This document shows positions 1 to 64,000 of a stretch of 64,000 nt of DNA, one piece after another. This DNA comes from Verticiella sediminum. Lineage in GTDB: Bacteria; Pseudomonadota; Gammaproteobacteria; Burkholderiales; Burkholderiaceae_B. How positions within the stretch are numbered: the first letter of the stretch is position 1; the number at the start of each line of letters is the position of its first letter. The translations under genes and the position numbers were made by a program. The stretch spans positions 186,001 through 250,000 of the forward strand of contig NZ_VLTJ01000029.1 of assembly GCF_007558815.1 (NCBI RefSeq). Reading direction: 5' to 3'. The notes beneath the pieces were generated by a model. It had not been told where the DNA came from. It made no database searches and saw only the letters and a list, made by a program, of their open reading frames with translations.

Positions 1-878
1 CGCCGGACGACGGCGTCATCTTCGAAGGCTTCGAGCATCTCGCACGACGCGGCGTGCGCTGCTCGGTGCATGCCGAAAACGCGGCCATCATGCAAAGACG
101 CAGGCGCAGCTTCATCGCGCAGGGCCGCAGCGACCCCGCGGCGCACGAGGAATCGCGGCCCGAAGTGTGCGAAATCGAGGCGGTGCGCCGCACGGCCACG
201 CTCGCATCGGCCGCCGGGAACCCCGTGCACATTGCGCACGTGAGCTCCGGCGGAGGCGCCCGGGCGATCGCCGAGGCGCAGCGGCTCGGCCTGGACCTGA
301 CTGCCGAGACTTGCCCCCAATACCTGCTGTTCGACAGCAGCGATGTCGCGCGCATGGGCGGCCTGCTGCGCGTCAACCCGCCGATTCGCGGCGCCGGTCA
401 CCGCGACGCCCTATGGGCAGCGATGCACCAGGGCGTGATCGGAATGATCGCCACCGATCACGCACCGCACACCTGGGCCGAGAAGATGAACCCCAGCATC
501 TGGGAATGCTGTCGCGGCATGATCGGGCTGGAATCGCAGATGGCGGTCATGCTCACGGAGGTCCAGCGCGGACGGCTGTCCCTGCTCGACTATGTGCGCT
601 TCGCCGCCACCAATCCCGCCAAAGCCTGGGGCTTGTACCCGAACAAAGGCACGATCGCGGTCGGCACGGATGCCGACCTCGCGCTGGTGGACCTCGACGC
701 CTCGACGCACGTCGACCAGGAGACTCACCATTCGTTGAACCGGATCTCTCCCTGGCACGGGCGGCTGATCACCGCGAAGCCCGTCCACACCTTCGTGCGC
801 GGCCGGTTGGTCTACACGCAGGGACGGGTGATCGGCGAGCCGGGATGGGGACGCGAAATCGGGCGATGCGCGCCATGA
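1..878 (+). CDS. Cyclic amidohydrolase (dihydroorotase/allantoinase/hydantoinase family), 3' part
   Basis: The reading frame is open from the left edge, so the 5' end lies outside the window. About 290 C-terminal residues are present. The family hydrolyses cyclic amides (hydantoin, dihydropyrimidine, allantoin, dihydroorotate) in the cytoplasm with a binuclear metal centre. Visible motifs are the metal-ligand HVSS stretch, the TAETCPQYL strand, and ATDHAPH, whose Asp is the usual catalytic/metal residue. The C-terminal beta-sandwich (GTIAVGTDADLALVDL) is intact. The HxH motif expected near the N-terminus would lie upstream and cannot be checked. The stop codon overlaps the start of the next gene by 4 bases (ATGA), so the two are translationally coupled. 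The substrate cannot be told; the absence of other allantoin or pyrimidine genes in view argues against a firm name. Confidence 0.8.
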   Translation, partial: PDDGVIFEGFEHLARRGVRCSVHAENAAIMQRRRRSFIAQGRSDPAAHEESRPEVCEIEAVRRTATLASAAGNPVHIAHVSSGGGARAIAEAQRLGLDLTAETCPQYLLFDSSDVARMGGLLRVNPPIRGAGHRDALWAAMHQGVIGMIATDHAPHTWAEKMNPSIWECCRGMIGLESQMAVMLTEVQRGRLSLLDYVRFAATNPAKAWGLYPNKGTIAVGTDADLALVDLDASTHVDQETHHSLNRISPWHGRLITAKPVHTFVRGRLVYTQGRVIGEPGWGREIGRCAP

Positions 879-2236
879 GCCCAGCCGACGTCCGCATCGA
901 CACCGCCTTACGCCGCTTGTGCGACTGGCTGGCCCGCACGCAACGGGCCGACATCCCGCACGACATCCAGCTCGCCGCTGCACACATCATGGCGGACGAC
1001 CTGGCTTGCGGGGTTTGTGCGGACGCGCATCGTCCGCTGGCGGCGCTGACGAGCCGATACGGCACCAGCCGCGCCCCGGGCGACGGACTGGCGCGCGTCT
1101 GGTCCGCCGAACCGGTGTGGCTGCCCTGCCGGGATGCCGCCGGACTGAACGCGATACGCGCCAATTGGAACCAGCTCGATGGCGGGCATACCGCGGTCAT
1201 GTGCCATGCCGGGCTCTACACCGTCGGCCCGGCCCTCGCAGCGGCCGAAGCATGGGGTGCCGATCTCCCGACGCTGGTGCGCGCTGTCGCCCTGTCGTAC
1301 GAAGCCACCTGCCGCTTGGCGCGGGCCTGGTGCCAGGCCGACGCGCCGTCGCATCCGCATGCCCTCTGGGGGGCATGCGGCGCGTTCCTGGCCTTGGCCA
1401 CACTCGGCGGGCTGGAGCGCGACGCGATGCTCGACGGCCTGCTGGCCGCCGCCAGCCTGAGCCCCGGCCCGTCGTTCTCATTGACCGCCAGCGGCAGCCC
1501 ATTGCCCTATCTCTGGGTGGGCGCCAGCGTACGCCAGGGCTTTCTCTGCCTCGACTGGCATGCCAGCGGCCTGACACGCCCGGCCCCCGGGATAGCCACC
1601 GTCATGACGGGCCTCACTGGCGTACAAGGCGATGTGAACGCCTTGGCCGTGCCAACGCCGGACGGCTGGAGCATGCGCCAGGCATACCACAAGCACTACG
1701 CATGCGCCCAGCAAGGAACGGCTGCCCTGGAAGCCGCCTTGCTTGCACACCGCGGCGCAACCAGCACACAGCGCGCCGCGCTGCCGGATCGCATCGTCGT
1801 CACGGTGCATCCGTTCGCGCTGACGATGGACAACCCGGAACCGGAATCCGAATTCGCCGCGCGCTTTTCCATTCCGCATCTCGTGGCAGTCGCGTGGTGC
1901 ACCGGCCGCGACGATGCCCTGGCGCTCGGCGGCGCCTTGCTGCATGAGCCTACGGTCGCCCTGATCCGCAAGCGAGTGCAACTCGTGCCCGCGCCGGCTG
2001 CCGGGCCCCAGGACCGGGCAGCCAGGGTGAGTGTGCAGTGGCGGGGCAAGCCGCCGCTCGAACACGAATGCACCGCCGCGCGCGGAACGCCGGGCCGTCC
2101 ACTGGCAGCGCACGAGCTGCGCGAGAAATGCGACAGGCTCGCTGAGCGAGCCTTTGCCCGGCTCCGGCACGCACTGTTCGCGTTCGCGCCGGCAAACGCC
2201 TCGCCGACGCCGGTTCGCGACCTGATGGATGGGTGA
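875..2236 (+). CDS. MmgE/PrpD family protein
   Basis: About 453 residues, the normal length for MmgE/PrpD proteins, which include 2-methylcitrate dehydratase, cis-aconitate decarboxylase and uncharacterised dehydratases or isomerases of small polyacids. The all-helical N-terminal domain and the smaller C-terminal lid (from about residue 290, starting near ALPDRIVVTVHPFAL) are both recognisable. The start at 875 is chosen because it gives a 4-base ATGA overlap with the preceding amidohydrolase; an in-frame ATG at 866 is the alternative. No prpB or prpC lies nearby, so a methylcitrate-cycle role is unlikely. Coupling to a cyclic amidohydrolase suggests a catabolic step on a ring-opened product, which is inference. 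The stop codon lies inside a hairpin shared with the convergent acs gene. Confidence 0.82.
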   Translation: MSPADVRIDTALRRLCDWLARTQRADIPHDIQLAAAHIMADDLACGVCADAHRPLAALTSRYGTSRAPGDGLARVWSAEPVWLPCRDAAGLNAIRANWNQLDGGHTAVMCHAGLYTVGPALAAAEAWGADLPTLVRAVALSYEATCRLARAWCQADAPSHPHALWGACGAFLALATLGGLERDAMLDGLLAAASLSPGPSFSLTASGSPLPYLWVGASVRQGFLCLDWHASGLTRPAPGIATVMTGLTGVQGDVNALAVPTPDGWSMRQAYHKHYACAQQGTAALEAALLAHRGATSTQRAALPDRIVVTVHPFALTMDNPEPESEFAARFSIPHLVAVAWCTGRDDALALGGALLHEPTVALIRKRVQLVPAPAAGPQDRAARVSVQWRGKPPLEHECTAARGTPGRPLAAHELREKCDRLAERAFARLRHALFAFAPANASPTPVRDLMDG

Positions 2237-2260
2237 GCAAGCGGGCCCGCGCCCGCTTGC

Positions 2261-2264
<4 letters not shown>
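2233..2264. terminator. Bidirectional hairpin between MmgE/PrpD gene and acs
   Basis: A perfect 14-bp stem (arms 2233-2246 and 2251-2264) with a 4-base loop. It contains the stop codons of both convergent genes. No T-run follows on either side, so it is either a weak intrinsic terminator or an mRNA 3'-end stabiliser. Confidence 0.6.
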
Positions 2265-4243
<1,979 letters not shown>

Positions 4244-4579
4244 CATGCACCTTCCATCAAGTTGTGTTTCGCAAACGGCGCACGCCGCCGCGCCCTCCTG
4301 GCGTCGATGATAGCGCCGCCTCACGCCGGTCGCATTTGGACGAAAGTCGCGGGCCATGGCGCGCACCGGTTTGGTGCCGATGTAACGCGAACGGTTACGT
4401 CCGGGGTTTAGGCGCTTTGTAAGGTGTGAAACGCAAGTCGTTGATTCATTGACTTTTAAAACTTACGTCGGGTATCTTCTAGCCTGCCTCGGGATTGTTT
4501 CGGGGAATTTCCTGACCTTTTCAGTGTTTGCCGGGCGGTCCGCAAGCCGCACCACTACGCGTACTCCGACTGAGAAACC
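4244..4579. other. Intergenic region, divergent promoters of acs and NlpC/P60 gene
   Basis: 336 bases without a credible gene. Overlapping short reading frames continue into antisense frames of the neighbours and look spurious. The right half is relatively AT-rich and carries the promoter candidate at 4449-4478. No clear acs promoter or operator was found by eye. Confidence 0.6.
4449..4478 (+). promoter_or_regulatory. Putative sigma-70 promoter of NlpC/P60 lipoprotein gene
   Basis: TTGACT (4449-4454) is followed after 18 bases by TATCTT (4473-4478), about 100 bases before the gene start. The match is good for a GC-rich genome and lies in an AT-rich patch. Confidence 0.5.
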
Positions 4580-5323
4580 ATGCGCACGAGCCAGTTCGCC
4601 CAAGAAAAAACGCAACGATTTTCAGTCCGGATGTGGGCGGCCCTCGCAGGCATCGTCCTGCTGGCCTCCGGGTGCGCCAGCACCCAGCCCCCCTCCGCTT
4701 CCGCCCAGGTCGACACCGCCTTCGTCCCCGCCCAGCAGTCCGCGCACCGCGCCAGCAATCTGGACGAGCTGGATCGCCTTCTTGCCCGCCTCGAGCAACC
4801 GGACGTCCGGCTGGCCTCCCGCAAGCCCTCCCCGGGCCTGTTCGAACAGCCGGTTTCGGCACGTGACGATTTCGTGAGCCAGGCCATGGCCTACCTGGGC
4901 ACGCGCTATCTCTATGGCGGAGATTCCCCCGACGTGGGCTTCGACTGCAGCGGGCTCATCTGGTTCACTGCGCGCGAATCCCTCGGCGTGCAACTGCCGC
5001 GCAACGCCGCGGGCATGGCCAAGGAAGGCCAGCAAGTCAAGCGCGCCGAACTCAAGCGCGGCGACCTCGTGTTTTTCAATACGCAGGGCCGGCGCTATTC
5101 GCATGTCGGCATCTACGTCGGCAACGGCCGCTTCCTGCACGCGCCCAGCACTGGCGGCCACGTGCGCGTCGATGAACTGGGTGCGCGCTACTGGAATGCG
5201 CGCTACAACGGCGCCCGGCGCCTGGCCGGGCTCAATGGGCCGGTCCTGGCCGACGCCATCGCGCCCAAGCAAGCCACCAAGGTGGCCGCCAACCAGGCCA
5301 ACCGCCGCACCGCGCGACGCTGA
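4580..5323 (+). CDS. NlpC/P60 family lipoprotein, probable murein DL-endopeptidase
   Basis: 247 residues. The N-terminus is a lipoprotein signal with lipobox LASGC, lipid-modified Cys32, so it is predicted to be anchored in the envelope. After a low-complexity linker (33-95) comes an NlpC/P60 domain with catalytic Cys123 (FDCSGL), His175 (SHVGIYV) and a third polar residue His187 (FLHAPS), the standard Cys-His-His set. Proteins of this type (Spr/MepS, MepH) cut D-Glu-mDAP or related peptide bonds during cell-wall growth. It is monocistronic, with its own promoter candidate and a 3' hairpin. The basic, Ala-rich C-terminal tail after about residue 220 is unlike the catalytic domain and probably disordered. 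Confidence 0.88.
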   Translation: MRTSQFAQEKTQRFSVRMWAALAGIVLLASGCASTQPPSASAQVDTAFVPAQQSAHRASNLDELDRLLARLEQPDVRLASRKPSPGLFEQPVSARDDFVSQAMAYLGTRYLYGGDSPDVGFDCSGLIWFTARESLGVQLPRNAAGMAKEGQQVKRAELKRGDLVFFNTQGRRYSHVGIYVGNGRFLHAPSTGGHVRVDELGARYWNARYNGARRLAGLNGPVLADAIAPKQATKVAANQANRRTARR

Positions 5324-5369
5324 ACACGCGCGCGGCTTTCCGCTCAAGCCTGACAGATTCAGACAGCAC

Positions 5370-5406
5370 AAGGGCCGGCCTCCCCTACCCAGGGGAGCCG
5401 GCCCTT
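5370..5406. terminator. Hairpin between NlpC/P60 gene and convergent DUF2325 gene
   Basis: 16-bp stem (left arm 5370-5386 with one bulged C, right arm 5391-5406) with a 4-base loop, between two convergent genes. No T-run on either strand; probably a bidirectional terminator. Confidence 0.6.
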
Positions 5407-5441
5407 GCCATTGGCCCCTCGTCACTGGCCTTGCCGGTGAT

Positions 5442-5819
5442 TCAGCCTCGTCGACGCAGCATCTTCACGACCTGTTCCTGCTGCGGCTCCTGCCGGCAGG
5501 CACTGCCATCGCCTCCGCACAGGCCGCAGCTCTCCAGCGCCTGCTGCATGCTGCAGACCGAACGTCGACAAGCCACCACGCGGATGCCGGCGCGCTGGGC
5601 CGCCTGGCGGAAGGTCTTCATCACGTTGTGCCCGAGGAAGTCCGTGAGCAATATGACCAGTTCCGTTCCGCTGGGCAGTTGCAGCGTCTTCTTCTGGTGC
5701 GAGGGGTCGCGCCCGCTGATGTGATGCGTGATGGCGATGTTGAGTCGCTTCAGCAGGTCGGGAATGTTGCCCAGGCGATCGGCACCTACGATCACCGCAC
5801 TGATGGTCGCCGCAGACAT
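5442..5819 (-). CDS. DUF2325 domain-containing protein
   Basis: 125 residues, nearly all of it a DUF2325 domain: an N-terminal Rossmann-like strand-loop (ISAVIVGADRLGNIPDLL), a central GRDPSHQ segment, and a TDFLGHNVMKTF block. The C-terminal tail is cysteine-rich, with five Cys in the last 45 residues (CRRSVC, CGLC, AC), which could bind metal or sense redox state. The biochemical function of DUF2325 is not established to my knowledge. The start at 5819 is chosen over an upstream in-frame ATG at 5867 because GGAG precedes it by 5 bases and the longer version would translate through a Fur box. The Fur box at 5850-5868 makes it a probable iron-repressed gene. It is monocistronic, between unrelated neighbours. 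Confidence 0.8.
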   Translation of the reverse strand: MSAATISAVIVGADRLGNIPDLLKRLNIAITHHISGRDPSHQKKTLQLPSGTELVILLTDFLGHNVMKTFRQAAQRAGIRVVACRRSVCSMQQALESCGLCGGDGSACRQEPQQEQVVKMLRRRG

Positions 5820-6153
5820 GGTGGCTCCGTGGAATGGTTGACTGCGGATGATGATAATTATTCTCATCTTCCTGAGTCAACATGAATGCGAATTATTCCC
5901 ATTTAAATTTACAATGAGCTTGTCCAGGCTGATTGACAGTGATGTTCAGACACACGCAGGGAGAGGCGTGGACCGACCGGCGCCATGGTGCTTCCGAGCA
6001 TGTTCGTCCCCGCCTACGCACTGGGCCTGCGGCGCTTCCAGCCGCCGCAGGTGCGGTGGACGCGAAGACGTCAGGAACGATGGATGGCCATTGCCGGCCT
6101 ATGCGGGATAAACCCCTGGTGCAATGGCCCCGCCCCTGACGGGCGCAGCGTGC
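5820..6153. other. Intergenic region upstream of DUF2325 gene
   Basis: 334 bases without a credible gene. It holds the Fur box at 5850-5868, an AT-rich stretch to about 5925, and then GC-rich sequence of no recognised content down to the end of the ABC permease gene. Confidence 0.6.
5850..5868 (-). promoter_or_regulatory. Fur box upstream of DUF2325 gene
   Basis: On the minus strand the 19-mer GATGAGAATAATTATCATC matches the classical Fur consensus at 14 of 19 positions by eye. It ends 31 bases before the start codon, where a promoter would be. A weaker, partly similar AT-rich element follows at about 5885-5902. Confidence 0.8.
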
Positions 6154-7185
6154 TCAACGACGCGAGGAAGCCTGTGTACGCATGCGCGGATCGATGAATA
6201 TGTACAGGATGTCCACCGCAAGAAACACCAGTACGTAGAGCATGGATGCGTAGATCACGAAGCCTTGCAGCGCCGCGAAATCCGATTGCTGTATGGCTTG
6301 AAGTGCATACTGGCCCACGCCCGGCCAACCGAAGATGGCTTCCAGCAGAACCGCGCCGCCGAAAATGAAGCCCGCGATCCCGCCCACCAGGGTGACGACG
6401 GGCAGCAGCGCGTTGCGCAGGCAATACCGGAACCACACCACGCGCCGCGGATGCCCCATGGCGAATGCCGTACGTACGTAATCGCTTTGCAAGGCCTCCA
6501 CCATGGCTGAACGTGTCACGCGCGCGACGGGCGCCAGCGTCGTGATCGCCAAGGTGAGCGCAGGCAGGATCAAGGCGGTCAAGGCTTGCCAGAACTTGCG
6601 CGGGTCTCCCGCCAGCAAGGTGTCGACAAGCATGAAACCCGTCACGGTGGGTGGCGGCGAGACGCCCAGGGGCAGGCGCCCGACGGGGCCGGGCAGCCAT
6701 TGCAGGTTGACGAAGAAAACCAGCAGCAAGACCAGCCCGATCCAGAATTGAGGCAAGGCCATCCCGGTCAGCGTGACCCAGCGCAGCAGGAAGTCGGGCC
6801 AGCGTTCGCGGTTCACCGCGGCGATGACGCCGGCGGGAATGCCAACCAGCAGCGCCAGCCCCAGCCCCAGGATGCCCAGCTCCAGCGTCGCGGGCAGGCG
6901 GTTGCTCAGGTCGGTCATGACGTCGTTGCCGGTGGAGAACGATCTGCCCAGATCGAATTGCAGCAAATCCCCGAGGTAGCGCAGAAACTGGACAGCCAAC
7001 GAATCGCCCAGGCCAAGCTCCTGACGAATCTGCGCGATCAGCTCGGTGGTGGCTTCGGGCGGTGCATAGAGTTCGGTGGGGTCGCCGGTGAACACCCGGG
7101 CGGTAAAGAATGTGATGGTAACGACGCCCAGCGCGACCGGAATGATCCACAGTATGCGGCGCAGCAAGATGGCAGCCAAGGACAT
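6154..7185 (-). CDS. ABC transporter permease, DppB/OppB family
   Basis: 343 residues with an N-terminal transmembrane helix, a long periplasmic loop, and five further membrane segments, the standard DppB layout. The EAA-type cytoplasmic loop that docks on the ATPase is visible (VEALQSDYVRTAFAMG), as is the family's C-terminal IFGWPGVGQYALQAI segment. It is one half of the inner-membrane channel of a peptide/nickel-type importer; the partner permease is encoded divergently at 11872. It is last in the minus-strand arm, one base after the second monooxygenase gene. This split of the two permeases over divergent arms is unusual, since dppB and dppC normally adjoin. Confidence 0.92.
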   Translation of the reverse strand: MSLAAILLRRILWIIPVALGVVTITFFTARVFTGDPTELYAPPEATTELIAQIRQELGLGDSLAVQFLRYLGDLLQFDLGRSFSTGNDVMTDLSNRLPATLELGILGLGLALLVGIPAGVIAAVNRERWPDFLLRWVTLTGMALPQFWIGLVLLLVFFVNLQWLPGPVGRLPLGVSPPPTVTGFMLVDTLLAGDPRKFWQALTALILPALTLAITTLAPVARVTRSAMVEALQSDYVRTAFAMGHPRRVVWFRYCLRNALLPVVTLVGGIAGFIFGGAVLLEAIFGWPGVGQYALQAIQQSDFAALQGFVIYASMLYVLVFLAVDILYIFIDPRMRTQASSRR

Positions 7186-7186
7186 G

Positions 7187-8482
7187 CTAGAACTCCATCA
7201 AGTGGTCCCGAAAGTGGCGGTGCGTATAGCGCTCGCGCGTCAAGCCCCGGCGCTGCAGGACAGCCGCCAACCCGTCGGTGACCTCGGCGATATAGCGGCG
7301 GGTCATGGGCCCGGCGATGACGAACCCGTCGCCGCCGACTTCCTCCATCAGCTCCGCCAATTGCGATGCGACCGACTCCGGCGTGCCCGCAATATTCTCC
7401 AGGCCGAACGTGAAGTTGCCGGCGATCTCGCGCAATGTCCTGCCATACGACAGGAAGCGCTTCAGCGTGCCTTGCTGGCCGTTGGTCGTCAGCTCGGCAA
7501 GCGGGGCATCCAGGTCGAAGGTGGAGAAGTCGATATCGAACAGGCTGCCCATAGCGGCCAGCATCTTGGCGGGGTCCTGGCCGGCGCGGTGGCGTGCCAG
7601 ATGCTCCCGCGCCTGCTGGTCCGTGTCGCCGAACAAGGGCATGACCTGAAACATGACCTTGATGTGGTCGGGGTCGCGGCCGTTCCGGGCGGCGCGCTGC
7701 CGCAGGTCCTGCCGGTAGGCCTTCATCTCTTGGACGGTGCTTACCGCCGCGATGACCACATCCATGTGCCGGGCGGCAAACGCGCGTCCTTGCGGCGAAC
7801 CGCCGGCCTGGGCCAGGACCGGCGTGCCTTGCGGCGGGCGTGCGGTATTCAGCGGCCCTCTCGACTTGAAGAACCGGCCTTCGAAATCGATGGTGCGCAC
7901 TTTGCCCGGCTCGGCGAAAACGGCACGCTCTTCGTCGGCAACGATGGCATCCGCATCCCAGGACGTCCATAGCTTCTTGACGACCTCGACGAACTCGTCG
8001 GCCATCTCGTAGCGGGTATCGTGATCGATGTGTTCGTCCAGGCCGAAGTTCTGCGCGGCCCGGGCCGCCGTGGAGGTGACGAAGTTGCAGCCGACCCGGC
8101 CTTCCGACATGAGGTCCAGCGTGGCCATCAGGCGTGCCAGCAGATACGGGGGATAGAACGAGGTCGATATCGTGGGGATGATGCCGATGTGGCGGGTGGC
8201 TTGCGCGACCAGCGGCACCAGGGGCATGGGATCGTTCTTGGGTGCGCGCAGGGCACGCTTCAGATAGAAATCCATGGACGAACCGTAGTTGTCCGGCACG
8301 AACACCGAGTCTTCGAAGAAAACGAAGTCCATGCAGGCGCGTTCGGCAGCCCGGGCAAGGTCTATCTGCAGGCTGGGACTGGCCCAGTCCAGGGCGGTGC
8401 GCCCGCCCCATGGGTCTTTCCAGCCATGTACGCCGAAGCTGTTGCCCAGGAACCAAGCCAGGTGAAACGGTTTGCTTGCCAT
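7187..8482 (-). CDS. LLM-class flavin-dependent monooxygenase (NtaA/SnaA/DszA type), copy 2
   Basis: 431 residues, the usual length of NtaA/SnaA/DszA monooxygenases, which use FMNH2 supplied by a separate reductase and O2 to attack nitrilotriacetate, EDTA, sulfones or heterocycles. The TIM-barrel signatures are present: EDSVFVPDNYGSS, TISTSFYPPYLLARL, MSEGRVGCNFVTS and WTSWDADA. It is a close paralogue of the adjacent gene at 8541, with an 83-base block of identical DNA (8031-8113 equals 9385-9467). The flavin reductase at 17824 is the likely FMNH2 source. Position within an ABC-importer operon implies it acts on the imported compound. The substrate is unknown. Confidence 0.9.
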   Translation of the reverse strand: MASKPFHLAWFLGNSFGVHGWKDPWGGRTALDWASPSLQIDLARAAERACMDFVFFEDSVFVPDNYGSSMDFYLKRALRAPKNDPMPLVPLVAQATRHIGIIPTISTSFYPPYLLARLMATLDLMSEGRVGCNFVTSTAARAAQNFGLDEHIDHDTRYEMADEFVEVVKKLWTSWDADAIVADEERAVFAEPGKVRTIDFEGRFFKSRGPLNTARPPQGTPVLAQAGGSPQGRAFAARHMDVVIAAVSTVQEMKAYRQDLRQRAARNGRDPDHIKVMFQVMPLFGDTDQQAREHLARHRAGQDPAKMLAAMGSLFDIDFSTFDLDAPLAELTTNGQQGTLKRFLSYGRTLREIAGNFTFGLENIAGTPESVASQLAELMEEVGGDGFVIAGPMTRRYIAEVTDGLAAVLQRRGLTRERYTHRHFRDHLMEF

Positions 8483-8540
8483 CTTGGAATGCCTCTCGTG
8501 TGCCGCGCGCGACGCAGATGACCGGGGACAGGCTGGCTTC

Positions 8541-9836
8541 CTAGAATTCCAGCAGGTTGTCCCGGAAATGCTTGTGGGTGTAGTGCTTGCGTACCAATCC
8601 GCGGCGCTGCAGCGCGGGGGTCAGGCCGTCGGCCATTTCGGCGATGAAGCGTCGGTTGACCTCGCCGGTGATCATGAAGCCGTCGCCGCCCACTTCCTCC
8701 ATGACTTCCGCCATCATCCCGGCGACTTGATCGGGCGTACCCACCAGGTCTTCATAGCTGTAGCGGTAGTTCTGCGTGACCTCGCGCAAGGTGCGGCCTA
8801 CGGATAGAAAGCGCTTGAACGTGCCTTGCTGGCCGTTGGTGGTCAGCTCTTGCAGCGGCGCATCCAGGTCGAACCTGGAGAAGTCGATGTCGACCAGGCT
8901 GCCCATTTGCGCCAGGACATTGACGGGGTCCTTGCGCGCCTGGGCGGCGCGGTAGCGCATCTGCGCTTCCTCCTGGGTCTCTGCGACGGTAGGCGTGCAG
9001 ATGAACATGATCTTGCAGGAGGCCGGGTCGCGGCCGGCTTGCTCCAGGCGCGAGAGGAAACTGGCACGAAACGCCTTCATTTCCGCGATCGTGCCCATGG
9101 CGGCGAGCACGGTGTCCATGTGCTTGCTCGCGAAGTCCTGGCCTTGGGACGAATTGCCGGCTTGCACCAGCACAGGGTGGCCTTGCGGCGGCTGCACGGT
9201 GTTCAGCGGCCCGCGGGAGCGGAAGAAACGGCCTTGGTGGTTGACCACATGCACTTTGCCGGGATCTGCGAAAACGCCGTTCTGCTCGTCGGCGACGACG
9301 GCGTCCGCGTCCCAGGACGTCCATAGCTTCTTGACGACCTCGACGAATTCGTCGGCCATCTCGTAGCGGGTGTCGTGCTCGATATGTTCGTCCAGGCCGA
9401 AGTTCTGCGCGGCCCGGGCCGCCGTGGAGGTGACGAAGTTGCAGCCGACCCGGCCTTCCGACATGAGATCCAGCGTGGCCATGAGACGTGCCAGCAGGTA
9501 GGGGGGATAGAACGAGGTCGAAATGGTGGGAACGATGCCCAGGTGCCGGGTGGCCTGCGCCAGCAGGGGAACCAGCGGCAGCGGGTCGTTCTTGGGCGCG
9601 CGCATGGCTCGCTTCAGGTACAGGTCCATCGACGAGCCGTAGTTGTCCGGCACGAAGACGGAGTCTTCCATCAGCAGGAAATCGAAGCAGGCGCGGTCCA
9701 GCGCCCGCGCCAGATCGAGCTGCAGGCTGGGGTCGGCCCAATTGACGGCTGAGCTGCCGCTCCATTGGCCCATCCAGCCATGAACGCCATAGCTGTTCCC
9801 CAGGAACCAACCCATGTGAAAGGGGCTAGCCGCCAT
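8541..9836 (-). CDS. LLM-class flavin-dependent monooxygenase (NtaA/SnaA/DszA type), copy 1
   Basis: 431 residues, same length and fold as the downstream copy, and collinear with it without gaps by eye. Differences concentrate at residues 1-60, 185-210 and 260-310, regions that shape substrate pockets in this family, while residues about 105-180 are nearly identical. It lies between the solute-binding-protein gene and copy 2 with short gaps (69 and 58 bases), so co-transcription is likely. The two enzymes may take related substrates or successive positions on one substrate. No linked NADH-flavin reductase is in this arm; the one at 17824 on the other arm probably serves both. Confidence 0.9.
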   Translation of the reverse strand: MAASPFHMGWFLGNSYGVHGWMGQWSGSSAVNWADPSLQLDLARALDRACFDFLLMEDSVFVPDNYGSSMDLYLKRAMRAPKNDPLPLVPLLAQATRHLGIVPTISTSFYPPYLLARLMATLDLMSEGRVGCNFVTSTAARAAQNFGLDEHIEHDTRYEMADEFVEVVKKLWTSWDADAVVADEQNGVFADPGKVHVVNHQGRFFRSRGPLNTVQPPQGHPVLVQAGNSSQGQDFASKHMDTVLAAMGTIAEMKAFRASFLSRLEQAGRDPASCKIMFICTPTVAETQEEAQMRYRAAQARKDPVNVLAQMGSLVDIDFSRFDLDAPLQELTTNGQQGTFKRFLSVGRTLREVTQNYRYSYEDLVGTPDQVAGMMAEVMEEVGGDGFMITGEVNRRFIAEMADGLTPALQRRGLVRKHYTHKHFRDNLLEF

Positions 9837-9905
9837 TTTTCGATTCTCCTGTGCGTCGGTGCGAGACAGGCGTCGGCGCGCGGATGCGCCGACGCGTGCC
9901 GGTGA

Positions 9906-11552
9906 CTATTCCTTGGGGCGGATGTAGGTGTAGCGCGCGTAGGGTTCCTGCGTGAACGTCACCCCTTTGATTCGATTGCTGGTGGCGATGGTGCGGCCCA
10001 GCACGATCAGCGGCACCTGGTTGGTGGCGGCTTCGGCGAGCTTGTCCTGGATCTCGTGGTAAGCCCTGGTGCGTGCTGCGGTGTCCGTCGAGTTGCGATA
10101 GGTGTAGTGCAGCGAGTCGACTTCCGGATCGCCGTAGCGCGACCAGTTGCCCGCGCCGCCGGCATCGCTGAAGCCGACCATGCAGCAGTTGGTCACAGTG
10201 ACTGGATCCGCCAGCCAGAACGTCGCCTGGTGCAGATACATGCCGGTCATGGTGCTGCCTTCGCCATAAGTGCGCGCCCGTACCGCGGTGAGCAGTTGCA
10301 CCTGGGGCGTGGGTTTGAGATTGGCCGTGACGCCGATCTTGCTCAGCGAATTCTTGATCAGAATGGCAATGTCGTCGTTGTACGGCAACGCATTGGAATA
10401 CCAGAAGTCGAAGGAGATATCCTTCTTGCCGGACTGTTCGAGCAGGGCCTTGGCCTTGTCCGGATCATAGGCATAGCGGGCGTAGCTGTTGTTGCAGGTG
10501 GGGTCATCCGCGTTGTACATGCAAGGGGAAGGCGAGCCGCGGCGCCCCAGCGCGACGTCGATGATCTGCTGAACCGGGATGGCATGCAGCATGGCCTGCC
10601 GGACCAGCTTGTCGTCGAACGGCGGCGTGTCGTAGGCCATGGAAACGCGCAGAATGGTCGGCGTCGGGCCATGGATGACCGGAAAGCCCGCCTGCTCGAT
10701 AGCCGTGTATTGACGGCCGCTCAGGCCTTCCGCGGCATAGTCCACGACACCACCGCGAATCAGGGACACCACGTCCGACTTGCCCGTGACGCGCAGCACG
10801 ATATTGTCGAAGCCTGGTTTCGGCCCCCAGACCCGGTCAGGCACCGACTTCAGCACGATCTGCTGGTTGGGCGTGCGTTCGGCAATGTAGTAGGGCCCGG
10901 TGGACGCCACGTTCTTCTGCAGCCACTCGCGCGCCCAGGGGTCTTTGTCGGTGGCGTGCTTCTTGACCTCGACCGAATCGACCACGCCGAATTGCAGGAA
11001 TTTCATCGAGGTCAGCCGCACGGCGATTTCGGCAGGCTTGCCTTGCGGGCCGTCCATGAAGGTAATCTGCACCGTGTGGTCGTCGATCTTCTTCATCTGG
11101 TCCACGGTGTACAGGCCCGCCACACCAGCCTGGTTCTTGCCGTTGGCCGGAATCTCCAGCAGGCGCGTGAAGCTGTAGATCACGTCATCGGCCGTCATGG
11201 GATTGCCGGTGGGATAGAACTTCACATCCTTGCGCAGCTTGAAGGTGATCGTGGGGCCGTCGACTTCCCAGGATTCGGCCAGATTGGGCTCGACTTCCAT
11301 GGCATCGCCTACCAGGCTGCCGTCGGGCTGTTCCTTGAATATCGGTTCGACCAGATGGTCGTATAGATTCAGCACCAGATCCTGGTCGACTTCGCCGCGT
11401 GTGTCGGCCGGGTCCAGGCTGTTGGGGTCCGAGGCAACGGCCCGGATGAGGGGCTTGACCTCCTGCGCGTGAGCGGTCGTCATGATGCAGGCGGCGAGCA
11501 TGACGGCGGTCATGGCCTCGCCCAGGTATTTCAGGGCACGGGATTCGATCAT
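9906..11552 (-). CDS. ABC transporter substrate-binding protein, family 5 (DppA/OppA-like)
   Basis: Periplasmic binding protein of about 548 residues. The signal peptide ends at AHA-Q (about residue 30 from this start) and the mature part shows the SBP_bac_5 pattern (SDPNSLDPAD, LAESWEVDGPTITFKLRKDVKFYPTGNPMTADD..). The start at 11552 is uncertain. A GTG further upstream (11582) lies inside an interspersed repeat and would add ten residues before the signal. Family members bind di- or oligopeptides, nickel, opines or other small amines. First gene of the minus arm, divergent from the permease at 11872. Confidence 0.9.
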   Translation of the reverse strand: MIESRALKYLGEAMTAVMLAACIMTTAHAQEVKPLIRAVASDPNSLDPADTRGEVDQDLVLNLYDHLVEPIFKEQPDGSLVGDAMEVEPNLAESWEVDGPTITFKLRKDVKFYPTGNPMTADDVIYSFTRLLEIPANGKNQAGVAGLYTVDQMKKIDDHTVQITFMDGPQGKPAEIAVRLTSMKFLQFGVVDSVEVKKHATDKDPWAREWLQKNVASTGPYYIAERTPNQQIVLKSVPDRVWGPKPGFDNIVLRVTGKSDVVSLIRGGVVDYAAEGLSGRQYTAIEQAGFPVIHGPTPTILRVSMAYDTPPFDDKLVRQAMLHAIPVQQIIDVALGRRGSPSPCMYNADDPTCNNSYARYAYDPDKAKALLEQSGKKDISFDFWYSNALPYNDDIAILIKNSLSKIGVTANLKPTPQVQLLTAVRARTYGEGSTMTGMYLHQATFWLADPVTVTNCCMVGFSDAGGAGNWSRYGDPEVDSLHYTYRNSTDTAARTRAYHEIQDKLAEAATNQVPLIVLGRTIATSNRIKGVTFTQEPYARYTYIRPKE

Positions 11553-11871
11553 CTGGCTGCGCGCTCCAAAAAAAGCCTCCACGCTGCGCCTTCGGCTTGC
11601 TGCCCCCCGAGGGGGCGCTTTTTACCTTGGGGCGGCCCGGCGGCAAAAAAGGACGGGTACCGCTCGAGAAAAACGACAGCGAGAACACCGTCTGGCACGC
11701 TCGTATCCTAGCGAGCACTCACGCATTGTGCTCTGCACAATTTCTCATCCCTCGAATGAAAATTCCTCATTAGGCGCGGCCGCTCCCGTCCTCCAATATC
11801 GCCCTGTGGATCGAGTGGCAGATATCCGTAGGAGCTGAAACGATGCGGCTCAAACCAGGGATGGATGCAAT
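11553..11871. other. Divergent control region of the two-armed ABC/monooxygenase cluster
   Basis: 319 bases between the solute-binding-protein gene (-) and the second permease (+). It contains an interspersed repeat copy (11580-11650), an AT-richer stretch at about 11725-11775 that probably holds the divergent promoters, and a 13-codon leader ORF (11843-11884) with a good ribosome-binding site. No operator could be assigned with confidence. Confidence 0.55.
11580..11650 (+). repeat. Interspersed GC-rich repeat, family A, copy 1
   Basis: Same element as at 13557-13605 and 13640-13688: a short C-run/G-run palindrome (CCCCCCGAGGGGG at its core) followed by a conserved tail with the shape CGCT-TTT-A-CTTGGG-GCGGCCCGGCG. 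This copy is diverged and lies directly upstream of the solute-binding-protein gene, in the opposite orientation to it. Confidence 0.65.
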
Positions 11872-11884
11872 ATGTCGAGTCTGA
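11843..11884 (+). CDS. Possible 13-codon leader ORF before permease gene
   Basis: ATG at 11843 is preceded by AGGAG at 8 bases, a better ribosome-binding site than that of the permease itself. The frame ends at a TGA (11882-11884) just inside the permease gene, which starts at 11872 in another frame. Such overlap would allow translational coupling. The encoded peptide (MRLKPGMDAICRV) has no recognised features, so this may be only a fortuitous ORF. Confidence 0.3.
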   Translation: MRLKPGMDAICRV

Positions 11885-12738
11885 GTCCGAGTTTGAGCTT
11901 GAGCTTGAGCCGCAGCACGAAACGGGCACCCATGTCATGGTCGATGCGCATCGGCCTGGGGATTCTGTCGTTCTACATCGGCGTGGCGATACTGTCGGTC
12001 TTCTGGACGCCCTACGATCCGACCATGCCCGGAGCCGGCCCGGCGTACGCGCCGCCAAGCCTGGATCACTGGCTGGGAACCGATCGCCTGGGCGGCGACG
12101 TGCTGTCCCGCATCATGGCGGGCGCGCAATACGATCTGGGGATCTGCCTGGCCGCGGTGACGATTTCCCTGGTGGTGGGTTGCATACTGGGCGTCATCGC
12201 GGGCTATTACGGCGGTGGTATCGATACGGTGATCCTGCGTATCGTCGAAATCTTTTCCGCCTTTCCCGGGCTGCTGTTTGCCATGCTGGTGGTGCAAGCG
12301 GTCGGGCCCGGCATCATCAATGTCATCGCCGTACTGTCGTTCGTGGGCATTCCCGACTATTTGCGTCTGGCCCGCGCCGAAATCCGCGCCCGCCGCGAGT
12401 GGCAGTTTGCCGAGGCCGCGCGCCTGGTGGGCAACAGGCCCCTGGTCGTGGCCTTCAAGCATCTGCTGCCCAACAGCATCGGGCCGGTGCTGGCCTTCAC
12501 CTCGGTCAACGCCGCTTTTTCCGCGCTCATCATCGCCAGCCTGGGCTTTCTCGGGATCGGCTTGAACCCGGACGATCCCGAATGGGGCAACATGATTGCG
12601 CGTGGCCAAGACAGCGTCATGACGGGGGAATGGTGGATCTCGCTGTTTCCCGGGCTGGCCATCCTTGGCATGACCGGAGCGTTCTACCTGCTGGGCGACG
12701 GCGTGTCCGATGCAACCGACCCCAGGAGGCGCCGATGA
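11872..12738 (+). CDS. ABC transporter permease, DppC/OppC family
   Basis: 288 residues. The first membrane segment (about 26-45) is followed by the family motif HWLGTDRLGGDVLSRIM, five further helices and the EAA-type loop ARAEIRARREWQFAEAARLVG. It pairs with the DppB-type permease at 6154 to form the importer channel. The N-terminus is odd: a degenerate hexamer repeat (11876-11911) encodes alternating Ser-Leu. A later start at Met21 (11932) would remove it but lacks a ribosome-binding site. The gene overlaps the following ATPase by 4 bases (ATGA). Confidence 0.9.
   Translation: MSSLSPSLSLSLSRSTKRAPMSWSMRIGLGILSFYIGVAILSVFWTPYDPTMPGAGPAYAPPSLDHWLGTDRLGGDVLSRIMAGAQYDLGICLAAVTISLVVGCILGVIAGYYGGGIDTVILRIVEIFSAFPGLLFAMLVVQAVGPGIINVIAVLSFVGIPDYLRLARAEIRARREWQFAEAARLVGNRPLVVAFKHLLPNSIGPVLAFTSVNAAFSALIIASLGFLGIGLNPDDPEWGNMIARGQDSVMTGEWWISLFPGLAILGMTGAFYLLGDGVSDATDPRRRR
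11876..11911 (+). repeat. Degenerate hexanucleotide tandem repeat at permease 5' end
   Basis: Six consecutive units of the form YGAGYY (CGAGTC, TGAGTC, CGAGTT, TGAGCT, TGAGCT, TGAGCC). Unit number changes would add or remove Ser-Leu pairs without shifting frame. Confidence 0.7.
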
Positions 12739-13544
12739 CGGCTCCCTTGCTGGAAATCCTCGACTACAGCGGCGCCTTTCGTGCGGTCAACGGCGAGCTC
12801 AAACCGGTTCTGCACGAGGTCGGCTATCGCATCATGCCTGGCACCATCACCGCGGTGGTCGGAGAGACGGGTAGCGGCAAGTCCTTGACGGCCTTGTCCA
12901 TTCTGGGCTTGCTGCCCGCGACGTTCGTGCGGCTGTCGGGCGAGATCCGCTTCAAGGGGCGCAACATTCTGGATCTGGATGCATCGGCATCCCGCCGGCT
13001 ACGCGGCGAGCAGATCAGCATGGTCTTCCAGGATGCCCGTGCCGCGCTGAATCCCGTGTTCACGATAGGGCGGCAACTTGCCGACACGCATCAACTGCAC
13101 CACGGCGGGTCGCGCCGCGCAGCCATGGCGCAAGCCGTGGAGGCACTGCGTCGCGTGCACATTCCCGAACCGGAACGCCGGGCGCGGCAGTACCCGCATG
13201 AGTTCTCGGGCGGCATGGCGCAGCGTGCCATGATTGCGCTGGCGGCCCTGATCTGCCAGCCCGAACTGCTGATCATGGATGAGCCCACCACGGGTCTGGA
13301 TGTGACCACGCAGGCCGAGATCATGGCCTTGATCGTCGATCTGGCCAGAACGCGCGGGCTGACGGTTTGCCTGATTACCCATGACCTGGGCGTGGTCGTG
13401 GAAACCTGTGACGCGGTGGTGGTGATGAATGCCGGCCGTGTGGTGGAGACCGGCACGACGGAACAGATATTCACCGCGCCGCGCGAGCAATACACCAGGC
13501 GCCTGCTGGCGGCCAGCCAGCTTGGCGAAGAGGAGGCCGTATGA
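12735..13544 (+). CDS. ABC transporter ATP-binding protein, DppD/OppD-like (short form)
   Basis: 269 residues from the ATG at 12735, which overlaps the permease stop and has AGGAGG 5 bases upstream. Walker A is GETGSGKS (43-50), the signature FSGGMAQR (157-164) and Walker B LLIMDE (178-183), with the H-loop ITHD following. Typical DppD proteins run to about 325 residues with a C-terminal extension containing cysteines. That extension is missing here: the protein ends soon after the ABC domain. It couples ATP hydrolysis to import together with the ATPase at 13683. Confidence 0.9.
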   Translation: MTAPLLEILDYSGAFRAVNGELKPVLHEVGYRIMPGTITAVVGETGSGKSLTALSILGLLPATFVRLSGEIRFKGRNILDLDASASRRLRGEQISMVFQDARAALNPVFTIGRQLADTHQLHHGGSRRAAMAQAVEALRRVHIPEPERRARQYPHEFSGGMAQRAMIALAALICQPELLIMDEPTTGLDVTTQAEIMALIVDLARTRGLTVCLITHDLGVVVETCDAVVVMNAGRVVETGTTEQIFTAPREQYTRRLLAASQLGEEEAV

Positions 13545-13556
13545 GAAAGAAGAGCA

Positions 13557-13605
13557 GCCCCCCAAGGGGGCGCTGTTTCATCTTGGGAGCGGCCCGGCGA
13601 TGAAA
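13557..13605 (+). repeat. Interspersed GC-rich repeat, family A, copy 2
   Basis: 49-bp direct repeat of 13640-13688 with a single difference (13564 versus 13647). It begins with a CCCCCC/GGGGG palindrome and ends in GATGAAA. It starts 12 bases after the first ATPase gene. Confidence 0.85.
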
Positions 13606-13639
13606 AATGCCCCCACGCTTGCCGCTGCGCGGCGGCGCT

Positions 13640-13688
13640 GCCCCCCGAGGGGGCGCTGTTTCATCTTGGGAGCGGCCCGGCGATGAAA
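13640..13688 (+). repeat. Interspersed GC-rich repeat, family A, copy 3 (supplies start codon)
   Basis: Second 49-bp copy of the tandem pair. Its last bases, GATGAAA, provide the ATG (13683) of the next ATPase gene, so the gene's 5' end derives from repeat sequence. Confidence 0.85.
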
Positions 13689-14693
13689 CAACACTATCCA
13701 GCCAATTACCCTGTGCTGCAGGCCCGCCACCTGCGCAAGCAGTTTCCGGTGGGGGGCGGTCGCAAGCTGGTGGCCATCCATGATATGGACTTCGACTTGT
13801 ACCCAGGCAGGACGCTGGCCCTGGTTGGCGAGAGCGGTTCCGGAAAATCCACGGTGGCGCGCTGTCTGGCGCGGCTGATCGAGCCGACCGACGGCGAAAT
13901 CCACATCCACGGGAAAGCCATCCGCTCCTTGAATACCTATGACATGTCGCAGATGTACCGACATATCCAGATGGTGTTTCAGGACCCCAACGCCTCGCTC
14001 AATCCCAGGATGAGCATTCGGCAGGTGCTGGAAGAACCCCTCAAGCTGCATCTGCGCCTGTCGGCTCAAGAACTGCAGGCCCGCGTCGCCACCCTGATCA
14101 CCATGGTGGGCTTGACGGAGGAACACCTCGATCGCTATCCGCACGAATTGAGCGGCGGTCAGCGCCAGCGCATCGGCATTGCCCGGGCCGTAGCCGTCAA
14201 TCCCGACATTGTGCTGCTCGACGAGCCCACCGCGTCCCTTGACGTATCGGTGCGCGGCCATGTGCTGGCGCTGCTGCGCCGTTTGCAGCGCGAACTCAAC
14301 CTGGCCTACCTGTTCATCACGCACGATCTGCAGGTCGTGCGGCATATGGCCGACGAAGTCGCCGTCATGTATCTGGGCGTCATCGTGGAGCGCGGGCCGA
14401 CCGGGGAGGTCTTCGAGAATCCCACGCACCCGTACACCAGGGCCTTGTTGTCCGCCGCGCCGGTGGCGCAGTGGGGCGTCAAGCGGGAGCGCATTCGTCT
14501 CAAGGGCGAGATTTCCAGCCCCATCGATCCGGCCGACGCCTGCCGTCTGGCCGGACGCTGCCCGATAGAACAACCTTCGTGCGTTGAAAGAATGCCGCCG
14601 CTGGTGGGGGTGCGTGACGGGCATCGGGTTGCCTGTACGGTCATGGCGCCGTCCTCCCGGGCGGATATCACCTTAAAGGATGATCATGTCTGA
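13683..14693 (+). CDS. ABC transporter ATP-binding protein, DppF/OppF-like
   Basis: 336 residues. Walker A is GESGSGKS (49-56), signature LSGGQRQR (156-163), Walker B IVLLDE followed by PTASLD. The C-terminal oligopeptide-type extension with several Cys (ACRLAGRCP, SCVE, VAC) is present, unlike in its partner at 12735. The start codon lies in the 3' end of an interspersed repeat and no classical ribosome-binding site precedes it. A 28-codon frame opening at 13600 in the previous repeat copy ends at TGA 13684-13686, giving an ATGA overlap that could couple translation. The following deacetylase gene overlaps by 8 bases. Confidence 0.92.
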   Translation: MKQHYPANYPVLQARHLRKQFPVGGGRKLVAIHDMDFDLYPGRTLALVGESGSGKSTVARCLARLIEPTDGEIHIHGKAIRSLNTYDMSQMYRHIQMVFQDPNASLNPRMSIRQVLEEPLKLHLRLSAQELQARVATLITMVGLTEEHLDRYPHELSGGQRQRIGIARAVAVNPDIVLLDEPTASLDVSVRGHVLALLRRLQRELNLAYLFITHDLQVVRHMADEVAVMYLGVIVERGPTGEVFENPTHPYTRALLSAAPVAQWGVKRERIRLKGEISSPIDPADACRLAGRCPIEQPSCVERMPPLVGVRDGHRVACTVMAPSSRADITLKDDHV

Positions 14694-15645
14694 GTCATTG
14701 CAGGAATCCGCCGCACTGCTGCGGGATGTCGTGGGCTATGAAGGCGATCCACCCCAGGCGGCCTGGCCCGGCCGTGCCCGGATCGCGATTTCCGTGGTGG
14801 TCAATTATGAAGAAGGGGCGGAACGGTCCATTGCCGACGGCGACGAAACCCGCGAGCCCGGCGGGCCAACGGAGAAACCGCTGACGTTTCGCGACCTGGG
14901 TGTGGAAACGCACTTCGAGTATGGCTCGCGCGCAGGATTCTGGCGTCTGCTGGATGTGTTGGAAGAGGCCGGTATCACTGCCACCTTCAGTGCATGCGCC
15001 GTGGCGCTGGAACGCAACCCCGACGCCGCGCGTGAAATACGCCGTCGCGGCCATGAAGTCATGGGCCACGGATGGCGTTGGGAAGACGTGACTTCGATGG
15101 CGCCCGACGAAGAGCGCGATCGCATCCGCAAGGCGGTGGCGTCATTGGCCAGCACCACGGGCGAGCGGCCCGCCGGCTGGCTGTGCCGTCGCGGGCCCAG
15201 CGAGCACACCCGTCGGTTGCTGGTGGAAGCGGGCGGCTTTGTGTACGACAGCGACGCCTATAACGACGACCTGCCGTACTTCACCCTGGTGAATGATCAT
15301 CGGCATCTGGTGATCCCTTATTCCATGGCCAATGACGACAGCAAGTACGACTGGGGAGCGTTCGGCTCGCCGGTACATTTCGAGACGCACCTCAAATCCG
15401 GCTTCGACTGGCTGTACAAGGAAGGCGCAAGCCGGCCCCGGCTCATGACCGTAGGCCTGCGTCCGCGCATCTCGGGCCATCCCGCCCGGGCGCAGGCCCT
15501 GGCCAATTTCATTGCGTATGCCAAGTCGTTTCCGGACGTCTGGTTTGCGCGGCGTATCGATATCGCCCATCACTGGATTGCCCATCATCCCGATACGGTG
15601 CTGCCCAAGACCCGTTATGCGCGCCTGGACCCCACTGCCCGCTGA
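14686..15645 (+). CDS. Polysaccharide deacetylase family protein, PuuE-like, copy 1
   Basis: 319 residues, in the NodB-fold subfamily that contains PuuE, a metal-independent allantoinase. The family blocks are visible: ISVVVNYEEGAE (about 33-44), the AGFWRLLDVLEEAGITATF block, GHEVMGHGWRWED (about 124-136) and YDSDAYNDDLPY. In PuuE-type proteins the usual NodB Asp pair is replaced by this NYEEG motif, so hydrolysis of a C-N bond in a small cyclic or acylated amide is more likely than sugar deacetylation. The ATG at 14686 is preferred over 14680 because AAAGGA sits 6 bases before it. It is followed closely by a paralogue. Confidence 0.87.
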   Translation: MSESLQESAALLRDVVGYEGDPPQAAWPGRARIAISVVVNYEEGAERSIADGDETREPGGPTEKPLTFRDLGVETHFEYGSRAGFWRLLDVLEEAGITATFSACAVALERNPDAAREIRRRGHEVMGHGWRWEDVTSMAPDEERDRIRKAVASLASTTGERPAGWLCRRGPSEHTRRLLVEAGGFVYDSDAYNDDLPYFTLVNDHRHLVIPYSMANDDSKYDWGAFGSPVHFETHLKSGFDWLYKEGASRPRLMTVGLRPRISGHPARAQALANFIAYAKSFPDVWFARRIDIAHHWIAHHPDTVLPKTRYARLDPTAR

Positions 15646-15666
15646 GTCCTTCCGAGGAGATTGAAG

Positions 15667-16587
15667 ATGCATGTGACAGAACCCGATTCCCCAGGGCCGC
15701 AGCGCGATCTGGTCGGCTATGGCGGCAAGCCGCCCGAGGTGGTGTGGCCCGGCAATGCGCGCATTGCCATTCTGCTCGTGGTGAATTACGAAGAAGGCTC
15801 CGAGGCTTCGGTGGGCGATGGCGACCCCAAGGCCGAGCAGGCCCTGTCCGAATTTCCCACGAGCCCGTGGCCGGACGGCAAACGCGACCTGGCCGTGGAA
15901 AGCATGTACGAATATGGGGCGCGCGCGGGCTATTGGCGTTTGCTGGACATTTTCGACGAGCTGGACGTCAAGTGCACGTTCTACGCGTGCGCGGTCGCGT
16001 TGGAACGAAATCGCGCCGCCGCCCGGGAGATGGTTCGCCGCGGGCATGACATCATGTGCCACGGCTGGCGCTGGGAAGACGTGGCCTTGCTCACGCGCGA
16101 GCAAGAGCGTGAACATATCCGCATGGCGGTCAAGTCCATCGAGGAAACCACCGGCGTGCGGCCGCGAGGTTGGTATTGCAGAAGCCGGCCCAGCACCAAT
16201 ACGCGCGAGCTGGTGGTCGAAGAGGGCGGATTTCTTTACGACTCGGATGCCTACAACGATGACCTGCCCTACTGGGAAATGGTCGGTGACAAGAAGCATC
16301 TGGTGATCCCGTATTCGCTGGTCAACAACGACAGCGGTTTTGGCCGAGGCGCGTTCGGGCCGCCCAATGAATTCGAGGAGCATCTTCGCTATACATTCGA
16401 CCGTCTTTACAGGGAAGGGGAAGCATCCCCCAAGATGATGAACATCGGTCTTCACATGCGGGTCGTCGGGCATCCCGCTCGCGCCAAGGCGCTGTACGAC
16501 TTCATTCAATACGCCAAGTCCCATGCCGATGTATGGTTTGCCACGCGTATCGACGTGGCCCGGCACTGGATGGAGAAGCACGCATGA
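15667..16587 (+). CDS. Polysaccharide deacetylase family protein, PuuE-like, copy 2
   Basis: 306 residues, paralogue of the preceding gene with the same blocks (LLVVNYEEGSE, GHDIMCHGWRWED, YDSDAYNDDLPYW). It has an insertion around residues 60-75 (PKAEQALSEFPTSPWPDGK) where copy 1 is shorter. The start at 15667 has GAGGAG 7 bases upstream; a TTG at 15661 is possible but less likely. Two such hydrolases in one operon, beside two monooxygenases, suggest two related substrates or two consecutive C-N cleavages. The stop overlaps the next gene's ATG (ATGA). Confidence 0.87.
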   Translation: MHVTEPDSPGPQRDLVGYGGKPPEVVWPGNARIAILLVVNYEEGSEASVGDGDPKAEQALSEFPTSPWPDGKRDLAVESMYEYGARAGYWRLLDIFDELDVKCTFYACAVALERNRAAAREMVRRGHDIMCHGWRWEDVALLTREQEREHIRMAVKSIEETTGVRPRGWYCRSRPSTNTRELVVEEGGFLYDSDAYNDDLPYWEMVGDKKHLVIPYSLVNNDSGFGRGAFGPPNEFEEHLRYTFDRLYREGEASPKMMNIGLHMRVVGHPARAKALYDFIQYAKSHADVWFATRIDVARHWMEKHA

Positions 16588-17765
16588 TGCGTGTCGATGA
16601 CCTCAAGGCCCGCGCTGCGGCGGCCATCGACGAGGTGGCGCCCCGACTGTATGAAGTCAGCGAAGCCATGCATGCGCATGTCGAACGGCCTTTTGAAGAG
16701 GTCAAAGGGCAGGCATGGCTGTGCGAGGTCTTGAGCGAAGCGGGTTTTCAGGTGGAGAAGGGGCTGGGCTCCTTGTCCACCGCCTTTCGCGGCACGGTGC
16801 GTTCGTCCGGACCCGGGCCGCGCATTGCCTTTCTCTGCGAATACGACGGGCTGCCGCCCTATGGCCATAGCTGCGGCCACAATGTGGGCGGTCCGGCCAG
16901 CATAGGGGCCGCCGTGGGGCTCAAGAGCGTCATGGACATGCTGGGCGGCGAAGTCATTGCCTTGGGCACCCCGGGAGAAGAAGGCGGCAACGGCAAGCAC
17001 ATCATGCAGCGCGAGGGTTTCTTCGACGGCCTGGATGCCATGATGCTGATCTATCCCGGGCGGGACAACATTGCCCATTCCCGCGCGCTAGTGGCCACCC
17101 GCGTGAATTTTTCCTACTTCGGCCGGGCCGCCCACGGCGCGGCGCGGCCGGAGTGGGGCATCAACGCGCTGGACGCCATGACCCTGGCCTTCAACGGTAT
17201 CGGCCTGCTGCGGCAGCAAACGCCGTCCGACGTGCGCATGCACTACATCGTCACGAAAGGCGGCACGTTGTCCAACGTCATTCCGGATCACACGTCGGGT
17301 GTGTTGACGGTGCGGGCAAATGACAACGCCACCATCGACATGATGATCCCACGCATCAACGGCGTGCTCGAAGGCGCGGCCTCGATGACGGGCGCCACGC
17401 TGGAGAAGACATGGGCCGAAGGGCCTCGCGGCAAGCCCTTGCTCAGCAATGACGCCATGGCGCAGCTATTCGACAGAAACCTGCAGGCGCTGGGACGCGC
17501 CACCCGGGCGCGCGATGAGCTGTCGGGTGCGTGGAGCGGAGATACCAGCAACGTAAGCTGGGCCGTACCGACGATACAGCCGCAGATTGCGATGACGGCT
17601 CATCCGCCCCATTCGCACGAATTTCACGAAGCGTCGGTCGGCCCGGCTGCCCGCGCCGCACTGGCCGATTCGGCCAAGGCCATGGCCATGACCGCAATCG
17701 ACCTGATGCTGGACGCATCGGCGCTCGATGCCGTCAAGGCGGAGTTTATGGCGCGAACGCGCTAG
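16584..17765 (+). CDS. M20 family metallo-amidohydrolase/peptidase (AbgA/HmrA-like)
   Basis: 393 residues. It shows the M20D pattern: CEYDGLPPYGHSCGHNVGG (metal ligands and catalytic Asp), GTPGEEGGNGK (Glu-Glu), the dimerisation-domain entry YFGRAAHGAARPEWGINALDA, and a late HSHEFHE metal ligand. Members hydrolyse N-acyl or aminoacyl amide bonds (p-aminobenzoyl-glutamate, N-carbamoyl or N-acetyl amino acids). The start at 16584 overlaps the previous stop by ATGA, so it is coupled to the deacetylase genes. In this setting it likely completes hydrolysis of an amide produced upstream. Confidence 0.88.
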   Translation: MMRVDDLKARAAAAIDEVAPRLYEVSEAMHAHVERPFEEVKGQAWLCEVLSEAGFQVEKGLGSLSTAFRGTVRSSGPGPRIAFLCEYDGLPPYGHSCGHNVGGPASIGAAVGLKSVMDMLGGEVIALGTPGEEGGNGKHIMQREGFFDGLDAMMLIYPGRDNIAHSRALVATRVNFSYFGRAAHGAARPEWGINALDAMTLAFNGIGLLRQQTPSDVRMHYIVTKGGTLSNVIPDHTSGVLTVRANDNATIDMMIPRINGVLEGAASMTGATLEKTWAEGPRGKPLLSNDAMAQLFDRNLQALGRATRARDELSGAWSGDTSNVSWAVPTIQPQIAMTAHPPHSHEFHEASVGPAARAALADSAKAMAMTAIDLMLDASALDAVKAEFMARTR

Positions 17766-17823
17766 TTGGCCTGCATGCTCAGGCTCGAAAAATCATGTGC
17801 TTGCACGACCGATGGAAAACGCA

Positions 17824-18297
17824 ATGGACGTTGAAAAATTCAAGCATGGCATGCGCCGCCTGGCATCCGGGGTGAGCCTGATCACCACCGTCAGAGATGG
17901 CCAGCGCCATGGATTGACGGCCACCGCCGTCAGCTCGGTGAGCGCCGCCCCGCCGTCGCTGCTGGTTTGCGTTGCGCAATCCGCCTCCGCGCACGACGCC
18001 ATCGTGGCTGCGGGCAAGCTATGCGTCAACATATTGTCCGCACAGCAAGAGACGAACGCCATGCGGTTCGGCCGCTCGGATGGCCGGGACAGCCGGTTCG
18101 AACATGGCAATTGGCAAACCCTGAAAACCGGCGCGCCCGCCCTGGCTGGCTCGCTGGCCACGTTCGACTGCGAGGTACGGCAGACCATACCTTACACCTC
18201 GCATTCGATTCTGATCTGCGAAATCGTGGATGTGGCCTTGTGGGATACGCCGCTTCAGCCGCTGGTCTACTTCAACAGCGCTTTCGTTCAGCTATAG
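17824..18297 (+). CDS. Flavin reductase family protein (FMN reductase component)
   Basis: 157 residues from the ATG at 17824; an ATG at 17812 would add four. The flavin-reductase split-barrel pattern is clear: the FKHGMRRLASGVSLITT block, HGLTATAVSSVSAAPPSLLVCV, and LCVNILSAQQ. It is a small HpaC/NtaB-type reductase that makes free FMNH2 from NAD(P)H. It ends the plus arm and is the natural partner for the two monooxygenases of the minus arm, which have no reductase of their own. The stop codon lies in a hairpin shared with the convergent LysR gene. Confidence 0.9.
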   Translation: MDVEKFKHGMRRLASGVSLITTVRDGQRHGLTATAVSSVSAAPPSLLVCVAQSASAHDAIVAAGKLCVNILSAQQETNAMRFGRSDGRDSRFEHGNWQTLKTGAPALAGSLATFDCEVRQTIPYTSHSILICEIVDVALWDTPLQPLVYFNSAFVQL

Positions 18298-18314
18298 CCG
18301 TGTGCGGCTACAGC
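18291..18314. terminator. Hairpin between flavin reductase and LysR genes
   Basis: 10-bp stem (18291-18300 with 18305-18314, one G-T pair) and a TGTG loop, carrying both convergent stop codons. No T-run. Confidence 0.5.
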
Positions 18315-19225
18315 ACCTGCACGCGTGCTGAACCCTGTACCTGGCGATACAGCCAGTCCTTGAACCGGGTAACCGCGTGCGGCGCCCTGGGTTTCCAGTG
18401 CGACACCAGGTAGTAGCGGTTGCGTACAGGAAAGGGGGCGCCGATCTGTACCAGTTCGCCTCTTTCCAGCGCGCCTTCGACCAGCAACGATCGGCCCAGA
18501 TAGGCGCCAAACCCCGCCTTGACCGCATCGATGGCCGCGACGTTGTGGTTGAATCGCGTGCCCTGGTTGACGTCGTCCCGATTGATGCCGTACTTGCGCA
18601 GATACTGCACCCAATCGGGAAACTCATTGATGGCCGGTGCTTGCTGTTCGAAGTGGATCAGCGGCGCGTACCTGAAGAGCTGGGCCGGGTCGCTGCCATA
18701 GTGCGCGGCCAATGTGGGCGAACAGACCGGTATGATTTCCTCCTCCATGAAGGGTTCGATCAGGCGGTCCAGGGTGGTTTCCCACTCGCAGATCTGGAGG
18801 TCGGTGGACTCGACCTCGATTTCGGCACGGCTGTGATAGGACTTCACTGTGATGTCCATGTCGTTGGACTCTTTCAGGAAGGTTTGCAGCCGCGGCATCA
18901 GCCACAGGGAAGTAAAAGAAGAAGAAGCGCCCAGCATGAAGCGCTCGCGCTGGTTGTCGGGCTCGCTCAGCTCCTTGAGCGCGCTATCGATCAGATCGAG
19001 GGCGGCGGTGATCTTGCCAACGCTGGTGACGGTGGCAGGCGTCAGTTCCAGCTTGCTGCTGCGCCGGGTGAACAGCTTGAACTGCAGGAACTCTTCCAGC
19101 AGCCGTATCTGGTGGCTGATGGCCGTGGGGGTGACGCAAAGTTCGGTGGCTGCCTGCGTAACGCTCTTGTGCCGGGCCGCAGCTTCGAAGGCCCTGACTG
19201 CATTCAAAGAAACCCTTCTTCTCAT
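18308..19225 (-). CDS. LysR-family transcriptional regulator (GcvA-like)
   Basis: 305 residues. The N-terminal winged helix-turn-helix (about 5-64, VSLNAVRAFEAAARHKSVTQ and TPTAISHQIRLLE) is of the GcvA/AmpR subgroup. It is followed by a complete LysR effector domain (about 90-300). It closes the ABC/monooxygenase cluster and is the only regulator in it, so it is the likely controller of the two divergent arms at 11553-11871, although it does not adjoin that region. Start at 19225: an MRRRVSLNAVRAFEA opening is typical of the subgroup. Confidence 0.9.
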   Translation of the reverse strand: MRRRVSLNAVRAFEAAARHKSVTQAATELCVTPTAISHQIRLLEEFLQFKLFTRRSSKLELTPATVTSVGKITAALDLIDSALKELSEPDNQRERFMLGASSSFTSLWLMPRLQTFLKESNDMDITVKSYHSRAEIEVESTDLQICEWETTLDRLIEPFMEEEIIPVCSPTLAAHYGSDPAQLFRYAPLIHFEQQAPAINEFPDWVQYLRKYGINRDDVNQGTRFNHNVAAIDAVKAGFGAYLGRSLLVEGALERGELVQIGAPFPVRNRYYLVSHWKPRAPHAVTRFKDWLYRQVQGSARVQVL

Positions 19226-19341
19226 TTTGAACGCCCTGTACGCCGGTTACCTCCTCCATTGGCATGCTCAAGCAGATTTTTGTTTCAGCTTATTGTCAGA
19301 ATTGACTGTATGGATCGGACTGATGAGTGTCAACCCCTGAC

Positions 19342-19392
19342 ACGTCCAACACCCTGCGGGCCGCCCGACGCGGCCCGCAGGGTGTTGGACGT
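19342..19392. terminator. Perfect 23-bp hairpin downstream of ettA
   Basis: Perfect inverted repeat, arms 19342-19364 and 19370-19392, 5-base loop, between the LysR 5' end and the ettA 3' end. No T-run follows in either direction. It may act as an ettA terminator or 3' stabiliser; it is longer than most intrinsic terminators. Confidence 0.6.
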
Positions 19393-19449
19393 TAGCGCGT
19401 ACGGGACGTTCCGGCCGGGCGATACCGGGACAGCGCCGGCCCGCGGTGC

Positions 19450-21120
19450 CTACTTGATGAGCGGCTTGTACCGGATGCGCTTGGGCTTGGCGGCTTCCTC
19501 GCCCAGGCGGCGCTTCTTGTCCGCCTCGTATTCCTGGTAGTTGCCGTCGAAGAACACCACCTGCGACTCGCCCTCGAAAGCCAGGATGTGCGTCGCGATG
19601 CGGTCGAGGAACCAGCGGTCGTGGCTGATCACCATGACGCTGCCGGCGAACTCGAGCAGGGCGTCTTCGAGCGCGCGCAGGGTTTCGACGTCGAGGTCGT
19701 TCGACGGCTCGTCCAGCAGCAGGAAGTTGCCGCCCGAGGACAGCGTCTTGGCCAGGTGCAGGCGGCCGCGCTCGCCGCCCGACAATTGGCCGGCCAGCTT
19801 GCCCTGGTCCGCACCCTTGAAATTGAAACGGCCGATGTAGGCGCGCGCCGGCATCTCGAACTTGCCCACGGTGATGAGGTCGGCGCCGTCGGCCACGATG
19901 TCGAACACCGACTTGTTGGCCTCGAGCTTGTCGCGGTGCTGGTCGACGTACGAGAGCTTGACCGTGCTGCCCATCACGACTTCACCGCTGTCCGGCTTCT
20001 CCTCGCCCGCGATCATGCGGAACAGCGTGGACTTGCCCGCGCCGTTGGGCCCGATCACGCCGACGATGGCCCCGGCCGGCACCTTGAAGCTGAGATCGTC
20101 GATCAACAGCCGATCGCCGTACGCCTTGGTGACGTTCTTGAACTCGACCACATCATTGCCCAGGCGCTCGGCGACCGGGATGAAGATTTCCTGCGTCTCG
20201 TTGCGCTTCTGGTACTCGTGCGAGCTGAGTTCCTCGAAACGCGACAGGCGCGCGCGCGACTTGGCCTGGCGCCCCTTGGGGTTCTGGCGCACCCACTCGA
20301 GTTCCTTCCTGATCGTCTTCTGGCGCGCGGATTCGCTCGCCTCCTCCTGCTTGAGACGGTTCTCCTTCTGCTCCAGCCATGAGCTGTAGTTGCCCTTCCA
20401 GGGAATGCCGTGGCCGCGGTCGAGTTCGAGAATCCACTCGGCGGCGTTGTCCAGGAAGTAACGATCGTGGGTGACCGCCACCACCGTGCCCGGGAACTTC
20501 TGCAGGAACTGCTCCAGCCAGTCGACGCTCTCGGCGTCCAGGTGGTTGGTGGGTTCGTCCAGCAGCAGCATGTCGGGCTTGGACAGCAGCAGGCGGCACA
20601 GCGCCACGCGGCGCTTCTCGCCGCCCGACAGGTTGCCGATGACGGCGTCCCAGGGTGGCAGGCGCAGCGCATCGGCCGCGATCTCGAGCTGGTGCTCGGC
20701 GTCGCCGCCGCTCGCCCCGGCGGCGATGATGGCTTCGAGCCTGCCCTGCTCCTCGGCCAGCGCGTCGAAGTCCGCGTCCGGCTCCGCATAGGCGGCATAC
20801 ACCTCGTCCAGCCGCTTCTTGGCCGCGAACACCTCGCCCATGCCCTCCTCGACCGCCTCGCGCACCGTGTGTTCGGGGTTCAGCTCCGGCTCCTGCGGCA
20901 GGTAGCCGATGCGCAGGTTGGGCATGGCCTGGGCCGTACCTTCGATGTCGGTGTCCACGCCCGCCATGATGCGCAGCACGGTCGACTTGCCGGCACCGTT
21001 CAGGCCCAGCACGCCGATCTTGGCGCCGGGGAAGAAGGACAGCGAGATGTCGCGCAGGATCTGCCGCTTGGGCGGCACGATTTTGCCGACGCGATGCATG
21101 GTGTAGACGTATTGGGCCAT
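19450..21120 (-). CDS. ettA: Energy-dependent translational throttle protein EttA (ABC-F)
   Basis: 556 residues from the ATG at 21120, the standard EttA length and N-terminus (MAQYVYTMHRVGKIVPP). It has two ABC domains with Walker A GLNGAGKS and GPNGAGKS and signatures LSGGEKRR and LSGGERGR, and no membrane domain. EttA binds the ribosomal E site and gates entry into elongation by ATP/ADP level. The arm (ELDRGHGIPWKGNYSSWLEQKE) and linker region are present. Upstream in-frame Met codons exist but extend into the Fur-box region of the next operon. It stands alone, divergent from the ECF sigma gene. Confidence 0.95.
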   Translation of the reverse strand: MAQYVYTMHRVGKIVPPKRQILRDISLSFFPGAKIGVLGLNGAGKSTVLRIMAGVDTDIEGTAQAMPNLRIGYLPQEPELNPEHTVREAVEEGMGEVFAAKKRLDEVYAAYAEPDADFDALAEEQGRLEAIIAAGASGGDAEHQLEIAADALRLPPWDAVIGNLSGGEKRRVALCRLLLSKPDMLLLDEPTNHLDAESVDWLEQFLQKFPGTVVAVTHDRYFLDNAAEWILELDRGHGIPWKGNYSSWLEQKENRLKQEEASESARQKTIRKELEWVRQNPKGRQAKSRARLSRFEELSSHEYQKRNETQEIFIPVAERLGNDVVEFKNVTKAYGDRLLIDDLSFKVPAGAIVGVIGPNGAGKSTLFRMIAGEEKPDSGEVVMGSTVKLSYVDQHRDKLEANKSVFDIVADGADLITVGKFEMPARAYIGRFNFKGADQGKLAGQLSGGERGRLHLAKTLSSGGNFLLLDEPSNDLDVETLRALEDALLEFAGSVMVISHDRWFLDRIATHILAFEGESQVVFFDGNYQEYEADKKRRLGEEAAKPKRIRYKPLIK

Positions 21121-21208
21121 GAAGGAAGAGACCTTGGATGTCGCGGGATTCAAAGGAGGGATTGTAGGCCAGGGCCCCGGACGCAAGTCGTCACCGACCT
21201 TACGAACA

Positions 21209-21227
21209 GAAATCATTCTCATTTATA
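21209..21227 (+). promoter_or_regulatory. Fur-like box before ECF sigma gene
   Basis: GAAATCATTCTCATTTATA. Its reverse complement contains the core TGAGAATGATT, close to the Fur half-site pattern (about 11 of 19 consensus positions by eye). It lies 45 bases before the sigma-factor start. Confidence 0.65.
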
Positions 21228-21271
21228 ATCCAGACGTTCAGTTCGGCCCACGGCCGGGAAGGAGAAGCATC

Positions 21272-21808
21272 GTGTCGGGCCGGCCGGACGCCGCAGGATC
21301 ACAGCCCTTGCTGCAAGCCTTGCTCGCGCATTACGACGAGCTGGTGCGCCACGTGCGCCGTCGCTTCGGAGGAGCGGGTTTCGCCCGCGACGTCGTACAC
21401 GACACCTGCCTGCGCCTGATCGAGAAGCCGGTTGCGCCGGCGCGGGCGCCGCTCGCCCTGCTGCGCCGCATGCTGCACGATGCGGCGGTGGATCACTGCC
21501 GTCGCGAGGATGCGCGCAGACGGTGGGTGGAGCCGATGGCCGAGTTGCCCGAGGTGGCTACGCCGCCCGCCGCCGGCCCGGAACGCATCGTCGCCGCGCG
21601 CCGCGAGCTGGACCTGCTGATCCTCGCCATCGATGCACTGCCCGAGCGTTGCCGCACCAGCTTCATCCTGCACCGCATCCACGGCCTGCCCCAGGCGCAG
21701 ATCGCGCAACTTCTCGCCATCACCGTCAAGACGGTGGAAAAGCACGTACGCACTGCCTCCCGGCTGTGCCAGGCCCGGCTCGACCTCCAGCAGGGACGGT
21801 CCGCATGA
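21272..21808 (+). CDS. ECF RNA polymerase sigma factor, FecI-like
   Basis: 178 residues from a GTG at 21272 with AAGGAG 8 bases upstream; a longer in-frame reading from 21119 would cross the Fur box and is rejected. Region 2 (LVRHVRRRFGGAGFARDVVHDTCLRLIE) and region 4 (LDALPERCRTSFILHRIHGLPQAQIAQLLAITVKTVEKHV) are both present. FecI-type factors are released by FecR when a siderophore occupies the outer-membrane receptor, and then transcribe the receptor gene. It overlaps fecR by ATGA. Iron repression through the Fur box is expected. Confidence 0.9.
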   Translation: MSGRPDAAGSQPLLQALLAHYDELVRHVRRRFGGAGFARDVVHDTCLRLIEKPVAPARAPLALLRRMLHDAAVDHCRREDARRRWVEPMAELPEVATPPAAGPERIVAARRELDLLILAIDALPERCRTSFILHRIHGLPQAQIAQLLAITVKTVEKHVRTASRLCQARLDLQQGRSA

Positions 21809-22686
21809 CGGCAAAGCCGCCCTCGATTCCCGCCGACGGCACGGCATCCTCATCCGCATCCGACCAGGCCACCGCCGTGGACGCCCTGCTCGATCAGCAC
21901 ATGGAAGCGCTGCGAGCACAGTTTCCGCTGCCCGACCTGGAGGAACTTGCCCGCCGCGCGCAGCGTCGGCGCAGGCGTTCGCGCACGGCCGCCGCCACGC
22001 TGGGCGTCTGTGCGCTCGCCGGCGCACTCTGGTGGGCCGATCCGGCCCTCCGGCACGCGAGCTACGCCGCCGGCGCGCACACGATCTCCCAGGTGACGCT
22101 GCCGGACGGCTCGCAGGCCGTCCTCGACGCCGGCGCACGCCTGCGCGTGGACTGGCATCTGCGCTCGCGACGGGTCACGCTGGACGAGGGTCGCGCGGCC
22201 TTCGACGTCGAGCATGCTGCCTGGCGGCCTTTCCACGTCGACGCAGGCAGCGCACGAGTGCGCGTGCTCGGGACAGTGTTCTCCGTCGCACGGGATACGG
22301 ATAGCGCCACCGTCACGGTCGCGCAGGGACGCGTGCAGGTCCGGGCCGACGGCGAGCCGCAGCCACGCGAGTTGGCCGCCAACCAGACGGTCCAGGTCCG
22401 GGCCGGCCGGTTCTCCACGACCGGCGACGTCCCGGCCGAGGACGCCCTCGCCTGGCGCAAGGGCGTGCTCGTGCTGGACGACGTATCCCTGGCCGAGGCC
22501 ATCGAGCGGATCCAGCCCTACCGTGCCGCTCCGATCCGCCTCGCCGCCGGCGCACCCGTCGGTCTGCGCGTGTCGGGAGTGTTCGCACTGGACCAGCCCG
22601 ACGCCCTGCTCGATCTTCTGCCCCGCATCGGGTCGGTGACGGTGCGGCAAACCGCCGACGGTACGGCATGGATCGAACCGCGCTAA
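21805..22686 (+). CDS. FecR-family anti-sigma regulator
   Basis: 293 residues. The N-terminal cytoplasmic part (1-65) has an arginine-rich end, followed by one membrane segment (about 68-85, TAAATLGVCALAGALWW) and a periplasmic FecR domain (LPDGSQAVLDAGARLRVDW, RVRVLGTVFSVARD) with a C-terminal STN-like module (AWRKGVLVLDDVSLAEAIERI). It transmits receptor occupancy to the sigma factor encoded just upstream. The ATG overlaps the sigma stop by 4 bases. Confidence 0.9.
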   Translation: MTAKPPSIPADGTASSSASDQATAVDALLDQHMEALRAQFPLPDLEELARRAQRRRRRSRTAAATLGVCALAGALWWADPALRHASYAAGAHTISQVTLPDGSQAVLDAGARLRVDWHLRSRRVTLDEGRAAFDVEHAAWRPFHVDAGSARVRVLGTVFSVARDTDSATVTVAQGRVQVRADGEPQPRELAANQTVQVRAGRFSTTGDVPAEDALAWRKGVLVLDDVSLAEAIERIQPYRAAPIRLAAGAPVGLRVSGVFALDQPDALLDLLPRIGSVTVRQTADGTAWIEPR

Positions 22687-22778
22687 GAATGTAAAATATT
22701 GCAACGGAAGGTAGGGGCGGCGCTACCGGCAAACGGCTCTGAAGCGTACCCATTCACTTACCTGCCGGAGCTTCCGAC

Positions 22779-25304
22779 ATGCCTTGCCTGCCGTACCTGC
22801 GCACACCCCTCGCCGCGGCGCTGCTCGCCCTGTCCGCCCTTGCCCACGCTCAAGCCGTCCATGACTACGATCGCCCGGCTGCGCCGCTCGCCAGTGCGCT
22901 GAACGCCCTGGCGCGCGACGCCGGGGTGCAAGTGCTCTACGCCAGCGAAATCGCCGCCGAACGCACGGCGCCGCCGCTGCGCGGGCGCTACACGCCGCAA
23001 GCCGCGCTGGACGCCTTGCTCGAGGGCTCGGGCCTGGCTGCCCGCGCCGAGGGGCCCGGCCGCTATGTCGTGGTGCCGGCCGCCGAGGGCCAGCCCTCCG
23101 CCGCCACCGGCCCGGACAACGTGGCCACCCTGCAGGCGATATCCGTCGTGGCCAGCCGTACGCCGCGCGCCATCGACGAGCTGCCCAATACGGTATGGAT
23201 CATCGAACGCGAGCAGATCGAGGAGCAGGCGCGTGCCGGGGTTCCCTTGAAGGAATTATTGGGCCAATTGGTGCCGGGCCTCGACCTGGGCGGCCAGATG
23301 CGCACCAACTTCGGCCAGAACCTGCGCGGCCGCGCCGCACAGGTGATGATCGACGGCATTTCGCTGAACGGATCGCGCACGCTGAGCCGTCAGTTCGACT
23401 CGATCAGCCCCTTCAACATCGAGCGCATCGAAGTCCTCTCCGGAGCCACCGCCGTGTACGGCGGCAACGCCACGGGCGGCATCATCAATATCGTCACCAG
23501 GCGCAGCGACCCCGCCGACAGTCCCTTCACCAGCGAGGCGGGCCTGCGCTCCGGGCTGCGCGGCAGCGGCGACCTCGATTGGCACGTCGCCCAATCGGTG
23601 CAAGGCGGCAACGAACGCCTGCACGGGCGACTGGCGGTCTCCTACGAGCGCAACGGCGCCGCCTACGACGGCAGCGGCGCTCGCGTACTGCCCGACATCA
23701 CCCAGACCGATCTGCAGAACAACCAGGCCGTCGACGTGCTCGGCACGGCCGATGCCGACCTGGGCCGCGCCGGCTCGCTCAAGCTGCTCGCGCAGCTCTA
23801 CGACTCGGGATACCATCCCGGCGACGCGCTCTGGCTGCAACCGGGCCCGGGTGACGACGTCCTCAACCCCAGCCGGGTCGAGGTCCGCGGCGGCTTCTTC
23901 TCGGACGTGGAGCCGCGCACCAAGCGGCACCTGCTCGCCGGCGACTACAGCCTGCCGGGCGTGCCCGGGGGGCAGACGCTCTACCTCAAGACCTACCACC
24001 GCAAGGAGTCGCTGCAGTTCTATCCGTTCCCGGGCGCCGACGCCAACCCGCTCGGGGGCGGGCGTGTGCCCTACTGGAGCACGTCGACCCAGGAAACGAC
24101 CACGTACGGCTTCAAGGCCCTGCTCGACAAAAGCTGGGACCGCGCACACCTGAGCTACGGGGTGGACTACGATCACGAACGCTTCACCGCGCGGCAGAGC
24201 ATGTTCGATATGCCCACCGCCCTGCAGAGCGGCGGCCTGAACTTCGCCAAGACCGACGAGCTGGGCCGCTACCCGAGCTTCTCGACCAACATCTGGGCCG
24301 GCTACGTCCAGGGCGACTGGACCCCGGTGGACACCTTCACCCTGAGCGCCGGGGTGCGCCACCAGCGCGTGGACATCGCCGTGGACGACTTCGCCCAAGT
24401 GGCCCAGCAGCGCCTGGTCTCGGCCGGATATGGCCGCTACGCCGAAGCCATCCCGGGCGGCAAGAACGACTACGCGGTCACCCTGTACAACGCCGGCGTG
24501 GTCTACCGTCCCTGGACCGGCCATCAGCTTTGGGCCAACTATGCCGAGGGCTTCGAACTGGCCGACCCGGCGAAATACTACGGCACAGGTGCCAGCTACA
24601 GCCTGATCGGCGAGCGCGACGGCTACTGGCGCCTGAACCGCTATCTCAGCGTGGGCGACACGAACATGGCGGCGATCAAGACCCGCTCGACCGAGCTCGG
24701 CTGGCGCTATGCCGGCGGTCCGCTGCAACTACAGGCCGCCCTGTTCCACTTGCAGTCGGACGATGCGATCGCGGTGGATCGCAGCACGCTCACCATCGCG
24801 CTTTCGGACAACAAGGTACGCAACTACGGTCTGGAAGCCCAGTTGAACTATCGCGTGGGAGACGGCTGGGCGCTGGGCGGCAACCTGCTGCTCATCCGGA
24901 GCGAAGAGGAGCGCAACGGGGACTGGGTGCGCCGCGGCATCTATTACGCGAGCCCGTCCAAGGCCACCGTCTACGTCGGCCGGCAATGGGGCCGCTGGTC
25001 CGCACGCGCGCAGCTCGCGCACAGCTTCCGCCTGAAGAGCGATGTGCCCAGCTTCGGCACCGGCGACGGCGAGACGCTGCCTTCGCTCACCCTGGTCGAC
25101 GTGCTGGGCAGCTACACCTTCGACCACGGACGCGGCCGCAAGGGCACCCTCACGGCCGGGATCCAGAACCTATTCGACAAGACCTACACCACGCGCTGGG
25201 CGGAGCAGGCCAGCCTGGCCTATGCCGGCTCGATCGACCCGAGCGTACTGGACTTCAAGGGCCGCGGGCGGACCGTGGCACTGACGTACACGCTGGCGTA
25301 TTGA
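22779..25304 (+). CDS. TonB-dependent siderophore receptor with STN domain, IutA/ChtA-like
   Basis: 841 residues. Signal peptide (cleavage near AHA-QAV, about 25), then a secretin/TonB short N-terminal (STN) domain (about 28-100) for FecR signalling, plug domain (about 125-245: RTPRAIDELPNTVWII, VMIDGISLNG) and a 22-strand barrel ending in aromatic Tyr. The barrel shows segments I associate with aerobactin-type receptors: GRYPSF, LADPAKYYGTG, YASPSKATVYVG and KGRGRTVALTYTLAY. Hydroxamate-citrate siderophores such as aerobactin or rhizobactin are thus the likely ligand. No siderophore synthesis genes are in view, so uptake of foreign siderophore is plausible. The STN domain plus the sigma/FecR pair implies ligand-induced expression. 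Confidence 0.88.
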   Translation: MPCLPYLRTPLAAALLALSALAHAQAVHDYDRPAAPLASALNALARDAGVQVLYASEIAAERTAPPLRGRYTPQAALDALLEGSGLAARAEGPGRYVVVPAAEGQPSAATGPDNVATLQAISVVASRTPRAIDELPNTVWIIEREQIEEQARAGVPLKELLGQLVPGLDLGGQMRTNFGQNLRGRAAQVMIDGISLNGSRTLSRQFDSISPFNIERIEVLSGATAVYGGNATGGIINIVTRRSDPADSPFTSEAGLRSGLRGSGDLDWHVAQSVQGGNERLHGRLAVSYERNGAAYDGSGARVLPDITQTDLQNNQAVDVLGTADADLGRAGSLKLLAQLYDSGYHPGDALWLQPGPGDDVLNPSRVEVRGGFFSDVEPRTKRHLLAGDYSLPGVPGGQTLYLKTYHRKESLQFYPFPGADANPLGGGRVPYWSTSTQETTTYGFKALLDKSWDRAHLSYGVDYDHERFTARQSMFDMPTALQSGGLNFAKTDELGRYPSFSTNIWAGYVQGDWTPVDTFTLSAGVRHQRVDIAVDDFAQVAQQRLVSAGYGRYAEAIPGGKNDYAVTLYNAGVVYRPWTGHQLWANYAEGFELADPAKYYGTGASYSLIGERDGYWRLNRYLSVGDTNMAAIKTRSTELGWRYAGGPLQLQAALFHLQSDDAIAVDRSTLTIALSDNKVRNYGLEAQLNYRVGDGWALGGNLLLIRSEEERNGDWVRRGIYYASPSKATVYVGRQWGRWSARAQLAHSFRLKSDVPSFGTGDGETLPSLTLVDVLGSYTFDHGRGRKGTLTAGIQNLFDKTYTTRWAEQASLAYAGSIDPSVLDFKGRGRTVALTYTLAY

Positions 25305-25355
25305 TCCCGCAGCCGGAACGGCCGCCGCCGGCGGCTCGCCTGGCCCGCGACACCG

Positions 25356-26105
25356 TCAGTACATGTGCTGGCCGCCGTTCATCGCTACGTTGCTGCCGGT
25401 CATGAAGGCGCCGGCCTCGCTCGCGATGAAGCCCACCAGGGCGGCGATTTCGGCCGGCCGGCCCAGCCGGCCGACGGGGATGTTGGCGATGATCTGCGAC
25501 TCCAGCACATCCTTGGGCACGGCCGTGACCATCTTCGTTTCCAGGTAGCCGGGCGACACGGTGTTCACCGTCACGCCCTTGCGCGCGACCTCCTGCGCCA
25601 GCGCCTTGGTGAAGCCGTGGATGCCGGCCTTGGCCGCCGAATAGTTGGCCTGGCCGAACTGGCCCTTGCTGCCGTTGATCGACGAAATGTTCACGATGCG
25701 CCCCCAGCCGCGGTCGATCATGCCTTCGATGAGGGGGTGGGTGACGTTGAACATCGAGTCCAGGTTGGTGCGCAGCACGGCGTCCCAGTTCACCTTGCTC
25801 ATCTTGCGGAACGTGCCGTCGCGCGTGATGCCGGCGTTGTTGACCAGGATGTCGACCGCATGCCCGTCGGCGGCGATGCTTGCGGCCATCGCGGCGCACG
25901 CCGCGTCATCGGCCACGTCCACGCCATAGGCGATGAAGCGATAGCCGTCGGCGGCCTGCTTTTCCAGCCAGTTGCCGACGTGGTCGTTGGCCGGCGAATG
26001 CGTCACCAGCACGGTATGGCCGCGCCCGTGCAGCTCGCGGGCGATGGCCTCGCCCAGTCCGCCCATGCCGCCCGTCACCAGGGCCGTTCGTTGCCTGTCT
26101 TGCAT
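25356..26105 (-). CDS. phaB: Acetoacetyl-CoA reductase (PhaB/PhbB)
   Basis: 249 residues, SDR family. N-terminal TGGMGGLGEAI is the NADPH-binding loop. The catalytic set is in VNISSINGSKGQFGQANYSAAKAG (Ser, Tyr, Lys), a stretch highly typical of PhaB, and the C-terminal MTGSNVAMNGGQHMY is the PhaB ending. It reduces acetoacetyl-CoA to (R)-3-hydroxybutyryl-CoA for polyhydroxybutyrate. Third gene of a phaC / phasin-like / phaB operon with 4-base spacing. No phaA thiolase is in this window. Confidence 0.93.
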   Translation of the reverse strand: MQDRQRTALVTGGMGGLGEAIARELHGRGHTVLVTHSPANDHVGNWLEKQAADGYRFIAYGVDVADDAACAAMAASIAADGHAVDILVNNAGITRDGTFRKMSKVNWDAVLRTNLDSMFNVTHPLIEGMIDRGWGRIVNISSINGSKGQFGQANYSAAKAGIHGFTKALAQEVARKGVTVNTVSPGYLETKMVTAVPKDVLESQIIANIPVGRLGRPAEIAALVGFIASEAGAFMTGSNVAMNGGQHMY

Positions 26106-26109
26106 GATG

Positions 26110-26583
26110 TCATTCTCCTTGGGTTGCCCGGGCTGGGACCGGCGCCGCGGCGCGGACGGGGCCCGGGGGTTCGCGGCGCTCGATCAGGCCGCGCCAGGCG
26201 GTGCCCAGCGGATGCGCGGCGGCCAGGCGGCCGAGCGCGTCCACCGTCTCCCGCTGCCAGGCCTGCGCCGCATCCTGCAGGCCCGCGGCGAACGCCGTCT
26301 GCGCGGTGATGGCGATGCGCGCCGCCGCCCGCGCATCGTCGAAGCGCTGCTGCACCTGGCGCCAGAACGCCTCGGCGGGCAGCGTCGACAGCTTCTGCCA
26401 GTTTTCCGTGTGCAGCAGCGCCTCGACCTCGGCATCGCTCTCGGCGATGCCGTCGGCGACCAGTTGGTGGCAGAAACCCAGCCAGCGGCGGGCGCCTTCC
26501 TGGTACAGCCGGTTCACGCTGGTGTGGAACTTGAGATGGGCCTTGTACAGCGCCAGCGGCGAGTCGTCGTCCGGATCGGGCAT
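26110..26583 (-). CDS. Phasin-like/PHA-associated small protein
   Basis: 157 residues, rich in Ala and predicted almost all helical, with no signal peptide or membrane segment. It lies one base after phaC and four bases before phaB. Length, composition (helical, amphipathic ARAAARIAITAQTAFAAGLQDAAQAW) and position suit a phasin or similar granule-surface protein that coats PHB granules or modulates PhaC. The sequence is not a confident match to the classic PhaP family, so the function is inferred from context. Confidence 0.65.
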   Translation of the reverse strand: MPDPDDDSPLALYKAHLKFHTSVNRLYQEGARRWLGFCHQLVADGIAESDAEVEALLHTENWQKLSTLPAEAFWRQVQQRFDDARAAARIAITAQTAFAAGLQDAAQAWQRETVDALGRLAAAHPLGTAWRGLIERREPPGPVRAAAPVPARATQGE

Positions 26584-26584
26584 G

Positions 26585-28327
26585 TCATTTCTCCTTCACG
26601 TAAGTGCCGGGGGCGTCGCAGAGGGCGGCATAGCCGCGCGCAGGCGCCCCCATGCCCGGTGGCGGCTGCGCGGGGCCCGAGCGCGCCGCCAGCCAGGCCT
26701 GCCACTGCGGCCACCACGAGCCCTCGTGCGCGGGCGCCGTGCGCTCCCACTCCTGCGGGGCGATGTAGTGGCCGCCGGCCGGACGGGCCAGCACCTGGTA
26801 GCGGCGGTGCGGCCGGCCCGGCTCGCTGACGATGCCGGCGTTGTGCCCGCCGCTGGTCAGCACGAAGGTGAGCTGCGCCGGGCAGAGGTAGTGCAGCTTG
26901 TATACGGAGCGCCAGGGCGCGACGTGATCGGTCACGGTCCCCACGCAGAAGGTGTCCAGCGTCAGGCCGCCCAGCGACACCGGCCTGCCGTCCACCGGAT
27001 AGCGGCCTTCGCTCAGGTCGTCGTCCAGGAACAGGCGGCGCAGGTACTGCGCGTGCATGCGCGCGGGCAGCCGGGTGGCATCGGCGTTCCAGGCCATCAG
27101 GTCGTTGATCGGCCGGCGCTCGCCCAGCAGATATTCGTTGACCACGCGCGACCACAGCAGGTCGTAGGAACGCAGCATCTGGAACGCGCCCGCCATCTGG
27201 TCGGCGCGCAGGTAGCCCTTGTCCTGCATCTGCGCTTCGAGCAGGGCGAGCTGGCTCTCGTCGATGAACAGCGCCAGCTCGCCGGGCTCGCTGAAGTCCG
27301 TCTGCGCGGCGAACAGGCTCAGCGAAGCCAGGCGGTCGAGTTCGCCATCGCGCGCCATCGCCGCGGCGGCCATCGCCAGCAGCGTGCCGCCCAGGCAGTA
27401 GCCGGTGGCGTGCACCCGGCTGCCGGGCACGATGGCCTCGACCGCGGCCAGCGCGGTGCGGAATCCCAGGTCCAGGTAGTCCTCCATGCCGAGGTCGCTC
27501 TCGGCCGCGCCGGGGTTCTTCCACGAGATGCAGAACACCGTGTGGCCCTGGGCGACCAGGTAGCGGATGAGCGAGTTGTGCGGCGACAGATCGAGGATGT
27601 AGTACTTCATGATCCACGCCGGCACGATCAGGATGGGCTCGGGCCGCACCTGGCCCGTGGCCGGCGCGTACTGGATGAGTTCGATCAGACGGTTGCGCAG
27701 CACCACCTTGCCGGGCGTGACGGCCAGGTCGCGGCCGACCTCGAACGCCTCGGCGCCCTCGGGCGGCAGCCCGGTCAGGCGCCGCCGCTGGTTGTCCAGC
27801 AGGTACAGCATGCCGCGCGCGAGGTTGGCGCCGCCTTCTTCGGCGGTGCGCCGCAGGGCCACGGGGTTGGTCAGCAGGTGGTTGCCCGGGGACAGCATGT
27901 CCAGCCATTGCCGGGCCCAGAACGCCGCCAGCTTCTCATGGTGGCGTTCGACGCCGCGCACGCCCCGCGTGGCCTCGGCCCACCACTGCTGCGCCATCAG
28001 GAAGGACTGGTGCCACAGGTTGTACGGCCAGCCGCGCCATTCCGGCGCGTCGAACCGGCGGTCCTGCGCCGGCGGCTCGACGCAGGCGCGCGCCGCGCCC
28101 GGCCCGGCCATCAGGCACTCGCGCAGGTAGCCTGCCAGTTGCGCCGCCTGCGACAGGGCAAGCCCCGCCAGGTCCGCCTGCCTGCCCGGCGACACCGCCA
28201 TGTGTGAGGCCCAGTCCAGCCACGCCAGCATGGCCGACTGCGGCGACAGCGACGCCCACGCGCGGGCCAGGATCGCATGCACCCGGGTGTCCAGCGCTGC
28301 GGAACCCTCGTCCTGACTGCCGTTCAT
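26585..28327 (-). CDS. phaC: Class I poly(3-hydroxyalkanoate) synthase PhaC
   Basis: 580 residues from the ATG at 28327 (GGAG 5 bases upstream). It has the PhaC N-terminal domain and an alpha/beta-hydrolase core with the lipase-like box GYCLGG; Cys311 is the polymerising nucleophile. The Asp of GTVTDHVAPW and the His of SGGHNAGIV complete the triad. It polymerises hydroxyacyl-CoA on granule surfaces. The absence of class III PhaE and the length indicate class I. First gene of the three-gene PHB operon. Confidence 0.93.
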   Translation of the reverse strand: MNGSQDEGSAALDTRVHAILARAWASLSPQSAMLAWLDWASHMAVSPGRQADLAGLALSQAAQLAGYLRECLMAGPGAARACVEPPAQDRRFDAPEWRGWPYNLWHQSFLMAQQWWAEATRGVRGVERHHEKLAAFWARQWLDMLSPGNHLLTNPVALRRTAEEGGANLARGMLYLLDNQRRRLTGLPPEGAEAFEVGRDLAVTPGKVVLRNRLIELIQYAPATGQVRPEPILIVPAWIMKYYILDLSPHNSLIRYLVAQGHTVFCISWKNPGAAESDLGMEDYLDLGFRTALAAVEAIVPGSRVHATGYCLGGTLLAMAAAAMARDGELDRLASLSLFAAQTDFSEPGELALFIDESQLALLEAQMQDKGYLRADQMAGAFQMLRSYDLLWSRVVNEYLLGERRPINDLMAWNADATRLPARMHAQYLRRLFLDDDLSEGRYPVDGRPVSLGGLTLDTFCVGTVTDHVAPWRSVYKLHYLCPAQLTFVLTSGGHNAGIVSEPGRPHRRYQVLARPAGGHYIAPQEWERTAPAHEGSWWPQWQAWLAARSGPAQPPPGMGAPARGYAALCDAPGTYVKEK

Positions 28328-28595
28328 ACCGCTCCACTCCCCGGAACCGGCGCGCTGCCGCGCCTCGCCGCGCGTCCCGACGGGATGCCGGGGCGCGTAT
28401 TCGACGACTTCAGTGGAACTTATACTCGCATATGACGGCACATTCCTTGATACGCATCAGGTTGCGTGCGCAACGGAGGCGCACGCCTGACGCCGCGCCC
28501 GGCCGTTTCACCGCGTCCGCCTTCACGGCGGAGAGGTCGCGGGATCCACGTCCAGCAGCCTCAGGAAGTTGTGCGCTTCAGGAAGGATGGGGCGA

Positions 28596-29900
28596 TCACC
28601 GCCGCGCCACATACACGTACAACCCCGGAATCGGCTCGCCCTGGTCCTCGCGGATCGGATGCTGCTCGATCGCCAGCACCTGCAGGCCGTGGCGCAGGGC
28701 CATGTTGCGCAGGTATTTCTCGGAATGGGCGTACGTGAGCCGCGGCAGCAGCACCACGTCGGTGTCGTCCTCGCCGCGCTCGGCGGTGAAGCAGAAGACA
28801 CCATCCGGGCGCAGCACGCGCTGCACGCCGTCGAATACCTGGGCGAGGTCGCCGACGTAGAGCAACACGTCGGCGGAGACGACGAGGTCGTAGCGCTCGG
28901 GGGTGCGGGCGAGGTAGGCGGCGAGATCGCCGCGCGAGACTTCACGGTAGCCGCCGCGCGCCCTGGCCTTCTCGACCATGCGGCCCGAGAGATCGACGCC
29001 GTCCAGGCTGTCCACCAGCGGGGCGAGCAGCGGCGCGCACAGGCCGGTGCCGCAGCCGAGGTCCAGGCCGCGCGCGTAGTGCCGCCCGGGCGCGTGCGTG
29101 GCGAGCCCGGCGATGAGCCGTTCGTGGCCGCGGTAGTTCAGGACGTCGACCAGGTGGCTGTCGAACTCGTCGGCGTAGTCGTCGAAGAGGGATTGCACGT
29201 AATCGGTGGGCGCATGCAGCGGCGCCTTGCGTCCGGTGACGGAGGCGAGCAGAAAGCCGTTGAGCTCGCGCGCATCGCCCAGCGAGATGGCGCGCTGCAG
29301 GGCATCGATGGCTTCTTCGCGCTTGCCCTGCTCCTTGAAGATGGCGCCCAGGCGGCTCCAGGCGGCGCCGATGTCGGGATCGATGGCGAGCGCGCGCTCG
29401 AACGAGGCCTGGGCTTCGTCGGGCCGGCGCAGGCGGATCAACGCTTCGCCGTGCAGCAGCCAGGGATCGGCGCGTTCGGGCAGCAGTCGGACGAGGGCGG
29501 CGAAGCTCGCCAGCGCATCCTCGTCGCGCTGCAGGCGCTGCTGCATCACGCCGCGGTGCCGCCAGACGGGGGCGGCGTCGGCGTTCAGCGCCAGGGCACG
29601 ATCGTCGGCCTGGATGGCCTCTTCGGGGCGACCCAGGTCGCCCAGCGCGACGGCCAGGTGCCCCCAGGCTTCGAGATTGTCCGGCTCGGCGGCGACGGCG
29701 GTTTCCAGCAGCGGCAGTGCGTCCGCGGCGCGCCCCAGGCGCAGGCGTACCGCGCCGAGGTTGGTCAACACCGAAGGGCGGCCGGGCATGGCCTGCAGCG
29801 CGGCGGCGTAGCAGCGCTCGGCGTCGGTCAGCCGTCCGGCCTCCATGTGCGCATTGCCTTCGAAGAACAGCTCGCGCGCGCGTTCGAATGCCGGGGTCAT
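28596..29900 (-). CDS. TPR-repeat protein fused to SAM-dependent methyltransferase
   Basis: 434 residues. The first about 220 consist of tandem TPR units (AERCYAAALQAMPGRPSVLTNLG and repeats), followed by a class I methyltransferase domain with the SAM loop LDLGCGTGLCAPLL (about 283-296) and the acidic motifs DGVDLSGRMVEKA and YDLVVSADVLLYVGDL. Such fusions methylate a partner bound by the TPR region; the target is unknown. The HSEKYLRNMA block near the C-terminus is typical of this subfamily. It lies upstream of phaC on the same strand but 268 bases away, so co-transcription is unproven. Confidence 0.82.
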   Translation of the reverse strand: MTPAFERARELFFEGNAHMEAGRLTDAERCYAAALQAMPGRPSVLTNLGAVRLRLGRAADALPLLETAVAAEPDNLEAWGHLAVALGDLGRPEEAIQADDRALALNADAAPVWRHRGVMQQRLQRDEDALASFAALVRLLPERADPWLLHGEALIRLRRPDEAQASFERALAIDPDIGAAWSRLGAIFKEQGKREEAIDALQRAISLGDARELNGFLLASVTGRKAPLHAPTDYVQSLFDDYADEFDSHLVDVLNYRGHERLIAGLATHAPGRHYARGLDLGCGTGLCAPLLAPLVDSLDGVDLSGRMVEKARARGGYREVSRGDLAAYLARTPERYDLVVSADVLLYVGDLAQVFDGVQRVLRPDGVFCFTAERGEDDTDVVLLPRLTYAHSEKYLRNMALRHGLQVLAIEQHPIREDQGEPIPGLYVYVARR

Positions 29901-30066
29901 GCAGTTACCTCCTGGGTGCGCCGGGGCGCGGAATTCGGCCCCCGATAATAGAGGAGGATCATTCCACCGCCCAATGCGCCATGCCCAGGCTGCATTCGCT
30001 TCCTACATCGTTGGGAGCGGGTTGATGCTCCATGCCATGGCCGAACACGCTTTGGTGGCATGGAAA

Positions 30067-30086
30067 CTCCCGCCTTCAGGCGGGAG
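30067..30086 (-). terminator. Terminator-like hairpin after Bug receptor gene
   Basis: Perfect 8-bp stem with a 4-base loop (30067-30074 with 30079-30086), followed on the minus strand by TTT. It lies 24 bases after the receptor stop. Confidence 0.6.
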
Positions 30087-30109
30087 CGACTCACGGCAGA
30101 GAGGGTTGC

Positions 30110-31126
30110 TCAGTCCACGCTGGCGCCGGAGATCTCCACCGCCTTCTTCCACTTCTCGATTTCGCCTTCGACGAAGGTGCGGAACTCGGCGGGCGAATTC
30201 GGCGTGAACTCGCTGCCGGCGGCGGCCATCTTCTGCTTGAGCTCCGGATCGGACATCACCTCGCGCATGTCGGTCGACAGCTTGTCGACGATGGGCTGGG
30301 GCGTGCCCTTGGGCGCGAAGAAACCCGACCAGGGCGGTGCATCGAAGCCCGGGAAGCCCTGCTCGGCCACCGTGGGCAGCTCGGGGGCGCCGCTGAAGCG
30401 CTCGCCGGTGGTCACAGCGATCAGCTTGAGCTGGCCGTCCTTGAGATACGACTGGACCGCGGGCAGGCCGGTGATGCCCACCTGGATCTGGCCACCCAGC
30501 AGGTCCGTGACCATCGGCGTGCTGCCGCGATACGGGATGTGGATGAGTTCGAAGCCGCCGGTGTTCTTGAGCAGTTCCATGCCCAGGTGCGAGGCCGTGC
30601 CGTTGCCGTCCGAACCGTAGGCGTAGCGCTGGCCTTCCTTGGTCTTGAGCAGCGCGACGAGCTGCTCAAGGTTCTCGGCCGGCACGTCCTTGTTCACCAC
30701 GATGGCGTTCGGGTAGAGCGTGGCCTGGGTGATCGGCTCGAAGCTCTCGAGCGGGTGATACCGCATGTTGGTGTAGAGCGAGACGTTGATGCCGTGCGAG
30801 CCGGTCACGCCCAGCACCAGGGTGTAGCCGTCCGGCGCGGCCTTGGCCACGGCTTCGGAGCCGACGTTGCCGCCGGCGCCGGGACGATTCTCGATCACCA
30901 CCGGCTGGCCCCATTTGCGGCTCAGGCCGTCGCCGACCAGGCGCGCGGTCAGGTCGGTGGCGCCGCCGGGAGGAAAGGGCACGACGATGGTCACCGGGCG
31001 CTGCGGAAAATCCTCCGCCGAGGCGGCGAGCGCGGGCGCCGTCGACAGCATGCCCAGGGTGGCGGCCAGGCCCGCCAGGGCGGTCTTGGTAAATGTACGG
31101 CGGGAAATGCTGCTTGCAAAACGCAT
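30110..31126 (-). CDS. Bug family tripartite tricarboxylate transporter substrate-binding protein
   Basis: 338 residues. A twin-arginine-like signal (ISRRTFTKTALAGLAATLGM, cleavage near ALA-ASA) precedes a mature TctC/Bug fold with the two canonical ligand-loop motifs: PFPPGGATDLTARLVGDGL and VIENRPGAGGNVGSEAVAKAAPDGYT, then IPYRGSTPMVTDLLGGQI. Bug receptors bind carboxylates, amides or nicotinate-like ligands. No TctA/TctB membrane genes are nearby, as is common for orphan Bug genes in Bordetellae. It is last in an operon after two SDR genes. Confidence 0.92.
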   Translation of the reverse strand: MRFASSISRRTFTKTALAGLAATLGMLSTAPALAASAEDFPQRPVTIVVPFPPGGATDLTARLVGDGLSRKWGQPVVIENRPGAGGNVGSEAVAKAAPDGYTLVLGVTGSHGINVSLYTNMRYHPLESFEPITQATLYPNAIVVNKDVPAENLEQLVALLKTKEGQRYAYGSDGNGTASHLGMELLKNTGGFELIHIPYRGSTPMVTDLLGGQIQVGITGLPAVQSYLKDGQLKLIAVTTGERFSGAPELPTVAEQGFPGFDAPPWSGFFAPKGTPQPIVDKLSTDMREVMSDPELKQKMAAAGSEFTPNSPAEFRTFVEGEIEKWKKAVEISGASVD

Positions 31127-31236
31127 AGGTAAAGGCTCCGAAAGCAAGGAAAGGAATGGCCCGCGGTGCGAGAACCTGTGGACGCCAGGTTCTCCGCGCG
31201 CGTTCGAAGGCAGGAAGAACATCGCGTTGACGGGCC

Positions 31237-32031
31237 CTAGACGGCTGTGTAACCGCCGTCCACGAGAAGATCGGTACCACTGACGAAGGACGCCCGTTCG
31301 CTGACCAGGAACTCGGCGGCGGCGACGACCTCGTCCAGCGTGCCCAGGCGGCCCGTGGGATAGCGCCCGGCGAGGGCTGCGGTGGCGGCTTGCGTGCTGC
31401 CGTAGCGGCCCACGACGCGGCTGGTGAGCACCGCGCCGGGCGAGAGACTGACGGCGCGGATGCCCTCGGCGGCGTGGTCCACTGCGAGCGCCCGGGTCAG
31501 GGCCAGCAAGCCGGCCTTGCTTGCGCCGTATGCCCCGCGTCCCGGGGCGGCCACGTGGCCGAGCTGCGAACACACGTTGAGGATCACCCCGCCGCCCGCT
31601 GCGCGCATGGCCGGCAGGCAGGCCCGCGCCATGAGCCAGGCGCCGGTCAGGTTCACGTCCAGCGCCCTGCGCCAATCGGCAGGCTGCAGCTCGCCCACCT
31701 TGGCCGAGGCCGTGACCACGGCCGCGTTGTTGACGAGGATGTCTATGCGGCCGTAGCGGCCGCGCACAGCCTGAACCGCGTGCTCGACCTGGGCCTCGTC
31801 GGCCACATTGCAGGCCAGGCAGAGCAAATCGTCCGGCAGGCTCGGCCAGCGCGCCGCCACGGCATCGGCGTCGAGATCGAGCGCGGCCACGCGCATGCCC
31901 TGAGCAAGGAAGGCGGCCGCGATGCCATGCCCGAGATCGCCGGCCGCACCGGTCACCACGGCCACGCGCTGCACGCGGCCAGGGCCGAAGACGCTGGCCG
32001 AGGGTGCCTGGACGTTCGCTGTGAGCGTCAT
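31237..32031 (-). CDS. Short-chain dehydrogenase/reductase (SDR)
   Basis: 264 residues from the ATG at 32031, which overlaps the preceding SDR stop by 4 bases. TGAAGDLGHGIAAAF is the Rossmann glycine motif; the NNAAVV strand, Ser (VCSQLG) and YGASKAG give the catalytic tetrad; GTDLLVDGGYTAV is the typical SDR end. The N-terminus is about 20 residues longer than usual. It probably oxidises or reduces a hydroxy group in the same pathway as the adjoining SDR. Confidence 0.87.
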   Translation of the reverse strand: MTLTANVQAPSASVFGPGRVQRVAVVTGAAGDLGHGIAAAFLAQGMRVAALDLDADAVAARWPSLPDDLLCLACNVADEAQVEHAVQAVRGRYGRIDILVNNAAVVTASAKVGELQPADWRRALDVNLTGAWLMARACLPAMRAAGGGVILNVCSQLGHVAAPGRGAYGASKAGLLALTRALAVDHAAEGIRAVSLSPGAVLTSRVVGRYGSTQAATAALAGRYPTGRLGTLDEVVAAAEFLVSERASFVSGTDLLVDGGYTAV

Positions 32032-32738
32032 GTCTGGGCCCCCAACGATGCGCCGCCACAGACGTACAAGGTCTGCCCGGTGATGGCGCCGGCATCCTCG
32101 CCGATCAGGAAGGCGATGCTTGCGGCGACCTCGTCGGCGCGCACGAGACGGCCGATGGGCAGTTCCACGCGGGGCGGCTCGCCGCGCTGCGGATCGCGCA
32201 GCATCGGCGTATCGGTGGCGCCCGGAGCGACCACGTTGACGGTGATGCCGCGCCCCACAAGCTCGGCCGCGAGGCTGCGCGCCAGACCGATCTGGGCCGC
32301 CTTGCTCGAGGCGTAGGCAGCCCGCTTGGCCCGGCCCAGCACCGCGCGGCTGGACACCAGCACGATCCGGCCGCGCCCGTCCGGCATCGAAGGCGTCAGC
32401 CCGCCCAGCAGCACGAGAGGCGCGATCGCGTGCAGATGCCACATGGCATCGGCGTCATGCAGATCGCTGTCGCCCAGACCGCCCGAGCGCACCACGCCCG
32501 CGGCATGCACGAACGCGGTCGTACCGTCCCCGTCCAGGGCGGCCAGGGCGCTGCGCGCACCTGCCGGCGTAGCCAGGTCGGCGACGAGCTCGCGATAGGC
32601 CGGGTGCGCGACGGGAGAAGGCTGCCGGTCGACGCCCGTGACCTGCCAGCCGGCCGCCAGCAGGCGTTCGGCCAGGGCGAGCCCGATGCCGGAGGCGGCG
32701 CCGGTGATCACGCATCGAAGGGGCAAGGCAGTTTGCAT
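32028..32738 (-). CDS. Short-chain dehydrogenase/reductase (SDR)
   Basis: 236 residues from the ATG at 32738 (an upstream in-frame start at 32765 has no better ribosome-binding site). Glycine motif TGAASGIGLALAE, catalytic VSSRAVLG and YASSKAAQ, terminal TGQTLYVCGGASLG. The HAAGVVR strand replaces the usual NNAG, a common variant. First gene of the SDR-SDR-Bug operon, about 70 bases after a good promoter candidate. Substrate unknown. Confidence 0.87.
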   Translation of the reverse strand: MQTALPLRCVITGAASGIGLALAERLLAAGWQVTGVDRQPSPVAHPAYRELVADLATPAGARSALAALDGDGTTAFVHAAGVVRSGGLGDSDLHDADAMWHLHAIAPLVLLGGLTPSMPDGRGRIVLVSSRAVLGRAKRAAYASSKAAQIGLARSLAAELVGRGITVNVVAPGATDTPMLRDPQRGEPPRVELPIGRLVRADEVAASIAFLIGEDAGAITGQTLYVCGGASLGAQT

Positions 32739-32806
32739 GGCTCGGGTTCGGGTGGCTGGGCGCACACGGGGAGCGGGCCTCGCGTGCGGTGTAAAGCTAT
32801 GACTGC

Positions 32807-32836
32807 AGGATATCCAAGCCTCGGCCGAAGTGTCAA
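32807..32836 (-). promoter_or_regulatory. Putative sigma-70 promoter of SDR-SDR-Bug operon
   Basis: On the minus strand TTGACA (32836-32831), 18 bases, then TATCCT (32812-32807). Perfect -35, good -10. Confidence 0.6.
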
Positions 32837-32891
32837 CTCTTTATCGGAGAACTGAAGCCGTCAAATCAGCGTGCCATCGATAACGAGCACT

Positions 32892-32906
32892 ATTTTCCGC
32901 GAAAAT
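32892..32906. promoter_or_regulatory. Small inverted repeat, possible operator
   Basis: ATTTTC-CGC-GAAAAT, 6-bp perfect arms, about 55 bases upstream of the -35 element of the SDR operon promoter. Confidence 0.4.
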
Positions 32907-33062
32907 CGGACAACGTAAAAAATCCGGACTGCGTGCCGTTTCGCGAACTGTCAACAGATTGAGGAGAAATGAGGGGAGTCCCTGACGCGGCTCAGGACAC
33001 GCGGGTCGTCGGCGTCCATGCCGCGCCCCCTGCCAGCGGGTGCGGTCAAGGCAGCACCAGGA

Positions 33063-33620
33063 TCAGGGTATGAGGGAGAACACCAGCGCATCGACCGGGA
33101 CGCCGGCCATCAGCAGGCGGTTGCGCGCCCGGCCCTCGAAGAGGGCGCCGGCCCGGCGCGCGGTGGCGATGCTGGCCTGGTTGCCCTCGGCGATGACGAT
33201 CTCGATGCGCGTCAGGCCCAGGCGGCTGAAGCCGAAGCGGGCGAGCGCGGGCACCACCTCGGCCGCCAGGCCCTGCCCGCGCGCCGAGGCGCGCAGCCAG
33301 TACCCCAGGTTGCAGAAGTTGTGCTCGGGATGGAAGAAGTTGAGGCCGGCGCCCCCCAGCAGGCGGCCCGTACCAGCGCTAAAGAGACCGAACTCGTAGC
33401 CCGTGCCCTCGGCCAGCGAGGCCGAGCACAGCCGGAACCAGTGATAGGCTTCGGACTTGGTGTAGGCCGCGTTGCACCAGGGCATCCAGCGGGTCATGTC
33501 GGGCGCGGATTCACGCACGGCACGCGCGAACTCCTCGGCATCGTCGGGAACGAAAGGACGCAGGCGCAGGCGCTCGGTGGTGAGCTCCAGCCTACCGGCG
33601 GCGGCCAGGGGCTTGGACAA
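33063..33620 (-). CDS. GNAT family N-acetyltransferase (RimJ/RimL type)
   Basis: 185 residues. The opening LTTERLRLRPFVPDDAEEFARAV is typical of RimJ/RimL-like acetyltransferases. The acetyl-CoA loop is in ARGQGLAAEVV (Q/R-x-x-G-x-G/A) and the RIEIVIAEGNQASIATARRAGALFEG block follows. It transfers acetyl from acetyl-CoA to an amine, possibly a protein N-terminus or a small molecule. It is monocistronic between two catabolic operons. Confidence 0.87.
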   Translation of the reverse strand: MSKPLAAAGRLELTTERLRLRPFVPDDAEEFARAVRESAPDMTRWMPWCNAAYTKSEAYHWFRLCSASLAEGTGYEFGLFSAGTGRLLGGAGLNFFHPEHNFCNLGYWLRASARGQGLAAEVVPALARFGFSRLGLTRIEIVIAEGNQASIATARRAGALFEGRARNRLLMAGVPVDALVFSLIP

Positions 33621-33701
33621 GACGGCTCCTCGAAGGGCAGGCCACCATGTTAGAGCAAGGCGGCGCGCAGAGCATGCGCCGCCCGTCTGGCGCAGATGCG
33701 A

Positions 33702-34868
33702 TCACCCCCGCGCCTTGCGCACGGCGCGCGCGATCACCATCTTCTGGACTTCCGAGGCGCCTTCGTAGATGCGCAGGGCGCGCACTTCGCGGTACAGGCT
33801 CTCGACTGCCTCGCCCACGCGCACGCCGCGACCACCGTGCAATTGCACGGCGACGTCGACGATGCGCTGCGCCGCTTCGGTCGCGTAGAGCTTGGCCACG
33901 GCGGCCGGCCGGGTGGTCGGCCGATCGAGCACGTCGCGCTCCCAGGCCGCGCGATACACCAGCAGGGTGGCGGCATCGATGTCGGTGGCCATATCGCCGA
34001 TCGCCGCCTGCGTGAGCTGCAGGTCGCCCAGCGTGGCGCCGAACATGCGCCGTTCGCCGGCATGGCGCACGGCGGCGTCGGCGGCGGCCTCGGCAAAGCC
34101 CAGCGCAGCGGCACCCACCGACGCGCGGAACACGTCCAGCGCCTGCATCGCCACCTTGAAGCCGGCGCCCGGTGCGCCCAGGCGGTGCGCGTGCGGTACG
34201 AGGCAGTCGGCGAAGACGAGCGTGCCCAGCGGATGGGGCGCGCACACGTCGATGCGCTCGGTCACGGCCAAGCCGGGTGTATCGGCATCCACCACGAAGG
34301 CGGTCACTCCGGCCCCTTCGGCGTCGTCCTCGAGCTTGGCGAACACGCAATAGAAGTCGGCCAGGCCGGCGTTGGAAATCCAGGTCTTGGTGCCGTTCAG
34401 CACATAGCCGTCGGCCGTGCGGCGCGCGCTCGTCGTCATGGCCGCTGCGTCCGAACCGGCGTCGGGCTCGGACAGCGCGAAGGCCGCGATCGCCGTGCCT
34501 TCGGCCACGCGCGGCAGATAGCGCCGGCGCAGGGCGTCGTCGCCGAACAGCGTGATGACGCCGCTGCCCAGGCCCTGCATGGCGAAGGCGAAATCCGCCA
34601 GCCCGTCGTAGAAGCCCAGGGTCTGGCGCAACACGCACAGGCTGCGCGAATCCAGCCGCGGCAGCGCGCCGCCAAACGCTGCGGGCACGCAGTAGCGCAG
34701 CCAGCCGGCCTCGGCGAGCTGGCCGACGCGCTCGCGGCACAGCGCGTCCACGTCGCCGCTGTGGATGCGGCTGGGCAGGGCCGTGCGGGCCCATGCGTGC
34801 AGCCGTTCGTGCAGCTCGCGGTGACCGTCGTCGAAGAAGGGCAACAGCAGGTTGTCGGGATTGAACAT
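33702..34868 (-). CDS. Acyl-CoA dehydrogenase
   Basis: 388 residues from the ATG at 34868 (GAGGTG upstream). The family signatures [15 protein letters not shown] and a C-terminal QLHGGRGV are present; the likely catalytic Glu is in IYEGAS, where medium-chain enzymes have YEGT. It is an FAD flavoprotein that dehydrogenates an acyl-CoA in the cytoplasm and hands electrons to ETF. Last in the cluster (SDR, cyclase, ligase, GntR, dehydrogenase). The acyl-CoA made by the ligase at 35717 is the probable substrate. Confidence 0.9.
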
Positions 34869-34905
34869 CGGTGGCACCTCGGCGGATGGCAGGGGATGAA
34901 TGCGC

Positions 34906-35688
34906 TCAGCGGCCCGCGGGCCGCGCGGCTTGGCCTTCGCGCGAAGGGCGCGCGAGCAGGTCCAGTTCGAGCTTGACGAAGCGCGGCGGGAACTCCAGCC
35001 GCGCGTAGTAGATGATCTCGCCCCGCGCGCAGGCGTGGCGACGGACCTCGGCCACGGCGTGGCCCACTTCGAGCCGCAGCGCATCGGCCGAGCGGAACCC
35101 CGCCTGGATGATGGAGAGCTTCTGGCGCGACTCGCTCACCACCAGGCGCGGGATGCGCGCTATCACCGAGGCCGCGGCGTGGGCCTCGAAGCGGTCCGGG
35201 TAGCGCCGGTACAACTGCGCGGCGACGTACACCTCGCTGTAGCAATACGGCACGCCGTCCCGGCTGTGCAGCCGGCACAGGTAGCGATAGGACGGCGCCG
35301 GCGCCGCCGTGCAGACCATGCCCATGTCGGGCAGCGTCTGGACCTCGGTGTCGGACGTGACGATGGCATGCGTGCCGAGCAGGTCGCTCAGCGCCACCGC
35401 TTCCTCCCAGGTGCTCGGCAGCTCGAGCTCGGCCACGCCGGGCATGCGCCGCTCGACGAAGGTGCCCTTGCCGCGCCCGCGCCGCACCAGCCCCTCGGCT
35501 TCGAGCTCGCCCAGCGCGTTGCGCACCGTCATGCGCGACACCTCGTATCTGGCCATGAGGGCCTCGAGCGGCGGGATCTGGCCGTCCACCGGCCACGTGC
35601 CGGCCTCGATCATGCCGCGAAACTCCGCGGCCAGTTGCAGATACAAGGGTTGACGGCTGCGGGCGAGCACGGCGGCAGGGGCGGACAT
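34906..35688 (-). CDS. GntR-family transcriptional regulator (HutC subfamily)
   Basis: 260 residues from the ATG at 35688. The N-terminal winged helix (about 14-75: [45 protein letters not shown]) is followed by a UTRA ligand domain (about 95-245) ending [21 protein letters not shown]. HutC-type proteins bind short inverted repeats. The 8-bp repeat at 39241-39263 between the SDR and the Bug gene is a good candidate site. The gene lies inside the catabolic operon, so autoregulation is likely. Confidence 0.9.
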
Positions 35689-35716
35689 GGCAAGGTTTTC
35701 CTCGGCGCGACGGCCA

Positions 35717-37357
35717 TCACTGCTGCAGCAGCGCGCGCGCCATTTCCTGGAGTCGGTGACGCTGGACCTTGTTCGAGTTCGCGCTCTGCACGACCGGGAA
35801 CGCATCCAGGAGCGCGATTCTACGCGGCGTCTTGTAGCGTGCCAGATGCCGCGCGCACTGCGCGATCATGGCCGCTTCGTCCGGCGGCGCCTCGCCCTCG
35901 CGCGCGACGACGAAGGCCACCACCACGGTGCGCCCTTCGTACTCCACGCCCACCGCCTGCGCGGCGGCCACGCCCGGCAGCGCGGCGATCTGCTGCTCGA
36001 TCTCGGCCGGGTGCACGAGAAAACCATTCAGGCGCAAGGCATCGCCCCGGCGGGCGAGGAACACGAAAGTGCGCTCGTCGCTCGCATGGCCCAGGTCGCC
36101 CGTGCGGAACCAGCCTTCGTCGTCAAGCGCCTGCGCGGTGGCCTCGGCGTTGCCGAGGTAGCCGCGCATCGCGCTGGGCGCCCGGATCTCCAGTTCGCCG
36201 GCCTCGCCGAGGGCGAGCAGCGCGCCGGTCTGCGGATCGCGCACGCGCACGCGGGCGTCGGGCGCGACCAGCCGGCCACCGGCGCGCGCCCGGGTCTCGC
36301 GGGGTGCGTCCAGCGGCTGGGCGGCGACCAGCGCCTGCAACTCGCTCGAGCCGTACAGGCCGGCCAGGGGCACGCCCAGGCGCTCGGCACGGTCGAAAAA
36401 AGCATCCATCCCCGGCGCGAAGCTCGCAAACCCCACGTAGCGCAGGCTGGACAGATCGTGCTGTGCCGCCTCGGCGGCATCCAGCACACGGGCGATCAGC
36501 TCGTTGTTGGCGAAGGTGTGGGTGACACCGGTGCGGGCGACCAGCATCGCCAGCTCGGCCGGGTCCAGGCTCGCGCTCGTCACCAGGCGCGCCCCGCCGC
36601 CCAGGGCGGCCAGCGCCGTGGAGAAGCCGAACGCCCCGCACAGCGGCGCCGCCAGCAGCACCGCATCGCCGGCCCGCACGTCGAGCGCGGCGGCGACCGC
36701 GGCACCGTGGCGCAGCAGGGTGTCCTGGTCGTGCAGCACCAGCTTGGGGGCCGCCGTCGTGCCGGAGGTGGTGTAGACAATGGCGCCATCGGCCGCGCGG
36801 CCCGTCGCCGGCGCGCAGGCCGCGTCGGGCGCCTGGTCGAACGGGGTCACCGGCACACCCGCGATCTCCCGGTCGGACGGCATGGGTTCGCCATACGCGA
36901 TCACGCCGCGCAGCCCGTCCAGCAGGCCGGCCGGCACCTCGCGCAGGATGTCGCGAAAACCGATCCCGCGATAGTCCGGCCAGCAGGCAAGCCAGCGCGC
37001 GCCGGAGCGGGCCACCACGTCGCCCACCTCCTGGCTGCGAAAGCGCGTGTTCAGCGCCACCGCGATCATGCCCAGCCGGGCGCAGGCGAGAAAGCCGACC
37101 AGCCAGGCCAGGCCGTTGGGCAGCCACAGCGCCATGCGATCGCCCCGGGCCGCGCCGCGCTCGGCCAGCACGGCCGCCAGGCGCTCGGCCTCGCCGGCCA
37201 CCTCGCGATAGGTCCATGCGCGCTGAGGCTCGTGCAGGAACACGGCGTCGGGGCTGTCGGCCAGGCGGCGCGCGAGCCAGGCGTGGAAGGTCGCGCCTCC
37301 CTCGTGCCCCGAGGCGGTGTGCGCGGCCTCTCGCCCTGTGTCGACGACGGGCTTCAT
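35717..37357 (-). CDS. AMP-dependent acid-CoA ligase (acyl-CoA synthetase)
   Basis: 546 residues, adenylate-forming family. The P-loop is VYTTSGTTAAPK, a variant lacking the last conserved Gly-rich residues of the usual SGTTGxPKG. Other motifs are LYGSSE (in place of YG-TE), the hinge block DDEGWFRTGDLG, and a C-terminal lysine in SANSNKVQRHRL, also a variant of the NGKxxR form. It activates a carboxylic acid to its CoA ester. The ATG overlaps the cyclase stop (ATGA). Substrate unknown; class benzoate/cyclohexane- or fatty-acid-like is possible. Confidence 0.88.
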   Translation of the reverse strand: MKPVVDTGREAAHTASGHEGGATFHAWLARRLADSPDAVFLHEPQRAWTYREVAGEAERLAAVLAERGAARGDRMALWLPNGLAWLVGFLACARLGMIAVALNTRFRSQEVGDVVARSGARWLACWPDYRGIGFRDILREVPAGLLDGLRGVIAYGEPMPSDREIAGVPVTPFDQAPDAACAPATGRAADGAIVYTTSGTTAAPKLVLHDQDTLLRHGAAVAAALDVRAGDAVLLAAPLCGAFGFSTALAALGGGARLVTSASLDPAELAMLVARTGVTHTFANNELIARVLDAAEAAQHDLSSLRYVGFASFAPGMDAFFDRAERLGVPLAGLYGSSELQALVAAQPLDAPRETRARAGGRLVAPDARVRVRDPQTGALLALGEAGELEIRAPSAMRGYLGNAEATAQALDDEGWFRTGDLGHASDERTFVFLARRGDALRLNGFLVHPAEIEQQIAALPGVAAAQAVGVEYEGRTVVVAFVVAREGEAPPDEAAMIAQCARHLARYKTPRRIALLDAFPVVQSANSNKVQRHRLQEMARALLQQ

Positions 37358-38406
37358 ACCGTGGCCACCGGGGTGACGGGCGAGCCCACCGCGCCGGGCA
37401 GGCGCAGCGGCGGCGCGGTGAGCAGGAAGCGATTGCGGCCTTCGGCGCGCAGGTACTCGGCCAGCTCGCGCAGGTACCAGAGTTCGGCCAGGGGCAGGCC
37501 GAGCTTGAACAGGCAATGGTGGTGCAGCGGCAGCAGCGACTTGCGGCCCTCGCGCTCGCGCGCGGGGTAGGCTTCGACCGCGTAATTATCGGCACAAATG
37601 CAGGCGATGCCGCTGTCGGTGATCCACTGCAGCAGGCGTTCGTCCGCGCCGTCGAGCACCGCGCCCGCATTGTGCAGCGTCTCGGCGTCGGCATGGCCGG
37701 CGCCGTCCATCACCACATCGGCAAAGCCCGTGCGCAGCACCAGCATGTCGCCCGGCTCCACCGTCACGCCGTCGCGCCGCATCACGTCCTGCAGGATGTC
37801 GTAGCCGACGAGGGTGCGCGCCGTGCCGAAGTGCGGCACGAAATCCACCAGCACGCCACGGCCCTGCATGCCCTTGACCGCGAAGTTCTCCACGCCGAGA
37901 CGGCGCGCGCCCATGCCGTGCGTGCCGCCGCAATCGTGCTCGTGGCCGTCGTCCTCGCCACCCAGCACGTGCTCGCCCGCGCGATAGCCGTTGTAGTAGA
38001 CCTTGCGTTCCTCGCCCTTGCCCTCGACGTCGAACCAGGCCCCCACGTGCGCGAACGCATCCCATTGGGTCGAATACTGCAGCGTGAGCAGCACCTGGTC
38101 GTCGCTGAGCACGTCGATCGACGTCGGGTCCAGGTTCTGCATGGGGAAGTTCATGTACGGCACGCCGTCGCGCTCGGTGGCCGCCAGCCGGGGCGGATGC
38201 CGGCGCGCGTTGAGCGCGTTGCCGCCCGGCAGGTCCAGCGGCAGCGACAGGCAGAAGGTCTGCCCGGTGCGCACCTCGCGCACGCCCTTCAACACTTGCT
38301 CGGGCGTGAGCAGGTTGACGCGCCCGAGCTGGTCGTCGGGCCCGAAGTCGCCCCAGGTCGAGCCGTCCGGACGGCGCTGCCAGCGCGGTGAGTTCGTGTC
38401 TTGCAT
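37354..38406 (-). CDS. Cyclase family protein (kynurenine-formamidase-like)
   Basis: 350 residues, longer than classic KynB (about 210). It belongs to the large cyclase/metal-dependent hydrolase group: TQWDAFAHVG carries the likely metal-binding Asp-His, GGTHGMGARRLGVENF the substrate region, and GDMLVLRTGFADVV and CADNYAVEAYP the conserved late blocks. Such enzymes hydrolyse amides or lactones. In this operon it would open or release the acid that the coupled CoA ligase activates. The start at 38406 gives a normal N-terminus for the group. Confidence 0.85.
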   Translation of the reverse strand: MQDTNSPRWQRRPDGSTWGDFGPDDQLGRVNLLTPEQVLKGVREVRTGQTFCLSLPLDLPGGNALNARRHPPRLAATERDGVPYMNFPMQNLDPTSIDVLSDDQVLLTLQYSTQWDAFAHVGAWFDVEGKGEERKVYYNGYRAGEHVLGGEDDGHEHDCGGTHGMGARRLGVENFAVKGMQGRGVLVDFVPHFGTARTLVGYDILQDVMRRDGVTVEPGDMLVLRTGFADVVMDGAGHADAETLHNAGAVLDGADERLLQWITDSGIACICADNYAVEAYPAREREGRKSLLPLHHHCLFKLGLPLAELWYLRELAEYLRAEGRNRFLLTAPPLRLPGAVGSPVTPVATV

Positions 38407-38479
38407 GGTGTCTCCTTCTCGAATGTGTGCGATGCGGCGCAGGCCGCCTTCAGAAAGTTCCGGCGCGCGGCGCGCCGGT

Positions 38480-39199
38480 TCACGCCGCGCCGATCGTCAT
38501 GCCACCGCATACGTAGTGCGTCTGCCCGGTGACGAATCCCGCGCGCGCGTCGAGCAGGTAGGCCGTGGCGTGCGCCACCTCGTCGGGGCGGCCGAGGCGG
38601 CCGACCGGTATCGATGCCTCCAGCCTGCGCGTGGATTCGGCGCCCGGCGGGTTGGCCTCGCGAAAGAACTCGGTATCGATGGGCCCCGGCGCCACTGCGT
38701 TGACCGTGATGCCCTGCGCCGCCGTCTCCAGCGCCCAGGTGCGGGTCATGCCGATCAGGCCGGCCTTGGTGGCGCTGTAGACGCTGCGCCCGGCCTTGCC
38801 CAGCGCCGCGCGCGACGCGATGTTGACGATGCGCCCGATGCCAGCCGCGCGCATGCCGGGCAGCAGCGCCTGGGCGCAGTGAATGGCGGTGGCCAGGTTC
38901 ATCGTGACGGCCTGCATGAGGTCGGCCTCCTCGATCTCGCCCAGGGCGGCGAGCGGCACCGCGCCCACATTGTTGACCAGCCCGTAGAACGCCCCGTCCG
39001 CGGCGAGCGCGCCCAGGGCGGCCTCGGCGGCGGCGCGATCGGACAGATCGACCGCGTGAAACGCCACGCCGTCCAGGCCTGCGGGCGGCGTGCGCGCAAG
39101 CCCGACCACCTGGTAGCCGTCGTCGCGCAGGCGCGCGCAGATGGCCTTGCCGATGCCGCGGCTGGCGCCGGTGACCAACACTTTGCGATTGCGGTCCAT
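38480..39199 (-). CDS. Short-chain dehydrogenase/reductase (SDR)
   Basis: 239 residues from the ATG at 39199, preceded closely by AAGGAG; an upstream ATG at 39238 is less likely. Glycine motif TGASRGIGKAI, NNVGA strand, catalytic NIASRAALG and YSATKAG, and the SDR tail GQTHYVCGGMTIG. First gene of the GntR-linked CoA cluster and divergent from a Bug receptor gene across an operator-like inverted repeat. The product is presumably a dehydrogenase for a hydroxylated intermediate. Confidence 0.87.
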   Translation of the reverse strand: MDRNRKVLVTGASRGIGKAICARLRDDGYQVVGLARTPPAGLDGVAFHAVDLSDRAAAEAALGALAADGAFYGLVNNVGAVPLAALGEIEEADLMQAVTMNLATAIHCAQALLPGMRAAGIGRIVNIASRAALGKAGRSVYSATKAGLIGMTRTWALETAAQGITVNAVAPGPIDTEFFREANPPGAESTRRLEASIPVGRLGRPDEVAHATAYLLDARAGFVTGQTHYVCGGMTIGAA

Positions 39200-39240
39200 G
39201 TTCTCCTTGCCTTGCTTTTTCGTGATTGGCGCAAGCATAC

Positions 39241-39263
39241 ATCATAAAGTTCGCATTTATGAT
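39241..39263. promoter_or_regulatory. Inverted repeat operator candidate between SDR and Bug genes
   Basis: ATCATAAA, 7-base spacer, TTTATGAT: perfect 8-bp arms, in the 141-base divergent region, followed by AT-rich sequence suitable for overlapping promoters. Size and symmetry suit a GntR/HutC dimer, and a HutC-type gene is in the operon. Confidence 0.65.
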
Positions 39264-39340
39264 CTATACTGATCGCACCAAACCGCCGACGAGCGGTACC
39301 GAGAGTCAGCCCCGACCGACCACGGATTCAAGGAGACACC

Positions 39341-40291
39341 ATGTTCCAACGTACCGCGCTCGCGCTGTGCCTCGCCGCAGCCAGCGCATCCCCCGCCCTC
39401 GCCGCCGAGTACCCCAGCCAGCCGATCCAACTGATCGTAGGCTACGGCCCTGGCGGCGGCACCGACGTGTGCGCGCGCGTGCTCGGCCAGCACATAGGCA
39501 ATACGCTCGGCCAGAGCGTCGTGATCGAGAACCGCCCCGGCGCGGGTTCCTCGCTGTCGATCAACTACGTGGCCCGCCAGAAGCCCGACGGCTACACGCT
39601 TGCCACCTTCTCCACCGGCGCCCTGCTCAACCAGTTGCTGCCGGTCGAGACCACCTACGACGTGACCCGGGATCTCACGCCCATCGTCCAGTACGCGCAA
39701 TACCAGGCCGGCCTGCTGGTGCGCGCGGATTCCGCGTTCCAGTCGGTGGACGACGTGATCGCCGCGGCAAAGCAGGACGCCAAGGCCATCAGCTACAGCA
39801 CGGCCGGCCTCGGCACGCCGCAGCACCTCACCATGGAACGCCTGGCCGAGATGGCCGGCGTGAGCTGGACCCACGTTCCCTACAAGAGCGGCCCGGAAAC
39901 CATCACGGCCCTGCTGCGCGGCGACGTGCAGGTGATGTCGCAGACCGCCGAGTGGGTGCCCTATGTGCGCGATGGCCGCCTGCGCCTGCTCGCCACCTAC
40001 GGCGCCGAGCGCATGCCCGGCTTCGATAGCGCCCCCACGCTGCGCGAAGCGGGCTATGACCTGGTGGCGCCGAGCATCCTGGGCGTCGTGGGCCCGCGCG
40101 GCATGTCCGACGATGTCGTGCAGCGCCTGGCCAGCGCCTTCGAGGCGGCCACGCAGACGCCGGAATTCGCCAACTGTGCCGACCAGTTCGGCCTGAAGCC
40201 CGACCACATGGCGCCCGAGGTGTTCGGCCGGCATCTGGCCAGCACGCTCGAGGAGTGGGGGCCGGTGGTGAAGGAGCTGGGGCTGGATTAG
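39341..40291 (+). CDS. Bug family tripartite tricarboxylate transporter substrate-binding protein
   Basis: 316 residues with a Sec signal (cleavage at ALA-AEY, about 21). Canonical motifs: YGPGGGTDVCARVLGQHI, VIENRPGAGSSLSINYVARQKPDGYT and VPYKSGPETITALLRGDVQ. The binding pocket likely takes a carboxylate. It is divergent from the GntR-linked CoA cluster and probably captures that pathway's substrate. No TctA/B genes are near. An interspersed repeat (family B) starts three bases after the stop. Confidence 0.92.
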   Translation: MFQRTALALCLAAASASPALAAEYPSQPIQLIVGYGPGGGTDVCARVLGQHIGNTLGQSVVIENRPGAGSSLSINYVARQKPDGYTLATFSTGALLNQLLPVETTYDVTRDLTPIVQYAQYQAGLLVRADSAFQSVDDVIAAAKQDAKAISYSTAGLGTPQHLTMERLAEMAGVSWTHVPYKSGPETITALLRGDVQVMSQTAEWVPYVRDGRLRLLATYGAERMPGFDSAPTLREAGYDLVAPSILGVVGPRGMSDDVVQRLASAFEAATQTPEFANCADQFGLKPDHMAPEVFGRHLASTLEEWGPVVKELGLD

Positions 40292-40293
40292 GT

Positions 40294-40407
40294 CCCCCCT
40301 ACGCGCTGACGCGCGCCCCCCAGGGGGCGGCACTGGCGGACCGGCAAAGCCGGATCCGCGGTGCCCTGGATGGCATCATCGCAGTTTCATACGTCGAGGT
40401 GGCGCGC
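40294..40407 (+). repeat. Interspersed repeat, family B, copy 1
   Basis: About 114 bases nearly identical to 61715-61828. Contents in order: C-run/G-run palindrome, GGCGGCACTGGCGGACCGGC, a GCGGACCGGC-AAA-GCCGGATCCGC hairpin, then a TTTCAT-CGTCG-GTGGCGCG tail. It lies between a Bug gene and the convergent P-type ATPase. Confidence 0.85.
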
Positions 40408-40430
40408 AGCGCCATGGATGACAGCGCCGC

Positions 40431-43076
40431 TCAGGCGCCGGCCCGCGCGACCGCCCCGACGGCGGGCGCGGCGGCGCGGTCGCGCCACGCCAGCAGGCGC
40501 AGCGCGTTGGCGACCACGACCAGCGTCGTGCCTTCGTGCAGCGCCACCGCCGGGCCGATGCCCAGGCCCAGGATGGTGGCCGGCACGAGGAAGGCCACCA
40601 CGCCCAGGCTGATGCACACGTTCTGCAGGATGACGGCGCGCGTGCGCCGGCTCAGCGCCACCGCGAACGGCAGCGCCGAGAGGTCGTCGGCCATCAAGGC
40701 CACGTCGGCGGTCTCCAGGGCCACGTCCGAACCCGCGGCCCCCATGGCCACACCCACGGTGGCGTGCGCCATCGCCGGCGCATCATTCACGCCGTCGCCG
40801 ACCATCGCCACCTTGCCCTGGCGGCGCAAGCGGCGGATCGCTTCGACCTTGTCGTCCGGCAGCAGCCCGCCCAGGGCCTGATCGAGCCCGAGCTCGCGGG
40901 CGACCGCGTCGGCCACCGTCGGGTTGTCGCCCGAGATCATCGCCAGCCGCCGCACGCCCAGCGCGCGCAGTCGGGACAGCGCCGCGCGCGCTTCGGGCCG
41001 CGCGGTGTCCATGAGAGCGATCACGCCGAGATCGCTGGCGCCCCGGCGCACGACCATGGTGGTGCGCCCGGCCGCCGCGAGCCGCTCGGCCTCGCGGTGC
41101 ACGGCGGGATCGAGCGGCGCCAGGCCGCCCTCGCCGAACATCGCCGCCTTGCCGATCCACACGGTGTCCTCGCCGATGCGCGCGCGTACCCCGCGTCCGG
41201 TCAGGCTTTCCAGCGCCTCGGCGCTCGGTGCGGGCGCCGCCAGCCGGCCGGCGCCGTCCCGCGCGATGGCGCGCGCCAGGGGATGGTCGGACAAGCGCTC
41301 GACCGCGACCGCGACGGCGAGCAGGGCCTGCGCATCGACGCCCGGCGCCGGCGCCACGTCCGTGATGCGCGGCCGGCCGATGGTGAGCGTGCCGGTCTTG
41401 TCGAAGGCGATGGCGTCGACCGAGCCCAGGTTCTCCAGCGGCCCGCCGCCCTTGACCAGCACGCCGCCGCGAGCCGCGCGCGCCACGCCGGAGAGCACGG
41501 CGCTCGGCGTGGCGATCGCCAGCGCACATGGGCTGGCGGCCACCAGCACCGCCATCGCCCGGTAGAAGCTGTCGCGAAACGGCTCGTCCACGACCACCCA
41601 GGCGAACAGGAGCAGGACCACCAGCGCCAGCACGGCGGGCACGAACACCCGCTCGAAACGGTCGGTGAAACGCTGGGTCGGCGACTTCTGGGTCTCGGCC
41701 TCGCTCACCAGGCGGACCAGGCGCGCCAGGGTGCTGTCGTCCGCTCGGCGGCTCACCTCCACCTCCAGCGTGCCGCTGCCGTTGATGGTGCCGGCGAACA
41801 CCCGGTTCGCCTCGTCCAGCCGCGCCGGCTGGGCGCGGGCTTCGGCGGGGTCGGCCACCGGCCGCTTGTCCACGGGCACGCTCTCGCCGGTCACCGGCGC
41901 CTGGTTGACTGCACTCTCGCCGCGCACGACGAAGCCGTCGGCGGGCAGCCGGGCATCCGCCTTGACCAGCACCACGTCGCCCGGCACCAGCGCCTGGACC
42001 GGGGTTTCCCGCCATTGCTCGCCGCGCCGCACCAGCGCACTGTCCGGCGCAAGCTCCGCCAGCGAGCGGATCGCGCGCTCGGCGCGCCCCATGGCGTAGT
42101 GCTCGAGAGCGTGGCCCAGGCTGAACAGAAAGAGCAGCAGCGCGCCTTCGGCCCAGGCGCCGAGCGCCGCGGCCCCGGCGGCGGCGACCAGCATCAGCGT
42201 GTCGATCTCGAAGCGCCGCAGGCGCAGGTTGTCCAGCGCCTCGGCCAGGGTGAAGAACCCGCCGAAGACGTAGGCGGCGACGAAGCACGCGAGCGCCCAG
42301 GCACCGGCGTCGGGCCAGATCTGGCGCAGCAGCAGGCCCAGACCGAGCAAGGCGCCGCAGGCCAGGGAGAAGACGAGTTCGCTGTTGCGCCCGAAGAGGC
42401 GCAGGCCATGGCCGTGACCGTGTACGTGGGAATGGGGCTGAGCGTGGGAAGTATCGCGGACGACGGCACCTGCCGGCGTGGCGCCCGCCTCGTCCGCGGG
42501 CTCGCGGGCATCGCCGGGTACGCCGTGGTCGTGATGGTCATGGTCGTGATGATGGGGCCGGGCCGCCACGCCCGCGCCGGCCTGCGCCGCCGGTGCAGGC
42601 GCCGGCAGTTCGTCGGTTTCGTAGACGGCCGCCACGTGTCCGCCCGGCTGCAGGGTCTGCAGATAGCCGCGCAAGCCGATCGGGTCGATGCGCGCGCGAT
42701 CGAACTCCACGCGCACCAGGCCGCTCGCGCTGGCTTGCGCCTCCAGCACGCCGGGCAGTTCACGCAGGCGCTCGGCGATGGTGTCGGCGCGCCGCTGGTG
42801 CGGAATGTCCAGTCGCCACAGGGCATGGCCGTAGCGCTGCGTGATCTGCGCGCCGGCCGCCCGCACCAGCTCGCGGATGCGCGGCAGCGGCAGTACTGCC
42901 GGGTCGTAGTGCACGCAGAGCTGCGCCGCACCGCCGTCGTCCGCCGGCACGACGTGGGCGCTCTCGACGCCGTCGCGCCCCACCAGCTCCGCCGTCAGGC
43001 GACTGACGCAGCGGTCCGCTGCGGAATCCACGTCCGGGAGGACGAGCGGAATGTCCAGCCGCAGTTTCTCGGTCAT
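40431..43076 (-). CDS. Heavy-metal-translocating P-type ATPase (P1B, HEGxT type)
   Basis: 881 residues. Two ferredoxin-like N-terminal regions (about 1-70 and 85-150) lack the CxxC of true HMA domains. They are followed by His-rich segments (HHHDHDHHDH and HSHVHGHGHG, about 170-220). The transport core has SPC in the sixth helix (ASPCALAIATP), phosphorylated Asp559 (DKTGTLTIG), GDGVNDAPA and, in the last helices, HEGTT. SPC with HEGxT is the P1B-4 pattern (Co, Zn, Fe(II) or Ni export) rather than ZntA-like. It exports divalent metal from the cytoplasm. No metal-responsive regulator adjoins it. Confidence 0.9.
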   Translation of the reverse strand: MTEKLRLDIPLVLPDVDSAADRCVSRLTAELVGRDGVESAHVVPADDGGAAQLCVHYDPAVLPLPRIRELVRAAGAQITQRYGHALWRLDIPHQRRADTIAERLRELPGVLEAQASASGLVRVEFDRARIDPIGLRGYLQTLQPGGHVAAVYETDELPAPAPAAQAGAGVAARPHHHDHDHHDHGVPGDAREPADEAGATPAGAVVRDTSHAQPHSHVHGHGHGLRLFGRNSELVFSLACGALLGLGLLLRQIWPDAGAWALACFVAAYVFGGFFTLAEALDNLRLRRFEIDTLMLVAAAGAAALGAWAEGALLLFLFSLGHALEHYAMGRAERAIRSLAELAPDSALVRRGEQWRETPVQALVPGDVVLVKADARLPADGFVVRGESAVNQAPVTGESVPVDKRPVADPAEARAQPARLDEANRVFAGTINGSGTLEVEVSRRADDSTLARLVRLVSEAETQKSPTQRFTDRFERVFVPAVLALVVLLLFAWVVVDEPFRDSFYRAMAVLVAASPCALAIATPSAVLSGVARAARGGVLVKGGGPLENLGSVDAIAFDKTGTLTIGRPRITDVAPAPGVDAQALLAVAVAVERLSDHPLARAIARDGAGRLAAPAPSAEALESLTGRGVRARIGEDTVWIGKAAMFGEGGLAPLDPAVHREAERLAAAGRTTMVVRRGASDLGVIALMDTARPEARAALSRLRALGVRRLAMISGDNPTVADAVARELGLDQALGGLLPDDKVEAIRRLRRQGKVAMVGDGVNDAPAMAHATVGVAMGAAGSDVALETADVALMADDLSALPFAVALSRRTRAVILQNVCISLGVVAFLVPATILGLGIGPAVALHEGTTLVVVANALRLLAWRDRAAAPAVGAVARAGA

Positions 43077-43215
43077 GCCTGGGTCTCCGATGTGCCACGC
43101 GGGCCACGGAGCCAGTGTAGGGCCTGTTAACGCGATGGCCCCCTGTGCGTTCGGCCCTGCACCGGGACACGCGGCGGCGCAGCGGTCGACGCCCGGCGCC
43201 GGCCCGCCGCATGTC

Positions 43216-44103
43216 TTACAACAAGTTCATCGGAATCCTGAGGTAGCGCACGCCGTTGGCTTCGGCCGCGGGCAGCTCGCCCGCGCGGATGTTGACCTGG
43301 ATGGCCGGCAGGATCAGCGTGGGCATGCCCAGCGTGGCGTCCCGGGCGCGGCGCATGGCCACGAAGCCCGCCTCGTCCACGCCGTCGTGCAGGTGGATGT
43401 TGCTCGCGCGCTGCTCGGCCACGCTGGTCTCGTGCCGCGGCTCGCGTCCGGGCGGCGGATAGTCGTGGCACATGTACAGGCGCGTGGCGGGCGGCAGCGC
43501 CAGCAGCCGGCGCGCGGAATGATAGAGCGCATGCGCATCGCCCCCCGGGAAATCCGCGCGCGCACTGCCCACGTCCGGCATGAACAGCGTGTCGCCGACG
43601 AAGACATGGGTGGGCGTGCCCTCCCCGTCTTCGATCGCATAGGCCATGTCCGCTGGCGTGTGGCCGGGCACGTGCAGCGCACGCAGCGTGAGGCGGCCCA
43701 CCGCGAAGGTCTCGTCGGGCCCGAACAGGTGATCGAATTCGCGGCCGTCGGCGGCATAGCGTTCGCCCGGATGATAGATGCCGCCGAAGACCGCCTGCAC
43801 GGTGCGGATGGCCGCGCCGATGGCGATCCGCCCGCCCAGCCGTTCGCGCAGGTAGTGCGCCGCCGACAGATGATCCGCGTGAGCGTGCGTCTCGAGCAGC
43901 CAGGCCGCCTGCAGGCCGTGCTCGCGCACGTAGCGCAGCACACGGTCGGCCGCAGCGGTGCTGGTGCGCGCCGCCTTCGGATCGAAGTCGAGCACGGGGT
44001 CGACGATGGCACAGGCGCCGCCGCCGGTTTCGTGCAGCACATAGGTATACGTGCCGGTCGTCGCATCGTAGAAGGGTTCGACGCGCGGTGCGGGCTGGGA
44101 CAT
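43216..44103 (-). CDS. MBL-fold metallo-hydrolase, persulfide-dioxygenase-like (Blh/ETHE1 type)
   Basis: 295 residues from the ATG at 44103. The metal site is THAHADH (His73, His75, Asp77, His78), with His148 (HVPGHTPADM), Asp171 (VGDTLFMPDVG) and His213 (MCHDYPPPG). In ETHE1-type proteins only three of these bind a single Fe(II). The family oxidises glutathione persulfide to sulfite. It is divergent, 61 bases from an SqrR/BigR-type repressor, which in other bacteria regulates a Blh-like gene. The start at 44103 gives the usual N-terminus (MSQPAPRVEPFYD). Confidence 0.9.
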   Translation of the reverse strand: MSQPAPRVEPFYDATTGTYTYVLHETGGGACAIVDPVLDFDPKAARTSTAAADRVLRYVREHGLQAAWLLETHAHADHLSAAHYLRERLGGRIAIGAAIRTVQAVFGGIYHPGERYAADGREFDHLFGPDETFAVGRLTLRALHVPGHTPADMAYAIEDGEGTPTHVFVGDTLFMPDVGSARADFPGGDAHALYHSARRLLALPPATRLYMCHDYPPPGREPRHETSVAEQRASNIHLHDGVDEAGFVAMRRARDATLGMPTLILPAIQVNIRAGELPAAEANGVRYLRIPMNLL

Positions 44104-44140
44104 GACACGGATTCCGTTGGGCAACACCGACAGTATATCC

Positions 44141-44166
44141 ATATATATTATTTATTTTTATATAAT
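44141..44166. promoter_or_regulatory. AT-rich divergent control region of sulfane-sulfur module
   Basis: 26 consecutive A/T bases in an otherwise GC-rich window, covering most of the 61-base gap between the MBL gene (-) and the ArsR-type gene (+) and running to its start codon. This is the probable site of overlapping promoters and repressor binding. Confidence 0.6.
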
Positions 44167-44521
44167 GTCGTGCATGAACGCACCCCTACCCACCGCCGCG
44201 CTGGCCGGGCAACTGCGCAACTCCGCGCGGCGCGCCTGCGCCCTGCTCAAGGCCATGGCCCACGAAGACCGGCTGCTGCTGCTCTGCCAGCTCGCACAGC
44301 AGGAAAGCAATGTGGGCGAACTGCGGGCCGCCACCGGCATCCAGCAGCCCAGCCTGTCGCAACACCTGGGCGTACTGCGCGACGAACGCCTGGTCGCCAC
44401 CCGGCGCGAGGGCAGGTACATCCGCTACCGCCTGGCCAGCCCCGAGGTGCTCGCCGTCATGCAGGCGCTGTACAGCAGCTTCTGCACGCCGAGCGCCGCC
44501 TCCCCTCGCGAGGCGCGATGA
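44165..44521 (+). CDS. ArsR-family repressor, SqrR/BigR-type sulfane-sulfur sensor
   Basis: 118 residues from the ATG at 44165; ATG at 44174 is an alternative. Winged helix with recognition region IQQPSLSQHLGVLRDERLV. Counting from 44165, Cys41 (LLLLCQL) and Cys107 (SSFC) fall at the same positions as the persulfide-reactive pair of Rhodobacter SqrR (Cys41/Cys107). They are expected to form a tetrasulfide bridge and release DNA when sulfane sulfur accumulates. Divergent from the MBL gene, and overlapping the first YeeE-like gene by ATGA, so it likely controls all of them. Confidence 0.9.
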   Translation: MSCMNAPLPTAALAGQLRNSARRACALLKAMAHEDRLLLLCQLAQQESNVGELRAATGIQQPSLSQHLGVLRDERLVATRREGRYIRYRLASPEVLAVMQALYSSFCTPSAASPREAR

Positions 44522-44955
44522 CCATCGACTGGCAGCACTTCACGCCCTGGGCCTCGTTCGGCGGCGGCCTGCTGATCGGGCTCGCCGCCGCGCTGCTCAT
44601 CCTGCTCAACGGCCGGGTGGCCGGCATCAGCGGCATCGTCGGCTCCCTGCTCACCCGCATCGGCGCCGGCGAGCGCGGCTGGCGCTGGGCCTTCGTCGCC
44701 GGCATGGCCGTCTCGGTATGGGCATGGATCGGCCTGGGCCTGCATACCGCTCCCTATCTGCCGAGCACCGCGCCCTGGCTGGTCGCCGCCGGGCTGCTGG
44801 TCGGCCTGGGCACCCGCTATGCCTCGGGCTGCACGAGCGGTCACGGTGTATGCGGTCTCGCGCGCGGCGCGCGGCGCTCCTACGCCGCCACCGGCATCTT
44901 CATGCTCGCCGCCTTCGCCACCGTGTTCCTGGTTCGCCACGTCATCGGGGTCTGA
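44518..44955 (+). CDS. YeeE/YedE family transporter, N-terminal half protein
   Basis: 145 residues with four predicted membrane helices. The Cys motif YASGCTSGHGVCG (Cys105, Cys112) marks the YeeE/YedE (TsuA-like) sulfur-transport family, in which cysteines relay thiosulfate or sulfane sulfur through the membrane. The half-size protein pairs with the next gene; in E. coli TsuA both halves are one chain. The ATG overlaps the regulator's stop. Confidence 0.9.
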   Translation: MTIDWQHFTPWASFGGGLLIGLAAALLILLNGRVAGISGIVGSLLTRIGAGERGWRWAFVAGMAVSVWAWIGLGLHTAPYLPSTAPWLVAAGLLVGLGTRYASGCTSGHGVCGLARGARRSYAATGIFMLAAFATVFLVRHVIGV

Positions 44956-44957
44956 CC

Positions 44958-45374
44958 ATGCCGCTAGTCACCGCCGCCCTGAGCGGCTTCATCTTCGGCC
45001 TGGGCCTGCTCGTCTCGGGCATGGCCGACCCGAACAAGGTGCTGGGTTTCCTCGACCTTGCCGGCGACTGGGACCCATCGCTCGCCTTGGTCATGCTGGG
45101 CGCGATCGCCGTCGCGGCGCCGGCCTACGCCTGGGTGCGCCGCCACCAGCGCACACTGACCGGCGCCACGCTCGCCCTGCCCAAGCGGCGCGACATCGAC
45201 CGCCGCCTGGTCTGGGGCAGCGCGGCCTTCGGCCTGGGCTGGGGCCTGGCGGGCTTGTGCCCGGGGCCCGCCCTGATCAACGCGTTCGCCCTGCATGGGC
45301 CGGCGCTGGTTTTCGTCGCCGCCATGCTGGCGGGCATGGGCCTGTACGGCTGGCTCACGCGGCCTGGGCAGTAG
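44958..45374 (+). CDS. YeeE/YedE-like (DUF6691) transporter, C-terminal half protein
   Basis: 138 residues, about four membrane helices, with FIFGLGLLVSGMADPNKVLGFLD at the start and GLAGLCPGPAL near Cys101 as the conserved Cys. It pairs with the protein at 44518 to form a full sulfur-compound transporter (PmpA/PmpB arrangement). Its 3' end overlaps the convergent amidohydrolase gene by 20 bases. Confidence 0.9.
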   Translation: MPLVTAALSGFIFGLGLLVSGMADPNKVLGFLDLAGDWDPSLALVMLGAIAVAAPAYAWVRRHQRTLTGATLALPKRRDIDRRLVWGSAAFGLGWGLAGLCPGPALINAFALHGPALVFVAAMLAGMGLYGWLTRPGQ

Positions 45375-46581
45375 CGTCGGGCGCGTCCGCGCCCAGCAGA
45401 TTGCGCGTGAGCGTCACCCAATAGGCCGCGCCCAGCGCCAGGATGTCGTCGTTGAAGTCGTAGTACGGGTTGTGCACTGGCGGGTTGTCGACGCCCTCGC
45501 GCGCCGCACCCACCAGGATGTAGGCGCCGGGCTTGCGTTCCAGCATGTAGGCGAAGTCTTCCGAGCCCATGCGCGGCCGCGTGTTCGCGTTCACCGCATC
45601 CGCGCCCACCACGGCCCGGGCCGCCTCGGCGGCGAGCCCGGCCTCGGCCGGCGAGTTCACGCAGGCCGGGTAGCCCTCGAAATGGTCCACCTCGATGCGC
45701 GCCCCGCTCAGTTGCGCGACGCCGGCGCAGATGTCGTCGATGCGCATGCGCGCCCGCTGCCGCACCTGCGGCGAGAAACAGCGGCAGGTGCCGCGCAGCG
45801 TGACCGCCTCGGGAATCACGTTCCAGGTGTCGCCGCCGTGGATCTGGGTGATGCTCAGCACCAGCGAATCCACCGCGCTGATGTTGCGGCTGACGATGCC
45901 CTGCAGCGCTCCGACCAGGGTGGAGGCCGTCACCACCGCGTCGATGCCCGCCTCGGGCTGCGCCGCGTGCGAACCGCGGCCGATGACGCGGATCTCGAAG
46001 GTGTCCGAACTCGAAAGCATGGCGCCTTCGCGGATGGCGAAGGTGCCCAGCGGCAGGTTGGGCGCGTTGTGCAGGGCGAACACGCGCTCGCACGGAAACT
46101 GCTCGAACAGGCCGTCCTCCAGCATGACGCGGGCGCCGCCGTAGTTCTCCTCGGCCGGCTGGAAGATGAAATGCACGGTGCCGCGCAGGCCGGGCTCGGC
46201 GACGATGCGCTGCGCGGCACCGAGCAGCATGGCGGTATGGCCGTCGTGCCCACAGCCGTGCATCTTGCCGGGAATGGTCGAGCAATGGCCCGCCGTGCCC
46301 AGTTCCTGCATGTCGAGCGCGTCCATGTCGGCGCGCAGGCCGATGACCGGCCCGTCGCCGCGGCGCAGCGTGCCCACCACGCCGGTGCCGCCCAGGCCGC
46401 GATGGATCTCCAGCCCCAGGCCCTGCAGCACCTCGGCCACCTTCTGCGCGGTGCGATGCTCCTCGAACGCGGTCTCGGGGTGCGCGTGGAAATCGTGGCG
46501 CCAGGCGCGCATGCGCTCGAGCACGGGTGCGCAGAGCAGTTCGGTGGCGGCCTCGATGGCGCGGGCGGTGTCTGGGGTCAT
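45355..46581 (-). CDS. M20 family amidohydrolase (hippurate-hydrolase-like)
   Basis: 408 residues, M20D. Motifs: RADMDALDMQE, KMHGCGHDGHTAML (metal Cys/His and catalytic Asp), PAEENYGGARVM (Glu pair), IGRGSHAAQPEAGIDA (dimerisation domain), and MGSEDFAYML near the end. Members remove acyl or aryl groups from amino acids (hippurate, N-acetyl- or indoleacetyl-amino acids). Divergent from a LysR gene at 46711. Together with the adjoining Bug receptor this suggests uptake and hydrolysis of an acyl-amino acid, which is inference. Confidence 0.92.
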   Translation of the reverse strand: MTPDTARAIEAATELLCAPVLERMRAWRHDFHAHPETAFEEHRTAQKVAEVLQGLGLEIHRGLGGTGVVGTLRRGDGPVIGLRADMDALDMQELGTAGHCSTIPGKMHGCGHDGHTAMLLGAAQRIVAEPGLRGTVHFIFQPAEENYGGARVMLEDGLFEQFPCERVFALHNAPNLPLGTFAIREGAMLSSSDTFEIRVIGRGSHAAQPEAGIDAVVTASTLVGALQGIVSRNISAVDSLVLSITQIHGGDTWNVIPEAVTLRGTCRCFSPQVRQRARMRIDDICAGVAQLSGARIEVDHFEGYPACVNSPAEAGLAAEAARAVVGADAVNANTRPRMGSEDFAYMLERKPGAYILVGAAREGVDNPPVHNPYYDFNDDILALGAAYWVTLTRNLLGADAPDATAQAA

Positions 46582-46710
46582 CCTCGTCTCCTGGAGGCGC
46601 GCGCGGGCGGCGCACGCGAAGTCCTCCCCATTCTCCCGCAGCGTCGCGCGGTTTCAATGGCAATGAAGACCGCCTATCATTGCATCGAAGACAACAATCG
46701 CCATTCCGCC

Positions 46711-47619
46711 ATGGACGACGTTCTCGACCGCAAGCGCGCCCTCTACCTTCAGCAGATCATCGAGACAGGCTCGGTGCGCGCCGCCGCCGAACTGCTCGGC
46801 GTGGACGCGTCGGTCGTCAGCCGCGCGGTCGCCCGGCTCGAACAGGACATCGGCGCCACGCTGCTCGAGCGCAGCGGCCGCGGCGTGGTGCCCACCGACG
46901 CCGGACGGCTGGTGGCCGTCTTCGCCCGCCGCCAGCAGGACCTGGACGACACCTTCTTCGCCGAGATCAACGATCTGAGGAACGCCAGCCGCGGCCACGT
47001 GCAGCTCGTGCTGGGCGAGGGTTTCGTCGACCTGGTCATGGCGCCGGTGCTCAAGCCCTTCGTCGACGAACACCCGGAGATCACCTGTGCGCTGCACGTC
47101 TGCGGCACGGACGAAGCGGTGCGTTGGATCGTCGAGGACAAGGCGCACGTGGGCTTCACGTTCCACCCGCCCGACGACGTGCGGCTGCGCTCGCACTACA
47201 GCCGGCTGTCGTCCTTTCGCGCCCACGTGCGCAAGGATCACCCGCTCGCGCGCAAGCGCCGGGCGCTGCGCCTGGTCGACCTGCTGCCGTATCGCGGCGC
47301 CACGCTGGACGAGAGCTTCGGCGTGCGCAAGCTCATCGCCGCCGCGGAGCTGGAGGAGAACGTTTCCCTGCCCGCGGTCCTGCAGACCAACTCCTTCAAG
47401 GTGCTCTGGGAATTCGCCGCGCAGGGCATGGGCTACATCCTGGCGCCGCGCAGCCTGCCCCTGAAAGGCGCGCAGTTGCGCCAGCTCGTCTCGCTGCCGC
47501 TGGCCAGCCCGCTGCTCAACCGCAGCCGCATCCATGTGCTGACGCGCGCCGGGCGTCACCTGCCGCCCGCGGCGGCCCAGTTCCTGCGCCACGTCGTACA
47601 GGCTATGCCGCACGTCTGA
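46711..47619 (+). CDS. LysR-family transcriptional regulator
   Basis: 302 residues from the ATG at 46711 (an in-frame ATG at 46657 adds 18 residues of no family character). Winged helix 9-66 (LYLQQIIETGSVRAAAELLGVDASVVSRAVARLEQ), then an effector domain (about 95-295) resembling the group that regulates amino-acid-type catabolism. Divergent from the M20 gene, which it probably regulates; the 129-base gap before its start is the likely operator region. Confidence 0.88.
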   Translation: MDDVLDRKRALYLQQIIETGSVRAAAELLGVDASVVSRAVARLEQDIGATLLERSGRGVVPTDAGRLVAVFARRQQDLDDTFFAEINDLRNASRGHVQLVLGEGFVDLVMAPVLKPFVDEHPEITCALHVCGTDEAVRWIVEDKAHVGFTFHPPDDVRLRSHYSRLSSFRAHVRKDHPLARKRRALRLVDLLPYRGATLDESFGVRKLIAAAELEENVSLPAVLQTNSFKVLWEFAAQGMGYILAPRSLPLKGAQLRQLVSLPLASPLLNRSRIHVLTRAGRHLPPAAAQFLRHVVQAMPHV

Positions 47620-47777
47620 GCCGGCGCGCGGGCGCCTGCGCCGCGGTCCCGCACGCCGGCCGGCGACCGTTGATGAAAGCGCAACAAAGCACGCAATCTG
47701 CTGCCATTGGTGCATGCAGAGCGCCTCGCTAGACTCCGTTACAACGGCCCCCGCGGCCCACAGTATCCGGAGCCAGC

Positions 47778-48797
47778 ATGCGTGCATCATCCGTCGTAAC
47801 CGCCGCCCAGCGGCATCTGCAAACCCGCCGGGCGTTGCTGGCCGCCATCGCCGCGCTGCCTTTCGCCGGCGCGCGCGCGGCCGCGCCCTACCCCACGCTC
47901 AAGCCGATCAGCCTGGTGGTGCCCTACCCCGCGGGCGGCGCCAGCGACGCCTCGGCGCGCATCCTGAGCGGGCCCATCGGCGAGAGCCTGGGCCAGCAGG
48001 TGATCGTGGAAAACGTGGCCGGGGGCACCGGCATCCTCGGGGCGATGCGCGTGCTGAACACCGGCAGCGACGGCTACGCCATGCTGCACGGCTCGCCCAA
48101 CGAAGTCATCCTCTCGCCTCTCACCAACAAGGCGGCACGCTATCAGCCGGAAGACTTCCGCCTGACCCAGCCCCTTTCCGAAGTCGTGCTGGTGCTGCTG
48201 ACGCGCCAGGGGCTGCCGCCCGCCACCCTCGACGAGTTCATCGCCTACGCCCGCGAGCCGCGCAGCAAGCCTCTCACCTATGGCAGCGTGGGGATAGGTT
48301 CGCTCTACCACCTGGTGACGGAGCACCTGGGCCAGCGCGTCGGCGCAGATCTGCTGCACGTGCCCTACAAGGGTGCCGCCCCGGTGCTGCAGGACTTGAG
48401 CGGCGGCCAGATCGATTTCGCGGTCCTGCCGTTCCAGACCAACATGCTGGGGCTGGTCGAGCAGGGCCGCATGAACCTGCTGACCAGCTTCTCGAACACG
48501 CTGCCGCCGCCGCTCGCGCATCTGCCGAAGATCGGCAGCAGCCGCGAAGTGCCGGATTTCGAGTACACCATCGGCGGCGGCTACTTCGTGCCGCGCGACA
48601 CGCCGCAGGAGGCCGTGGACAAGCTGCGCGTGGCCGTGGGCAGCGCCATCGCCCGGCCGGATATCCGGGAACGCATGGAGGCCGAAGGACGGCTGGTCAA
48701 GCAGCCGGGCTCGCAGCAGGAAGCGGACGACTACTTCGCGGCCGAGATCGCCAAGTACCGCAATCTCGTGCAAGCCGTGGGTTTCGAGCCGACCTGA
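47778..48797 (+). CDS. Bug family tripartite tricarboxylate transporter substrate-binding protein
   Basis: 339 residues. A signal region with RRALLAAIAALPFAGARA precedes the mature Bug fold: VPYPAGGASDASARILSGPIG, VIVENVAGGTGILGAMRV, VPYKGAAPVLQDLSGGQIDF. The mature N-terminus begins near AAPYPTLKPISLVV. It shares its promoter region with no other gene and lies downstream of the LysR gene, probably in the same regulon as the M20 amidohydrolase. The stop codon lies in the loop of a small hairpin. Confidence 0.92.
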   Translation: MRASSVVTAAQRHLQTRRALLAAIAALPFAGARAAAPYPTLKPISLVVPYPAGGASDASARILSGPIGESLGQQVIVENVAGGTGILGAMRVLNTGSDGYAMLHGSPNEVILSPLTNKAARYQPEDFRLTQPLSEVVLVLLTRQGLPPATLDEFIAYAREPRSKPLTYGSVGIGSLYHLVTEHLGQRVGADLLHVPYKGAAPVLQDLSGGQIDFAVLPFQTNMLGLVEQGRMNLLTSFSNTLPPPLAHLPKIGSSREVPDFEYTIGGGYFVPRDTPQEAVDKLRVAVGSAIARPDIRERMEAEGRLVKQPGSQQEADDYFAAEIAKYRNLVQAVGFEPT

Positions 48798-48806
48798 CGG
48801 TCGGCC

Positions 48807-49385
48807 TCAGCCGCGCAGCAGCGGCACGCCGATCAGCCAGCGGTGTGCGAACAGCAGGAAGGCGGCATAGACCAGAAGGCCCGAGACGACGGCCACCAGA
48901 TCGTTCCAGGGCCACGCCGGCGCGCCGGCTATCGAGCGCTTGGGGCGGCGCGACAGCGAGGCGATGTCGGCCAGCGCCCACAGGCCGAACACGCCGAACA
49001 GCAGAACGTCGGCGAGATTGCCGTTGGCGAGCAGGTGCGCACAGGCCCACAGCACCGTGGCGATCAGCATCGGGTGGCACAAGGCATGCGCGATGCGGCC
49101 CGGCAGGTAGGCCGCCAGAATCAGCGGAAACACCGGCACCATCAGCAGCATTGCCAGGTGCCGGCCGGCGCCCGGCGGCGTATAGAGGAGATAGGGCGCA
49201 TACCTGGACAGGCCGTAGCCATAGACGATCATGGCCAGACCGATGATCGAGACCAGGGCGTACATGGCTTTCCAGGGCCCCTCGCTGCCCAGGCGGCGGA
49301 TCGCCGCCGTGCGAGTGCCAGGCCGTACGATCTCGATCGAATGGATGCCGAAGAACAGAATCAAGCCGACGATGAGCCAGGTCAT
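48807..49385 (-). CDS. NnrU family membrane protein
   Basis: 192 residues, about six membrane helices, beginning MTWLIVGLILFFGIHSIEI. The His-containing blocks FFGIHSIE and ALCHPMLIATVLWACAHLLANG are typical of NnrU, a membrane protein linked to denitrification in some bacteria and close to isoprenylcysteine methyltransferase-like folds. The exact function is unknown. The start at 49385 removes a long hydrophilic upstream frame. No nitrogen-oxide genes are near. Confidence 0.85.
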   Translation of the reverse strand: MTWLIVGLILFFGIHSIEIVRPGTRTAAIRRLGSEGPWKAMYALVSIIGLAMIVYGYGLSRYAPYLLYTPPGAGRHLAMLLMVPVFPLILAAYLPGRIAHALCHPMLIATVLWACAHLLANGNLADVLLFGVFGLWALADIASLSRRPKRSIAGAPAWPWNDLVAVVSGLLVYAAFLLFAHRWLIGVPLLRG

Positions 49386-49569
49386 GGACGGTGCGCACAG
49401 ATAGCCGGAGTGCGTCGATGATAGCGGCATTCGGCGGTGGCCGGCAGTGTGCCCGCCGTCTTTCGACGGCGCGCCGGGGGTGCGCGGTGTGTGCCCGCCG
49501 CGCCCGTTCTCCATTAGCATGAGCAGGACACCGCCCTACTGCCGGCGTCCAGCCCCGAGGATCTGCGCC

Positions 49570-50949
49570 ATGCCGTCGTCCACCGCCACGCTCGCCGCTC
49601 TCTGGCAACTCGCCGGCCTGCCCGGCTCCGCCCTCGAGCAAGCTCGATTGAGCGGCCGGGACCCGGTCTTCCCGTCCAGCTTTCCGGTCGCGCTGGCGGC
49701 CCAGGCGAGCCTGGCCGCCGCGGGCCTGGCGGCGTGTGAATTCGCGCACGCGCGAGACGCGCAGCGTCAGCAGGTGGCGGTCGACGCCACGCACGCCGCG
49801 GTGGAGTCGACCGGCTGGTTCAGCCTGGACGGCACGGTACCCGACATCTGGGACCCGATCACGGGCCTGTATCGCACGGCCGACGGCCACGTGCGCATCC
49901 ACGCCAACTTCGCGCACCATCGCGACGGGGCGCTGCGCCTGCTGGGGCTGGAGCCGGCGCGCGCCACGCGCGCCGACGCCGAACAGGCACTGCTGGACTG
50001 GAAGGCACTGGAATTCGAGGCGGCGGCCGCCAGCCGCGGCCTGGTGTGCACGGCGCTGCGCACCTTCGCGCAATGGGATGCCACGCCGCAAGGCGAAGCG
50101 CTGGCGGCCCAGCCGTTGATGCGGTTCACGCGCATCGGCGATGCGCCGCCACGCAGTTGGAGCCGGCCCGCCGCGAACGACCCGCCGCTGCACGGCGTGC
50201 GCGTGCTCGACCTCACGCGCATTCTGGCCGGCCCGGTCGGCGGCCGCACGCTGGCCGCCCTGGGCGCCGACGTCATGCTGGTGAACTCGCCCCGCTTGCC
50301 GAACATCGCGGCGATCGCCGACACCAGCCGCGGCAAGCGTTCGGCACACGTCGATCTGCACACCCCGACCGGCAGGCAGACGCTATGGCGTCTCGTCGAC
50401 GAAGCGCACGTCTTCTCGCAGGGCTATCGTCCCGGCGGCCTGGCCGCGCTCGGCTTCTCGCCGCAGGCGCTGGCACAAAAGCGCCCCGGCATGGTCTGCG
50501 TCTCGCTCACGGCCTACGGCACCCAGGGGCCATGGGCCGGGCGCCGCGGCTTCGACTCGCTGGTGCAGACGGCCATGGGCTTCAACCATGCCGAGGGGGA
50601 AGCCGAAGGCAAGGGCAGGCCCCGCCCCATGCCGATGCAGATCCTGGACCAGGCCACCGGCTTGCTCATGGCCTTCGGCGCCAGTGCCGCGCTCTGGCGG
50701 CAGACGCAGGAAGGCGGCAGTTGGCAGGTCGACGTCTCGCTGGCCCAGACCGCCCAGTGGCTGCGCGGCCTGGGCCGGGTCGAGGACGGGCTGGCGGCCC
50801 AGCCGCCCGCCATCGAACCCTATCTCGAAGACAGCGCATCGGGCTTCGGCGCCCTGCGGGCAGTGCGCCCGGCCGTGCAGTTGAGCCGCACCGCCGCCCG
50901 CTACGCGCGCCCGTCGGTCCCGCCGGGCAGCGACGCGCCGGTGTGGTAG
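49570..50949 (+). CDS. CaiB/BaiF-type (family III) CoA-transferase with permuted halves
   Basis: 459 residues. Residues about 205-400 match the N-terminal half of family III CoA-transferases (GVRVLDLTRILAGPVGGRTLAALGADVMLVN, SHVFSQGYRPGGLAALGFS-type block, GPWAGRRGFDSLVQ). The candidate catalytic Asp is Asp360 (MQILDQATGLLMAFG). Residues about 60-195 resemble the C-terminal half (VDATHAAVESTGWF, GLYRTADGHVRIHANF), which normally follows. The order is therefore reversed relative to CaiB or Frc. Start at 49570; an in-frame GTG or ATG further up would add only low-complexity sequence. It presumably moves CoA between carboxylic acids. Confidence 0.82.
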   Translation: MPSSTATLAALWQLAGLPGSALEQARLSGRDPVFPSSFPVALAAQASLAAAGLAACEFAHARDAQRQQVAVDATHAAVESTGWFSLDGTVPDIWDPITGLYRTADGHVRIHANFAHHRDGALRLLGLEPARATRADAEQALLDWKALEFEAAAASRGLVCTALRTFAQWDATPQGEALAAQPLMRFTRIGDAPPRSWSRPAANDPPLHGVRVLDLTRILAGPVGGRTLAALGADVMLVNSPRLPNIAAIADTSRGKRSAHVDLHTPTGRQTLWRLVDEAHVFSQGYRPGGLAALGFSPQALAQKRPGMVCVSLTAYGTQGPWAGRRGFDSLVQTAMGFNHAEGEAEGKGRPRPMPMQILDQATGLLMAFGASAALWRQTQEGGSWQVDVSLAQTAQWLRGLGRVEDGLAAQPPAIEPYLEDSASGFGALRAVRPAVQLSRTAARYARPSVPPGSDAPVW

Positions 50950-51006
50950 CGCGCAGCGGGCACGCCAGCGCCGAGGGGCGCCCGCCTGTGCCCCCGTTGG
51001 CATAAG

Positions 51007-51028
51007 AATGAGAATAAGTATTAGAATC
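51007..51028 (+). promoter_or_regulatory. Fur-like box before second ECF sigma gene
   Basis: AATGAGAATAAGTATTAGAA, a run of GAGAAT/AGTATT hexamer half-sites, about 40 bases before the sigma gene. It fits the extended Fur-site pattern with overlapping half-sites. Confidence 0.65.
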
Positions 51029-51065
51029 AAACGTTCTATTTCAAGCGCCTACGTCCGCTCGCCCC

Positions 51066-51572
51066 ATGCCCCGCGCTGCCTACCCCCGAAAAGACTGGCT
51101 CGCCCACTACGCCGAGCTGATCGGCCGGTGGCGCCGCGGCGGGCGCGGGCGCGAGGACGGCGAGGACGCCATGCACGACACCGTGCTCGGCATGCTGGAA
51201 GGCGGTGTGGGCGCGATCTGCGATCCACGGGCGTACATGGCGCGCGGCACCTCGAACCGTCTGATCAGTTGGCACCGCCACGTCAACGCGCTCGAATTCA
51301 CCTCGCTGGACGCCATGAGCGACGCGGAGCATCCCAGCATGCCCGGCGCGGACGGCGGGATCCGCTTCCAGCAGTTGGCCGACGCCCTCGCCGAAGCCCT
51401 CGAGGAACTGCCGCTCAAGTGCCGGCAGGTCTATGTCATGTGCCGACTGGAAGGCTGGAGCCACAGCGAGATCGCGCGCGAAATGGGGCTCTCGCGCAGC
51501 ATGGTCGAGAAATACATGACCCGTTCCGTGCGCCACATCAACGTCCGTCTGCAGAACCATGGGCCGTACTGA
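51066..51572 (+). CDS. ECF RNA polymerase sigma factor, FecI-like
   Basis: 168 residues. Region 2 (WLAHYAELIGRWRRGG.. DAMHDTVLGMLEGGVGAICDPRAYMARGTSNRLI) and region 4 (LEELPLKCRQVYVMCRLEGWSHSEIAREMGLSRSMVEKYMTRSVRHI) are complete. It is the activator for the adjacent receptor gene in the FecI/FecR/receptor scheme. A Fur box precedes it. It overlaps the fecR-like gene by 14 bases. Confidence 0.9.
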   Translation: MPRAAYPRKDWLAHYAELIGRWRRGGRGREDGEDAMHDTVLGMLEGGVGAICDPRAYMARGTSNRLISWHRHVNALEFTSLDAMSDAEHPSMPGADGGIRFQQLADALAEALEELPLKCRQVYVMCRLEGWSHSEIAREMGLSRSMVEKYMTRSVRHINVRLQNHGPY

Positions 51573-52572
51573 CGACGGCACGCCCTCGCCAGACGCAGGC
51601 GCAGCCGACCCGCTCGAACGTCCGGGCGACGCCGCGCACTGGTTCGCGCGCATGCAGTCGGGCGAGACGAGCGCCCAGGACCGCCGCGACTTCGATGCCT
51701 GGTGCGCGGCCGACCCCGCACATCTACGCGATTACCGGCGTCTGCTCGCGCAATGGCAGGTGGCGGCTCTCGTGCCCCGCCAGCGGCTGCACAGGCTCAT
51801 GCAGGCCGCATCCACACCCGCCGTACCGCCCGATCCGTCTCGCCGGCGCTTCGGCCTGGCCGCCGGCGCCCTGGCGCTCGCCGCCGCGGCGGGGCTGGCC
51901 GCGCACGCTCTGCGCCCGACCGACCGCGTGAGCCTGGCGCTCGCCACCCCCCAGGGCGAACGGCGCGAGGTCATCCTGCCGGACGGCTCGACGGTGCATT
52001 TGAACGCGGCCACCGAGCTGGCCGTCCGTTTCGATCACAGCCAGCGCCACGTCGAGCTGCTGCGCGGCGAGGCCTTCTTCACGGTGCGGCACGATGCCGG
52101 CCGTCCCTTCGTGGTGGACGGCGGCCTCGGCCAGGTGACCGTGACCGGCACGCGCTTCGATGTGCGGCGCGATGCCGACGCCCTGCGCGTCACGGTGGCC
52201 TCGGGTTCGGTGCGCCTGCAGTCGGGCCCGTGGTGGCACGCGGGCGAGCGCCGCCTGACGGCCGGCCAGCAGGCGCTCGCCTATGCGGACCGCACGCTCA
52301 GCGAGGCGGTCAAGGTGGACGTCGACCAATCGCTGGCCTGGCAGCGCGGCAAGGTGATCTTCAACGACGCACCGCTCGCAACGGTCATCGACGAGATGAA
52401 CCGCTACCTGCCGCAGCCCGCACGTCTGCAGGCATTGGGCCTGGCGCAGTACCGCGTGTCCGGGATCTTCGGTGTGGACGATCCCGATGCCCTGCTCGAC
52501 GCCCTCCCCGCCATTGCGCCCGTGACCGTCTTGCGCCTGGGCGACGGCCGCGTGGCAGTGCTCGCACGCTGA
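51559..52572 (+). CDS. FecR-family anti-sigma regulator (DUF4880-containing)
   Basis: 337 residues. An N-terminal DUF4880 module (about 24-70, DAAHWFARMQSGETSAQDRRDFDAWCAADPAHLRDY) is followed by a membrane segment (about 97-115, FGLAAGALALAAAAGLAAHAL) and the FecR domain (LPDGSTVHLNAATELAVRFD, VTVTGTRFDVRRD), ending in an STN-like module (AWQRGKVIFNDAPLATVIDEMNRYL). The gene overlaps the sigma gene by 14 bases, so the two are co-translated. Confidence 0.92.
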   Translation: MGRTDDGTPSPDAGAADPLERPGDAAHWFARMQSGETSAQDRRDFDAWCAADPAHLRDYRRLLAQWQVAALVPRQRLHRLMQAASTPAVPPDPSRRRFGLAAGALALAAAAGLAAHALRPTDRVSLALATPQGERREVILPDGSTVHLNAATELAVRFDHSQRHVELLRGEAFFTVRHDAGRPFVVDGGLGQVTVTGTRFDVRRDADALRVTVASGSVRLQSGPWWHAGERRLTAGQQALAYADRTLSEAVKVDVDQSLAWQRGKVIFNDAPLATVIDEMNRYLPQPARLQALGLAQYRVSGIFGVDDPDALLDALPAIAPVTVLRLGDGRVAVLAR

Positions 52573-52680
52573 GGCGGCGGGATAAGCCCGTCGCGCCAGT
52601 GCGGCGCATCCACGGCGGGAGCCGCGCCCGATACCTGCCCGCGCCGCCTCGGACACGCGCTCGCCTTTGGCCTGTTACAA

Positions 52681-52700
52681 AATAGTATCGATTCTCATTA
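52681..52700 (+). promoter_or_regulatory. Fur-like box before TonB receptor gene
   Basis: AATAGTATCGATTCTCATTA in the 243-base gap between the fecR-like gene and the receptor gene. It has the TATCGATTCTCATT core of a partial Fur site and would add direct iron repression to the receptor. Confidence 0.5.
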
Positions 52701-52815
52701 CGGTTAAACAGGGTGTCATGCGTCTGGAGAGTAAGAGGCGCGGCGACGCCGGCCTCCAGACACCGATTCCCGCGCGGGCGAGCCCCGCGTCTTCTCTATA
52801 CCGGAAACGCGCATT

Positions 52816-55278
52816 GTGAACACCGTCTTCTGCCGGCCCAGCCGGCCCCTGCCGCTACGCACCTTCACCGGCCGCATGAGCGCGCTCGCCGTCGCGCTCG
52901 CCCTGGCCCTGGCGGCCGCCCCCGCTCCGACGCTGGCGCAGGAAGCGCCCGCCCGCGTGGACATCCCGGCACAGCCGCTGGGCGACGCGCTGCTGCAACT
53001 GGGCGAACAGACCTCCCTGCAGATCTTCTTCGCCCAGGACGTGGTGAGCGGATTGAACGCCCGTCCGGTGTCCGGCACGCTGGCGCCGGAAGCCGCCCTG
53101 CGCGTCCTGCTGCAGGGCACGGGCATCGACTACGTGCGCAACGGCAACAATGTCACGCTCTCGCGCGCCAGCGCCACGGGCGCTGCGAACGCCGCGGGCG
53201 CGGGCGCCACGGATGTCGCCCAGCTCGCCGCCGTCACCGTGAGCGCCGGCATCCTGGGCGACCTGGCCCCGGCCTATGCGGGCGGCCAGGTGGCGACCGG
53301 CGGCAGCCTGGGCCTGCTCGGCTCCGAAGACGTGATGGATACGCCGTTCAGCACGGTCAACTACACGTCCGAACTGCTCTACGACCAGCAGGCGCGCACA
53401 CTGGCCGATGTGGTGGTCAACGACGCTTCCGTGCGCGGCCTGACCTCCACGGGCGGCTTCGGCGAGGATTTCCAGATCCGCGGCTTTCCGGTCGGCAGCG
53501 GCGACGTGAGCGTGAACGGGCTGTACGGCCTGGTGTCCTCCAGCCGGGTGCCGGTGCAGATCCTCGAGCGCGTCGAAGTCCTCAAGGGGCCGGGCGCCTT
53601 CATGCGCGGCATCCCGCCCAACGGCAGCGTGGGCGGCGCCATCAACGTCGTCGCCAAGCGTGCGGACGACGAACCGCTGGCGCGCGCCACGCTGGGCTAC
53701 ATGAGCAAGTCCAACGTCACCGGCCAGATCGACCTGGGCCGCCGCTTCGGCGAGGACAACGCCTGGGGCGTGCGCTTCAACGGCGTCAAGCGCGGCGGCG
53801 AGGCCACGCTGCGCGACGGCAAGCAGGGCCTGGACATGGGCGCCGTCGGCGTGGACTACCGCGGCGACCGCCTGCGCTGGTCGCTGGACGCGATCCACCA
53901 GGAAGACGTGCTGGAGAACATCCGCTCGCAGATCGGCTGGCAGGACGACGTCAGCGAGTTGCCCGCCCCGCCCGACGGACGCACCAACTTCTATCCCGGC
54001 ACGCGCCTCACGCAGCGCGACAGCACGGTGATGTCCCGGCTCGAATACGACTTCACCGACCGCATCACCGGCCACGTCGCCCTGGGTTATCGCGACGGCG
54101 ACGTGCGCCAGATCTTCCCGGTCACGGTGGCTGCCGGCCTTCCGGCGCAACGCCTGTCGGTGGACAGCGACGGCAATTTCAACGTCGTCAGCACCTACTA
54201 CGACTCCTACACCAAGACCTTCAGCGGCGACGCTGGCCTGACGGCACGCTTCAATACCGGCAGCGTCGGCCACCGCGTGGCCCTGGGCATGACCTACCTC
54301 GACCAGGAGGCCGGCAACCTGTACACCCGGGGCGACGACACCGTAGCCTCGAACATCTACGATCCTGTGCCGATCCCGCCGCTGCCGGGTACGCGCGGCG
54401 AGCCGCCGAAGGTGTCGGACACTGCGCTGACCAGCATCGCCATCTCCGATACCGTGTCCTTCGCCGACGACCGTGTGCTGCTGACGCTCGGTGCGCGCCG
54501 CCAGACCGTGGACGTGGACAGCTACAACGCGGCCGGCGCAGTCACCTCGGGCTACCGCGCCAGCGCCGTCTCGCCCGTGGCGGGCATCGTGGTCAAACCC
54601 TGGGACAACGTCTCGGTCTACGCCAACTTCACGCAGGGCCTGACGCGCGGCACCGTCGTCGGGGAGCAGTACGAGAACCGCGGCGAAGTGCTCGCACCCT
54701 TCAAATCCAAGCAGTACGAGACCGGCGTCAAGGTCGATTGGGGCAAGCTGACCACCACCGCCGCGCTGTACCAGATCGCCCGGCCCGCCGGTCAGGCCGA
54801 CACCGAGAACAACATCTACGGCTACTTCGGCGAGCAGCGCAACCGGGGCCTCGAGCTGACCGCCTACGGGGAGATCATGCCCAGCCTGCGCCTGCTGGCG
54901 AGCGCTGCCTTCATCGACAGCGAGCTCACGAAGACGCAAGGCGGCCTGAACCAGGGCAACCGCCCCTCGGGCGTACCGACCAGCACCTACAACCTCGGGC
55001 TGGACTGGGACACGCCGTGGGTGGATGGCCTCAGCCTGAACGGCCGCGTGATCCGGACTTCCTCGGTGTACCTCAACAACAACAATACGCTGGGCCTGTC
55101 CGGCTACACCCGCTTGGACGTGGGTGCGCGCTACCGCACCGAGATCGCCGGCAAGGAGGTCGTGCTGCGCGCGAACATCGAGAACCTCGCCGACAAGCGC
55201 TACTGGCTGGCCTCGGGCTCGTTCGTCACCAACGCGGCGGGCCGCACCTACATGCTGTCGGCCTCGGTCAACTACTGA
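52816..55278 (+). CDS. TonB-dependent siderophore receptor with STN domain
   Basis: 820 residues from a GTG at 52816; an internal ATG at 52876 would start at MSALAVALALALAAA and also make a usable signal peptide. Signal to about 42, STN domain (about 45-115, LGDALLQLGEQTSLQIFFAQDVVSGLNARPVSG), plug (about 140-300, DVVVNDASVRGLTSTGGFGEDFQIRGFPV, ERVEVLKGPGAFMRGIPPNGSVGGAINVV) and a complete barrel to the final aromatic VNY. The plug sequence is of the FhuE/ferrichrome-like type, so hydroxamate siderophores are possible. It differs strongly from the IutA-like receptor at 22779. Regulated by the sigma/FecR pair and, by the box at 52681, probably by Fur. Confidence 0.87.
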   Translation: MNTVFCRPSRPLPLRTFTGRMSALAVALALALAAAPAPTLAQEAPARVDIPAQPLGDALLQLGEQTSLQIFFAQDVVSGLNARPVSGTLAPEAALRVLLQGTGIDYVRNGNNVTLSRASATGAANAAGAGATDVAQLAAVTVSAGILGDLAPAYAGGQVATGGSLGLLGSEDVMDTPFSTVNYTSELLYDQQARTLADVVVNDASVRGLTSTGGFGEDFQIRGFPVGSGDVSVNGLYGLVSSSRVPVQILERVEVLKGPGAFMRGIPPNGSVGGAINVVAKRADDEPLARATLGYMSKSNVTGQIDLGRRFGEDNAWGVRFNGVKRGGEATLRDGKQGLDMGAVGVDYRGDRLRWSLDAIHQEDVLENIRSQIGWQDDVSELPAPPDGRTNFYPGTRLTQRDSTVMSRLEYDFTDRITGHVALGYRDGDVRQIFPVTVAAGLPAQRLSVDSDGNFNVVSTYYDSYTKTFSGDAGLTARFNTGSVGHRVALGMTYLDQEAGNLYTRGDDTVASNIYDPVPIPPLPGTRGEPPKVSDTALTSIAISDTVSFADDRVLLTLGARRQTVDVDSYNAAGAVTSGYRASAVSPVAGIVVKPWDNVSVYANFTQGLTRGTVVGEQYENRGEVLAPFKSKQYETGVKVDWGKLTTTAALYQIARPAGQADTENNIYGYFGEQRNRGLELTAYGEIMPSLRLLASAAFIDSELTKTQGGLNQGNRPSGVPTSTYNLGLDWDTPWVDGLSLNGRVIRTSSVYLNNNNTLGLSGYTRLDVGARYRTEIAGKEVVLRANIENLADKRYWLASGSFVTNAAGRTYMLSASVNY

Positions 55279-55330
55279 GCTTCGCCAGCTCGGGCGCGGC
55301 GACCGGCGGCACGCCGCCGCCGCGCCCGCG

Positions 55331-56269
55331 TCACGCCAGCGCGCGGCGCAGCTCGTTGGCGCAAAGCTGCACCGCCGTCTCGGTTTCGTCGAACGCCTTG
55401 CCCATGGTGATGAAGCCGTGGATCATGCGTTCGAAGCTGACCAGCGTGGCGCGGTTGCCGGCCTCCGTGAGGCGCTGCGCGTAGTACAGCCCCTCGTCGC
55501 GCAGCGGGTCGTAGCCCGCGGTGATCACCAGCGCCGGCGGCAGTCGGGCGAGATCCTCGTGCAGCAGCGGCGACGCCCGCCAGTCGGTATCGTGGCGGTC
55601 GTCGATCAGGTAGTGGTCGTGAAAGTACGTCATGGTGTCGCGCGTCAGCACATACCCGTCGCCGTTGGTCTCGTGCGAGGGCGTCCCGCGCCGCTGGTCG
55701 GTGGCCGGGTAGATCAGCAACTGGAAGGCGATGCGCGGCATGTCGGCGTGATCGCGGGCGTACAGGCTCGCCACGGCCGCGAGGTTGCCGCCGGCGCTGT
55801 CGCCGCCCACCGCCAGGCGCGAGGCATCCAGGCCGAGCCGCCCGGCCTCGGCGGCCACCCAGCGCGTGGCGGCAAGGCAATCGTCCACCGCGGCCGGAAA
55901 GCGGTGCTCCGGCGCCAGCCGGTAATCCACCGCCACCACCGCGCAGCCCGAGGCCTGGGCCAATTGTCGGCACAAGGTATCGTGAGTCTGCAGATCGCCG
56001 ATCACCCAGCCGCCGCCGTGGTAATAGACCAGCACCGGCAGCCGGCCCTGCTGCGGCGTGCTCGCCGCATACAGGCGCAGCGCAATGGGGCCGTGGGGCC
56101 CCGGCGCCGACAGATCCTCCACCCGGGCGAGCGCCGGCGGCTCGGGCTGGGTCAATGCCCCGCGTTCACGGTACTGCTGGCGCGCCGCCTCCGGCGGCTG
56201 AGTATGGATCGGCGCAATGCCGCGCTCGGCCATGAGGTCGATCAGAACGCGCGCCTGGGGATGCAGCAT
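55331..56269 (-). CDS. Alpha/beta hydrolase, hormone-sensitive-lipase (HSL) family esterase
   Basis: 312 residues from the ATG at 56269 (AGGAGA upstream). HGGGW (84-88) is the oxyanion-hole motif, GDSAGG (nucleophile Ser158) the active site, with the Asp in YDPLRDEGLYYAQRL and the His in MIHGFITMGKAF completing the triad. It hydrolyses short-chain esters or lactones in the cytoplasm. Divergent from the Baeyer-Villiger monooxygenase, a natural pairing: the monooxygenase makes an ester or lactone and the esterase opens it. Confidence 0.92.
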   Translation of the reverse strand: MLHPQARVLIDLMAERGIAPIHTQPPEAARQQYRERGALTQPEPPALARVEDLSAPGPHGPIALRLYAASTPQQGRLPVLVYYHGGGWVIGDLQTHDTLCRQLAQASGCAVVAVDYRLAPEHRFPAAVDDCLAATRWVAAEAGRLGLDASRLAVGGDSAGGNLAAVASLYARDHADMPRIAFQLLIYPATDQRRGTPSHETNGDGYVLTRDTMTYFHDHYLIDDRHDTDWRASPLLHEDLARLPPALVITAGYDPLRDEGLYYAQRLTEAGNRATLVSFERMIHGFITMGKAFDETETAVQLCANELRRALA

Positions 56270-56466
56270 GGGTAGGTCTCCTGGGGCGGCCCGCGCGAAT
56301 CCCGATTGCGCCGCGCGGCCTTCTTTGTAAGAATTGTCTGGAACAACGATCCACCTGGTACAAAGTAGAGTCCGGCCGATTCGGTTGTCAAGCCGCGTCG
56401 CGCAGCTCGGACACAACAGTACCCGCGCCCTCCGGCAGCGGGCACGCCACCAAGGAGACAGCAGCG

Positions 56467-58005
56467 ATGCGGGATCAAGTCACTCCCGGGACATCCGCCC
56501 CGGGCATGCCGGCCGCCGAGCACGTCGACGTGCTCGTGCTGGGCGCGGGCATTTCCGGCATCGGCGCCGGCCATCATCTGCGCACCCAATGCCCAAAGCG
56601 CAGCTTCGTCATCGTCGACGAGCAGGACGGCTACGGCGGCACGTGGTGGACGCACCGCTACCCCGGCGTGCGCTCCGACAGCGAGCTCTACACCTTCGGC
56701 TATCGCTTCAAGCCGTGGTCCGGCCCGCCCATCGCCACCGGCGCCGAGATCCTCGACTACCTCGGCGAGGTGGTGCGCGAGGACGAGCTCGAACCGCGCA
56801 TGCGGCTGCGCCACCGCGTGCTGTCGGCGAACTGGTGCAGCGAGCGCGCCCGCTGGACGGTCGAGGGCCGCCGCACCGATACCGGCGAGCCGTTCCGCTA
56901 CACCGCCTCCTTCCTCTGGATGGGCCAGGGCTACTATCGCCACGACCAGGGCTACACGCCGACCTGGCCGGGCATGGAGGATTTTCGCGGCCCCGTCATC
57001 CATCCGCAGCAGTGGCCCGACGATCTCGACCTCACGGGCAAGCGCGTGGTGCTGATCGGCTCGGGCGCCACCGCCGCCACCGTGCTGCCCGCGCTGGCCG
57101 GCCAGTGCGAGCACATCACCATGCTGCAGCGCTCGCCCACGTATTTCGTCACCAAGCGCAACGTCAACGAGCTGGCCGACCTGCTGCGCGAGCTGGACAT
57201 CCCCGCCGAATGGACCCACGAGATCGTGCGGCGCAAGGTGCTCAAGGAACAGCGCGAGGTGATCCGGCGCTCGTTCGAGGAGCCCGACGCATTGCGCCGC
57301 GAGCTGCTCGCCGGCGTGCGCCAGCATCTCGGTTCGGACGAACTCGTCGAGAAGCACTTCACGCCCAGTTACCGGCCCTGGCAGCAGCGCATCGCCTTCG
57401 TGCCCGATGCTGACCTCTTCGGGGCGATCCGCACGGGCCAGGCCTCGGTGGTCACCGACACCATCGAGCGCTTCGAGCCCGACGGCATCCGCCTCGCCTC
57501 GGGCGAGTTCCTGCCCGCCGACGTCGTCATCAGCGCCACCGGTCTGAACCTGAGCGTGATGGGCGACATCGCCTTCGCAGTCGACGGCGGGCCCGTCGAC
57601 TTCTCGCGCACGGTGGGCTATCTCGGCGCCATGTTCACCGACGTGCCCAACCTGATATGGGTGTTCGGCTACTTCCGCGCGAGCTGGACGCTGCGCGTGG
57701 ACCTGCTCGCCGACTTCATGTGCCGCCTGCTCGCGCACATGGACGAGATCGGCGCCAGCCAGGTCATGCCGCAGTTGCGGCCCGAAGACGGCGACATGAC
57801 GCTGCTGCCCTGGGTGGACGCCGCCAACTTCAACCCCGGCTACCTCATGCGCATCCTGGACCGCCTGCCGCGCCAGAGCAGCCGCGCGCCGTGGCGCCAC
57901 ACCCAGGACTACTGGGAAGACCAGCGCGAACTCGCCAGCGCCGCGCTGGACGACGGCACGCTGGTCTACGGCATGCCCCCGCAGCCCTTGCGGCGCACGG
58001 CATGA
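56467..58005 (+). CDS. Flavin-dependent Baeyer-Villiger-type monooxygenase
   Basis: 512 residues. Two Rossmann motifs: GAGISG (26-31, FAD) and GSGATA in the NADPH domain. The BVMO fingerprint FxGxxxHxxxWP is present as FRGPVIHPQQWP (173-184). It inserts oxygen into a ketone to give an ester or lactone using NADPH and O2. It lies divergent from an HSL esterase over a 197-base gap. The native substrate is unknown; close relatives act on cyclic or aliphatic ketones. Confidence 0.92.
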   Translation: MRDQVTPGTSAPGMPAAEHVDVLVLGAGISGIGAGHHLRTQCPKRSFVIVDEQDGYGGTWWTHRYPGVRSDSELYTFGYRFKPWSGPPIATGAEILDYLGEVVREDELEPRMRLRHRVLSANWCSERARWTVEGRRTDTGEPFRYTASFLWMGQGYYRHDQGYTPTWPGMEDFRGPVIHPQQWPDDLDLTGKRVVLIGSGATAATVLPALAGQCEHITMLQRSPTYFVTKRNVNELADLLRELDIPAEWTHEIVRRKVLKEQREVIRRSFEEPDALRRELLAGVRQHLGSDELVEKHFTPSYRPWQQRIAFVPDADLFGAIRTGQASVVTDTIERFEPDGIRLASGEFLPADVVISATGLNLSVMGDIAFAVDGGPVDFSRTVGYLGAMFTDVPNLIWVFGYFRASWTLRVDLLADFMCRLLAHMDEIGASQVMPQLRPEDGDMTLLPWVDAANFNPGYLMRILDRLPRQSSRAPWRHTQDYWEDQRELASAALDDGTLVYGMPPQPLRRTA

Positions 58006-58034
58006 GCGCTCCCGCCCGGCCGCCCGAAGGGAGC

Positions 58035-58062
58035 GCGACTCCTCCCTCGGGGAGGATGTCGC
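58035..58062. terminator. Hairpin between BVMO gene and glyA
   Basis: Twelve-bp stem with one bulge (58035-58046 with 58050-58062) and a 3-base loop, between two convergent genes. No clear T-run. Confidence 0.45.
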
Positions 58063-58093
58063 GCAGCGACAGCAGGGTCCCTCAGGCCGCGGC

Positions 58094-59344
58094 TCAGCCG
58101 TAGACCGGAAACCGCGCGGTCAGCGTCGCCACCTGCTCACGCACGTGCGCGATGCGCGCCGGCTCCTGCGGCGCATCCAGCACGTCGGCCACCAGGTGGC
58201 CCACCTGCCGCGCCTCGTCTTCGCCGAAGCCGCGCGTGGTCATCGCCGGCGTGCCCAGCCGGATGCCGGAGGTCACGAACGGCTTTTCCGGATCGTTGGG
58301 AATGGCGTTCTTGTTGACGGTGATGTGCGCCTCGCCCAGCACGCGCTCGGCGTCCTTGCCGGTGATGCGCTTGGCGCGCAGGTCGACCAGCATGAGATGG
58401 CTTTCCGTGCGGCCCGAGACGATGCGCAGGCCGCGCGCGATCAGGGTGTCGGCGAGCACCTGGGCGTTCTTCGCCACCTGCTGCTGGTAGCGCTTGAACC
58501 CGGGCGCGAGCGCCTCCTGGAAAGCGACGGCCTTGCCCGCGATGACGTGCATCAGCGGGCCGCCCTGCAGGCCGGGGAAGATCGCGCTGTTGATCTTCCT
58601 GGCGATGTCCTCGTGGTTGGTGAGCACCACGCCGCCGCGCGGCCCGCGCAGGCTCTTGTGCGTGGTGGAGGTGACCACGTCGGCATGCGGCAGCGGGTTG
58701 GGATATTCGCCCGCCGCGATCAGGCCCGCGTAGTGCGCCATGTCGACCATCAGCCGCGCGCCCACCGCCTTGGCGACCCGGGCGAAGCGTTCGAAGTCGA
58801 TGCGCAGGGCATACGCCGAGGCGCCGGCGATGATGAGCTTGGGCCTGTGCTCGTGGGCAAGGCGCTCCATCGCGTCGTAGTCGATCTCCTCGCGCGCGTC
58901 CAGGCCGTAGCTCACCACCTTGAACCATTTTCCGCTCAGGTTGAGCGCCATGCCGTGCGTGAGATGGCCGCCTTCGGCCAGGCTCATGCCCATGATGGTG
59001 TCGCCGGGGTCGAGCAGGGCGAGAAAGACCGACTGATTGGCCTGCGAGCCGGAGTTTGCCTGCACATTGGCGTACTGCGCGCCGAAGAGCTGCTTCAGGC
59101 GGTCGATGGCGAGCTGCTCGACAAGGTCGACGTATTCGCAGCCGCCGTAGTAGCGCTTGCCGGGATAGCCCTCGGCATACTTGTTGGTGAGCTGCGAACC
59201 CTGCGCGGCCATCACCGCGGGCGAGGCGTAGTTCTCGGAGGCGATCAGCTCGATGTGGTCCTGCTGGCGCTGGTCTTCCCGCAGGATGGCAGCGTGGACC
59301 TCGGGGTCGATCCGGGCGAGGGTGTATTCGGTGCGCGGGAACAT
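58094..59344 (-). CDS. glyA: Serine hydroxymethyltransferase
   Basis: 416 residues, normal length. PLP lysine in STTHKSLRG (about residue 228), with [37 protein letters not shown], and [13 protein letters not shown] all present. It converts serine plus tetrahydrofolate to glycine and 5,10-methylene-THF, feeding methyl groups to MetF and MetE. It lies 52 bases after metE, with a strong terminator-like hairpin ending 17 bases before its start, so its transcription depends on read-through or on a promoter inside metE. Confidence 0.96.
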
Positions 59345-59361
59345 GGCAATGCCCTTGAAGG

Positions 59362-59388
59362 AAAAAAATCCCGGCCGATGGCCGGGAT
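59362..59388 (-). terminator. Rho-independent terminator between metE and glyA
   Basis: On the minus strand a 9-bp perfect stem (ATCCCGGCC, ATC, GGCCGGGAT; 59388-59368) is followed directly by seven T (59368-59362), the best intrinsic terminator in the window. It lies 8 bases after the metE stop and 17 bases before glyA. Confidence 0.85.
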
Positions 59389-59396
59389 CGTGACGA

Positions 59397-61691
59397 TCAG
59401 GCCACGCTTTCGCGCAGCGCCCGGGCTGCCGAGACCATGTTGGTCAGGGCCGGAATCACCTCGTTCCACTGCCGCGTCTTCAGGCCGCAGTCGGGGTTGA
59501 CCCACAGGCGTTCGGCGGGAATGCGCTCGGCGGCCTTCTTCATGAGGTTGACCATGTGCGCCTCGGTCGGGATGTTGGGCGAATGGATGTCGTACACGCC
59601 CGGGCCGATTTCGTTGGGATACTTGAAGTCGTCGAACGCGTCGAGCAGTTCCATGTCCGAACGCGAGGTCTCGATGGTGATGACGTCGGCGTCCATGTCG
59701 GCGATCGAGGCGATGATGTCGTTGAACTCCGAATAGCACATGTGGGTGTGGATCTGCGTCTCGTCGGCCACCCCGTTGGCGGTGATGCGGAAGCACTCCA
59801 CGGCCCAGTCGAGGTATTCCTGCCATTGCGCGCGGCGCAGCGGCAGGCCCTCGCGCAGCGCGGCCTCGTCGATCTGGATCACGCGCACGCCGGCCTGCTC
59901 CAGGTCCAGCACCTCCTGGCGGATGGCGAGCGCGAGCTGGCGGCACGACACCGCACGCGGCTGGTCGTCACGCACGAAGGACCAGTTGAGGATCGTGACC
60001 GGGCCGGTCAGCATGCCCTTCATCGGCTTGTCGGTGAGCGACTGGGCGTAGCGGATCCATTCCACCGTCATGGCCTTCGGGCGGCTGATGTCGCCGAACA
60101 GGATGGGCGGCTTCACGCAGCGCGAACCGTAGGACTGCACCCAGCCGAACTGGCTGAACGCGTAGCCGTCCAGTTGCTCGCCGAAGTACTCGACCATGTC
60201 GTTGCGCTCGGCCTCGCCGTGCACCAGCACGTCCAGGCCCAGGGCTTCCTGCTCGCGCACGCTGCGCGCGATCTCGGCGCGCATTGCGGCCTGGTAGGCG
60301 GCTTCGTCGATCTCGCCGGCCTTGAACTGGCTGCGCGCCTGGCGGATGTCGGCGGTCTGCGGGAAGGAGCCGATGGTGGTGGTGGGGAACTTCGGCAGCT
60401 TGAGCAGGGCGGCCTGCCTGGCGGCGCGCTCGGCGTACGGCTGCTGGCGCTCGCCGAGACGGGCATCGACCTTGGCCAGCGCGGCCTTGACCGCCGGATT
60501 GTTCACGCGCGGCGAGTTGCGGCGCGCCTGGATGTCGGCGCCGTTGGCGTCCAGCTCGGCGCGCACAGCCTGACGGCCCTGGTTCAAGGCCTGCGCCAGC
60601 ACACGCACCTCGTCGAGCTTCTGCAGCGCGAACGCCAGCCACGACTTCACCTCGGCATCGAGCTTCTGTTCGCTGGCCAGATCCACCGGCACGTGCAGCA
60701 GCGAGCACGAGGGCGCGATCCACAGCCGCTCGCCCAGGCGCTGGGCCAGGGGCTCCAGCCAATCCAGCGTGGCGTTCAGATCGGTCTTCCAGATGTTGCG
60801 GCCGTTGACCACGCCCAGCGAGAGCACCGAGTCGGCGGGCAGCGCCTCGATCAGCGGCAGCACGTCGTCGCGCCCGTTGACGGCATCCACGTGCAGGCCC
60901 GCGACCGGCAGGCGGGCGGCGAGCGCGACGTTCTCGAGCAACTGGCCGAAGTAGGTCGCGAGCAGCAGCTTGACGCGGCTCGTCTTCAGCTCGCCGTAGG
61001 CGGTCTCGAAAGCGCCCTGCCACGCGGCGTCGAGCTCGGTGACCAGGACGGGTTCGTCGATCTGCACCCATTCCACGCCCTGGGCGGCGAGCGTCTCCAG
61101 CAACTGCGCATACACCGGCAGCAGCCGGGGCAGCAGCGCCAGCCGATCCGAATCGTCCTTGGCCTTGCCGATGGCGAGGTAGGTCACCGGCCCGACGATG
61201 ACCGGCTTGGCCTTCACGCCCTGAGCCTGGGCCTCGGCGAGCTGCTCCAGCAGGCGGCCGGCGTCGAGCTTGAACTCGGTACCGGCGGTGAACTCGGGGA
61301 CGATGTAGTGGTAGTTGGTGTCGAACCACTTGGTCATCTCGCCCGCGGCCACGCCGCCGCAGCAGCCGGCGTGCGCCTCCGCGGCCTGGGCCGAACGCCC
61401 GCGCGCCACGCGAAAGTAGTTGTCCAGCACGTCGCCATGAAAACCGCGCACGCGTTCGGGCAGGTTGCCCAGCGTGAAGCTCATGTCGAGCACTTGGTCG
61501 TAGAACGAGAAGTCGCCGACCGGCACCAGGTCCAGCCCGGCCTGGTTCTCCCAGTGGCGCTGGCGCAGCTTCGCGCCGCTCGCCTTGAGTTCGGCCAGGG
61601 ACGATTGGCCCTTCCAGTAGGCTTCCTGGGCGAACTTGAGTTCGCGCTTGGCGCCGATGCGCGGAAATCCGAGATTGTGAGTGCGTGCCAT
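59397..61691 (-). CDS. metE: Cobalamin-independent methionine synthase
   Basis: 764 residues, like E. coli MetE (753). The N-terminal domain opens with [18 protein letters not shown] and carries the folate-binding Lys/Arg stretch. The C-terminal catalytic domain shows [25 protein letters not shown] (Zn His/Cys) and VNPDCGLK (Zn Cys735). It transfers methyl from 5-methyl-THF polyglutamate to homocysteine. Divergent from metR across an 11-bp inverted repeat; an interspersed repeat (61715-61828) lies in its leader. No B12 riboswitch was seen. Confidence 0.96.
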
Positions 61692-61714
61692 GGTGTAAGT
61701 CCAATAGGAAGCCC

Positions 61715-61828
61715 ACCCCCTATGCGCTGACGCGCGCCCCCTCGAGGGGGCGGCACTGGCGGACCGGCAAAGCCGGATCCGCTGTGCCCCGGGTGGTGCG
61801 GCGTACTTTCATGCGTCGCGGGTGGCGC
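61715..61828 (+). repeat. Interspersed repeat, family B, copy 2
   Basis: About 114 bases nearly identical to 40294-40407, inserted between metE and the metR box. It would be transcribed in the metE leader, in antisense orientation to it as written here. Confidence 0.85.
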
Positions 61829-61883
61829 GATGCGTGGTGGAGTAATTGAAACCGTAGACCCGCATGCTACGCAGACCGATTCA

Positions 61884-61927
61884 TGAATGAAAATGGTAAT
61901 ATTTCATCAATCTATTATTTTCATTCA
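61884..61927. promoter_or_regulatory. MetR-type operator, 11-bp inverted repeat
   Basis: TGAATGAAAAT and ATTTTCATTCA, perfect 11-bp arms separated by 22 bases, between the divergent metE and metR genes. Each arm contains the TGAA/TTCA elements of known MetR sites. It ends 14 bases before metR, consistent with autoregulation. Confidence 0.75.
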
Positions 61928-61941
61928 TACGAACCGCAGCC

Positions 61942-62838
61942 ATGGCCATCCTCGACCGAGCCCATCTCGACATCGTGCGCGCCGTCGACCAGCACGGCTC
62001 GCTCACTGCCGCGGCCGCCAGCCTGCACCTCACCCAGTCCGCCTTGAGCCACACGGTGCGCAAGCTGGAAGACCAGCTCGGCGTACCGATCTGGCATCGC
62101 GAAGGCCGCAGTCTGCGTCCCACCCAGGCCGGCCAGTACCTCCTGGCCGTCGCCAAGCGCCTGCTGCCGCAGCTCGATCAGGCCGAGGAGCGCCTGCGCC
62201 AGTTCGCGCGTGGCGAGCGGGGCACGCTGCGCATCGGCATGGAGTGCCACCCGTGCTATCAGTGGCTGCTCAAGATCGTCTCGCCCTACCTCGCCGAGTG
62301 GCCCATGGTGGACGTGGACGTCAAGCAGAAATTCCAGTTCGGCGGCATCGGCGCGCTCTTCGCGCACGAGATCGACATGCTGGTCACGCCGGACCCCCTG
62401 TACAAGCCGGGCCTGCGCTTCGAGCCGGTGTTCGACTACGAGCAGGTCCTGGTGGTGAGCCTGGCCCACCCGCTGCGCACGGCCGACCACGTCGAGCCGC
62501 ATCAGCTCTCGGACGAGACGCTCATCACCTACCCGGTCAGCACCGACCGCCTCGATGTGTACACACGCTTTCTGACGCCGGCGGGCGTCAGCCCGCGCCG
62601 CCACAAGCCCATCGAGACCACCGACATCATGCTGCAGATGGTGGCCAGCGGGCGCGGCGTGGCGGCCCTGCCGCGCTGGCTGGTCGAAGAGAACGCCGAG
62701 CGCTTCGGCGTGGTGCCGGTCAAGCTCGGCCCGACCGGCGTGGACAAGCAGATATTCCTGGGCTTTCGGGAAGCGGAAGCCGACATCGACTACCTGGGGG
62801 CCTTCGTCGAACTGGCGCGGGCGCGGCGGGACGCCTGA
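61942..62838 (+). CDS. metR: LysR-family regulator of methionine synthesis
   Basis: 298 residues. Winged helix about 4-62 (LDRAHLDIVRAVDQHGSLTAAAASLHLTQSALSHTVRKLEDQL), then an effector domain with the MetR-type segment GMECHPCYQWLLKIVSPYLAEWP, where Cys and His occur close to the homocysteine site. MetR activates metE and represses itself with homocysteine as co-effector. Position (divergent from metE) and sequence agree. Confidence 0.92.
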   Translation: MAILDRAHLDIVRAVDQHGSLTAAAASLHLTQSALSHTVRKLEDQLGVPIWHREGRSLRPTQAGQYLLAVAKRLLPQLDQAEERLRQFARGERGTLRIGMECHPCYQWLLKIVSPYLAEWPMVDVDVKQKFQFGGIGALFAHEIDMLVTPDPLYKPGLRFEPVFDYEQVLVVSLAHPLRTADHVEPHQLSDETLITYPVSTDRLDVYTRFLTPAGVSPRRHKPIETTDIMLQMVASGRGVAALPRWLVEENAERFGVVPVKLGPTGVDKQIFLGFREAEADIDYLGAFVELARARRDA

Positions 62839-63042
62839 ATCCGCTGCGCAGCCGCACCCTGCGGCGCGGGCCAGCGCACCGACCCGGCGGGAACCCCGCT
62901 TGCTATTCGCCGCCCCGCCGCCCGGCTCTACACTGTCGGGCCGAACGGTTCGCCCGCACGTCGCCCGCGAGCCCGATCCGCTCGACGACAACAAGAACGT
63001 GCGTGTCACGGCGGTGAGACGCCACGCAGGAACGCTTCAGGC

Positions 63043-64000
63043 ATGACAACAGACATCGTGGTGGTTCTCGGCATCGCCCTCGCGGCGATCCTGCTGTTCG
63101 CAACGGAAAAGCTCAGGATGGACGCAGTGGCCCTGCTGGTGCTCGCCAGCCTGGCCATCACTGGGCTGGTCACGCCGGGCGAGGCGGTCAGCGGATTCAG
63201 CAACTCGGCCACCATCACGGTGGCCGCCATGTTCGTGCTCGCCGCGGGGCTGCAGAACAGCGGCGCGCTCACCGGCATCGGCCGCCTCCTGGGCAAGGCC
63301 AGGTCGCCGTTCCTGTTCCTGCTCACCCTGTTCCTGATCCTCGCCGTGGTCGCGCCCTTCGTGAACAACACCGCGGTGGTCGCCGTGTTCATGCCGCTGG
63401 TCATCGCGGCCACGGCCAGCGTGGGCATGCCCGCCTCCAAGGCCCTGATCCCGCTGTCCTACGTCTCCCAGATGGCGGGCGTGTGCACCCTTGTCGGCAC
63501 CTCGACCAACCTGCTGGTCAACGGCATCGCCCGGGACCTGGGCCATCCGGGCTTCGGCATGTTCGAGTTCACGCCCCTGGGCGTGATCTGCATGGTGGTG
63601 GGTTGCCTGTACCTGCTCACCATCGGCCGCTGGCTGCTGCCCGACACCAAGGCCTCGGAACTCGCGGACAGCCAGGAGATCGGCAAGTACGTCACGGAGC
63701 TGCGCGTCATGCCCGACGCCAAGCTGCTCGGCCAGACCGTGGGCGAGGCCAAGCTCGGCGAGGAGTACGGCGTGTTCGTGCTCGAGCTGATGCGTGGCGA
63801 CGAGGAAGTCTGGTCGCCACGCTCGCAAGTCCTCGAGGAAGGCGACGTGCTGCTCGCGCGCGGCGAGTGGTCCAAGCTGGAAGAACTCTGCAAGAGCCAG
63901 GGGCTGGAGCTCAACGCGCGCACCAAGCTCAAGCACCGCAGGAACAAGGACGACGAGGACGTGCCGCAGGTGCTGACCGAGGTCATGATCGCCCCGCGCT
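63043..64000 (+). CDS. SLC13/DASS-type transporter with TrkA-C (RCK-C) domain, 5' part
   Basis: Open from the ATG at 63043 to the right edge (about 319 codons), so truncated by the window. Six or more membrane segments in the first 205 residues, with FVNNTAVVAVFMPL and GTSTNLLVNG, the SNT-type sodium/substrate motifs of SLC13 anion symporters (dicarboxylate, sulfate or citrate). It is followed by a TrkA-C module (about 218-290: ELRVMPDAKLLGQTVGEAKLGEEYGV). Such fusions are sulfate or dicarboxylate permeases with a regulatory domain. The full gene should be about 590-620 residues. Confidence 0.88.
   Translation, partial: MTTDIVVVLGIALAAILLFATEKLRMDAVALLVLASLAITGLVTPGEAVSGFSNSATITVAAMFVLAAGLQNSGALTGIGRLLGKARSPFLFLLTLFLILAVVAPFVNNTAVVAVFMPLVIAATASVGMPASKALIPLSYVSQMAGVCTLVGTSTNLLVNGIARDLGHPGFGMFEFTPLGVICMVVGCLYLLTIGRWLLPDTKASELADSQEIGKYVTELRVMPDAKLLGQTVGEAKLGEEYGVFVLELMRGDEEVWSPRSQVLEEGDVLLARGEWSKLEELCKSQGLELNARTKLKHRRNKDDEDVPQVLTEVMIAPR

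Follow-up and report, generated by a model that had tools for sequence, protein, structure and literature searches.

The locus lies in the window (the whole 64,000-nt stretch of Verticiella sediminum DNA analysed here) and comprises a small minus-strand gene, its upstream region and the genes on either side of it:

4580–5323, plus strand: NlpC/P60 lipoprotein-like gene (PF00877, 2.9e-30), a convergent syntenic neighbour outside the claimed function
5442–5819, minus strand: DUF2325 gene of the GAD subfamily, 125 aa (by PF10087 and orthologues; start by orthologue alignment)
5496–5498, minus strand: codon of C108, by residue position
5517–5570, minus strand: cysteine segment C84 to C101 (CRRSVC...CGLC), by residue positions and conservation counts
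5825–5828, minus strand: GGAG, ribosome-binding-like sequence, 5 nt ahead of the ATG
5847–5865, no strand assigned: predicted Fur box, best register, 16/19 matches to GATAATGATAATCATTATC
5853–5871 (15/19) and 5850–5868 (14/19), no strand assigned: further overlapping Fur registers, by consensus match
5851–5880, minus strand: sigma-70-like promoter with TTGACT (5880–5875), an 18-nt spacer and TATCAT (5856–5851)
6154–7185, minus strand: next same-strand gene, encoding an ABC permease and ending 334 nt upstream of the ATG

The encoded protein passed the PF10087 profile test (53.7 bits against a cut-off of 33.6, E 2.5e-14, residues 7–97), confirming the DUF2325 identity assigned in an earlier reading of the bare sequence (the sequence-only reading), and was the only PF10087 match within its own 6.0-Mb genome. 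A weak match to the ATP-sulfurylase profile (E 0.0075) was under the cut-off. We defined a GAD subfamily for this analysis by the patterns GADxLGx(I/L) and H(I/L/V/F)(S/T/A)(G/A)R and a length of ≤200 aa; the window protein falls within this definition and carries the signature VGADRLGNIP, HHISGRDPxHQ, LTDFLGHNVM and ACRRS. The start codon was placed at 5819 (an ATG, read as CAT on the plus strand at 5817–5819) because orthologues align from this position and GGAG stands at 5828–5825; a similar purine run was seen in many orthologues. The start at 5867 given by the sequence-only reading, with its ATG within the Fur box, is therefore 48 nt too far upstream. Its description of a stand-alone gene was correct, given the convergent NlpC/P60 gene downstream and the distance to the permease gene.

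Fur boxes were scored as matches to the 19-base consensus named above. The three registers at the locus ranked as the top three among the 63,982 19-mers of the window, and the 14/19 site noted previously at the promoter proved to be one of them. The Fur box overlaps the −10 of the predicted promoter, a pattern found once in 5330–6000 against a mean of 0.1 in shuffles; a box overlapping the promoter is a usual location for repression. Across 19 aligned upstream regions, the block GAATNATTATC was invariant while most other upstream DNA drifted, the ATTATC core was invariant, and the −35 retained its first T throughout and the next two bases nearly so. A second conserved stretch above the −35 (window positions 5885–5905) reads AAATAAGAA..TCTCATTT in many relatives and AAATGGGAATAATTCGCATTC at the window, and may be a second, weaker Fur-type site. 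No RNA element was found at 5300–6200 at Rfam gathering scores.

Fur sites elsewhere in the own genome were sought by pattern search only. Allowing up to three mismatches to the 19-mer, only two places were found genome-wide, one of which was the DUF2325 site. A longer palindromic consensus occurred at seven places, compared with none for the reversed control pattern. The six other places adjoin the starts of an LprI-type gene and of genes from two classes that Fur typically controls, ECF sigma (four genes) and imelysin (one). The genome also encodes four Fur-family proteins matching PF01475 over the cut-off (best 8.3e-44).

Conservation of the box was examined within 150 nt upstream of the gene in two sets of loci. 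The named loci were 80 of 152 relatives, chiefly Achromobacter, Bordetella, Pigmentiphaga, Pusillimonas and their kin, giving 81 with the window. The survey set comprised 50 GAD subfamily loci from other genomes, 21 from the same family and 29 from outside it. The survey was not random: its 21 same-family loci were taken from 131 matching genomes and were chiefly weaker matches, 6 of 55 PF10087 places in one sample and 7 of 15 long proteins in another were left out, and places matched only in a third PF10087 sample also lie outside it. The 80 named and 21 same-family survey loci may share species, and gene starts were set by script at the nearest ATG and are possibly off in single cases (L101 starts with TTG).

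All 81 named-or-window loci scored at least 13/19 (range 13–16) and 74 of them at least 14/19. In the survey, the corresponding counts were 44 and 42 of 50, divided into 21/21 and 20/21 within the family and 23/29 and 22/29 outside it. Upstream regions of neighbouring ORFs, used as controls, reached at least 13/19 in only 17 of 662 cases and at least 14/19 in four, one of which belonged to the porin gene beside L144. These 662 control ORFs (≥150 aa) were called mechanically and probably include many that are no genes, which likely makes their upstreams richer in GC than promoters. Dinucleotide shuffles of each locus's own AT-rich 150 nt served as the composition control; only 61 of the 81 named-or-window boxes and 35 of the 50 in the survey beat 99 of 100 shuffles. 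Because of kinship, the loci are not independent events.

Six survey loci fell below 13/19. Four of these (L117, L119, L122 and L131) are second copies whose sisters (L124, L130, L120 and L134, respectively) have boxes. L144 lies 5 nt behind the porin gene, which itself bears a 15/19 box, and is probably in one operon with it. The sixth, L153, scores 12/19 and fits neither case. In the four two-copy survey genomes (G473, G501, G564 and G570), the box was present on one copy only, and the boxless copy had fewer cysteines. Outside the subfamily, none of seven small DUF2325 genes reached 13/19, although one of them (L154), whose open frame spans 224 aa, may be a longer protein with a wrongly set start. 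Four of 22 long DUF2325 proteins reached 15/19; these four (L157, L158, L163 and L169) are proteins of about 430 aa with an HCP(V/I)IG.CL N-terminus and Fur-type sites of 15–16/19.

A predicted box over the promoter, conservation of that box above control and an encoded Fur-family protein were thus all found, and the placement of the DUF2325 gene in the iron-starvation regulon is well supported. The comparison of 74/81 and 42/50 loci with 4/662 controls at the 14/19 level, together with the footprint across relatives, argues that the box is not a chance match and bears out the iron control proposed in the sequence-only reading. We consider the gene almost certain to be under Fur control.

The cysteine-rich tail was less constant than the box. 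Five cysteines occur in the last 45 residues, as described earlier (positions 84, 89, 98, 101 and 108 of 125), and were followed through 66 subfamily proteins (the 50 survey loci, 15 of the 80 named loci and the window). C84 was invariant (66/66), C89 was present in 45 and C98 in 32, while C108 was found in 34 of 51 proteins; these tail columns shift with the alignment used. A CxxC after CRRS was present in 56 of the 66 and absent from ten. Seven of these ten (L133, L135, L138, L143, L181, L185 and L193) keep a 14–17/19 box, and the other three (L117, L122 and L131), all second copies, score 10–12. Since seven proteins lacking CxxC keep the box, Fur control and the cysteine tail are not strictly tied, and the tail cysteines are not conserved throughout the subfamily. 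The sequence-only reading had named orthologues lacking the cysteine tail and the box as part of what would count against it; the box proved to be kept, the tail often but not always. Its proposal of a metal or redox tail finds partial support: C84 is invariant and CxxC is present in most proteins, but C89 and C98 vary.

The more constant residues lie in the core. In a set of 80 DUF2325 domains covering all forms, H64 was found in 80, H33 in 77 and D60 in 73, and a cysteine occupied position 84 in 51 of 51 subfamily proteins compared with 0 of 29 other forms. The AlphaFold2 model alternates strand and helix (beta-alpha-beta-alpha-beta-alpha-beta-alpha) with middling confidence (pLDDT 74.7; residues 103–125 below 50), and its strands 1 to 4 are followed by GADRLGN, GRD, TDFLGH and CRRS, respectively. 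Rossmann-like proteins bind ligands at such strand ends. The model thus suggests that the constant core of H33, D60 and H64, joined by C84 in the subfamily, would be placed at the strand ends of a Rossmann-like fold. Searches for a solved relative by sequence gave none that was convincing (best E 0.13), and fold searches of the PDB returned generic Rossmann or receiver-like matches with no functional lead, the best being 7p8e by Foldseek (E 9.5e-4) and 1yqe (AF0625) by VIA (Z 9.2).

Gene neighbourhoods differed between close and distant relatives. In 79 of the 81 named-or-window loci, the NlpC/P60 gene lies downstream on the opposite strand, and no iron reference gene was found near any of the 81 by tblastn. 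In 54 of the 80 named loci and in 13 survey loci, the neighbouring gene upstream on the same strand encodes a LysR protein of the CysB family (one representative checked); at the window, the ABC permease gene stands in its place. For the 29 outside-family loci, about 4 kb on each side was searched by tblastn and representatives were checked. Thirteen of the 29 lie near bacterioferritin, a ferric-binding-type substrate-binding protein (SBP), a TonB receptor or FeoB; individually, these were found at eight, seven, four and one loci. FMN_bind and PepSY occurred in three of the 29, and a peroxiredoxin gene likewise in three. The bacterioferritin gene (bfr) is on the same strand 296–398 nt downstream in six loci and about 3 kb away in two more, the eight loci belonging to six families. 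A representative Bfr was confirmed by TIGR00754, and representatives of FeoB, TonB receptor, FMN_bind, PepSY_TM and AhpC-TSA by Pfam. The ferric reading of the SBP rests on PDB relatives of the L125 protein, of which the second and third best are 2pt1 ('iron transport protein') and 2voz ('periplasmic iron-binding protein') and the best, 6g7n, has a general name only; the other six SBP were recognised by tblastn only. NCBIfam gave no substrate for the divergent SBP, the best models for L125 and L146 being of phosphonate and thiamine types, below cut-off.

Of the 24 genomes with the subfamily, 21 have Bfr, compared with 37 of the 96 that lack the subfamily (Fisher p 1.3e-5, ignoring kinship and genome size). 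At a further locus, L211 (G495:C272:11500-17500), a subfamily gene is broken over two frames; its upstream region carries a 14/19 site, and bfr is found at a distance of about 440 nt. The frame break appears to reflect an assembly error or decay. G495 is in no count, and moving it would change the Bfr table to 22/25 versus 36/95; the p value given above is that of the table without this change. Among the small DUF2325 genes without box or signature, L139, L140, L142 and L147, and also L148 and L149, lie near a gene for a sulfate-binding protein, SsuC or a cystathionine-synthase/lyase-like protein, the sulfate-binding protein gene adjoining in four of seven loci; this suggests a branch for sulfur limitation. 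Among long DUF2325 genes, bfr lies near L170 and L175, and a CbiX-domain gene near L175 and, by tblastn, near L156, L160 and L163.

An alignment-based search gave matches in 131 of 151 genomes of the family and in 5 of the 321 sampled from the class, own genome included. PF10087 itself matched in 41 of 120 genomes sampled from the order, 21 of 321 from the class and 27 of 398 from the phylum, many of the matches being the long form. PF10087 also takes in proteins of about 430 aa whose middle resembles a coiled coil, as well as small proteins that have neither a Fur box nor the subfamily signature. A mobile element was ruled out for the DUF2325 gene, which had no phage match (no PHROG match up to E 1) and, with two seed patterns, no relative in viral contigs. 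A plasmid collection gave two weak matches, both in Bacillota at 31–32% identity. The best viral structural match (BFVD A0A8S5RIN7, virus sp. ctHG14, 484 aa) is itself named DUF2325, indicating that the domain occurs also in viruses.

Because the Fur box is conserved in nearly all relatives examined and iron genes are often neighbours in distant ones, the DUF2325 gene very probably belongs to the bacterial response to iron starvation. The footprint and, in distant relatives, the gene context also lend good support to the role in iron homeostasis suggested by the sequence-only reading. A biochemical role may be sketched as follows. When iron is replete, Fe-Fur on the −10 region would repress the gene; as iron falls, a small cytosolic Rossmann-like protein would be made, with intracellular iron handling during starvation as its likeliest job. 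A ligand or Fe(II) could sit in a pocket where the four beta-strands reach their C-terminal ends, lined by residues that follow strand 2 (H33 and R37), strand 3 (D60 and H64) and strand 4 (C84-R-R-S). The protein might then help to carry iron between its users and either stores (bacterioferritin) or the products of uptake (ferric-binding-protein import). The variable CxxC tail, modelled with low confidence, would lie outside this core and add an accessory thiol or metal site. Intracellular iron handling with a core pocket and an accessory tail is the best explanation we can offer, and we judge it about evenly balanced between right and wrong. Counted against it are the lack of an iron neighbour at the 81 named-or-window loci and the presence of one at under half of the outside-family loci. 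In addition, bfr and a Bfd match lie 286 nt apart elsewhere in the own genome, on contig C23, so there is no obvious gap to fill. The middling confidence of the fold model with its generic PDB matches, the CysB-type neighbour in the named loci, the shuffle counts and the kinship of the loci also weigh on this reading.

Among the alternatives, a chance box on a gene unrelated to iron is extremely unlikely. AT-rich promoter stretches do raise the score, as the shuffles showed; however, the box is conserved across genera and families amid drifting DNA, and neither the rank of the site in its genome nor the control rates of 4/662 at 14 and 17/662 at 13 would be expected of a chance match. A thiol or oxidative-stress protein, iron-repressed through co-regulated peroxide defence and iron limitation and using its cysteines to scavenge or sense oxidants, is a more serious candidate, though still rather unlikely. 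It could draw on a peroxiredoxin (AhpC-TSA) gene that is divergent in three of the 50 survey loci (best NCBIfam model PrxQ, below cut-off) and on Cj1384c of Campylobacter jejuni, which, according to passages of PMC9426514, lies by katA, rises 352-fold in violet-blue light, has PerR and RacRS ties and yields a mutant that is sensitive at the top dose only. The tail cysteines, however, vary or vanish while the Fur box stays, and peroxiredoxin neighbours (3/50) are rarer than iron neighbours (13/50).

We regard as quite unlikely a protein of joint iron and sulfur limitation, serving, for example, Fe-S or cysteine economy, with one branch under Fur and a sister branch under sulfur control. The seven small non-signature loci (sulfate-binding protein at four, SsuC at one and cystathionine-synthase/lyase-like at one) and the CysB-family neighbour at 54 of 80 named loci point in this direction. 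Those seven loci, however, include three from one family, and a sulfate-binding gene is also near one of 50 subfamily loci (L117, boxless) and one of 22 long ones; the CysB neighbour, which the window lacks, may reflect nothing more than synteny. The spacing of bfr in the eight loci, with the uncounted ninth case in G495, would fit a protein that assists Bfd, or does its work, in freeing iron from bacterioferritin. Such a role is very unlikely: no Bfr was found at E 1e-20 in 3 of 24 subfamily genomes (G528, G567 and G570), and Fer2_BFD was absent among Pfam matches up to E 1. For the own genome, replacement of Bfd is ruled out by the Bfd match already present there, 286 nt away from Bfr. Between iron handling on the one side and a redox or sulfur role on the other, our confidence in iron handling is about even.

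With a Fur-type site of at least 13/19 at 125 of 131 subfamily loci, the activity of the product is still a gap in the iron-starvation response, and specific tests can be built on the core residues and on the neighbouring genes for bacterioferritin and ferric-binding proteins. More broadly, DUF2325 might be a family that handles iron inside the cell, using a novel site for metal or ligand (H33, D60 and H64, with C84 in the Fur branch) to shuttle iron from bacterioferritin or from fresh import, and with a sister branch recruited for sulfur limitation; we offer this wider reading tentatively, as one that is probably wrong as a whole.

Bfd (PF04324) is alike in role only: it is a small cysteine protein with a bfr neighbour in some genomes, and bfd is repressed by Fur. 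In contrast, the window protein has a Rossmann-like model without a Fer2_BFD match, and a Bfd match stands elsewhere in the same genome. In anammox bacteria, DUF2325 appears as a possible secondary cargo of encapsulin, according to a figure legend (PMC6934571), and is likened to the present protein by domain name only. An Ensifer DUF2325 gene is described as falling in a passage of PMC6637203. The literature searched gave no link between DUF2325 and Fur in beta-proteobacteria. The sequence-only reading was right that the family has no established function, yet passages of two papers had already reported a Fur-regulated, cysteine-rich DUF2325 protein in Campylobacter (PMC9426514, PMC4491227). 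This protein, Cj1384c, has 104 aa and seven cysteines, showed the largest rise under violet-blue light and resisted purification attempts, and its mutant had greater sensitivity at the highest light dose only, as described in parts of PMC9426514; it was lowered in biofilm samples in a passage of PMC12056249. The conserved core residues and iron-gene neighbours described above could help explain the strong induction of this homologue. Cj1384c and the window protein are both small, cysteine-rich DUF2325 proteins, likened here by description and not by sequence, whereas Campylobacter belongs to a different phylum, and the position upstream of katA and the links to PerR and RacRS besides Fur (passages of PMC9426514) are those of Cj1384c.
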